From Clostridia bacterium (GTDB taxonomy: Bacteria > Bacillota > Clostridia > Christensenellales > Aristaeellaceae), in contig JAUMVT010000021.1 of assembly GCA_030529995.1 (NCBI GenBank), positions 1-37,677 on the forward strand: a stretch of 37,677 bases of DNA, read 5' to 3'. Below are positions 1-37,677 of this stretch, in pieces (within the stretch, counting starts at the first letter, position 1; every line of letters begins with the position of its first letter). The translations under genes were made by a program, and so were the position numbers. The notes beneath the pieces were generated by a model. The model worked only from the letters and a program-made list of their open reading frames with translations, did no database searches and was not told the DNA's origin.

Positions 1-448
1 CGCGATTGCCGGACTGCGAATAGCCGAAGAAACGAAGGGTCACACGGCCGTACATGCCGCTGTAAATGTCCTGCGGGGCGAGTTCGACGTTAATGTTGTC
101 GATGCCCACAACCTGCGGCTTCTGCTTGGTGGAAGCAGTCAAAACCCAATGCCCCTTGCACTCCGGGCCGAAAGGCAGACCGTTCTTGCGCGTACCATCG
201 CCGTCCCACACGACGGAATCGAAACGGGGACGCACACCGCCCCACAGCTTCCCCGTGGCATCCCGCGCCGCAGCCTCAATGGAAGCGTCGATGTCTGCTT
301 TGGTAGCAACGTCGGTCTTGGGAATGAGGATGGTGACGGAATACTTTGGGTCACCCTGCCCGCTTATGGGCATACGCGCCTGAATCAGGTTGCAGTAGGA
401 AAGGCGAACCTCGCCGGTCAAGACTTTCTGAGCATCATTCTGATACAT
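1..448 (-). CDS. DUF2815 family phage ssDNA-binding-like protein (partial, C-terminus off window)
   Basis: The frame is open from an ATG at 448 to the left edge (149 codons), so the C-terminus is missing. The start is preceded by a GCGAGGA ribosome-binding site. The N-terminus reads as a DUF2815 protein: TGEVRLSYCNL, then a PKYSVTILIPK strand, KLWGG, and ASTKQKPQVVG followed by DIYSGMYGRV. This family is found in phage replication modules next to DUF2800 proteins and a phage DNA polymerase, and is generally regarded as a single-stranded DNA-binding protein. That role is family knowledge, not shown here. It is the last visible gene of the leftward early operon, 23 bases after the upstream stop. 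A phage DNA polymerase beyond position 1 would be expected. Confidence 0.85.
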   Translation of the reverse strand, partial: MYQNDAQKVLTGEVRLSYCNLIQARMPISGQGDPKYSVTILIPKTDVATKADIDASIEAAARDATGKLWGGVRPRFDSVVWDGDGTRKNGLPFGPECKGHWVLTASTKQKPQVVGIDNINVELAPQDIYSGMYGRVTLRFFGYSQSGNR

Positions 449-471
449 GATAGAATCCTCGCTTTCTCAAT

Positions 472-834
472 TTACAGTTCATTTTGTAGCATTCTCACAG
501 CTTCATTGTACCTTTTTATCGACACCCTGCCACTCGTCCACGGACAGCATAGTTCACGCTCCTGCGCATCCGCCAGCACGTCCAGTACGTCCTGAATGAC
601 GCGCTGATAATGTTCTTGCAGTTTGTAAGTGCGGTCGCATTCACCGGGACACAAGTCAGGGTCAAAGCACAGATTTGTCACGGTGTCCCGGAAATAATCA
701 GCGGCATCACCGCCCAGTTTATCTTCCAACAACCACGCAAAACGTTCCGGGCAATCAATGTGAACCGTTTCGCCGCCCACGTTAAGTACGAGGTTTTCCT
801 TCCGGTAAAGCGGCCCGTCTCGCACGTCAGCCAT
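472..834 (-). CDS. hypothetical phage protein, 120 aa
   Basis: I do not recognise a family. The frame is open further upstream to 897, but the ATG at 834 (protein beginning MADVRDGPLYRK) is preferred. It overlaps the stop of the DUF2800 gene by 8 bases and follows a GAGGTGGC-like site. The product has no signal peptide or membrane segment. It has a Cys-rich centre (CFDPDLCPGEC) and a CC pair near residue 96 with no obvious metal-binding spacing, and a helical C-terminal half. Its place between DUF2800 and DUF2815 in a tightly packed operon suggests a role in phage DNA metabolism, but this is only positional inference. Confidence 0.7.
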   Translation of the reverse strand: MADVRDGPLYRKENLVLNVGGETVHIDCPERFAWLLEDKLGGDAADYFRDTVTNLCFDPDLCPGECDRTYKLQEHYQRVIQDVLDVLADAQERELCCPWTSGRVSIKRYNEAVRMLQNEL

Positions 835-2056
835 CCTGCGCCACCTCGGCAAAGTCCACGACAGCGGAGCTATACGCCGCACGCGGATCCTTCTCATCCG
901 TCAGTGTAGCCTTGCCCTTTGGCTTCACGATCTGGTCTCCGAGCAGTTCGGCAAAGCGCTTTGCACCCACGAGCTTTTCAAGCTGGGCAAGCGTTTTCGG
1001 CTCGTAGTCGTAGATAACCGCCTTATCGTATCCCGAATCCATCAGCTTTTGCAGCGCCGCGTCCGTGTCGCGGAAAGCGCGAACACTGCGCCCCTCAACC
1101 ACTTTATAGCCGGGGATCTCTTTCCCGTCCAGAATCGCTTGCAGGGCATAACTCCGCAACCCTTCGTACCATTCGACCAGATTTGCGCCTCTGGTCAGCA
1201 GGTCACCAACCTCCGCATCAGTCAGAACGGGCGGCAGTCCCAGCACTTTTCGTGCGGCGGGGTCGAGCGGATTCTGCGCCTTATCCGGCGTGATGCAATC
1301 CTTGAAATCCTCCAAGGCGGTATTGAGCTTTGCCCGTGCTGGGCAAACGTCGCGCCCGCGGCAGAATTTACAGTGCGCACCTGAGCAGAACTCGCCCTCG
1401 CCGTTGAAAGCCTTTTGCGCCGCAGGCTTGACCACGTTTTCTCCCCATGCCAGAAGCTCATCCACGGTCATCTCGCATTCTTTCACATCCTGCGTGACGC
1501 GAGGCTGTACAATCGCCATAGACACCCGCTTGATTTTGTCCCCGAAAACAGGTGTATACCGTTTCAGCGCTCCCAGCGCGTAAAGCATCATCTGCGGATT
1601 GCCCTCCGCCTCCACGACAACGCCCTGACCGTGCTTGTAGTCAGTGATGTGCAGGGTATCGTCCCCGATAATGATGCAGTCGCAAGTGCCAAAGCCCTGC
1701 GGCACATAATCCGACAAGTCAACCCGGACTTCCATATTGATGTGCGGCATCCCTTCGTACCGCATACAGACTTCGTAAAGATACAGGGCGTATGCTTCTG
1801 CGGTAGTCAGCATTTCAGGCTTGTAGAGCGGATGCTCTTGCAGCTTTTTCAGTTCGCTGTTGAACTTCCGCGTGCTCATGACGGTGAACTTCTTGCGGGC
1901 ATACAGCTCGCAAATACTGTGCGCCAACGTCCCCTCCTCGGCATACTCTGACGTTTTCGGGGGAAACTGCATTTCATACGTCGGCGCGGCCGTGCATTTC
2001 AGCCAACGATGAGCAGCAGACGCGCTAAGTAGCGCGTGCTTTGCTGGAGTGGCCAT
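827..2056 (-). CDS. DUF2800 family protein, PD-(D/E)XK nuclease-like, 409 aa
   Basis: The start ATG at 2056 follows a GGGAGGAAAG site. The N-terminus (HALLSASAAHRWLKC) and body match the phage DUF2800 family, which belongs to the PD-(D/E)XK nuclease superfamily. The likely catalytic core is the Asp in FGTCDC followed by ITDYKHG, that is an Asp then a xYK strand. A Cys in WLKC near the N-terminus and a downstream HCKFCRGRDVC run (C-x2-C-x5-C) reproduce the four-Cys layout of Cas4 and AddB iron-sulfur nucleases. I infer an Fe-S-stabilised exonuclease-like protein for phage replication or recombination. The next gene downstream overlaps by 8 bases, pointing to translational coupling. The length is usual for the family. 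Confidence 0.88.
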   Translation of the reverse strand: MATPAKHALLSASAAHRWLKCTAAPTYEMQFPPKTSEYAEEGTLAHSICELYARKKFTVMSTRKFNSELKKLQEHPLYKPEMLTTAEAYALYLYEVCMRYEGMPHINMEVRVDLSDYVPQGFGTCDCIIIGDDTLHITDYKHGQGVVVEAEGNPQMMLYALGALKRYTPVFGDKIKRVSMAIVQPRVTQDVKECEMTVDELLAWGENVVKPAAQKAFNGEGEFCSGAHCKFCRGRDVCPARAKLNTALEDFKDCITPDKAQNPLDPAARKVLGLPPVLTDAEVGDLLTRGANLVEWYEGLRSYALQAILDGKEIPGYKVVEGRSVRAFRDTDAALQKLMDSGYDKAVIYDYEPKTLAQLEKLVGAKRFAELLGDQIVKPKGKATLTDEKDPRAAYSSAVVDFAEVAQDG

Positions 2057-2076
2057 CAGTCTTTCCTCCCTTGCCG

Positions 2077-2562
2077 TTAAATGGTAGCGCCCAGCGAGCG
2101 CAGGCAGTCAGCAAAAGACGCATACTGATCCTCGCGGAGCTGCGTAATGGCAACCGCGCCGAAGCTCTTGAGCGCGTTGATGACCGCATCCATCTTCCCG
2201 GCATCAACCAGCTTCGCACCGGCACGGGACAGGTCGTTCAGGGTAATGGGTTTCGCCGCCGTAGGCGCTTGCTGCTGTTCGGGAGCGGATGCCGCGGGTG
2301 TTACAGGGGTCACAGGAGCCACTACGGGCGTTGTAGGCGCGGGAACGGGCGCAGTCTGCACAGGCGGCTGAATGGGCGCTGCGGGGGTCACGGGGGGCTC
2401 TACGGGCGCGACAGGTGCGGACACCTGAACGGCAGGAGCTTCCTGCTTCACGGTCTCAACAGCCTGAGCAGCAACGGGCTTCTTATCGGCGATAGCCTGC
2501 GCAAGATTGTTGATGGCCTCAGTCATGCCGGGAATTTCAACAGTCACTTTAATCTCAATCAT
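2077..2562 (-). CDS. hypothetical phage protein with long Pro/Ala/Val-rich linker, 161 aa
   Basis: No family is recognised. The start at 2562 has an AAGGAGG site and overlaps the end of the upstream small gene by 8 bases. Three parts are visible. Residues 1 to about 35 form a short N-terminal segment (MIEIKVTVEIPGMTEAINN). Residues about 45-105 are a low-complexity linker rich in Pro, Ala and Val. Residues about 115-161 form a helical C-terminal module (LNDLSRAGAKLVDAGKM onward, ending DCLRSLGATI). The architecture resembles a tether joining two small folded parts, as in adaptor or SSB-interacting proteins. A function cannot be assigned. It is co-transcribed with the replication genes. Confidence 0.75.
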   Translation of the reverse strand: MIEIKVTVEIPGMTEAINNLAQAIADKKPVAAQAVETVKQEAPAVQVSAPVAPVEPPVTPAAPIQPPVQTAPVPAPTTPVVAPVTPVTPAASAPEQQQAPTAAKPITLNDLSRAGAKLVDAGKMDAVINALKSFGAVAITQLREDQYASFADCLRSLGATI

Positions 2563-2719
2563 CTTTCAATTTGCCTCCTTGAGTCTTTTTCTCGGACAAC
2601 CATGCTTCAAACCGCTGCTGATTTTCAGGATTCTCGTAGAAGCGCCGAACAGCGTCAAGCAGGGTGGCGCATAGCACTCGCGTGTCAGCAGCGGGTAACA
2701 GAACCTCAGCCCTGTCCAT
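2555..2719 (-). CDS. small hypothetical phage protein, 54 aa
   Basis: The frame is open from 2872, but the upstream part is antisense-like and overlaps the HTH gene in another frame. The ATG at 2719 (protein starting MDRAEVLLPAAD) sits 14 bases inside the end of the HTH gene, and the stop overlaps the start of the next gene by 8 bases. This packing is the main evidence that it is real. The C-terminus is charged and helical (FYENPENQQRFEAWLSEKK). There is no recognised domain. Confidence 0.6.
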   Translation of the reverse strand: MDRAEVLLPAADTRVLCATLLDAVRRFYENPENQQRFEAWLSEKKTQGGKLKDD

Positions 2720-2915
2720 CGTTATCAGCGGCTTCGTGCTCCAGACGAGCCAGAGCATCCATGATCTTTTTCTGCGTCGCGCTGTCACCCTTTTTACCGT
2801 GAAGCACGGTGGACAGGTAGCTCTCCGTATAGCCGCACTCAGCGGCCAGCCGCTTACCAGTAATCTCGGCAACGTGCATCCTGCCCACCACGTCGGCGAT
2901 CCACTTGTCTAACAA
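2706..2915 (-). CDS. small HTH DNA-binding protein, Cro-like, 69 aa
   Basis: This is the first gene of the leftward operon. It starts with TTG at 2915, 8 bases after an AAAAGGAGG site; no ATG gives a better fit. The sequence ITGKRLAAECGYTESYLSTVLHGKKG reads as a helix-turn-helix of the lambda-repressor/XRE type, followed by a short helical tail. The size and position, first gene of the early operon and opposed to a repressor gene, match a Cro or early activator role. It could bind the shared element in the two facing promoters at 2958-3104. The family match is clear at the HTH level; the exact regulatory role is inferred. Confidence 0.75.
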   Translation of the reverse strand: MLDKWIADVVGRMHVAEITGKRLAAECGYTESYLSTVLHGKKGDSATQKKIMDALARLEHEAADNDGQG

Positions 2916-2957
2916 GCCCTAAACCTCCTTTTCGCAAAAATTTTTTTATCTGGACAG

Positions 2958-2986
2958 TTGAAAAAATTTAACTCTTGCGGTATAAT
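2958..2986 (+). promoter_or_regulatory. rightward phage promoter (towards repressor/integrase)
   Basis: TTGAAA at 2958-2963, a 17-base spacer and TATAAT at 2981-2986 form a near-consensus sigma-A promoter. The predicted start is near 2993, giving a leader of about 150 bases before the repressor at 3146. CTTGCG occupies the spacer one base before the -10 box, exactly as in the opposing promoter. Confidence 0.75.
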
Positions 2987-3014
2987 CAAATTGCCACACC
3001 TGATGTCACCGCTG

Positions 3015-3044
3015 AAAAGAATCCTTCTTGCGGGGGCTTCTTTT
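3015..3044. other. imperfect hairpin between the two facing promoters
   Basis: AAAAGAA at 3015-3021 pairs with TTCTTTT at 3038-3044, with a shorter CC/GG continuation inside and a third CTTGCG copy in the loop. It lies where the two phage leader RNAs overlap. On the plus strand it resembles a weak intrinsic terminator or attenuator; this is a guess. Confidence 0.35.
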
Positions 3045-3075
3045 TCGTAGCCAAATTTCTTTAGCTGTCTTCTGC

Positions 3076-3104
3076 ATTATAGCGCAAGAAATTTAGCTTG
3101 TCAA
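3076..3104 (-). promoter_or_regulatory. leftward phage early promoter
   Basis: Read on the minus strand, TTGACA (3104-3099), a 17-base spacer and TATAAT (3081-3076) match the sigma-A consensus perfectly. The predicted start is near 3069, so the early operon has a leader of about 150 bases before the TTG start at 2915. CTTGCG again sits one base upstream of the -10 box. A weaker rightward candidate (TTGTCA at 3098, TATTTT at 3121) overlaps the same -35 but would leave almost no leader before 3146. Confidence 0.85.
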
Positions 3105-3145
3105 GTGTTCTGGCAAAAAATATTTTGCTGGCGGAGGAAGTATAA

Positions 3146-3508
3146 ATGACCTTCTATGAACGGTATGAGGCGCTATGCCGTGTACGCGGCATCGAACCGT
3201 GCTCTCAAAGTACCGCTGAAAAGTTGGGGACAACCCGCTCTAACATATCTTACTGGAAAAAGGGTACGAAGCCGAATGTCGAAATCGTGCGCAGTGCAGC
3301 GACTATGCTCCAAACATCCGCTGACTATCTGCTGGGTCGTACTGATGACGATACGGATTACACAGTAGCGCAAAAGACAGGCCCGTCTCTGCCAGAGGAT
3401 GTTACCACTATGCTTTCTGGGCTTGACAGCGCGGACCTCGAAAAAGTTATGATCTACGCCCGCGGTCTGCTGGACGGGGACAAGTATCAGAAACGCCGTC
3501 CGCGGTAA
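3146..3508 (+). CDS. XRE-family phage repressor (CI-like), 120 aa
   Basis: The start ATG at 3146 follows GGAGGAAG with proper spacing. Residues about 5-65 form a helix-turn-helix of the XRE/lambda-repressor type: an AEKLGTTRSNISYWKKG recognition segment and the typical ADYLLGRTDD end of the domain. The C-terminal half is short (DLEKVMIYARGLL) and too small for a peptidase-type LexA/CI domain, so this is a short repressor without a self-cleavage module. It is divergent from the early operon and 42 bases upstream of the integrase, the usual position for a lysogeny repressor. That it binds the two facing promoters is inferred from context. Confidence 0.88.
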   Translation: MTFYERYEALCRVRGIEPCSQSTAEKLGTTRSNISYWKKGTKPNVEIVRSAATMLQTSADYLLGRTDDDTDYTVAQKTGPSLPEDVTTMLSGLDSADLEKVMIYARGLLDGDKYQKRRPR

Positions 3509-3550
3509 AGCAGAAAGTGCTTCTGGCAACGAAATAGAAAGGGGCAGACA

Positions 3551-5206
3551 ATGAGAGTATCCGTAAACTTAAACGCACAAAAGCCGGATACCACGACAAA
3601 CGCCGTCATTTATGCCCGCTACTCTTCCCATGGGCAGACAGAGCAGTCCATAGAAGGACAGCTTGCAAAAGGGCACGAGTACGCGGCAGCGCAAGGATAT
3701 ACCGTCGTACACGAATACATCGACCGTGCCATGACAGGTCGAAACGACAACCGGGAGGCTTTTCAGAAAATGCTTTCCGACACTGGAAAGCATCAGTTTC
3801 AGGTCATTATTGTCTGGAAGGTTGACCGGTTCGGCCGCAACCGTGAAGAAATTGCGTTTAATAAGCATACCTGCAAGAAAAACGGGGTAAGGGTGGAGTA
3901 CGTCGCGGAAAGCCTCCCAAACTCACCAGAAGCCGTTATTCTGGAGAGCGTACTGGAGGGTATGGCGGAATACTATTCCATCCAGCTATCACAAAACATC
4001 CGTCGCGGACAGCTTGAAAGCGCGAAAAAGTGTCAGTGCGTCGGTGGATCAGTCCCATTGGGATACACGCTTGACAGTGGCAAACATTTTGTTATTGACC
4101 CGCAGACCGCGCCCATTGTCAAAAAGATTTTCGACCTGTACGCAGAAGGAGCGACCATTTCGGAAATCACGGGTCAACTAAACGAGCAGGGGATTCGCAC
4201 CGCCCGGAAGCAGCTATATACGAAAAACAGCCTGACAAAGCTGCTAAAAAATGAAAAGTACATCGGCATATACGCCTACAAAGACGTTGTGCGCGTGGAA
4301 GGAGGCGTTCCAGCTATCGTAGATAAAAGCACGTTTGACAGGGTGCAGGAACTTCTCAAGATAAACCGGCGCGCTCCGTCTCACACATGGACAAAAGTCG
4401 AATACCTGCTGACCGATAAGCTGTTCTGCGGTCATTGCGGATCCCCGATGGTTGGGGAAAGCGGTTTCAGTCATACAGGCGCCAAGTACAGCTATTACGG
4501 GTGTATCAAACGGCGGAGAGAAAAAGCCTGTGATAAAAAGCCGGTGCGGCAGGACTGGATTGAGGCGCTGGTGCTGGACGAGACGGTGAAATTGCTACAC
4601 GACGACGAGCTGATGGAGTACATCATAGACCGGACATGGGAGTATTACCAAGTCACCGATAAAGTGCAAGAAGAAAAAGCTGTGCTTGAAGCACAGCTTG
4701 CGGAGGTAGACAAGGCCATAAACAACCTTGTAAGGGCTATAGAAGCGGGTATCTTCAACGCCGCTACAAAGTCCCGCATGGACGAGCTGGACGCGCAGAA
4801 AGCCGCCCTGACCGCTTCTCTGTCCGATCTGGAATTGACCTCCGGCATCCGCATTACGCGAAACCATATCAAATACTTTCTCCTACGGTTACGGAATCTG
4901 GACATTAAGAACCGGGAGTGCCAGAAGCGCCTCGTGCAGACCTTCGTAAACGCCGTTTTCGTGTACGACGACGGGCGCGTTAAAATCAGCTATAATTATT
5001 CCGGCAGGTCAAACGCCGTCACGCTCAATCAGATTGACAGCGCGGAAAACAGTGACGGGTTCGTGTGCCGCTTGCCGACTTCCACATGTCTCCACCGTGA
5101 TTTCGACAGAAGGACGGTGGAATTTTTGTATTCTTTTCATTTTGCATTTTCCTTTTCGCTGGATAAATCCGCGGAAATGTGGTATACTGACAGTAGCATG
5201 TGGTAA
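3551..5206 (+). CDS. large serine recombinase (phage integrase), 551 aa
   Basis: The N-terminal resolvase catalytic domain (about 15-155) contains IYARYSSHGQTEQSIEGQ with the probable nucleophile Ser25, and VWKVDRFGRNREE further on. The recombinase domain (about 165-275) is followed by a zinc ribbon (Cys293 and Cys296 in FCGHCG, then GC and AC later) and a coiled-coil stretch around 375-425. This is the full large-serine-integrase layout. It would catalyse attP x attB integration and, with a directionality factor, excision. The start ATG at 3551 follows AAAGGGGC. The last 45 or so residues look unlike a conserved domain. They are encoded across an intrinsic terminator (5091-5127) and the yerC promoter, so they may be a product of the att junction. 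Confidence 0.95.
   Translation: MRVSVNLNAQKPDTTTNAVIYARYSSHGQTEQSIEGQLAKGHEYAAAQGYTVVHEYIDRAMTGRNDNREAFQKMLSDTGKHQFQVIIVWKVDRFGRNREEIAFNKHTCKKNGVRVEYVAESLPNSPEAVILESVLEGMAEYYSIQLSQNIRRGQLESAKKCQCVGGSVPLGYTLDSGKHFVIDPQTAPIVKKIFDLYAEGATISEITGQLNEQGIRTARKQLYTKNSLTKLLKNEKYIGIYAYKDVVRVEGGVPAIVDKSTFDRVQELLKINRRAPSHTWTKVEYLLTDKLFCGHCGSPMVGESGFSHTGAKYSYYGCIKRRREKACDKKPVRQDWIEALVLDETVKLLHDDELMEYIIDRTWEYYQVTDKVQEEKAVLEAQLAEVDKAINNLVRAIEAGIFNAATKSRMDELDAQKAALTASLSDLELTSGIRITRNHIKYFLLRLRNLDIKNRECQKRLVQTFVNAVFVYDDGRVKISYNYSGRSNAVTLNQIDSAENSDGFVCRLPTSTCLHRDFDRRTVEFLYSFHFAFSFSLDKSAEMWYTDSSMW
5091..5127 (+). terminator. intrinsic terminator inside the integrase reading frame
   Basis: TCCACCGT (5091-5098) pairs perfectly with ACGGTGGA (5114-5121) and is followed by TTTTT at 5123-5127 and further T-rich sequence. 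It lies about 80 bases before the integrase stop codon, an unusual place for a terminator. Confidence 0.8.
5180..5188 (+). promoter_or_regulatory. extended -10 promoter for yerC
   Basis: TGG-TATACT at 5180-5188 is an extended -10 element; no good -35 box is visible at 16-18 bases. The predicted start near 5195 gives a leader of about 48 bases to the yerC ATG. It overlaps the final codons of the integrase frame. Confidence 0.6.
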
Positions 5207-5242
5207 AGTGCGAAATTGTGCGACGAAATGGGGGATGCGGCA

Positions 5243-5551
5243 ATGTTCACGCCCAAGATCAGGACTGAGCAGACTGATCTGCTGATGAAGGCGGTGCTGG
5301 AACTCAAGGATGAAGAGGACGCATATCGCTTTTTTGAAGACGTGTGTACCATTACGGAGCTGAAGAGCATTGCCCAGCGGCTGGAAGTGGCGGTTATGCT
5401 TCGCAAGGAAACCACCTATCAGGTGATTGCCAAGGAAACCGGCGCATCTACAGCCACCATCAGTCGGGTGAACCGGGCGCTGACTTACGGTGCGGATGGC
5501 TATCACCGGGTGCTGGATGCCATGGAAAAGAAAAACGAATTGCCTGAATAA
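5243..5551 (+). CDS. yerC: YerC/YecD family TrpR-like DNA-binding protein, 102 aa
   Basis: The ATG at 5243 (MFTPKIRT) is chosen because GGGGGAT precedes it at the right distance and the resulting length matches Bacillus YerC. Upstream in-frame TTG and ATG codons lack a site. The core reads CTITELKSIAQRLEVAVML, then TYQVIAKETGASTATISRV, a TrpR-like helix-turn-helix typical of the YerC/YecD family. The family is conserved in Firmicutes, but its target is not firmly known. In Bacillus subtilis yerC lies just upstream of pcrB-pcrA-ligA, and the same neighbourhood (without pcrB) is seen here. It is the first host gene after the prophage. Confidence 0.92.
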   Translation: MFTPKIRTEQTDLLMKAVLELKDEEDAYRFFEDVCTITELKSIAQRLEVAVMLRKETTYQVIAKETGASTATISRVNRALTYGADGYHRVLDAMEKKNELPE

Positions 5552-5574
5552 GCGCAGAGAATCCGGGAAGCAGG

Positions 5575-5603
5575 CGATGCGTTTTCGGCATCGTTTGTTT
5601 CTT
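5575..5603 (+). terminator. intrinsic terminator after yerC
   Basis: CGATGC (5575-5580) pairs with GCATCG (5588-5593), followed by TTTGTTTCTTT. It separates yerC from pcrA. No convincing promoter is visible in the 75 bases between this hairpin and pcrA. Confidence 0.75.
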
Positions 5604-5677
5604 TATGGGCTTTGCCTTTCGAATGCGTTTTTTTGTGTTATGTGATGTGTTGGGGAAAAAGAAGGTAGGATGAGAAA

Positions 5678-7966
5678 ATGGATCTTTCGATGCTGAATCA
5701 GGAGCAGCGGCTGGCTGCTGAAACTTTGGAGGGCCCGGTGCTGATTCTTGCAGGTGCCGGCAGCGGCAAAACCAAGGCGCTGACCTGCCGTGTGGCCAAC
5801 TTGATGGATCACGGCGTGGAGCCTTGGTCGATTTTGGCGCTGACCTTCACCAATAAAGCCGCCAAGGAAATGCGGGAACGTATCAAGCAGCTGGTGGGGG
5901 AGAAGGCAGAGGATGCATGGATTTCCACTTTCCACTCCACCTGTGCGAAAATTCTTCGCCGGGATATTGAGAAGCTTGGGTATACCCGCTCTTTTGTGAT
6001 TTATGATGATGACGATCAAGCGGCAACCCTGAAGGAAATTCTGAAGCGGCTGAACGTGGACGAGAAGTTCCTGCCACCCAAGGAGATCCGTGCGAAAATT
6101 TCCGATGCGAAGAATCAGCTGATGGGGCCTGACGAGTGGTTTCAGCAGAGCGAACGGGACTATCGCAGTCAGATGATTCATGATGTGTTCCTTGAGTATG
6201 AAAATCGGCTGAAGGCACAGAATGCGCTGGATTTTGATGATTTGCTGGTGAAGACGTTGACCTTGTTTGCGGATCATCCTCCGGTGCTGGACAGCTATCG
6301 CCGCCGTTTCCGCTATGTGATGGTGGACGAGTATCAGGATACCAACTATGCCCAGTATCAGCTGGTAAGGCTGCTGACGGCGGAAAGCCGCAACCTGTGC
6401 GTGGTGGGCGATGACGACCAGTCCATTTACGGCTGGCGCGGTGCGGATATTCATAACATTCTGGACTTCGAAAAGGACTATCCGGATGCTACGGTGATTA
6501 AGCTGGAGCAGAATTATCGCTCCACGGCCAATATTTTGGATGCGGCCAATCAGGTGATTGCCCACAACGTGGGACGCAAGGAGAAAGCCCTGTGGACGGA
6601 AGCCGGTGAGGGAGAACCCATTAAGCTGTTCTGCGCCGGTGACGAACGGGAAGAGGCAGCTTGGGTGGCAGACCGGATTCGTCAGTTGTCCCGGCAGGGT
6701 GAACCCTACGGCAATGTGGCAGTGCTTTACCGTGCCAATGCTCAGAGCCGTGTGCTGGAAGAAATGCTGATGCGCTCCGGCATTCCCTACAAAGTTTTCG
6801 GCGGGCAGAAGTTCTATGATCGCCGGGAAGTTCGGGATGTGATTGCCTATCTGCGTGTGATTGTCAACCCGGCGGACGATGTAAGCCTGCGCCGGATTAT
6901 CAACGTGCCCAAGCGTTCCATCGGCGACAGCACGGTGCTGGAGCTGGTGCGCCATGCACGGGAAAACGAAATGCCCCTCTTCAGCGCACTGACGGACATG
7001 CCCACAACCCTGTCGGCACGGCCGAGAAAGTGCGTCACGGATTTCGCTACCATGATGACCATGCTTATGGCCATGAAGGAGACCATGCCCCTGAGCGCGT
7101 TCGTGCAGGAGCTGGTGGATAAAACCGGCCTGCTGGCGCAGTATCAGAAGGAAGATACGGATGATGCTCAGGCACGGGTGGAGAACATCCAGGAATTCCT
7201 CGGTGCTGTAGAGGAGTTCGCTCACGCGGATGAAAAAGCCACGCTGGAGGATTATCTGGAAAATGTGGCGCTGGTCACGGATTTGGATCAGGCAGAGGAC
7301 GAACGGGGCTATGTAACCCTGATGACCCTCCATTCCGCCAAGGGTCTGGAATTTCCGGATGTGTTTATCCCCGGCATGGAGGAAGGAGTTTTCCCCTCTG
7401 GCCGCAGCCTGACCAATGATGAAAGAATGGAAGAAGAACGGCGGCTGTGCTATGTGGGCATTACCCGGGCACAGAAGCGGCTGTTCCTCTCCCGGGCAAG
7501 CCAGCGAATGCTGTACAACCAGATTAATCACAATGCTCCCAGCCGTTTCCTGACAGAGATTCCTGAGCGGCTTTTGCAGGATGACTGGGCGGAAAAGAAG
7601 CAGGCCGCATTCCGCAACGCTCCTCAGCCTACTCGGACACGGGGGGCTGCCAGCGGCTACGGACTGCGCTCCACGCCGGAGGTCAGCAAGCTGGGTCAGC
7701 CGAAACTGACCTTCCACGGGGAATCCCTGAATATTCCTGGGGTGAGCAAAGGGTTTGCACCGATCCAGACCGTTCCCACCGGTGCTATGCAGAGCCTGTT
7801 CCGGAAGGGCGACCGGGTGATGCACCGTAAATTCGGCGAAGGCAATGTGGTGGAGGTTCGGGGCAAGGGGTCTGATGCCCGCATCCTGATTGAGTTTACC
7901 GCTTACGGCGTGAAGGAATTCTCTCTGTCTATCGCACCCATTGTGAAACTGGGGGACGACGAATGA
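5678..7966 (+). CDS. pcrA: ATP-dependent DNA helicase PcrA (UvrD/Rep family), 762 aa
   Basis: This is a superfamily 1A 3'-5' helicase of full normal length. The Q motif NQEQRLAAE is followed by Walker A AGAGSGKT (Lys31), motif Ia LTFTNKAAKEMRER, Walker B MVDEYQDTN (Asp217, Glu218), GDDDQSIYGWRGA (motif III), LEQNYRS (motif IV), VTLMTLHSAKGLEFP (motif V) and YVGITRAQKRLFL (motif VI). The C-terminal 50 residues (KGDRVMHRKFGEGNVVEV) form the Tudor-like domain through which PcrA contacts RNA polymerase in Bacillus. It acts in repair, replication-fork maintenance and transcription-coupled processes. The start follows AAGGTAGGATG, and the stop overlaps ligA by 4 bases, so the two are translationally coupled. 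Confidence 0.98.
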   Translation: MDLSMLNQEQRLAAETLEGPVLILAGAGSGKTKALTCRVANLMDHGVEPWSILALTFTNKAAKEMRERIKQLVGEKAEDAWISTFHSTCAKILRRDIEKLGYTRSFVIYDDDDQAATLKEILKRLNVDEKFLPPKEIRAKISDAKNQLMGPDEWFQQSERDYRSQMIHDVFLEYENRLKAQNALDFDDLLVKTLTLFADHPPVLDSYRRRFRYVMVDEYQDTNYAQYQLVRLLTAESRNLCVVGDDDQSIYGWRGADIHNILDFEKDYPDATVIKLEQNYRSTANILDAANQVIAHNVGRKEKALWTEAGEGEPIKLFCAGDEREEAAWVADRIRQLSRQGEPYGNVAVLYRANAQSRVLEEMLMRSGIPYKVFGGQKFYDRREVRDVIAYLRVIVNPADDVSLRRIINVPKRSIGDSTVLELVRHARENEMPLFSALTDMPTTLSARPRKCVTDFATMMTMLMAMKETMPLSAFVQELVDKTGLLAQYQKEDTDDAQARVENIQEFLGAVEEFAHADEKATLEDYLENVALVTDLDQAEDERGYVTLMTLHSAKGLEFPDVFIPGMEEGVFPSGRSLTNDERMEEERRLCYVGITRAQKRLFLSRASQRMLYNQINHNAPSRFLTEIPERLLQDDWAEKKQAAFRNAPQPTRTRGAASGYGLRSTPEVSKLGQPKLTFHGESLNIPGVSKGFAPIQTVPTGAMQSLFRKGDRVMHRKFGEGNVVEVRGKGSDARILIEFTAYGVKEFSLSIAPIVKLGDDE

Positions 7967-9930
7967 ATGCGCTTGAATCGCAGATGCAGGCACTGGTCGA
8001 CCGGCTGAACGAAACGGCCTATGCCTATTATGTGCTGGACAAACCGGAAATTTCCGACATGCAGTGGGATCAGCTCTATGATCAGCTGGTCAAGCTGGAG
8101 AAGGAAACGGGTGTGGTACTGCCGGATTCTCCCACCCACCGGGTAGGCGGAGAGCCGCTGAAGGGCTTCGAGCAGCACACCCATCTCCACCGGCTGTGGA
8201 GCATGGACAAGGTGCAGTCCATCGGCGCACTGGAAGACTGGATTCGCCGCACGGAGAAACTGGCAGGCCAAACGGATCTGCAGTATTATGTGGAGTATAA
8301 ATTTGACGGCCTGACCCTGAACCTGACCTATAACGACGGCAAACTGGTGCAGGCGGCCACACGGGGCAACGGTATTACCGGCGAGGCGATTCTGCCCCAG
8401 GCCAGAACCATCCGCACCGTTCCGCTGACGATTCCCTACAAAGGATTGCTGGAGGTACAGGGTGAGTGCATCATGCGCCTGAGCACGCTGGAGGCGTACA
8501 ACAAGACTGCCGCCGAACCTTTGAAGAATGCTCGCAATGCCGCCGCCGGTGCGCTGCGGAACCTTGACCCGGCAGTCACGGCAGCCAGAAAGCTGGATGT
8601 GTTCTTTTACCAGATCGGCACTATTGAAAACCCTCCTTACAGCACTCAGCCGGAGATGCTGAACTTCCTGCGGCAGAACGGCTTCCAGGTGAGCCCTTAT
8701 CTGGGCACGCCCCATTCACAGGCGGAGCTGGAAGACTGCATCCGGGAGATTGAACAACAGCGGCCTACGCTGGATTTCCTGATTGACGGTGTGGTCATCA
8801 AAATCGGTGACTTTGCTCTCAGAAACCGCATGGGCTTCACGGAGAAGTTCCCTCGCTGGGCGGTGGCTTACAAGTTCGAAGCGGAGGAAAGCGTTACCAT
8901 CCTGCGCCGGGTTACCTGGGAACTTGGACGTACCGGCAAGCTGACGCCTTTGGCGCATCTGGATCCGGTGGATTTCTACGGCGTTACGGTGCGGAAGGCA
9001 ACCCTGAACAATTGGGGCGATATTCAGCGCAAGCAGGTAGCCATCAATGCTCCGGTGTGGATTCGCCGATCCAATGACGTGATTCCGGAAATTATGGGTC
9101 GTGTGGGCGAAGCGGAACCGGGGGAAATCCCGATTGAGAAGCCTACCCATTGCCCTGCCTGCGGCGGCAAGCTGACGGAGCGGGGTGCCCACCTGTTCTG
9201 CATGAATCGGGTCAGCTGCCGCCCTCAGGCGGTTGCCCGGCTGGATCATTTCGCCGGCAGGGATGCCATGGATATTGACGGCTTCTCGGAGAAAACGGCG
9301 GAGCAGCTGTATGACCAGAAGAATGTGCGGGATCCTGCGGACTTGTATCACCTGACCCGGGAAGACGTGCTGTCTCTGGACGGATTCAAGGACAAGAAAG
9401 CGGACAATCTGCTGAAAGCGCTGGAAAAGAGCAAGGACTGTGCTTTAGATGCTTTCCTTTTCGCGGTTGGCATTCCGAATGTGGGGCGAAAAACGGCACG
9501 GGATATTGCAACGACTTTCGGCACCTTGGAAAAGGTGCAGGAAGCCACCATGGAGCAGCTGATTGCCATCCCTGATGTAGGGGATATTGTGGCGCAGAGC
9601 ATGCTGGAGTTCTTCTCCTTTGAAGAGAACCGGGTCATGATTGACCGGCTGCTGAAGGCCGGCGTTAAGCCTCGTCCCATGCAGGGCAAGGCGGAAGGCG
9701 TGCTCAGCGGCAAAACCGTGGTAGTCACGGGCACCCTGCCCAATCTTTCCCGGAAGGATGCGGAAGAGCTGATTCGCCGCCATGGGGGCACGGCTGCCTC
9801 CTCGGTCAGCAAAAAGACGGCGTTCGTGGTGGCGGGAGAGGCCGCCGGCAGCAAGCTGGATAAGGCGCAAGCACTGGGCATCGAAGTAATTGACGAAGCG
9901 GAGCTGCTGCGCCGAGTGGGAGAAGACTGA
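7963..9930 (+). CDS. ligA: NAD+-dependent DNA ligase LigA, 655 aa
   Basis: It seals nicks with NAD+ as adenylate donor. The domains are in order: NAD-binding Ia (1-60), adenylation domain with the nucleophile Lys113 in YKFDG, OB fold (about 315-390), a four-Cys zinc finger (Cys397, Cys400, Cys413, Cys419), helix-hairpin-helix repeats (about 435-570) and a C-terminal BRCT domain (about 580-655) with VVVTGTLPNLSRKDAEE. The length is normal. The adenylation motif has YKFDG where many ligases have LKxDG, a minor variant. The start overlaps the pcrA stop by 4 bases. The pcrA-ligA pairing is conserved in Firmicutes. Confidence 0.98.
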   Translation: MNALESQMQALVDRLNETAYAYYVLDKPEISDMQWDQLYDQLVKLEKETGVVLPDSPTHRVGGEPLKGFEQHTHLHRLWSMDKVQSIGALEDWIRRTEKLAGQTDLQYYVEYKFDGLTLNLTYNDGKLVQAATRGNGITGEAILPQARTIRTVPLTIPYKGLLEVQGECIMRLSTLEAYNKTAAEPLKNARNAAAGALRNLDPAVTAARKLDVFFYQIGTIENPPYSTQPEMLNFLRQNGFQVSPYLGTPHSQAELEDCIREIEQQRPTLDFLIDGVVIKIGDFALRNRMGFTEKFPRWAVAYKFEAEESVTILRRVTWELGRTGKLTPLAHLDPVDFYGVTVRKATLNNWGDIQRKQVAINAPVWIRRSNDVIPEIMGRVGEAEPGEIPIEKPTHCPACGGKLTERGAHLFCMNRVSCRPQAVARLDHFAGRDAMDIDGFSEKTAEQLYDQKNVRDPADLYHLTREDVLSLDGFKDKKADNLLKALEKSKDCALDAFLFAVGIPNVGRKTARDIATTFGTLEKVQEATMEQLIAIPDVGDIVAQSMLEFFSFEENRVMIDRLLKAGVKPRPMQGKAEGVLSGKTVVVTGTLPNLSRKDAEELIRRHGGTAASSVSKKTAFVVAGEAAGSKLDKAQALGIEVIDEAELLRRVGED

Positions 9931-9979
9931 ACACAGGTTCAATTGCCCATGGAAAAAACAACAATTTTCTGACAAAGTA

Positions 9980-9988
9980 TGATATAAT
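9980..9988 (+). promoter_or_regulatory. extended -10 promoter upstream of the thioesterase gene
   Basis: TGA-TATAAT at 9980-9988 is a consensus -10 with an upstream TG. No strong -35 is present. The predicted start is near 9995, inside the hairpin at 9992-10021. Confidence 0.6.
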
Positions 9989-9991
9989 CGT

Positions 9992-10026
9992 GGCGGTGAT
10001 TTCCTGCAGGGAGTTGCCGCCATTTT
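9992..10026 (+). terminator. 13-bp hairpin with U-run after ligA, at the start of the next transcript
   Basis: Positions 9992-10004 pair with 10009-10021 over 13 base pairs (four G-U) around a TGCA loop, followed by ATTTTG. It can act as the terminator of pcrA-ligA. Because a promoter lies just before it, the same hairpin would also sit at the 5' end of the next mRNA. Confidence 0.55.
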
Positions 10027-10048
10027 GCTTGCAAAGGAAGATCAATCG

Positions 10049-10429
10049 ATGGAGAATGTAAAGGGTACCTGGAAGACCACGGTTACGGAAGAAGTGACGG
10101 CGAAAGCCATGGGCAGCGGCTCTTTGCCGGTGCTGGCAACTCCTGCACTGGTGGCACTGATGGAGCATGCGGCCTGTGAAGCACTGGCAGGCTCGCTGGA
10201 TGAAGGCATTACCACGGTAGGCACCAAAATGGATGTGGATCACGTAGCGGCAACCCCTGTAGGTATGGAAGTGTGGGCGGAAGCAACCCTGACTGCTCAG
10301 GAAGGCCGGGGCTACACTTTTGATATCACTGCCTATGATGCCTGCGGCGTGATCGGCACGGCCAAGCACCAGCGTGTAAGCGTGAAGGCGGAAAAGTTTG
10401 TTGCCAAGGCAGAAGCCAAGAAGGGTTGA
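10049..10429 (+). CDS. hotdog-fold thioesterase, fluoroacetyl-CoA thioesterase (FlK)-like, 126 aa
   Basis: The ATG at 10049 (MENVKGTW) follows AAGGAAG at good spacing; an upstream TTG has no site. The protein is a single hotdog domain. A Thr31, Glu39, His65 arrangement (ATPALVALMEHAA, then MDVDHVAATPVGM) matches the Thr/Glu/His catalytic set of the FlK family, whose namesake hydrolyses fluoroacetyl-CoA. Most members in Firmicutes are of unknown acyl-CoA specificity, so I do not claim fluoroacetate resistance. It probably removes an acyl group from CoA or a carrier. It is 31 bases upstream of the serine hydrolase gene, with its own promoter. Confidence 0.85.
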   Translation: MENVKGTWKTTVTEEVTAKAMGSGSLPVLATPALVALMEHAACEALAGSLDEGITTVGTKMDVDHVAATPVGMEVWAEATLTAQEGRGYTFDITAYDACGVIGTAKHQRVSVKAEKFVAKAEAKKG

Positions 10430-10459
10430 CGATAAGAAGAAAGGCAGGGACGACGAGAA

Positions 10460-11611
10460 ATGAAAAAGAACATACTGAAGCGAGGACTCCTTTTCATGCT
10501 GGCGTTCCTGCTGCTTTTTTCTGCGGCTGCGGCAGAATCGGAAGATGTGGACACACAGGCGGAGAAAATCTTTCGTGCCCATAAGACCACCGGCGGTACG
10601 GTGCTGGTGGCCAAGGATGGGGAAATCGTTTACCGAATGAATTACGGGTTCATGAACAAGAAACAGCAGATTCCGGTGGATGACAGCACCCATTTCCGTG
10701 TGGCTTCGGTCACCAAAATGGTCAGTGCCATGTACGTGATGCAGCTGGCAGAGCAGAGTCTGGTGGACTTGGATGCGGATGTATCTGATTATCTGGGCTT
10801 CTCCATGCGAAATCCTCACTACAAGGATACGCCGATTACCCTGCGGATGCTCATGACCCATACAGCTTCCATTTCACGCAAAAGCGGAATCAGAGGACGT
10901 ACGCTGGAAAGTCTGCTGGGCACCAAGTCTGCGTCTCTGTATTTGGATGCCATGCCGGGGCGGAAATATGTCTACTCAAATTTAGGAGCCGGCATTATGG
11001 GCTCCATCATTGAAAGCGTTACCGGAAAGAACATCAACGATGCGGTGACGGAAGGCATTTTCCAACCTCTGCAGATGGATGCGGCCTATCATCCTTCCTT
11101 GATTCAGGATCAGGACAGCATTACCAATGTGTATGATAATAACTGCACCCTGAAGACGGCGGCACAGAAGCTGATTGAGGAAGAATGGGATGACGGCGTC
11201 GATCCCGCACACCATTACAACATTACCGTGGGCAGTCTGTGGATTACGGGGGAGGATCTCCTACGCATTGGCATGCTGATGTGCAATGGCGGAACGCTGG
11301 ATGGTGTCCGCCTTTTGCAGGAGGATACCGTGGCGGAAATGATGGCGGATCAGCAGGGCAAGGGCAGCATTACAGCCGATACGCCTTACGGCCTTTGCGT
11401 CAATCGGAATGATACGCTGATTGAAGACCGAATGGTCTATGGTCATCAGGGCATCAGCGGCGCCATTGCGGCCAATGTGTATTATGAGCCGGAAAGCCGC
11501 TTCGTGTTTGTGCTGATTACCAATGGATGCAAAAACGGCATGAACAATCGGGTATGCGCAATTTCGAGAAAGATGTTTACCCTCATGTGGGAAAACTTTG
11601 GCGAAGAATAA
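10460..11611 (+). CDS. secreted serine hydrolase, class C beta-lactamase / PBP4*-like, 383 aa
   Basis: A signal peptide (KRG, hydrophobic core, then SAAAAES near residue 25) lacks a lipobox Cys, so signal peptidase I cleavage is expected. The beta-lactamase-related domain has Ser83-x-x-Lys86 (SVTK), the Tyr172-Ser-Asn174 motif and YGHQGISG in place of the KTG triad, a form common in class C-like esterases and D-aminopeptidases or DD-peptidases. It would act outside the membrane on a D-Ala-containing peptide or an ester. True beta-lactamase activity is unlikely to be its main role. The downstream alr and D-peptide hydrolases, 33 bases away, support a cell-wall peptide substrate. Exact specificity is unknown. 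Confidence 0.88.
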   Translation: MKKNILKRGLLFMLAFLLLFSAAAAESEDVDTQAEKIFRAHKTTGGTVLVAKDGEIVYRMNYGFMNKKQQIPVDDSTHFRVASVTKMVSAMYVMQLAEQSLVDLDADVSDYLGFSMRNPHYKDTPITLRMLMTHTASISRKSGIRGRTLESLLGTKSASLYLDAMPGRKYVYSNLGAGIMGSIIESVTGKNINDAVTEGIFQPLQMDAAYHPSLIQDQDSITNVYDNNCTLKTAAQKLIEEEWDDGVDPAHHYNITVGSLWITGEDLLRIGMLMCNGGTLDGVRLLQEDTVAEMMADQQGKGSITADTPYGLCVNRNDTLIEDRMVYGHQGISGAIAANVYYEPESRFVFVLITNGCKNGMNNRVCAISRKMFTLMWENFGEE

Positions 11612-11644
11612 AAGCATTTTGACCGGATGGGAGTTGCTTGAGCA

Positions 11645-12811
11645 ATGACGGATGCATTTCTGCGCAGAACATGGATTGATATCGACTTGGATAAGCTGAT
11701 TGCCAACTATGAAACCGCGAAAAGCCTGACCCAAAGCACGGTGACCTGCGTGCTGAAATCCAATGCCTATGGTCATGGAGCGGTTCGTGTTGCCCAGGCC
11801 TTGCAGGAGGACGGCTGCACAAGCTTTGCGGTGAGCTGTGCCCGGGAGGGCTTTCAGCTGCGGCAGGCAGGCATTCGGGGTGAAATTCTGGTCATGGGGC
11901 TCACGGAAGAGGCTGCACTGCCGGAAAGTATCCGGGAAGGTCTAACCCTGACGGCAGCCTCGGCAGAGGATTTGCAGCTCATGGAAAGGATCTGCGCAGA
12001 GAAGCACCTGAACGCAGCCGTTCATCTGAAGGCAGATACGGGCTTTCACCGCTTGGGTATTGACTGCACGGAAGAGGCAGCGGAGAAAATTGCGGCGGCG
12101 GCAAAGAACCTTCCGCATGTCCGCATTGCCGGGCTGTACAGCCATCTGGGGCTGATCAACCGGGAACGGGACGAAATGCAGTATCAGCAGCTGATGACCA
12201 TCAAGACCCTGCTGGAGCAGAAGGGCATCACTGTGCAGGATGTGCACCTGTGTGACAGCATCGGTCTGGTGCGGTATCCCCAGTGGCATATGAGCCGAGT
12301 GCGGGTGGGCGCCCTGCTTTTCGGGGTTCGCCCTTCCAGAAGCCAGCATATGCCTTTCGAGTGTCTGGAGACGCTGACCTTCCGCACCACGGTGGCACAG
12401 GTACACCGAGTGGAGGCCGGAGAAATTGTGGGCTATGGGGATGATCAGATTCTGACCCGTCCCTCTGTCATCGCCACCTTGTGCGCAGGCTACGGGGACG
12501 GTTATCCCCGGCATCTGTCCAACGGCAAGGGACAGGTCATGATTCGGGGACATCGTGCGCCGGTGATTGGCTTGGTCTGCATGGATCAAATGATGGTGGA
12601 TGTGACTGATCTTCCGGAGGTTCAGCCGGGAGATGTGGCAGAGCTGCTGGGGGGCGGCATCGGGTACGGCGAAATGGCGGACTGGGCGGAAACCAACCGG
12701 AATGAATGCCTGTCCATTCTGTCGGCCAGACCCATTCGTGTTTATTGGCAAAAGGGGAAGATTGTTACGGTAACGGATGATTTGCTCCGAGAAAGAAGGA
12801 ATTTTGCATGA
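11645..12811 (+). CDS. alr: alanine racemase, 388 aa
   Basis: This PLP enzyme interconverts L- and D-alanine for peptidoglycan. The PLP lysine is Lys38 in VLKSNAYGHG (family AVVKANAYGHG). The second catalytic base is Tyr283 in CAGYGDGYPR. Other family marks are HLKADTGFHRLG and GLVCMDQMMVDVT. The TIM-barrel and beta-domain lengths are normal. The start ATG at 11645 has a GGGAG site at slightly long spacing. The stop overlaps the next gene by 4 bases. Being grouped with D-peptide hydrolases, it may work catabolically (D-Ala salvage) as well as in wall synthesis; this is inference. Confidence 0.96.
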   Translation: MTDAFLRRTWIDIDLDKLIANYETAKSLTQSTVTCVLKSNAYGHGAVRVAQALQEDGCTSFAVSCAREGFQLRQAGIRGEILVMGLTEEAALPESIREGLTLTAASAEDLQLMERICAEKHLNAAVHLKADTGFHRLGIDCTEEAAEKIAAAAKNLPHVRIAGLYSHLGLINRERDEMQYQQLMTIKTLLEQKGITVQDVHLCDSIGLVRYPQWHMSRVRVGALLFGVRPSRSQHMPFECLETLTFRTTVAQVHRVEAGEIVGYGDDQILTRPSVIATLCAGYGDGYPRHLSNGKGQVMIRGHRAPVIGLVCMDQMMVDVTDLPEVQPGDVAELLGGGIGYGEMADWAETNRNECLSILSARPIRVYWQKGKIVTVTDDLLRERRNFA

Positions 12812-13983
12812 AGCTTTCGGATTGGCAGGAAACATTGAAGGATATCATGCCTCAGGTGATTGCTATGCGCAGAGAACTGCATCATCACCCGGAAAGAAGC
12901 GGGGAAGAGGCATGGACGCAGGCCTATATTGAGGAGAAGCTGACGGCACTGGGACTGGAGATTCATACCTTTCAGGATTGTCATGCGGTGATGGGACTGA
13001 TCCGCAACGGAGAAGGCCCCTGCGTGGGGATCCGTGCTGACATGGATGCGCTGCCTGTGACGGAGAAGACGGGTCTGCCCTTTGCTTCCGCTCAGAAAGG
13101 CACCATGCATGCCTGCGGCCATGATGCTCATATGGCGCTGGCACTGGGCAGTGCCATGTGGCTGAGCACCCACAAGGATCAGTGGCACGGCACGGTGAAG
13201 TACTTCTTTGAGCCGGAAGAGGAAACCGAGGGCGGCGGCAAAATGATGACCGAACAGGGATGCATGGAAAATCCCCATGTGGATGTGGTCATCGGACAGC
13301 ACATGAATCCCCACTACGAGGCAGGCGACTTCTACGCTAAGCCCGGCTATGTCAGCGGTGCCAGCGATGAAATTCGCCTGACGGTACGGGGCAAGAGCTG
13401 CCACGGCGCCTATCCGGAAAGCGGCGTTGACGCCATTGTGATTTCCGGGCAAATCGTTGCCGCCCTGCAGACGCTGGTCAGCCGCACCCTGTCCCCCTTT
13501 GATCCGGCGGTGGTGACCATCGGCACCATTGAAGGCGGACAGGCTAACAACATCGTCTGCGGTGAGGTGCACATGCGGGGCACGCTTCGCACCTTGTCGG
13601 AAGCCACACGGGAAAAGATGAAGGCCTTGATCGTCCGCACTGCCGGCGGCATTGCGGAGGCCATGGGTGGACACTGCGATGTGCAGCTGATCCCCAGCTA
13701 TGGGGCTGTGTATAATGACGATGGCTATTATGCCGTCATCGAAAAAGAAGCGGAAGAAATTCTGGGCAAGGACAAAATTGTCCGCCAGGAGGCACCCAGC
13801 CTCGGTGTGGAAAGCTTCTATTACTTTGTCCGTAAAACGCCTGGGGTGTATTACGATATTGGCAGCGGCATCGGCACGGCCTTGCATACGGAAACGTTCC
13901 TGGTAGATGAAGCCTGCCTGCTTCCCGGGGTCGCCATGCAGTGCGCCTCGGTGCTGGCACTGATGGAGGAAATCAAAGCATGA
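12808..13983 (+). CDS. M20D-type amidohydrolase (hippurate hydrolase / N-acyl amino acid deacylase-like), 391 aa
   Basis: It is a zinc/manganese amidohydrolase with MRRELHHHPERSGEE at the N-terminus, RADMDALPVTE (Asp78, Asp80), the metal-binding MHACGHDAHM (His101, Cys103, His105), EPEEETEGGGK, and a dimerisation domain in the middle (about 185-300). The Cys in ACGHD is typical of the M20D branch (HipO, N-acetyl-diaminopimelate deacetylase, IAA-amino acid hydrolases). It removes an acyl or amino-acid group from an N-blocked amino acid or dipeptide in the cytosol. The substrate cannot be named from sequence. It overlaps both neighbours by 4 bases, so alr, this gene and dppA are translationally coupled. 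Confidence 0.92.
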   Translation: MKLSDWQETLKDIMPQVIAMRRELHHHPERSGEEAWTQAYIEEKLTALGLEIHTFQDCHAVMGLIRNGEGPCVGIRADMDALPVTEKTGLPFASAQKGTMHACGHDAHMALALGSAMWLSTHKDQWHGTVKYFFEPEEETEGGGKMMTEQGCMENPHVDVVIGQHMNPHYEAGDFYAKPGYVSGASDEIRLTVRGKSCHGAYPESGVDAIVISGQIVAALQTLVSRTLSPFDPAVVTIGTIEGGQANNIVCGEVHMRGTLRTLSEATREKMKALIVRTAGGIAEAMGGHCDVQLIPSYGAVYNDDGYYAVIEKEAEEILGKDKIVRQEAPSLGVESFYYFVRKTPGVYYDIGSGIGTALHTETFLVDEACLLPGVAMQCASVLALMEEIKA

Positions 13984-14777
13984 AACTGTATCTTTCAGCC
14001 GACATTGAGGGAACCTGCGGCATTGCCGCCTGGGATGAAACGGAAAAGTCCAAGCCGGAATACGCTCACTTTGCCAATCAGATGAGCCGTGAGGTGGCGG
14101 CCGCCTGCGAAGGTGCCAACGCTGCCGGAACGGAATCCATTCTGGTGCGGGATGCCCATGATTCCGCCAGAAACATTCTGCCGGGCATGCTGCCGGAAAA
14201 CGCCTGCATTTTCCGGGGCTGGGGTCGTGAACCCTATGCCATGATGAGCGGACTGGATGACAGCTTTGACGGTGCTATGTTTACCGGCTATCATTCCGGC
14301 GCCGGGTGGGCCAGCAGTCCCTTGAGCCACACCATGAACCTGAACATTCACGGCGTATGGGTGAACGGGGAACCGTGCCCGGAGCTGATGATGAACTGCC
14401 TGACGGCGGCCATGCTGGGCGTGCCCACCCGGCTGGTAACAGGGGATGAAGGCATTTGCAGCTGGTTTGAACGCTATGTGCCGGGAGCCATGACCGTGCC
14501 GGTAAGCCGGGGCGTGGGCAACGGCAGCATTTCCATCCACCCGGATAAAGCAGTACGGCTGATCCGGGATGCTGCGGAGCAGGCCATGAAATTGCCCAAG
14601 GAAAGCTGCATGTTCCCCCTGCCGGAGCATTTTACGGTGGAGGTCAGCTATGTCCGGCACGAATCCGCCAGACGGGCAGGATGGTATCCGGGGGCGGAAC
14701 AAACGGATGATCGGACGGTACGCTTCTCCTGCGATGCGTGGATGGACGCACTGACCTTCTTCCATTTCTGCCTGTGA
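13980..14777 (+). CDS. dppA: M55 family D-aminopeptidase (DppA-like), 265 aa
   Basis: The ATG at 13980 overlaps the previous stop in an ATGA. The protein begins KLYLSADIEGTCGI, the DppA signature. The zinc ligands expected from Bacillus subtilis DppA are all present: Asp8, Glu10, His60 (RDAHDSARN), His105 (GYHSGAG) and Glu135 (CPELMM). M55 enzymes cleave D-amino-acid peptides such as D-Ala-D-Ala and D-Ala-Gly-Gly as a self-compartmentalised decamer. The length is typical. With alr, M20 and S66 neighbours it would release D-Ala from wall-derived peptides. The family assignment is secure; the substrate is inferred. Confidence 0.94.
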   Translation: MKLYLSADIEGTCGIAAWDETEKSKPEYAHFANQMSREVAAACEGANAAGTESILVRDAHDSARNILPGMLPENACIFRGWGREPYAMMSGLDDSFDGAMFTGYHSGAGWASSPLSHTMNLNIHGVWVNGEPCPELMMNCLTAAMLGVPTRLVTGDEGICSWFERYVPGAMTVPVSRGVGNGSISIHPDKAVRLIRDAAEQAMKLPKESCMFPLPEHFTVEVSYVRHESARRAGWYPGAEQTDDRTVRFSCDAWMDALTFFHFCL

Positions 14778-14787
14778 GGTGACGAAC

Positions 14788-15699
14788 ATGGTGTATCCCA
14801 AGCCTTTGCATCCCGGAGATACGGTGCGGTTGATCGGCGTGGCAAGCCGCATTGAAGGAGACGATTTGCCCCTTGAAGTCCGCAAACGGGCAGAAATGCT
14901 GGAAGCACTGGGCTTCAAGGTGAAGGTCGATGCAAGCTGTTACAGGAAGTACGGCTACCTTTGCGGAACGGATGAAGAACGGGCAAAGACCTTGATGGCT
15001 GCCTTCGATGATGATGGTGCGGATGGTGTGTGGTGCATTCGAGGCGGCTATGGCTGCCTTCGGCTGCTGCCGCTGGTGGACTGGCAGGTGATTCGTGCCA
15101 ATCCCAAAGCCTTTGTGGGGTACAGCGATATCACGACCCTGCACATGGCCATCAATCAGCGGTGCCATCTGGCCACCTTCCACGGACCGATGCCGGGGAA
15201 TCTGCCGGAAGCCACTTGGGCAAAGCAAAGCCTGCTGGCTGCCCTTGCCGGAGATGCGGATGAGACGCTGAGCCCGGCAGAGCTGCCGCCGCCGGAAGTG
15301 CTGCATCCGGGGGTTGGCACAGGCGAAATAACCGGCGGCAATCTGTCACTGGTAACGGCCTCCCTCGGTACGCCGGATGAAATTGACACGGAGGGCAAGC
15401 TACTCTTTCTGGAGGACGTGGGGGAGAAAGTCTATGCGCTGGATCGTTATCTCTATGAGCTGAAGCAGGCCGGGAAGTTTGCGGCCTGTTCTGGGGTGAT
15501 ACTGGGTCAATTCACCCATTGCCCGGCAGAAGAGGACGGCTTTACCCTGCAAGAAGTGCTGCGGGATGTGTTTGCGGATGTACACAAGCCCATTGTGAGC
15601 GGCCTATGGGCAGGTCACGTTGACAATTCCCTGACTGTACCCCTGGGCCGGAAATATTGTATAGACACATGCAGGGGAAATGTCTATCGTTGTGAATAA
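14788..15699 (+). CDS. ldcA: LD-carboxypeptidase, peptidase family S66 (LdcA/MccF-like), 303 aa
   Basis: The ATG at 14788 is preferred over the GTG at 14779, because GAGGTG (14776-14781) makes a good ribosome-binding site for it. The S66 triad is visible: Ser113 in GYSDIT, Glu209 in LFLEDVGEKVYALDR and His277 in WAGHVDNS. The preceding GVWCIRGGYG is the family N-terminal motif. The enzyme cleaves the L-Lys/DAP-D-Ala bond of murein tetrapeptides in the cytosol during recycling; MccF relatives give microcin C immunity. The murein role is favoured by the neighbours. It is the last gene of the run, followed by a strong terminator. Confidence 0.93.
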   Translation: MVYPKPLHPGDTVRLIGVASRIEGDDLPLEVRKRAEMLEALGFKVKVDASCYRKYGYLCGTDEERAKTLMAAFDDDGADGVWCIRGGYGCLRLLPLVDWQVIRANPKAFVGYSDITTLHMAINQRCHLATFHGPMPGNLPEATWAKQSLLAALAGDADETLSPAELPPPEVLHPGVGTGEITGGNLSLVTASLGTPDEIDTEGKLLFLEDVGEKVYALDRYLYELKQAGKFAACSGVILGQFTHCPAEEDGFTLQEVLRDVFADVHKPIVSGLWAGHVDNSLTVPLGRKYCIDTCRGNVYRCE

Positions 15700-15705
15700 C
15701 CTGGA

Positions 15706-15738
15706 TGGGAAGGAGTGCGAAAACTCTTTCCCATTTTT
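15706..15738 (+). terminator. intrinsic terminator after the LD-carboxypeptidase gene
   Basis: An 11-bp stem (15706-15716 with 15723-15733, one G-U) is followed by TTTTT. It ends the alr-to-ldcA transcript. Confidence 0.9.
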
Positions 15739-15791
15739 CCGGTTTTGGGGTGGATATCGTTAAATAATGTACAAAGTAGGAAAAAAACATC

Positions 15792-15813
15792 CCATAGATT
15801 GCAAATTCTATGG
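15792..15813. repeat. inverted repeat CCATAGA-N8-TCTATGG upstream of the upp promoter
   Basis: Perfect 7-bp arms at 15792-15798 and 15807-15813 end 9 bases before the upp -35 box, a position suited to an activator. Read on the minus strand it is followed by a T-run after four bases, so a terminator-like structure is an alternative; no leftward gene is there to need one. Confidence 0.45.
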
Positions 15814-15822
15814 AAAAGGGGA

Positions 15823-15851
15823 TTGCAAGAAACCATTGCATCTTGTATAAT
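15823..15851 (+). promoter_or_regulatory. promoter of upp and the V-ATPase operon
   Basis: TTGCAA (15823-15828), a 17-base spacer and TATAAT (15846-15851). The transcript would start near 15858. No terminator lies between upp and the ATPase genes, so this is probably the main promoter for the whole block. Confidence 0.85.
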
Positions 15852-15866
15852 AGAAAGCGAATTAAC

Positions 15867-15932
15867 ATGCAGATGGGAGCGTTTAGCGTCATGTTGCGGT
15901 GCAAACTGAGCTTGGAGAGACGGGGCGAATGA
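15867..15932 (+). CDS. possible 21-codon leader ORF in the upp leader
   Basis: An ATG at 15867, about nine bases after the predicted transcript start, opens a frame of 21 codons. Its TGA (15930-15932) lies within the 5' arm of the leader terminator. There is no clear ribosome-binding site, so translation is doubtful. It is listed because of the overlap with the terminator stem. Confidence 0.25.
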   Translation: MQMGAFSVMLRCKLSLERRGE

Positions 15933-15961
15933 GGCTGCGATGCAGTGCTTGTTCGCTTTTT
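15925..15961 (+). terminator. intrinsic terminator in the upp leader (candidate attenuator)
   Basis: GCGAATGAG (15925-15933) pairs with CTTGTTCGC (15948-15956) over nine base pairs with two G-U. An inner CTGC/GCAG stem follows, and then TTTTT at 15957-15961. It lies 70-100 bases after the promoter and about 70 bases before upp, so it can only affect this operon. Confidence 0.7.
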
Positions 15962-15992
15962 CTCAAAATGCGGTTTTGCTTACGAAAACTGA

Positions 15993-16658
<666 letters not shown>

Positions 16659-16700
16659 CGCAGGGGAGGATTCATCCCCGACGGAAAGGTGGTGATTAGG

Positions 16701-17024
16701 TTGTCGCTGGAAGTATTAAGTCGTATCCGTGAGGCGGAAGAGCAGGCGGAGGGCGTGAAGCAGGATGCACAGCGGGAGGCACGGGACATCATCAAGTCCG
16801 TGGAAGCTGCCTGTGCTGCTGCGGAGCGTGCCGCTGCGGTAGAGCAGCGCGGTATGTATCAGCAGCTCATGGAAGGCAAGCGGCAGACGGTTCTGCTCCA
16901 CTTGAAAGAAAGCCGTGAGGCTGCGGATGCACAGGTGGCTTCAGAAATGAAGCAGGCTGAAGGACGGCTGGATCAGGCGGCAAGTCTGATCTTCGAAAGG
17001 GTCGTGAAGCATGGCAATCGTTGA
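16701..17024 (+). CDS. ntpF: V-type ATPase peripheral-stalk subunit G/H (NtpF-like), 107 aa
   Basis: The TTG at 16701 is preferred over the GTG codons at 16689 and 16692. AGGTGGTGA lies at correct spacing, and the resulting start MSLEVLSRIREAEEQAE matches the family. The whole product is an Ala/Glu/Lys-rich helix (AEGVKQDAQREARDI, later EMKQAEGRLDQAA), as expected for the G/H peripheral stalk that pairs with subunit E. Its place as first gene of the ATPase set equals ntpF in the Enterococcus hirae operon. It overlaps the next gene by 14 bases. Confidence 0.85.
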   Translation: MSLEVLSRIREAEEQAEGVKQDAQREARDIIKSVEAACAAAERAAAVEQRGMYQQLMEGKRQTVLLHLKESREAADAQVASEMKQAEGRLDQAASLIFERVVKHGNR

Positions 17025-18921
17025 AATGAAGCGAATCAATCTGCTGGCCATGCGGCAGGATCAGCGCAAGCTCTTTAAGGCGATGCAGCGGATGGGATGC
17101 GTGGAGGTTTCGCCGATTCGGGAAGAAGAAGCCGAAGCGTATCGGGTGAAGGACTCGGGCAGGCTGGCTCAGGTGGAAGATACCATGAACCGGCTGACTT
17201 GGGTCATGAACCACCTGGGTCGCTATAACAAGCAGAAAGCACCCTTCATGGGCAATCGACCGGATGCCCCGGAAGATGAGGTTGCCTACATTGCAGCCCA
17301 TGAGGACGAGCTGACGGCTTTGCTGGATCATGCGGATAGCCTGGAAAAGCGAAGCGGTGAGTACAAGGGACAGCTGGCACGGATTGCTGCCGAGCAGGAA
17401 CAGCTGACGCCTTGGATGAGCCTTGATATCCCCGTGGAGGAAATCAAGAGCACCAAGGATGTGTTCCAGCAGGCAGGTACCATGAACAAGTCCGCCGTAC
17501 AGGCGCTTCAGCAGGCATGGAACGGCCGTGAGGTGTGCCTGGAGGTGCTCTGTGAGGTTCGGGAAAGCGCCTATGTTTGGGTGGCTGCCCACGCTTCCGT
17601 AAAGGATGAGTTCCTTGCTGACCTGAAGGCTGCGGGCTATGCGCCCCAGTCCTTTGGCGACAATCGTGGACTGATCCGTGACCGGTATGAGGCGCTGAGC
17701 CGGGAGACGGAGAAGGTCAAAGCCGGTCAGATCACACTGGAAAAAGAATGGCAGACCATGGCGGAAAGCCTGACACGGCTGAAGATCTGGTACGACATGC
17801 TCTCTGTGGAGAGAGACAACCTGCAGGCGGCGGAACGCACCATCGGGACAGGCATGACCTTCCTGATGCGTGGCTGGGTGCCGGCTGCATTGAGCGAGAA
17901 GGTAGCGGCACGGTTGGTGGAGCTGTCGCCCTCGGCAGTGGTGCAAGTCACTGACCCGGCTGAGGATGATCCGCCGCCTGTGCAGCTGCACAACAACAAG
18001 TACGTTACACCCTTTGAATCCATCATCGAAGGCTTCGCCCTTCCTGCACCCGGCAGTATCGACCCCACGGCAGTCATGGCACCCTTCTATGCACTGCTGT
18101 TCGGCATGATGCTTTCCGATGCAGGCTACGGCCTCGTCATGGCCATTGCCATTCCCCTTTTGGTGAAGCTGAAGCAGCCGGCCAAGAGCAATCAAAAACT
18201 GCTGTGGGTGCTGTTCTTCAGCGCATTGGCCACGGTGGTGTGCGGTGCCGTGTACAACACTTGGTTCGGTTTCAACCTGCCCATCAAGAGCATTCTGGAT
18301 CCCATCAATGATCCCATGCCGGTCATGATTGTGTGCATGGGCATTGGCGTGATTCACCTGTACGCAGGCCTTTGCGTAGGCGCCTATGCCAACATTCGCA
18401 AAGGGAAACCGCTGGATGCGGTGTATGACCAGCTGAGCTGGATGCTTGCCGTGAGCGGCGCCATCATGCTGGTGCTGGATGGCATTGCGGCGGAAATCGG
18501 CAAGTGGATGGCCATTGCAGGCGTTGCACTGATTGTGCTGTTTGCAGGCCGTGAAAAGAAGAATCCTTTCGCAAGACTCATGGGCGGCTTGGGTGCTCTC
18601 TACGGAGCTACCAGCTGGATCTCCGACATTCTCAGCTACATGCGCTTGTTTGGCATGGGTCTGGCCACCGGCGTCATCGGCATGGTGATTAACCAGCTGA
18701 TCGGCATGGTCTTCAGCGCAGGCATTGTGGGTAAGATCATCGGCAGCGTACTGTTCGTCGGTGCGCATGCCTTCAACTTGGGCATTAACGCCCTGGGCGC
18801 GTACGTCCATTCCTGCCGGCTGCAGTACATCGAATTTTTCGGCAAGTTCTACGAGGAAGGCGGCGTTGCTTTCAAGCCGCTGAACTACAATACCCGGTAT
18901 GTCAACTTCAAAGAAGTTTGA
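17011..18921 (+). CDS. ntpI: V-type ATPase subunit I (a-subunit homologue), 636 aa
   Basis: The membrane stator subunit has a cytosolic N-terminal half (about 1-340, starting AIVEMKRINLLAMR) with coiled-coil stretches. A C-terminal membrane domain of roughly seven or eight helices starts near MAPFYALLFGMMLSDAGYG, the family signature. The essential channel arginine is probably Arg545 in SYMRLFGMGLATGV, which faces the ion-binding glutamate of the K ring. The length is typical. It translocates the ion with the K subunits. It follows the stalk gene with an overlap and precedes ntpK by 22 bases with a GGAGG site. Confidence 0.96.
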   Translation: MAIVEMKRINLLAMRQDQRKLFKAMQRMGCVEVSPIREEEAEAYRVKDSGRLAQVEDTMNRLTWVMNHLGRYNKQKAPFMGNRPDAPEDEVAYIAAHEDELTALLDHADSLEKRSGEYKGQLARIAAEQEQLTPWMSLDIPVEEIKSTKDVFQQAGTMNKSAVQALQQAWNGREVCLEVLCEVRESAYVWVAAHASVKDEFLADLKAAGYAPQSFGDNRGLIRDRYEALSRETEKVKAGQITLEKEWQTMAESLTRLKIWYDMLSVERDNLQAAERTIGTGMTFLMRGWVPAALSEKVAARLVELSPSAVVQVTDPAEDDPPPVQLHNNKYVTPFESIIEGFALPAPGSIDPTAVMAPFYALLFGMMLSDAGYGLVMAIAIPLLVKLKQPAKSNQKLLWVLFFSALATVVCGAVYNTWFGFNLPIKSILDPINDPMPVMIVCMGIGVIHLYAGLCVGAYANIRKGKPLDAVYDQLSWMLAVSGAIMLVLDGIAAEIGKWMAIAGVALIVLFAGREKKNPFARLMGGLGALYGATSWISDILSYMRLFGMGLATGVIGMVINQLIGMVFSAGIVGKIIGSVLFVGAHAFNLGINALGAYVHSCRLQYIEFFGKFYEEGGVAFKPLNYNTRYVNFKEV

Positions 18922-18943
18922 ACATTGAAGGAGGAAATGAAAC

Positions 18944-19426
18944 ATGGAATTGCAATGGGGATTGATTCTGGCTTTCGCAGCTGCCGCTATCGCAGTGATT
19001 CTGCCCGGCATGGGCTCTTCCAAGGCTGTTGGTGCCTGCGGCGAAACCGCATCCGGTGTTTCTACCGAGAATCCTGAAGTGAACTCCAAGCTGCTGGTGC
19101 TGCAGCTGCTGCCTGCTACCCAGGGCATTTACGGCTTCCTGATTTCCGTCATCATCATGATCAAGACCGGCATCCTGTCCGGCAACCTGGCCAACGTTTC
19201 CCTGCTGCAGGGCATTGAGTTGGTGATTGCCGCACTGCCTATCGCCGTTGTGGGTTACTTCTCCGCACTGAAGCAGGGTCAGGTTGCTTCCGCCGGCATG
19301 CTCATGACCGGCAAGCGTCCTGAAATGAGCGGCAAGGGCATCACCATGACCGTTATGGTGGAAACCTACGCCGTGCTGTCTCTGCTGGTTTCCTTCCTGG
19401 CTGTGAATGCCATCAACGTGGGTTAA
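18944..19426 (+). CDS. ntpK: V-type ATPase subunit K (rotor ring, Na+-type), 160 aa
   Basis: This four-helix proteolipid (two fused hairpins) has one ion-binding glutamate, Glu140 in MVETYAVL. The residues that form the Na+ site in Enterococcus hirae NtpK (Leu61, Thr64, Gln65, Gln110, Glu139) have counterparts here: Leu56, Thr59 and Gln60 in LPATQGIYG, Gln111 in KQGQ, and Glu140. The motor is therefore predicted to be Na+-coupled rather than H+-coupled. This is inference from family knowledge. The length equals that of the E. hirae protein within a few residues. Confidence 0.96.
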   Translation: MELQWGLILAFAAAAIAVILPGMGSSKAVGACGETASGVSTENPEVNSKLLVLQLLPATQGIYGFLISVIIMIKTGILSGNLANVSLLQGIELVIAALPIAVVGYFSALKQGQVASAGMLMTGKRPEMSGKGITMTVMVETYAVLSLLVSFLAVNAINVG

Positions 19427-19439
19427 GGAGCGAATGCTC

Positions 19440-20039
19440 ATGAATGCAACTGCGATCCTGGAGAAAATCCAAGAGGATGCAAAGGCGAGTAGGGCCGCCA
19501 TCCTCCAAGAGGCCAAAGATCGCGCTGAAAAGATGCGCACTGCATCCGATGCCAAGATTGCATCCGCCAAGGCTGACATGGAAAAGAAGGCCAAGGCTGA
19601 CGGCCTGGTGGAGGAACAGCGGCTGATCCGCATGGAAGAGCTGGATGGGCGCAAGCGCGTATTGGCGGCTAAACGCAGCCTGATTGAACGTGCTTTTGAC
19701 GGAGCACTGCAGAAGATGGAGGCCATGCCTGCCAAGGAAGCCCGCACGTTCCTGCTGGAGATGATTCGGCAGGTGGCGGAAGGCGATGAGCAGATCATCG
19801 TAGGGGCTGACCATGACGCATGGTTTGACGATACCTTTGTCACTGCGGCCAACGAGGCACTGAAGCAAGCAGGACGGAAGGCTGAACTGACGGTGGCTGG
19901 TGAAAAGCGAAGCGGCGTCAGTGGCCTGATTCTTGCCAAGGATGATACGGAAATTAACTGCGGCTATGCCTCCATTCTGGACAGCAAACGGCTGGAAATG
20001 GAAGCGGAGGTTGCGCAGGTTCTTTTCCCGGAAAAGTAA
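19440..20039 (+). CDS. ntpE: V-type ATPase subunit E (peripheral stalk), 199 aa
   Basis: The ATG at 19440 (MNATAILEKIQED) is chosen because AAGGAG is nine bases before it; the ATG at 19434 is too close to that site. The N-terminal 100 residues are a long charged helix (AKASRAAILQEAKDRAEKM) that pairs with the G/H subunit. The C-terminal globular part contains SGLILAKDDTEINCGY, the family hallmark. It forms the stator stalks that hold the A3B3 head. It lies between K and C as in Enterococcus. Confidence 0.94.
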   Translation: MNATAILEKIQEDAKASRAAILQEAKDRAEKMRTASDAKIASAKADMEKKAKADGLVEEQRLIRMEELDGRKRVLAAKRSLIERAFDGALQKMEAMPAKEARTFLLEMIRQVAEGDEQIIVGADHDAWFDDTFVTAANEALKQAGRKAELTVAGEKRSGVSGLILAKDDTEINCGYASILDSKRLEMEAEVAQVLFPEK

Positions 20040-20069
20040 CGAATCCGATGAAAGAAGGGAGGGCTGGCC

Positions 20070-21047
20070 ATGCCACAGGAAAGCGTGGGCTACGCCGTAG
20101 GACGCATCAGCATGCTGCGTCGTGACGCGCTGGACGCCAGTCGCCTGGAAAGACTGCTTTCCACGGCAAGCTATGCTGAAGCAAAGCGTACCCTTTCGGA
20201 AATCGGATGGACTGCCGCTGAAGAGGCGGATCATGAACAGCTGGCTATGGAGCGGGTTGCGGAGGCGAGCCGCATTGTGCGTCAGCTGTCCACCGATGAA
20301 AAGGTCACGAATTGTTTCTTACTGAAGTATGATATTGCCAATCTGAAAATGCTGCTGAAGGCAAGGTGTCTGGGCATTTCGGCCGACTACCTGTCGGACA
20401 GCGGTACCATGGCTGTGGATGCTTTGCGGCATGCCGTGGCGGATCACAACTACAAGCAGCTGCCTGCTCCCATTGCACAGGCCATGGAGGAGCTGGAAAA
20501 AGAGCTTGTGGTCAGCGTGGATCCCCTTGCCATTGACGTGAAGCTGGATCAGGCCATGTTTCGGCAGATTTTTGCCAGTCTGGAGAAGACCAAGTGCCGC
20601 ACGGCGGTCACCTACTTTCAGGCACGGGTTGACCTGCTGAACGCACTGGCCATGCTCCGCAGCCGGCAAATGAAAAAGGATACGGCCTTCTTCATGCATG
20701 TACTGCTTGCAGGCGGAACCATTGCCGATGAAGCGTGGCAGAAAACCTTCACCAAGGTGGAAGAGCTGCCGAAGCTTCTGAGCAAGTACGGCGCATCCGT
20801 GCAGGATGCGGCCTACCGTGCGGTGAATGATCCGGCACATCTGCCCGGGCTGGAAAAGGCCATGGACAATGAGCTGCTGAAGCTGTTCCTGCCATACAAG
20901 TACAACAACATGAACCTGGAATTCATTCTCAGCTATCTGCTGGCCACGGAACGTGAAGCGGCAGCAGTGCGGCTGGTGATGGCCGGCAAGGCCAACGGCT
21001 TTGCCATGGAGGCCATCAGGGAAAGGCTGCGTGATCTGTATGGCTGA
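20070..21047 (+). CDS. ntpC: V-type ATPase subunit C (central-stalk adaptor, d-subunit type), 325 aa
   Basis: The start follows AAGGGAGGG. The all-helical protein begins VGYAVGRISMLRRDALDASRL and includes NCFLLKYDIANLKMLLKA, typical of the prokaryotic C (eukaryotic d) subunit, which caps the K ring and sockets the D-F axle. The length is close to the Enterococcus protein. The gene overlaps subunit F by 8 bases. Confidence 0.93.
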   Translation: MPQESVGYAVGRISMLRRDALDASRLERLLSTASYAEAKRTLSEIGWTAAEEADHEQLAMERVAEASRIVRQLSTDEKVTNCFLLKYDIANLKMLLKARCLGISADYLSDSGTMAVDALRHAVADHNYKQLPAPIAQAMEELEKELVVSVDPLAIDVKLDQAMFRQIFASLEKTKCRTAVTYFQARVDLLNALAMLRSRQMKKDTAFFMHVLLAGGTIADEAWQKTFTKVEELPKLLSKYGASVQDAAYRAVNDPAHLPGLEKAMDNELLKLFLPYKYNNMNLEFILSYLLATEREAAAVRLVMAGKANGFAMEAIRERLRDLYG

Positions 21048-21378
21048 GATGAAGAAGATGGGCGTCGTAGGGGAGCGGGATGCGGTGCTGGCCTTCAAGG
21101 CGGTAGGCATGCGTGTCATCGATGTTTCTACGGCGGAAGAAACCACGGCAGCGCTGCATAAGCTGGCCTGCGAGGGTGTTCCGGTGATTTTCATCACGGA
21201 AACCATGGCGGAGCTTGTGCCGGAAGCACTGCAGAAGTATAAGACCATGCCGGGCACGGCGGTAATTCCCATTCCCGGCAGCCAGGGCGTAAACGGATTC
21301 GGCCTGGGGCGCGTGAAGGCTAATGTGGAAAAGGCCATCGGCGCAGATATTTTGTTCAATAACAAGAAAGAGGGGTAA
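21040..21378 (+). CDS. ntpG: V-type ATPase subunit F (NtpG-like), 112 aa
   Basis: The ATG at 21040 overlaps the C-subunit stop by 8 bases. The sequence [18 protein letters not shown] and the later VIFITETMA and [11 protein letters not shown] show the small Rossmann-like F subunit, which binds subunit D to form the rotor axle. The frame is open further upstream, but that part duplicates the C-subunit coding sequence. Enterococcus calls this gene ntpG. Its stop is shared with an ATG at 21378. Confidence 0.93.
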
Positions 21379-21383
21379 TGACC

Positions 21384-23152
<1,769 letters not shown>

Positions 23153-23153
<1 letters not shown>

Positions 23154-24538
23154 TGCTCAAGGAATACCATACGATTAAAGAAGTGGTAGGCCCTTTGATG
23201 CTGGTGGAAGGCGTCTCCGGGGTCACCTACAATGAACTGGTTGAAATCACTCAAAGCAACGGGGAAAAGCGCTCCGGCAAGGTGCTGGAAGTGAACGGGG
23301 ATAAGGCGCTGGTGCAGCTGTTTGAATCCTCCAACGGCCTGCGTATTTCCGATGCCTCTGCCCGCTTCCTGGGGCGCTCCATCGAGCTGAGCGTGTCCAT
23401 GGATATGCTGGGTCGCGTGTTCGATGGCATGGGTCGCCCGAAGGACGATGGCCCGGAGCTGATTCCTGAAAAGCGGATGGACATCAACGGCGAGCCTCTG
23501 AACCCTGCCGCCCGTGACTATCCCAGCGAGTTCATTCAGACCGGCATTTCCGCCATTGACGGATTGAATACCCTGGTGCGTGGCCAGAAGCTGCCTGTGT
23601 TCTCCGGCTCCGGCCTGCCTCATGCCCAGCTGGCTACCCAGATTGCCCGCCAGGCAAAGGTGCTGGGCAAGGATGACAAGTTCGCCGTTGTCTTCGGTGC
23701 CATCGGCATTACCTTCGAAGAAGCGGATTACTTCATCAGCGACTTCCGCCGCACCGGTGCTATCGAGCGTGCCGTGCTGTTCATGAACCTGGCTAATGAC
23801 CCGGCTATTGAACGTATCGCTACCCCTCGTATGGCACTGACTGCCGCAGAGTATCTGGCCTATGAAAAGAGCATGCATGTGCTGGTCATCCTCACGGATA
23901 TTACCAACTATGCGGAAGCTCTGCGTGAAGTGTCTGCCGCCCGTAAGGAAGTTCCTGGCCGCCGCGGATATCCCGGCTACCTGTACACCGACCTTGCCAG
24001 CATGTATGAACGGGCAGGCCGCGTGGTAGGTAAGAAGGGTTCGATTACCCAGATCCCGATCCTGACCATGCCGGAAGACGATAAGACCCACCCCATCCCT
24101 GACTTGACGGGATACATTACCGAGGGTCAGATCATCCTGAGCCGCGAACTGTACCGCAAGGGCATTGAGCCACCTATTGATGTTATGCCCTCCCTGTCCC
24201 GTCTGAAGGACAAGGGCATTGGCGCAGGCAAGACCCGGAAGGATCATGCCGCCACCATGAACCAGCTATTTGCCGCCTACTCCCGTGGCAAGGAAGCCAA
24301 GGAACTGGCTGTCATCTTGGGTGAAGCCGCACTGTCTGACATCGATAAGCTGTATGCAGCCTTTGCTGATGCCTTCGAAAAGGAGTACGTGGCACAGGGA
24401 TACAACACCAACCGTTCCATTGAGGAAACACTGGATCTGGGCTGGAAGCTGCTGGCCATGCTGCCTCGTACGGAGCTGAAGCGTATCCGTGACGATATGC
24501 TGGATGAGTATCTGCCCAAGAAAGGGGAGGGTGCCTGA
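23153..24538 (+). CDS. ntpB: V-type ATPase regulatory subunit B, 461 aa
   Basis: It is the non-catalytic partner of A in the A3B3 head. It has [13 protein letters not shown] at the N-terminus, a degenerate P-loop region ([21 protein letters not shown]) without GKT, and [21 protein letters not shown]. It ends with PKKGEGA. The length matches Enterococcus NtpB. The start has AAGGAGGGC. TAATG and TGATG overlaps link it to A and D, so the three are coupled. Confidence 0.97.
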
Positions 24539-25179
24539 TGCCCGCCACACTTCGCGTAAACCCTACGCGGATGGAGCTGACCCGCATCAAGAAGCGCCTT
24601 GTCACCGCCACCCGCGGACATAAGCTGCTCAAGGATAAGCGGGATGAAATGGTTCGCCAGTTCATCCTCATTATCCGCGAAAACTACACCCTGCGGCAGG
24701 AGGTGGAGCAGGAGCTGTCCGGCGCACTGAAGGACTTTGCCATGGCACGGGCTGTCATGGATCCTCAGGCACTGGAAGAAGCTGTGCTGTATCCTGCGAG
24801 ACAGGCTCAGTTGGAGCTGGGCACGAAGAACATCCTCTCCGTGCATGTGCCAACCATTCAGGTTAACGAAGCTTCTCTGGAAGAGACCGTGCAGGCCTAT
24901 GGCTTTGCGGAAACGTCTTCTCAGCTGGACGGCGCTATTGCCACCTTGGCAGATCTGCTGCCCAAGATGGTGCGCCTTGCGGAAATCGAGAAGACTTGCG
25001 ACATGCTGGCCGATGAAATTGAGAAAACACGCCGCCGTGTGAATGCACTGGAATATGTGATGATTCCTCAGTTCGAGGCTACCATTCGGGAAATCTCCAT
25101 GAAGCTGGAAGAAAACGAACGCGGTGCTACCACTCGCCTGATGAAGGTGAAGGATATGATGGCGCAGCGGGACGCATAA
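24538..25179 (+). CDS. ntpD: V-type ATPase subunit D (rotor axle), 213 aa
   Basis: The protein is two long helices (about 1-75 and 130-210) around a short middle. It starts RVNPTRMELTRIKKRLVTAT and contains HKLLKDKRDEMVRQF, the D-subunit signature; the C-terminal helix has RRRVNALEYVMIPQFE. D forms the central shaft that turns inside A3B3 and binds F. It is the last gene of the operon, ended by a strong terminator at 25186-25222. The nine-gene order is the same as in E. hirae up to ntpD, without ntpH and ntpJ. Confidence 0.96.
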   Translation: MPATLRVNPTRMELTRIKKRLVTATRGHKLLKDKRDEMVRQFILIIRENYTLRQEVEQELSGALKDFAMARAVMDPQALEEAVLYPARQAQLELGTKNILSVHVPTIQVNEASLEETVQAYGFAETSSQLDGAIATLADLLPKMVRLAEIEKTCDMLADEIEKTRRRVNALEYVMIPQFEATIREISMKLEENERGATTRLMKVKDMMAQRDA

Positions 25180-25185
25180 AAGCAG

Positions 25186-25222
25186 TTCGCCGGTTGGAGC
25201 AATCCGACCGGCGAATGTTTTT
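25186..25222 (+). terminator. intrinsic terminator of the V-ATPase operon
   Basis: TTCGCCGGT (25186-25194) pairs perfectly with ACCGGCGAA (25207-25215), followed by TG and TTTTT. Confidence 0.92.
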
Positions 25223-25232
25223 GACAGCAAGA

Positions 25233-25261
25233 AGCCCTGCATCATGATCGGATGCAGGGCT
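25233..25261 (-). terminator. hairpin ending the leftward pst-pho operon
   Basis: AGCCCTGCATC (25233-25243) and GATGCAGGGCT (25251-25261) form a perfect 11-bp stem just after the phoR stop. On the minus strand the tail (TCTTGCTG) is poor in T, so it may be a weak terminator or an mRNA-stabilising 3' hairpin. Confidence 0.65.
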
Positions 25262-25279
25262 TTCACATTCGTAAGAAGA

Positions 25280-26905
25280 TCAGAACGTGATGGTGATTTC
25301 CGTGCCTACATTAGGCTGGCTATGCAGCGTAATGCCGGCGTGATGAAGTTGGGCACCGTGCTTCACAATGGACAGACCCAAGCCGGTGCCGCCGGTTTGC
25401 TTGCTGCGGCTCTTGTCCACCCGATAGAAGCGTTCAAACACATGGGCTTGATGTTCCTCCGGAATGCCGACGCCTGTATCCTTCACACGGATGAAGGGAT
25501 GGCTGTCATTGATACCTGTTTCTACCGTAACGGAGCCTCCGGCCTTGTTGTACTTGATGCCGTTTTCCACAACGTTGGTGATCATTTCCGCCAGCAGGGA
25601 AGCGTCTCCCTTGACCCAGGCAGGTTTGCAGTCTTTGATGATGGTCACATCGGCACGTGCGGCGGTGTCCTGCAGCTTCTCCGCACAGTCCTGAGCAAGG
25701 GCGGAAAGCTCCACGGGCTTCATTTCCTGGGAAATGCCTTCATCCAGCCGGGACAGCCGGAGAATATCCTCGATGAGGGACAAGAGCCGGTGGCTTTCCT
25801 GCTGAATCTTGCTGCCAAGCTTTCCTGCATCATCAGGATTGGCAAGGCCGGAAGCCAGCATCTCTGCGTAGCCGCTGATGGTGGTCAGGGGCGTGCGAAG
25901 CTCATGGGATACATTGGCGGAGAATTGCCGGCGGCTTTCCTCAGCGGCACGGGCAGCGGTAACATCCTGGAAGAGGATCACGGTGCCTTCACCGTTCACC
26001 GGGCTGAGGGAAATACGGAGCGTCTTGTTGTCTGCACGGAGTTCTCCATCGCCCTGACCGGCGTTCAGTAAGTCCAGCAGCACCTGATGGCGGCTGACGG
26101 CAATCAACGGACGTCCCAGAGGATCACCGTGAACCCCCAGGAAGCGCCGTGCCGCCGGGTTCATGGATAGTACGCAGGATTTGGGATCCAGAATAACCAG
26201 GCCTTCCTTCATGCCGTCCAGCACGGCATCCAGCTCGGCACGCTGGGCGGTCAGGTCGGCCATTTGCTCCGCAATGCGGTGGTTCTGCTGCTCCATGCGG
26301 CGCAGCATGGGGGACAGCTCTTCATAGGTGTCGCTGTCCAGCGGATGATCCAGGTCGATGGCGTTAATGGGCTTCACCATGCGAGTGGTCACACCCCGGG
26401 AAATCAGCATACTCAGCACCATGCACAGAATCACGCCTGCAAGCAGCCACAGGGCAACGCCACTGACGGTGCTCAGCACGGTTTTCTGCGTGCCGGCCAC
26501 ACGAAGAACGCTGCCGTTGTTCAGCCTCCGGGCAAAGTAGATGCTGTTTTCCCCCATGGTGTCGGATGCTCGGGTGGCCCAGCCGGAGCCGGAAGCAAGC
26601 GCATCGGCAATTTCCTCCCGCTGCAGGTGATTGACCATGCTTTGGTTATCATGTCGGCTGTCGTAGAGCACATTGCCGTCTGCGTCAACCAGCGTTACCC
26701 GCTGGGCATACACGCCGCTTTCCAGCAGCTGGGCAGGGTTGTCGGCAGCATTCAGCTGGGCGGACAAAGTATCCGACAGATTGGTCAGGGTGGATTTCAA
26801 CTGATTTTCCGTATACAGATACATGCCGCTGATGACCAGGATGCTCATCAGCACCGCCGTGCACAAGGCACACAGGGTTAAGCAGGAAAAAAGCTTCTTA
26901 CGCAT
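25280..26905 (-). CDS. phoR: sensor histidine kinase PhoR, 541 aa
   Basis: The ATG at 26905 has GGAGGA five bases upstream and overlaps the phoB stop; an ATG at 26911 is also possible. The layout is TM helix 1 (about 7-29), an extracellular domain to about 155, TM2 (VALWLLAGVILCMVLSM), a HAMP-like linker, a PAS domain (AVLDGMKEGLVILDPK), a HisKA domain with His334 in NVSHELRTPLT, and an HATPase domain with VVENGIKYN and GTGLGLSIVKHGAQLHH. Its place after pstCAB-phoU-phoB makes it the phosphate-starvation kinase. It probably receives signal through PhoU and the Pst transporter. Confidence 0.93.
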   Translation of the reverse strand: MRKKLFSCLTLCALCTAVLMSILVISGMYLYTENQLKSTLTNLSDTLSAQLNAADNPAQLLESGVYAQRVTLVDADGNVLYDSRHDNQSMVNHLQREEIADALASGSGWATRASDTMGENSIYFARRLNNGSVLRVAGTQKTVLSTVSGVALWLLAGVILCMVLSMLISRGVTTRMVKPINAIDLDHPLDSDTYEELSPMLRRMEQQNHRIAEQMADLTAQRAELDAVLDGMKEGLVILDPKSCVLSMNPAARRFLGVHGDPLGRPLIAVSRHQVLLDLLNAGQGDGELRADNKTLRISLSPVNGEGTVILFQDVTAARAAEESRRQFSANVSHELRTPLTTISGYAEMLASGLANPDDAGKLGSKIQQESHRLLSLIEDILRLSRLDEGISQEMKPVELSALAQDCAEKLQDTAARADVTIIKDCKPAWVKGDASLLAEMITNVVENGIKYNKAGGSVTVETGINDSHPFIRVKDTGVGIPEEHQAHVFERFYRVDKSRSKQTGGTGLGLSIVKHGAQLHHAGITLHSQPNVGTEITITF

Positions 26906-27575
26906 GGTCATCCTCCAACTTGTAGCCAAGACCTCGAACGGTGATGATGTGACTGCCGCTGCTGCCAAGCTTCTGCCGCAGGGAGCGGATGTGTACGTCC
27001 ACTGTGCGGGTGTCTCCGGCGTAGACGGTGCCCCATACGCGATCCAGCAGCTTTTCTCTGGTGATCACCGTCCCAGCATGGGTCAGGAGATAATCCAGCA
27101 GCTGAAATTCCATGTTGGTCAGGATCACCGGCACACCGTCGGCAAACACCCGATGCCGGGCACGATCCAACTCAATGCTATCCAAGCGGATGATGTCCTC
27201 CGCAGCAACATCGGAGGAGCGGCGAAGGAGCGCACGCACCCGTGCCAGCAGCTCCATAACCCCGAAAGGTTTGGTCAGGTAATCGTCAGCGCCCTCGTCC
27301 AACCCTCGCACCTTGTCTACTTCCGCATCACGGGCGGTTACCAGAATGACGGGCACCTTATGCAGATGGGCTTCCCTGCGGATAAAGCGGAGCAGACTGA
27401 CTCCGTCTTCCTCCGGCAGCATCACATCCAGCAGCACCAGCTGGGGAATGGTCTTGCGCAGTGCCTGACGGAAGGCAGATGGTTCCGCAAAACCTTCCGC
27501 CTCAAAGCCTGCCTGCCGCAGGGCATAGAGCTCCAGCTCCCGAACGCCGGCATCATCTTCCACCACGTGGATCAT
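26898..27575 (-). CDS. phoB: phosphate response regulator PhoB/PhoP (OmpR family), 225 aa
   Basis: The ATG at 27575 (MIHVVEDDAG) overlaps the phoU stop by 4 bases and has AGGAGAAG upstream; the longer frame from 27623 is not needed. The receiver domain has the acidic pair in VEDD, phospho-acceptor Asp50 (LVLLDVMLPEEDG), Thr in VTARD and Lys in LTKPF. The C-terminal winged helix contains TNMEFQLLDYLL and VDVHIRSLRQKLG. It should bind the 11-bp repeat boxes upstream of pstS and pstC (30821-30970). Named phoB here; Firmicute homologues are also called phoP. Confidence 0.94.
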   Translation of the reverse strand: MIHVVEDDAGVRELELYALRQAGFEAEGFAEPSAFRQALRKTIPQLVLLDVMLPEEDGVSLLRFIRREAHLHKVPVILVTARDAEVDKVRGLDEGADDYLTKPFGVMELLARVRALLRRSSDVAAEDIIRLDSIELDRARHRVFADGVPVILTNMEFQLLDYLLTHAGTVITREKLLDRVWGTVYAGDTRTVDVHIRSLRQKLGSSGSHIITVRGLGYKLEDDHA

Positions 27576-28222
27576 TGCAATTCTTCTCCTTTGTAGAACC
27601 CGGTGACCGCATACACCACCCATTCGGCGATATTCACCGCATGGTCGGCAATGCGCTCAAAGTACTTGGCAATCATCAGCAAATCCAGCACTTCCTGAGA
27701 CAGACCGGGGTGATCGTTCAGCATGGCAACCAGTTCCGTTTTGACACGGAGGAAGGCTTCATCCACCGCATCATCGGCGGCAATGACTTCCTCAGCCAGG
27801 GCGGTGTCCCGGTTGACAAAGGCGTCAATGGCACGGTGCACCATGTTGATGGCATCCTTTGCCATGGGACGGAAATGATCAGGCCGGGGCTTGGACAGAT
27901 CCATCATGGTGACAATTTCGCTGATGTCCGCTGCCTGGTCGCCGATGCGCTCCATGTCGGTGATCATCTTCATGGCGGCGGAAATGAGCCGCAGATCCCG
28001 TGCCACAGGCTGCTGCTGCAGCAGAAGATGCAGGCACAGGGTTTCGATTTCCCGCTCCTTGTGATCCACCCGATGGTCGCCGTTCATCACCATACGAGCC
28101 TTGTCCAGGTCTGCCGTGCGCAGTGCGTCGCAGGCATCCTCAATGGTCTGCTCTACCAAGGCGCCCATTTCAATCATCCCACGATTAAGGGATTCGATTT
28201 GTTCATCAAAATGCCTTCTCAT
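27572..28222 (-). CDS. phoU: phosphate signalling regulator PhoU, 216 aa
   Basis: The all-helical product begins RRHFDEQIESLNRGMIEMG and carries two related three-helix bundles. Metal-binding-type motifs are visible as DMERIGDQAADISE and YFERIADHAVNIAEWV, the paired E/DxxRxxDxxxN repeats of PhoU. It is a peripheral protein that couples PstSCAB activity to PhoR and prevents phosphate over-uptake. GGGAGG precedes the ATG. The start overlaps the pstB stop (TAATG) and the stop overlaps phoB. Confidence 0.95.
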   Translation of the reverse strand: MRRHFDEQIESLNRGMIEMGALVEQTIEDACDALRTADLDKARMVMNGDHRVDHKEREIETLCLHLLLQQQPVARDLRLISAAMKMITDMERIGDQAADISEIVTMMDLSKPRPDHFRPMAKDAINMVHRAIDAFVNRDTALAEEVIAADDAVDEAFLRVKTELVAMLNDHPGLSQEVLDLLMIAKYFERIADHAVNIAEWVVYAVTGFYKGEELQ

Positions 28223-28974
28223 TAGCCGAACCTCCCCGTAATGTAATCTTCTGTTCGCTTATCCTTCGGCATGGAGAACAGTTTGCCTGTTTCTCCGACC
28301 TCCACCATGTCGCCTAAGAGGAAGAAGGCGGTGACATCGCTGATTCGCACAGCCTGCTGCATGTTGTGGGTCACAATGGCAATGGTGTATTGCCCCTTCA
28401 GCTGCAGGCAAAGCTCCTCAATCTTGGAGGTGGAAATGGGATCCAGTGCGCTGGTGGGCTCGTCCATCAGCAGCACTTCCGGCTTCACGGCCAGGGCACG
28501 GGCGATGCACAGCCGCTGCTGCTGACCGCCGGAGAGACCCAGGGCACTCTTGTTCAGCCGATCCTTTAATTCATCCCAGATGGCAGCGTCCCGCAGGGAG
28601 GTTTCCACCAGCTCATCCAGCTGTGACTTCTTGTGAATGCCGTGGGTGCGGGGGCCGTAAGCGATGTTGTCATAGACGCTCATGGGGAAGGGGTTAGGCT
28701 TCTGGAAGACCATGCCAACCCGGCGGCGAAGGAGGTTCACATCCATATCGCCGTAAATATCTTCGCCGTCCAGGGTGACTTTTCCTGTTACCCGGCAATC
28801 AGGCACCAGGTCATTCATCCGGTTCAGGGTTTTCAGCAGGGTGGATTTGCCGCAGCCGGAAGGGCCGATGAAGGCGGTAATCTCTTTTTCGGCAATGTCC
28901 AGGTTGATGCCTTTCAGGGCATGGAAGGAACCGTAATACAGGTTCAAATCCTTAATGGCAATTTTGGCGTTCAT
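28222..28974 (-). CDS. pstB: phosphate ABC transporter ATP-binding protein PstB, 250 aa
   Basis: The ABC ATPase has Walker [13 protein letters not shown], a Q-loop in [18 protein letters not shown] (diagnostic for PstB), signature [15 protein letters not shown], Walker [14 protein letters not shown] and the His switch [11 protein letters not shown]. It energises phosphate import through PstC/PstA. The ATG at 28974 overlaps the pstA stop by 4 bases and has GGAGG at six bases. The length is standard. Confidence 0.97.
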
Positions 28975-29903
28975 GCTTTGCCTCCGATCTTCTTGGAAAT
29001 CAGGGTGGACAGTCCGTTCATGCCAAGCACGAACAGCAGCAGAATGACGGCGGTGGCGTAGGCTTCGCCGATGTACAGCCCTTCGCCGGAGAGTACGTAC
29101 ATGTGCAGGGAAAGGGTACGACCGGAAGAAAGAATGTTTTCCGGCAGCTTGGCCACCGTGCCGGTGGTGTACAGCAGGGCGGCTGTTTCGCCTACGATGC
29201 GGCCAATGGCCAGCACAATGCCGGAAAGAATGCCCGGCATGGCAGGAGGAAGAACGATCTTTACCACCGTACGCAGTTTGCCTGCACCCAGGCCGAAGGA
29301 ACCTTCACGGTAGCTGTCCGGCACGGAAAGCAGGGCTTCTTCTGTGGTGCGGAGGATCAGGGGCAGCACCATCAGCGACAAGGTCAGGGCACCGGAAAGC
29401 AGGGACAGCTTCAGAGACAGGGCATTCACGAAGAACATCATGCCGAAAAGGCCGTAAATGATGCTGGGAATGCCGCTCAGGGTTTCTGCTGTAATGCGGA
29501 TCAGCCGCACCATGACGCTGTTTCGCTTGGCGTACTCCGCCAGGTAGATGGCACCGCCGATGCCCAGCGGAATGGACACAAGCAGCGCCAATGCCGTGAT
29601 GATCAGCGTGTTGATCAGGGATGGCAGCATGCTTTGATTTTCTGTGGTAAAGTTCAGGGAAAACAGCTCCGGCTTCAGGTTCGGAATGCCCTTCACCAGA
29701 ATGTCACCAATCAGATACAGCAGGGAGAAAAGGGTGATAATCATGGCCAGGCGGCACAGGATCCGTACCAGGGCACTGAAGGGGTGCCGAATCAGCCGAT
29801 TCTTTTCTTTCTTGAAGAAAAGCCGAAGCTGGTCGCCTGTGGAAGGCTTGGCAGGTGCGGTATCCTGAGGAGCAGGCTGATTGGACAGGCAAAGACTGCT
29901 CAT
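28971..29903 (-). CDS. pstA: phosphate ABC transporter permease PstA, 310 aa
   Basis: The membrane permease has about six helices. A cytosolic N-terminus of roughly 45 residues, rich in Pro/Ala and then Lys/Arg ([14 protein letters not shown]), precedes the first helix and is longer than in many PstA proteins. The family signatures are [30 protein letters not shown] and [18 protein letters not shown] (EAA-like loop that docks PstB). It has AGGAGGG before the ATG at 29903, which overlaps the pstC stop by 4 bases. Confidence 0.95.
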
Positions 29904-30769
29904 TGGGCTTCCCTCCTTTTCAGGGCTGAGAACAGCAGGTTAATCAGCAGGATGAAGACAAACAGCACCACGCCGGTGGCAATGAGGGCTTCCCGGTGAA
30001 GGTCAGCGGCGTAGCCCATTTCGGTGACAATGTTGCTGGTCAGGGTACGCACGCCTTTCAGGATTCCTTTGGGCATCCGTGCCTGATTACCGGCCACCAT
30101 AACCACGGCCATGGTTTCGCCGATGGCACGGCCGATGGACAGCACTACTGCCGCCAGAATGCCACTTTTTGCTGCCGGAACCGTGGCACGGAACACGCTG
30201 CGTTCATCCGTTGCACCCAGCGCAAGACTGCCTTCATAGTAGCTTTCCGGCACGGCACGCACGGCGCTGGCGGTCAGCTGAATCATGGTGGGAAGAATCA
30301 TCATACCCAGCAGCAGGCTTGCCGTCAGGATGCTCATGCCCTGTCCGCCGAAAACCTTCCGTACCATGGGAACCAAGGTGGTGATGCCGAAGAAGCCGTA
30401 TACCACGCTGGGCACGCCGGCCATGAGGGCAATCAAAGGCTGCAGCACCTTTTCGACCTTCTTTGGGCAGAACCGAGCCATGTAGACTCCGGCAAGGATG
30501 CCGATGGGAGCACCTACCAGCAGGGCTCCTGCCGTGACGTAGACGCTGCCCAAGATCATGGGCAAAATGCCGTATGTGCCGGAGTCACCGTCCCCGGGCG
30601 CCCAGGTGGTTCCCGAAAGGAACGACCATAGGTTGTATTTGCTGAAGAACGGAAGACCGTTGGCAAAGAGGAAGACGCAGATCAGCAGTACCGCAGCAAT
30701 GCAGAACAAGGCCGCCGCCGCAAAGACCCATCGCATGATCTGCTCCTTCCAATGCGTTTTCGCTTGCAT
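29900..30769 (-). CDS. pstC: phosphate ABC transporter permease PstC, 289 aa
   Basis: The six-helix permease has GILAGVYMARFCPKK, LMAGVPSVVYGFFG and YYEGSLALGATDERSVFRA as family marks. The start at 30769 is used with AAAGGATG upstream. An internal ATG at 30736 has a much better AAGGAG site at six bases and would give 278 residues starting MRWVFAAAA, so the true start is open. It is the first gene of the leftward pstCAB-phoU-phoB-phoR operon. The promoter region has Pho boxes at 30821-30861. Confidence 0.94.
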   Translation of the reverse strand: MQAKTHWKEQIMRWVFAAAALFCIAAVLLICVFLFANGLPFFSKYNLWSFLSGTTWAPGDGDSGTYGILPMILGSVYVTAGALLVGAPIGILAGVYMARFCPKKVEKVLQPLIALMAGVPSVVYGFFGITTLVPMVRKVFGGQGMSILTASLLLGMMILPTMIQLTASAVRAVPESYYEGSLALGATDERSVFRATVPAAKSGILAAVVLSIGRAIGETMAVVMVAGNQARMPKGILKGVRTLTSNIVTEMGYAADLHREALIATGVVLFVFILLINLLFSALKRREAQ

Positions 30770-30801
30770 TCGTTACTTCATCCTTTCATTGATATGTACA
30801 A

Positions 30802-30807
30802 ATGATA
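30802..30807 (-). promoter_or_regulatory. -10 element of the pstC operon
   Basis: TATCAT on the minus strand, 33 bases before the pstC ATG at 30769. No -35 box is visible at the usual distance, as expected for an activator-dependent promoter; Pho boxes begin 13 bases upstream. Confidence 0.5.
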
Positions 30808-30820
30808 TGGTAATCCGTGT

Positions 30821-30861
30821 ATGTAAAAGGGTAAGGGGTAATGTGTAAAATCTATGTAAAA
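30821..30861 (-). promoter_or_regulatory. Pho boxes for the pstC operon
   Basis: On the minus strand TTTTACA(T/C) repeats occur at 30861-30854, 30850-30843 and 30828-30821, offset by 11 and 22 bases. This is the period of PhoP/PhoB-type direct repeats in Firmicutes (TT-A-CA core every 11 bp). Confidence 0.75.
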
Positions 30862-30928
30862 TCTTGCGCCGGGCAGCGCAGAAACGGGATTTCTTCATTA
30901 TATAGTCAGGAAAGAATGCCGCCATGGA

Positions 30929-30984
30929 TTTTACATGGGTTTTACATAAGTGCGCTTTTGCTTTTTACACGGGATGGATAGAAT
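30929..30984 (+). promoter_or_regulatory. Pho boxes and -10 of pstS
   Basis: TTTTACAT at 30929-30936 and 30940-30947 are spaced exactly 11 bases, with TTTTACAC at 30963-30970. A TAGAAT -10 lies at 30979-30984. With the minus-strand set this gives six boxes in two arrays pointing outward to both promoters. Confidence 0.75.
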
Positions 30985-31019
30985 ACATCTTGTACCAAAC
31001 AGAAAGGAAGGAAACGAAC

Positions 31020-31859
31020 ATGAAGAAGATCGTAAGTTTGGCTCTGTCCCTGATGATGGCTGTAACGGCCACCAGCGCTTTCGCAGCGAGTGAGATCACG
31101 GTAATCAGCCGTGAGGCAGGCTCCGGCACCCGGGGTGCTTTCATCGAGCTGACCGGTGTGGAGGCCAAGAACGAGGCTGGCGAAAAGGTTGACTACACCT
31201 ATGAGGAAGCCATCATTCAGAATGGTACCGCACAGGTACTGACCACCGTGGAGAGCGATGAGAACGCCATCGGCTACATCTCCCTGGGCTCCCTGAATGA
31301 AAAGGTGAAGGCTGTTACCGTGGAAGGCGTGGAAGCCACTGCCGAGAACGTGAAGAACGGCACCTATGCCCTGGCTCGTCCCTTCAACATCGCTGTGAAG
31401 GAAGGTCTGAGCGAGACTGCACAGGACTTTGTGAACTGGCTGGCCGGTGCTGATGCACAGGCAATCGTGGCCGATAAGGGCTATGTAGCCAAGGAAGCTG
31501 AAGAGTATGTTGCTGCCCCTAAGGCCGGCAAGATTGTTGTGGGCGGTTCTTCTTCCGTTGGTCCCCTGATGGAGAAGCTGGCTGAGGCTTATATGACCGC
31601 TAACCCTGACGTGACCATTGAAGTGCAGGTCAGCGATTCCACCACCGGCATGACCAAGGCAGCTGACGGTACCTTTGACATCGGCATGGCCTCCCGTGAG
31701 CTGAAGGATTCCGAAAAGGAAACCCTCACCGGCATCACCATCTGCCAGGACGGCATCGCAGTGATTGTGAACACCAACAACGCAGTAGAGAACCTGACCA
31801 TTGAGCAGATTCGCCAAATCTTCGTAGGCGAAGTGACCGACTGGTCTGCACTGAACTAA
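31020..31859 (+). CDS. pstS: phosphate-binding protein PstS, circularly permuted order, 279 aa
   Basis: The ATG at 31020 has AAAGGAAGG upstream; the longer frame starts in the Pho boxes and is rejected. A signal peptide ends near AFA (residue 22) and has no lipobox Cys. The mature part begins EITVISREAGSGTRGAF, which in ordinary PstS is in the second half. The phosphate-loop GGSSSVGP (residues 175-182) and DIGMASRELKDSE, normally in the first half, come after. The protein ends VGEVTDWSALN, the segment that usually leads straight into the xITVISRE strand. The halves are therefore swapped, yet all binding elements (Ser177-179, SGTRG) are present. It is divergent from pstC, with Pho boxes between. 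Confidence 0.93.
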   Translation: MKKIVSLALSLMMAVTATSAFAASEITVISREAGSGTRGAFIELTGVEAKNEAGEKVDYTYEEAIIQNGTAQVLTTVESDENAIGYISLGSLNEKVKAVTVEGVEATAENVKNGTYALARPFNIAVKEGLSETAQDFVNWLAGADAQAIVADKGYVAKEAEEYVAAPKAGKIVVGGSSSVGPLMEKLAEAYMTANPDVTIEVQVSDSTTGMTKAADGTFDIGMASRELKDSEKETLTGITICQDGIAVIVNTNNAVENLTIEQIRQIFVGEVTDWSALN

Positions 31860-31881
31860 AACCAAGGTACAACAAAAAAAG

Positions 31882-31920
31882 CGAGCGGCTCCTGACAGAA
31901 GTGTGAGGAGTCGCTCGTTT
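31882..31920. terminator. bidirectional terminator between pstS and potD
   Basis: A 12-bp stem (31882-31893 with 31906-31917, one G-T pair) serves both converging genes. Leftward it is followed by TTTTTTT after one C; rightward by TTTGACGTTTT. Confidence 0.9.
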
Positions 31921-31958
31921 GACGTTTTGGATTTTCTGAGGGAAAGCGGGAGGACAGT

Positions 31959-32996
31959 TTACCGTGCGCTGCGAACCTCTGCCCACAGGGCGTTGTACAC
32001 AGCGAGGAAGGAGCTGTCGATATCGTTGAAGTACTCGCAGTTGGCAAGGTCTTCAGCAGAAGGATTCATGACAGGATTAGAGGTGTACTCTTCACCCATC
32101 AGCTCGATGGCACCGCTGTTGGGGGAAGAATACCAGATGGCTTCACAGTTTTTCTGGGCAATGTCGGGGCGGCACAGGAAGTCAATGAACTTCTCCGCAT
32201 TCTCCTTATTCTTCGCATCCTTGGGAATCACCATGCAGTCCACCCATACGTTGCTGCCTTCCTTGGGAATGGCATAAGCCAAATCAGCATTCAGGTCGAT
32301 GGCATACTGGGCATCACCGGACCACATGACGGCAAGAGCAGCCTCGTTCATGACCATCTTGTCCTTGGTTTCGTCCACCTGATAGGCCTTCACAATACCG
32401 GCCTGCTTCTGCTCAATCAGCTTATCCTTGGCAGCTTCTAGTGCCAGAATATCCCGGGTGTTCATGGAATAGCCAAGGTAGCGCAGGGTAATGCCCATGG
32501 AGTCGCGAATGGAGTCCAGCATGAAGACGTTGTTGGTGTACTTCTCATCCCACAGGATGCCCCAGGAATCCACGGCCTCGTCGACCATGGTGGTGTTGTA
32601 CAGGATGCCGACGGTGCCCCACATGTAGGGCATGGAGTGGGCGTTGTCCGCATCGTAGGAGGGATTGCGCAGGTTATCCAGCAGATACTTGGCATTGGGG
32701 ATGTTGTCATAGTTCAGCTCGGCCAGCAGATCCTTTTCCAGCATCCGCTCCACAATGTACTCGGAGGGGAAGCATACGTCAAAGGCACTGGGAGAGGCTT
32801 CCACCTGTACCATCATGTCCTCGTTGGTGGTGAAGCACATGTAGTTGACCTTGATGCCGGTTTCTTCTTCGAACTGCTTGATGACATCCTCATCAATGTA
32901 GTCCACCCAGTTGAAGACGTTTACCACCTCATCGGCCAGTGCACAAACGGGGAGAAACAGAGCCAGCGCCAGCAGCAGAGCAATCACTTTTTTCAT
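31959..32996 (-). CDS. potD: spermidine/putrescine-binding protein PotD, copy 1, 345 aa
   Basis: A signal peptide ends at ALAD (about residue 21); the Cys at PVC is not in a lipobox, so the protein is probably not lipidated. The mature start DEVVNVFNWVDYIDEDVIKQ has the Trp/Tyr-containing NWxDYI segment of PotD. FPSEYIVERM, MWSGDAQYA and NVWVDCMVIP carry the conserved acidic and aromatic polyamine-binding positions. It delivers polyamine to PotBC. AAGGAGG precedes the ATG. It is the last gene of the operon, followed by the shared terminator, and a close paralogue of the gene at 33026. Confidence 0.92.
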   Translation of the reverse strand: MKKVIALLLALALFLPVCALADEVVNVFNWVDYIDEDVIKQFEEETGIKVNYMCFTTNEDMMVQVEASPSAFDVCFPSEYIVERMLEKDLLAELNYDNIPNAKYLLDNLRNPSYDADNAHSMPYMWGTVGILYNTTMVDEAVDSWGILWDEKYTNNVFMLDSIRDSMGITLRYLGYSMNTRDILALEAAKDKLIEQKQAGIVKAYQVDETKDKMVMNEAALAVMWSGDAQYAIDLNADLAYAIPKEGSNVWVDCMVIPKDAKNKENAEKFIDFLCRPDIAQKNCEAIWYSSPNSGAIELMGEEYTSNPVMNPSAEDLANCEYFNDIDSSFLAVYNALWAEVRSAR

Positions 32997-33025
32997 GGGA
33001 CATCCTCCTTCTTGATGATAGATGA

Positions 33026-34063
33026 TTACTTGGCGTTCTTTACGTCATTCCACAGGGCGTTGTAAATGGCCAGGTAAGCAGAGTCCAGGTCGTGAATGGT
33101 TTCGCACCGGGCAACGGCGTCGTCCGAGGGATTCATCACATTGTTGTTGGCGTACTCTTCGCCCATCAGCTCAATGGCGGCAGCGTTGGGGGAGGAATAC
33201 ATGATGTATTCGCAGTTCTGCTTGGCAATGTCAGGGCGGCACAGGAAGTTGATGAACTTCTCGGCGTTTTCCTTATTGGCGGCCGTCTTGGGGATCACCA
33301 TGCAGTCCACCCACACATTGCTGCCTTCCTTGGGAATCACATAAGCAAGGTCAGGATTCATGGAGATGGCATACTGGGCATCACCCGACCACATGACGGC
33401 CAAGGCGGCTTCGCCCTGGATCATCATGTCCTTGGTCTGATCCACCTGGTAGGCCTTCACCATGCCGGACTGCTTTTGTTCAATGAGCTTCTCCTTAGCG
33501 GCCTCCAGTGCGGTAATATCCGTGGTGGACATGTTGCTGCCCAGCATCCGCAGGGTCAAGCCCATGGTGTTGCGGATGGAGTCCAGCATGATCACATTGC
33601 CCTTGTAACGCTCGTCCCACAGCACCGTCCAGGAATCAGGCTCTTCCTCCACCATGGTCTTGTTGTATACCAGACCGGTGGTGCCCCACATGTAGGGAAC
33701 GGAGTGGGCGTTGTTGGCGTCATAGGTAGGATTCTTCAGACTGTCCAGAATGTACGTCATGTTGGGCACATTGTCATAATTGATTTCGGCCAGCATGTCG
33801 TTCTGCATCAGCCGTTCCACAATATATTCGGAGGGAAAGCACAGGTCAAAGGAACCGGGATTGGCTTCCATTTGGAGAATCAGGTCTTCGTTGGTGGTGA
33901 AGCAGATGTAGTTCACCTTGATGCCGGTCTCTTCTTCAAATTGCTTGATAACGGCTTCATCGATGTAGTCTTCCCAGTTGAAGACGTTGACCACTTCTTC
34001 AGCAGCGGCAAGGGAAGGAACAATGACCAGCAAGGCCAGCAACAGGGCAAGGAACTTCTTCAT
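33026..34063 (-). CDS. potD: spermidine/putrescine-binding protein PotD, copy 2, 345 aa
   Basis: The ATG at 34063 is preferred over 34069 because GGAGG is seven bases before it. The signal peptide ends near SLAAA with no Cys. The mature protein EEVVNVFNWEDYIDEAVIKQ parallels copy 1, with the same FPSEYIVER, MWSGDAQYA and NVWVDCMVIPK segments. It differs in several loop positions (for example LILQMEANPGSFDLC versus MMVQVEASPSAFDVC), so ligand preference may differ. The two copies lie 29 bases apart after potC, a tandem duplication. Confidence 0.92.
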   Translation of the reverse strand: MKKFLALLLALLVIVPSLAAAEEVVNVFNWEDYIDEAVIKQFEEETGIKVNYICFTTNEDLILQMEANPGSFDLCFPSEYIVERLMQNDMLAEINYDNVPNMTYILDSLKNPTYDANNAHSVPYMWGTTGLVYNKTMVEEEPDSWTVLWDERYKGNVIMLDSIRNTMGLTLRMLGSNMSTTDITALEAAKEKLIEQKQSGMVKAYQVDQTKDMMIQGEAALAVMWSGDAQYAISMNPDLAYVIPKEGSNVWVDCMVIPKTAANKENAEKFINFLCRPDIAKQNCEYIMYSSPNAAAIELMGEEYANNNVMNPSDDAVARCETIHDLDSAYLAIYNALWNDVKNAK

Positions 34064-34090
34064 GTGCATACCTCCGTGATTGCAGTTTTT

Positions 34091-34858
34091 TTAATTTTTT
34101 TCAGCAGTGCGGCGGTTGACAATCAACAGCAGCACCAGCAGACACAGGAACATGAGTGCACTCAGGGCATTCATGGAAGGCTTGATGCCCTTCCGGGCAG
34201 CGGAATAAATCAGGGTGGACAGGTTCTGCACCAAGGGGCTGGTGGTAAAGTAGCTGATGGTGAAATCGTCCAGGGACAGGGTGAAGGCCAGCATAGCACC
34301 GGTAATAATGCCCTGCTTGCATTCGGGAATCAGCACATGGGTCAGGGCGTAACCGGGCGTGGCACCCAGATCCAGCGCGGCCTCGTAGGTGTGCTTGTTC
34401 ATCTGCTTCAGTTTGGGCATAACGGAGAGAATCACGTAAGGGGTATCAAAGGTCACATGGGCCAGCAGCATGGTGAGGTAACCCCGCTCCACCTTGGTGA
34501 AGATGAACAGCAGCATCAGGGAAATGCCGGTAACGATGTCCGGCATGGTGTTGGGCAGGTTGGTCATGGTCATCATCAGGGATTGGGGGCGCTTCTTCAT
34601 GCTGTAGATGCCGATGGCGGCTAGGGTGCCCAGCACGGTGGAAATGATCATGGCCAGCACAGCCACCGTCAGCGTCACCTGCAGAGCTCCGAGAATGGAG
34701 GAGTCCTGGAAAAGCTCCGCATACCAGCGCAGGGAGAAACCCTCCCACTTGGCACGGCTCTTGCCGGCATTGAAGGACTGGACAATCATCACCACAATGG
34801 GGATGTACAGGAATACAAGGATGATGCCCAAGTAGAACCGCTTGAGAAATTTCTTCAT
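34091..34858 (-). CDS. potC: polyamine ABC transporter permease PotC, 255 aa
   Basis: The permease has about six helices, starts [20 protein letters not shown] and has the PotC-type SFNAGKSRAKWEGFSLRWY after the first helix. The cytosolic EAA loop is EAALDLGATPGYAL, which contacts PotA. The length is standard. The start overlaps the potB stop by 4 bases. It forms the transport channel with PotB. Confidence 0.95.
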   Translation of the reverse strand: MKKFLKRFYLGIILVFLYIPIVVMIVQSFNAGKSRAKWEGFSLRWYAELFQDSSILGALQVTLTVAVLAMIISTVLGTLAAIGIYSMKKRPQSLMMTMTNLPNTMPDIVTGISLMLLFIFTKVERGYLTMLLAHVTFDTPYVILSVMPKLKQMNKHTYEAALDLGATPGYALTHVLIPECKQGIITGAMLAFTLSLDDFTISYFTTSPLVQNLSTLIYSAARKGIKPSMNALSALMFLCLLVLLLIVNRRTAEKN

Positions 34859-35841
34859 ACGATCCCGCCTCCTTCACCCTTAGGATCGGCTTTGCGCAGA
34901 ATGGACAGGCTGATGAGGATCAGCACCATCATGATCAGGCTGAGGGCGCTGCCCACGTTCCAGTTGCCTTCCGTAAGGAACTTTGATTCAATCAGGTCAC
35001 CGAACATCATGGTGTTGCCGCCGCCCAGCACCCGGGGAATAAAGAAGGTGGTAACGGAGGGCATGAACACCATGGTAATGCCGCTGATGACACCGGGAAG
35101 GCTCAAGGGCGCCGTGACCCGGGTAAAGGTGTGCCAATCGTTGCAGCCCAGATCCTGAGCAGCTTCGCCCAGCCGGGGATCCAGCTTGCTCAGGCTGGTG
35201 TAAATGGGAAACACCATGAAGGGCAGGTAATTGTATACCATGCCCAGCAGCACGGCACCGGAGTTGTACATGAGCTGCACCCCTTCGAAGCCCATGGCAC
35301 GGAGCAGGGTATTGATGAGCCCCTGATCTTCCAGCAGGCTCATCCATGCGATGGTGCGCAGCAGGAAGTTCATCCACATGGGAATGATGAACAGCACCAC
35401 AATGGTGGAACCCATTTTCATGTGCCGGTCAGCCATAAACAGGGCGGCAGGGTAGCCGATCAGCAGGCTGATGGCCGTGCACAGGAAGGCCATCCACAGG
35501 GAATAGACAAGGGTATCAACATTCACCGTTCCCCGCACCATGTACTGGGCGGCTTCCGGTCCCAAGGAGGCATAAAGCTGATTCTTGGTGTAGTTGCTGT
35601 CCCAGAAGTTGCGGAAGTTATCCAGAGTAAAGGCACCGTTGGTGTCCGTAAAGGCGTAGTAGGCGATGAGGATGACCGGCAGAATGGTGAACAGCAGCAT
35701 CCACAGGGCATAAGGGGCGGCGAACAGGCTCCGCTTAATGCCCCGGTTCCGGCGGATGGAGATGGTGACCATGGCGGCAAAAAAGGCCAGCCCGATGCCC
35801 ATCAATGCCCATGCCCACCAGGGCAGTGTCATGTTATACAT
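34855..35841 (-). CDS. potB: polyamine ABC transporter permease PotB, 328 aa
   Basis: Three in-frame ATGs lie near the start (35850, 35841, 35832); 35841 has GGAGG nine bases before it and overlaps the potA stop by 8. An extra N-terminal helix ([18 protein letters not shown]) precedes the usual first helix ([19 protein letters not shown]), so the protein is longer than typical PotB. The loop between the first two core helices is also enlarged (about residues 75-115). The EAA motif is [14 protein letters not shown]. It pairs with PotC. Confidence 0.93.
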
Positions 35842-36895
35842 GGGCGGCATCCTCCATCGGCTTCATGATGTGAATATTAAAGGGAACAATGTTTAGCCCC
35901 ACCCGGCTGCCCTGAGGCTGCATGGAGGTGGAATGCACCTTGAAGGTGAAGGCGCCGGTATCAATCATCATTTCGTAATGAACGCCCTTGAACAGCACGC
36001 TGGTGATGGTGCCCACCATCTGCCCAACGTCTTCGCCTACGATCATGATATCCTCCGGGCGAATGACCACATCCACAGGCACATTCTCGCCGAAGCCGAA
36101 GTCCACGCAGGGGAAGTCGTGATCCGCAAAGGAGACAAGCTCGTCCCGAATCATGGTGCCGTGCAGGATGTTGCTTTCGCCGATGAAGTCTGCCACAAAG
36201 GCGTTGACAGGCTCATCATAGATCCGCTTGGGGTCGCCGATCTGCTGAATGTGGCCGTCGTGCATCACTACCACCGTGTCGCTCATGGTCAGGGCTTCTT
36301 CCTGATCGTGGGTCACATACAGGAAGGTGATGCCCAGACGCTGCTGCATGTTCTTCAGCTCCAGCTGCATTTCCTTGCGCAGCTTCAGGTCCAGTGCCCC
36401 CAAGGGCTCATCCAGCAGCAGCACCTGAGGCTCGTTGACCAGTGCCCGGGCGATGGCTACACGCTGCTGCTGACCGCCGGAAAGGGCATCCACATGCCGC
36501 TTTCCGTAGCCGCGCAGGTTTACCAGCTCCAGCATAGCGTCTACCTTCTTGGCAATCTCATCCTTGGGCATCTTCTTCAGCTTCAGGCCGAAGGCAATGT
36601 TATCAAAAACATTCAGGTGCGGGAAAAGTGCGTACTTCTGAAAGACGGTATTGACCTGCCGCTTATAAGGGGGCAGGTGGGCAATATCCTTTCCTTCAAA
36701 CAGCAGCTGGCCGGAGGAAGGTGTCTCAAAACCGCCGATAATCCGCAGGGTCGTGGTTTTGCCGCAGCCGGAAGGTCCCAGCAGGGTGACAAATTCCTTT
36801 TTGCGGACGTACAGATTGATATTATCCAGTACCGTGACGCCGTCGAACTCCTTGGAAATGCCTTTCAGCTCGATCAGCCGTTCATTCTCCACCAT
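35834..36895 (-). CDS. potA: polyamine ABC transporter ATP-binding protein PotA, 353 aa
   Basis: The ATG at 36895 ([12 protein letters not shown]) follows GGAGGAA; the upstream ATG at 36922 has no site. Walker A is [12 protein letters not shown] (Lys46), followed by [15 protein letters not shown], signature [15 protein letters not shown], Walker [13 protein letters not shown] and His switch [12 protein letters not shown]-terminal TOBE-type regulatory domain follows from about residue 270 ([14 protein letters not shown]). It powers polyamine uptake through PotBC. It lies 37 bases after the regulator gene with no terminator between. Confidence 0.96.
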
Positions 36896-36932
36896 GTATA
36901 TGTTCCTCCCTGATGATTTCATTCAGTGCCCG

Positions 36933-37475
36933 TCAAAAGCTGGGCGGTGTGGAAACCCACAGAACCCGGGCACGGGTCTTGCCGGGGTTGGACAGATAAT
37001 GACTTTCCCGGGGATGCAGGCAGAAGCTGCTGCCGGTTTTCACCCGGGTTTTCTTTTCCCCTACGCAAAGCAAAACACTGCCGGAAAGCACGTAGCCGAA
37101 TTCTTCTCCCTCGCTGGGGGGCATGGGACTGGTCTGCCCGCCGGGACCGATTTCCACAAGAATGGGTTCCATTTCATTCTTCTGGGCGTCGGGAATGAGC
37201 CAGGTAATAGAGCCCATCAGGGTTTCCTCGTCCTCTTTAACGAACATATCCTGAGGGGCGAAGACGGTTTTTTCCGTGGCCTGTTCAGAGAAAAAAGCCT
37301 GCAGGGAAGAACCGAGACATTCCAGCATATCCATCAGCGTGGCAATGGAGGGGGAGGCTAAGTTGCGCTCCACCTGGGAAATGAATCCCTTGCTCAGTTC
37401 ACATCGGTCTGCCAGCTCTTCCTGTGTCAGCCCTCGCTGCAGCCGAAGCTGCCGCAGCTTCTCACCAATATCCAT
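36933..37475 (-). CDS. XRE-family regulator with cupin domain, 180 aa
   Basis: Residues about 5-60 form a helix-turn-helix (LRQLRLQRGLTQEELADRC, then ELSKGFISQVERN). The C-terminal half is a cupin (GEEFGYVLSGSVLLCVGEKK, then FCLHPRESHYLSNPG) that would bind a small ligand. This is the PuuR/SinR-like HTH-cupin family that often governs polyamine genes. As first gene of the potABCD operon, with paired inverted repeats just downstream of its promoter start, it is probably an autorepressor that senses a polyamine. Ligand identity is inferred. Confidence 0.9.
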   Translation of the reverse strand: MDIGEKLRQLRLQRGLTQEELADRCELSKGFISQVERNLASPSIATLMDMLECLGSSLQAFFSEQATEKTVFAPQDMFVKEDEETLMGSITWLIPDAQKNEMEPILVEIGPGGQTSPMPPSEGEEFGYVLSGSVLLCVGEKKTRVKTGSSFCLHPRESHYLSNPGKTRARVLWVSTPPSF

Positions 37476-37507
37476 GAAGGTTTCCCCTTTCGTAAGATCA
37501 GGGTCAA

Positions 37508-37562
37508 GCGGTTTAGTTTTGTTAAACCGCCGGTCAATGTTGCAAGTTTAGCAAAAGTAAAC
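37508..37562. promoter_or_regulatory. two GTTTA-N7-TAAAC operators of the pot operon
   Basis: Site 1 (37511-37527, extended to 8-bp arms over 37508-37530) and site 2 (37546-37562) both read GTTTA-N7-TAAAC. Their centres are 35 bases apart, about 3.3 helical turns. Both lie between the predicted transcript start and the regulator gene. Confidence 0.75.
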
Positions 37563-37577
37563 CAGCAAACGACATAC

Positions 37578-37606
37578 ATTAAACCATAGGTTGAGTTGTG
37601 TGTCAA
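37578..37606 (-). promoter_or_regulatory. promoter of the XRE-cupin/potABCD operon
   Basis: On the minus strand TTGACA (37606-37601), a 17-base spacer and TTTAAT (37583-37578) preceded by TGG (extended -10). The start is predicted near 37571, a few bases before operator site 2. Confidence 0.8.
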
Positions 37607-37677
37607 TATCTTTGTGAAAATAAAAACGCAAATTGCAAGTGCAAATTGGACACCCCGCATGAATAAAATCTGTTCGG
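37607..37677. other. window end, no gene seen
   Basis: The final bases are AT-rich and hold no supported coding sequence. They may be the edge of the intergenic region to the next gene. Confidence 0.5.

Follow-up and report, generated by a model that had tools for sequence, protein, structure and literature searches.

A circularly permuted, probably functional phosphate-binding protein PstS in Clostridia and its relation to ordinary-order PstS

The pst locus and the order of the PstS halves

In the window, by which we mean the whole analysed stretch of 37,677 nucleotides from a Clostridia bacterium, the plus-strand open reading frame (ORF) at 31020–31859 encodes a complete PstS of 279 amino acids in which the former C-terminal half precedes the former N-terminal half. 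The residues run from a signal peptide through ITVISREAGSGTRG ... RPFNI ... GYV and a linker to KIVVGGSSSVGP ... DIGMASRELKD ... VTDWSALN, with GGSSSVGP placed after the linker and the protein terminating at VTDWSALN (Table 1). A profile search of the window's own genome (2.54 Mb, 102 contigs, 92.2% complete) located PF12849 (PBP_like_2) positions 127–265 at 31077–31448 and positions 5–131 at 31512–31871, i.e. in swapped order; each half alone exceeded the cut-off, and the total on the window protein was 120 bits against a cut-off of 27. The translation and the two swapped PF12849 pieces confirm the preliminary description, which had read the gene as a PstS with exchanged halves, and the circular permutation that it placed at the loop before ITVISRE is likewise supported. 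It had also considered whether an ordinary pstS accompanies the permuted one; this was looked for, and neither an ordinary copy nor any second PF12849 protein was found in the genome at its 92.2% completeness. The ordinary-order NCBIfam model TIGR02136, which exceeds its cut-off in 155 of 249 phylum-sample genomes, scored the window protein at 186.3 bits in two stretches, below the cut-off of 206.6, implying that annotation can miss or mislabel permuted PstS.

An in-frame ATG at 30924, upstream of 31020, offers an alternative start; the ATG at 31020 is preceded by a purine-rich stretch and, as judged by eye, yields an ordinary signal peptide. The window protein has no lipobox-like cysteine pattern, and neither do 10 of 80 relatives. 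That the lipidation machinery has been lost was considered as a cause and rejected, since four Lgt matches and one lspA occur in the window's own genome. At 31959–34069 a pair of neighbouring, similar extracellular binding proteins (31959–32996 and 33026–34069), presumably PotD-like, lies near transporter-like minus-strand genes, and by eye their signal peptides lack a lipobox cysteine too.

Table 1. Coordinates of the permuted pstS, its parts and the neighbouring pst and regulatory genes
Feature	Position	Strand	Basis
Sensor histidine kinase	25280..26968	-	PF00512, PF02518
Response regulator, downstream of phoU	26898..27623	-	PF00072, PF00486
phoU	27572..28222	-	TIGR02135, 210.6 bits, above cut-off
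pstB	28222..28974	-	TIGR00972, 411.9 bits, above cut-off
pstA	28971..29903	-	TIGR00974, 263.5 bits, above cut-off
pstC, divergent from pstS	29900..30769	-	TIGR02138, 288.6 bits, above cut-off
Signal peptide, residues 1–22, no lipobox cysteine	31020..31085	+	Sequence; cleavage site by eye
Former C-terminal half, residues 25–156, now first, with REAGSGTR	31092..31487	+	PF12849 127–265; colinear with 4h1x
Phosphate loop R-E-A-G-S-G-T-R, residues 31–38	31110..31133	+	R31, E32 and G34–R38 invariant in 44/44
Fusion linker, old C-terminus to old N-terminus, residues 157–169	31488..31526	+	Between the half-profiles
Former N-terminal half, residues 170–279, now last, with GGSSSVGP, SDSTTG and DIGMASREL	31527..31856	+	PF12849 5–131

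PstC is encoded beside 77 of the 82 permuted ORFs in the 80 related loci defined below, and within the fetched DNA pstC, pstA, pstB and phoU are all near 62 of them. In 75 of the 77 ORFs with PstC the permuted pstS precedes pstC in the same orientation, and in L003 and L004, which hold the two nearest relatives of the window protein, the two genes lie on opposite strands; among the loci examined, only these two and the window's genome, with its intergenic region at 30769–31020, have pstC on the opposite strand.

The permuted order in other genomes and in a solved structure

The 80 named loci are the best 80 of 138 relatives found among genome contigs, a list that favours permuted forms because the query was itself the permuted protein. 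In all 80 kept loci the C-terminal half comes before the N-terminal half, the ordinary order occurring in none. By record title they comprise 67 Bacillota, 4 Spirochaetota, 3 Synergistota, 2 Campylobacterota and 4 unplaced loci, many of them from metagenome-assembled genomes (MAGs), so that labels may be wrong. At L043, L045, L046, L061 and L065 the permuted pstS lies on MAG contigs labelled Helicobacteraceae or Synergistaceae, where transfer or mis-binning is possible.

For wider sampling we used a profile, A1, made from an alignment of 44 permuted proteins (the window protein, P0001, and those of 43 loci out of the 80). Two samples drawn without regard to permuted pstS, and counted without the window's genome, gave full-length colinear A1 matches in at least 26 of 147 genomes (class) and at least 7 of 249 genomes (phylum), together with one match cut by a contig end; both counts are lower bounds, as divergent permuted proteins may escape the profile. 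The scores put the swapped order beyond chance: colinear matches over the full length of the permuted profile reached 213–452 bits, and the highest score of any single half from an ordinary protein was 162 bits. Of 35 genomes chosen for their permuted locus, 29 had no further split-order match, suggesting that the permuted protein is usually the sole close PstS of its genome; among the same 35, G433 carried one ordinary copy with both halves above 100 bits, and G437, G415, G423, G411 and G412 gave weaker or partial split-order matches. Two full-length permuted copies were present in each of G411, G414, G427 and G434. Permuted PstS is in this sense widespread and often the only close PstS that a genome has.

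A permuted PstS also exists in the PDB. With phmmer, chain 4h1x_A ('Phosphate-binding protein pstS 2') gave one colinear match, pairing P0001 20–277 with chain positions 5–263 at an E-value of 1e-63 and with 116 of 257 aligned residues identical (45%), and of the 31 PDB sequences matched by the A1 profile only 4h1x was covered end to end in one stretch. In the printed alignments 4q8r and 4gd5 matched in two swapped stretches; 1twy and 4exl also matched in two, the better of which pairs the end of P0001 with the start of the chain. By the printed alignment 4h1x has the permuted order over its whole chain and shares the break point and the short linker with the window protein, but it comes from another lineage, which we take to be Streptococcus pneumoniae; the window protein lacks a lipobox cysteine, and 4h1x was compared by its PDB chain. 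Ordinary PstS of the TIGR02136 kind (4q8r, 4gd5) is homologous to the window protein in both halves and alike in its pocket motifs, but carries the halves in reverse order, and the W..L loop found at the junction in 4q8r is the one that is cut open in the window protein.

To our knowledge, few transporter binding proteins have been documented as naturally circularly permuted. Searching the titles and abstract openings of the open-licence literature, we found no apparent description of a circularly permuted PstS, and words beginning with 'permut' do not occur in the text of PMC4913102 or PMC12421899. According to PMC4990184, MglB-2 (Tp0684) of Treponema pallidum is a circularly permuted sugar-binding protein found mostly in treponemes and Gram-positive bacteria; like the window protein, it serves an ABC transporter and is naturally permuted. 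MglB-2 binds glucose, and we liken it to permuted PstS by its circular permutation alone.

Predicted structure and the phosphate pocket

AlphaFold2 run on the A1 alignment returned a model with a mean pLDDT of 93.1, a pTM of 0.83 and no residue below 50. For a two-lobe PstS fold with permuted connectivity, the sequence match to the solved chain 4h1x gives indirect evidence. In this model the N-terminal strand 27–31 leads directly into the phosphate loop and helix 36–45, and the two longest strands are 119–127 and 236–251, which look like the two lobe crossings. From the strand pattern we infer that lobe 1 would span residues about 128–240 in one piece with the linker inside, and that lobe 2 would combine residues 26–118 and 252–279. 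With the long strands taken as lobe crossings, the break falls within lobe 2 and away from the hinge, and the expectation in the preliminary description that the new N-terminus lies in a hinge-side strand is therefore doubtful. In terms of topology, the short linker joins the old N- and C-termini of PstS, and the new ends would open in a lobe 2 loop that follows the FxGxxxxW segment and precedes the ITVISRE strand, making lobe 1 one continuous stretch and splitting lobe 2. The N-terminal end would then leave from lobe 2, and it is predicted to be lipid-tethered in most relatives and free of a lipid tether in the window protein. Since the membrane tether would move to the other lobe, permuted PstS offers a test of whether tether position matters for docking.

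All 44 aligned permuted proteins agree at R31, E32, G34, S35, G36, T37, R38, G176, S177, S179, S207, G210, S225 and R226. We assume that REAGSGTR corresponds to the phosphate loop of Escherichia coli PstS and that the invariant residues belong to the motifs contacting phosphate there; these motifs, as represented by the invariant A1 columns, are kept in the window protein. The invariant ligand-loop residues, the pst neighbours and the model with a pLDDT of 93 argue for a working phosphate-binding protein. Given the retained pocket residues, the permuted PstS would be predicted to close on phosphate and to dock on PstC/PstA as usual.

Two readings would deny the gene this role, and we hold neither to be plausible. 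That an assembly or binning artefact joined two gene fragments in the wrong order is an idea to which the draft state of the window's genome, with its 102 contigs, lends some colour; the preliminary description had also named an assembly rearrangement at the locus as a possible refutation. It is ruled out by the recurrence of the same order in independent genomes, namely in 80 of 80 kept loci and in the colinear full-length matches of the class and phylum samples, and in one PDB chain, which leaves the chance of an artefact negligible. The same class and phylum matches and the solved structure of 4h1x bear out the earlier suggestion that the permuted form is a lineage trait, not a unique case. 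It is also very improbable that the permuted protein binds another ligand, or acts only as a sensor, instead of being the phosphate-binding subunit of the transporter. Such a reading would draw on the divergent orientation of pstS and pstCAB in the window, but the pocket motifs are invariant across the 44 proteins, pstS heads pstC on the same strand in 75 of 77 cases, and most genomes with a permuted protein have no other close PstS. The depositors of 4h1x moreover named it pstS 2, and pneumococcal Pst2 is described, in PMC4913102, as an active phosphate transporter, one of two. The window gene very probably encodes a naturally circularly permuted, functional PstS, the exported phosphate-binding protein of a PstSCAB importer.

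Origin of the permutation

For tree building the halves of each protein were set in one common order, giving 219 distinct proteins after four partial ORFs were dropped. A careful PstS tree of 48 of the 219 rows, from which five divergent permuted rows were omitted on purpose, united the permuted proteins, 4h1x among them, in one clade (91/88; 92% of 200 bootstrap trees). The number of order changes needed was 2 in a FastTree analysis of all 219 proteins, 3 and 4 in trees of the single halves and 3 in a quick tree of 70 rows. In all 137 distinct permuted proteins the linker measures 13–27 residues (median 15) and contains a Tyr or Phe, a feature not rare by itself in a 15-residue linker and here counted in related proteins. 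Tandem-fusion intermediates of the form N-C-N-C were absent among ORFs of at least 80 amino acids in 239 sequences, made up of the window and 238 loci of which some overlap; these yielded 154 C-N arrangements, 86 N-C and 1 N only, and no longer chain.

We favour a single origin on account of the shared break point and linker, but the trees are not unanimous, and the rejection of a permuted-only clade by PstC and by PstS and PstC combined, given below, also speaks against it. The alternative, repeated independent permutation at one and the same loop, draws on the FastTree analysis, in which eight divergent permuted proteins stand beside six ordinary ones and 2 changes are needed, and on PstS-only AU tests, which permit several placements. 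We consider it unlikely, given the break and linker region common to all 137 proteins, the single clade of the careful tree, albeit obtained without the five divergent rows, and the fact that the PstC partners form one clade with a support of 100 once an ordinary-order group, described below, is included. Most likely the permuted form arose once, in the branch of PstS to which 4q8r is related, and moved together with its pst operon.

An ordinary-order group within the permuted operon lineage

L085 encodes an ordinary-order protein from the window's taxonomic order. Used as a query on 248 genomes it gave more proteins of its kind, and its matches sorted cleanly on reading: 24 of 24 loci colinear with L085 were ordinary (L187–L210) and 28 of 28 split loci were permuted (L211–L238). 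The resulting group, ord8, named after the eight members used in trees, contains 16 distinct ordinary proteins, all from the same taxonomic order. None of the 16 has the Trp at the junction, which is present in the other 66 of the 82 distinct ordinary proteins; here the junction Trp was counted alone, and a stricter rule (Trp plus a Gly-rich turn) divided the 82 proteins 49 to 33.

PstC places ord8 among the permuted operons. In a PstC tree (45 rows, quick method) the ord8 PstC proteins are nested in the partners of permuted PstS; permuted and ord8 partners form one clade with a support of 100, and ord8 groups with a divergent permuted group at 98. A clade restricted to permuted operons was rejected by PstC (p-AU 0.0002) and by PstS and PstC combined (p-AU 0.0016). 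On a FastTree of 197 PstC sequences the order label changes 2 times, against a shuffled mean of 57.5. PstB unites ord8 and the divergent permuted group at 0.997, with the ordinary operons L262–L264 and L273 also falling among the permuted ones, and in the PhoU tree the groups are widely mixed. Of 50 loci scanned, 18 have PstC and PstA in one ORF, 10 from ord8 and 8 from the divergent permuted group; the fusion was not seen in the other 32, which include one ord8 contig that is too short and one permuted locus without a reachable permease. Two fused ORFs, one per group, each contain two BPD_transp_1 stretches (Pfam). The fused ORFs measure 594–689 amino acids (L239, L241–L249, L250–L256 and L269) and belong to ordinary and permuted operons of the window's taxonomic order. 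In ten loci of one family compared with longer flanks, one ordinary locus ending at a contig edge, all 5 permuted loci and the 4 other ordinary ones share the arrangement pstS, fused permease, pstB. Next comes phoU in 2 of the 5 permuted loci (not in L279, L283 and L284) and in all 4 ordinary ones; two further unnamed families come after that in all 5 permuted loci, and both are present in 2 of the 4 ordinary ones.

PstS itself is less decisive. Relative to the free quick tree, the first set of AU tests gave +15.4 log units for keeping the permuted proteins together (p-AU 0.762), +3.6 for ord8 with the divergent permuted group (p-AU 0.574) and −1.7 for ord8 with the main permuted group (p-AU 0.482); the second set gave +1.2 for the permuted proteins together (p-AU 0.574) and +1.0 for ord8 with the divergent group (p-AU 0.57). 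These PstS-only tests bring no decision and lean slightly against nesting of ord8. In the careful PstS tree ord8 and two other ordinary proteins, weakly joined (82/56), form the sister of the permuted clade, so the nesting of L085 among permuted proteins seen in quick trees is unsupported there; in a combined PstS and PstC tree ord8 is nested inside the permuted proteins, with the signal coming from PstC. The best-scoring partner of ord8 proteins was permuted in 12 of 16 cases and ordinary in 4, with 137 permuted and 66 ordinary proteins on offer. The main permuted group has 25 typical residues, of which ord8 proteins carry a median of 7 (4–9), the divergent permuted proteins 4 (3–7) and 48 ordinary proteins, with distant ones left out, 1 (0–8).

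The nesting of PstC, the shared PstC–PstA fusion and the missing Trp loop together suggest a return to the ordinary order, which trees of PstS do not show. PstS would have been permuted once and then have reverted in the window's taxonomic order after the pstC–pstA fusion, the ord8 protein being re-closed by a new short loop without the ancestral W..LGG segment. We put this forward tentatively, as a possible but somewhat doubtful history. For the competing account, in which an ordinary gene locally replaced the pstS of the ord8 operons, we see an even chance, which makes it at least as likely as reversal, with other histories taking up the remainder. Replacement would fit the PstS-only trees, which keep the permuted proteins together as well as or better than they join ord8 to the divergent group (15.4 against 3.6 and 1.2 against 1.0 log units), the sister position of ord8 in the careful tree and the four ord8 proteins that score best against an ordinary one. 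It is harder to reconcile with the twelve that score best against a permuted one, though more permuted proteins were offered, and with the loss of the junction Trp in every ord8 member against its presence in the other 66 of the 82 ordinary proteins; none of the ordinary proteins compared showed the short loop expected of a donor. If reversal were true, one protein family would contain both a natural permutation and its reversal, and would provide a natural before-permuted-after series for a change of topology without functional loss.

Permuted pstS genes also occur as tandem pairs, at L167 (G361:C12) and at G427:C32, and such pairs are possible raw material for re-permutation.
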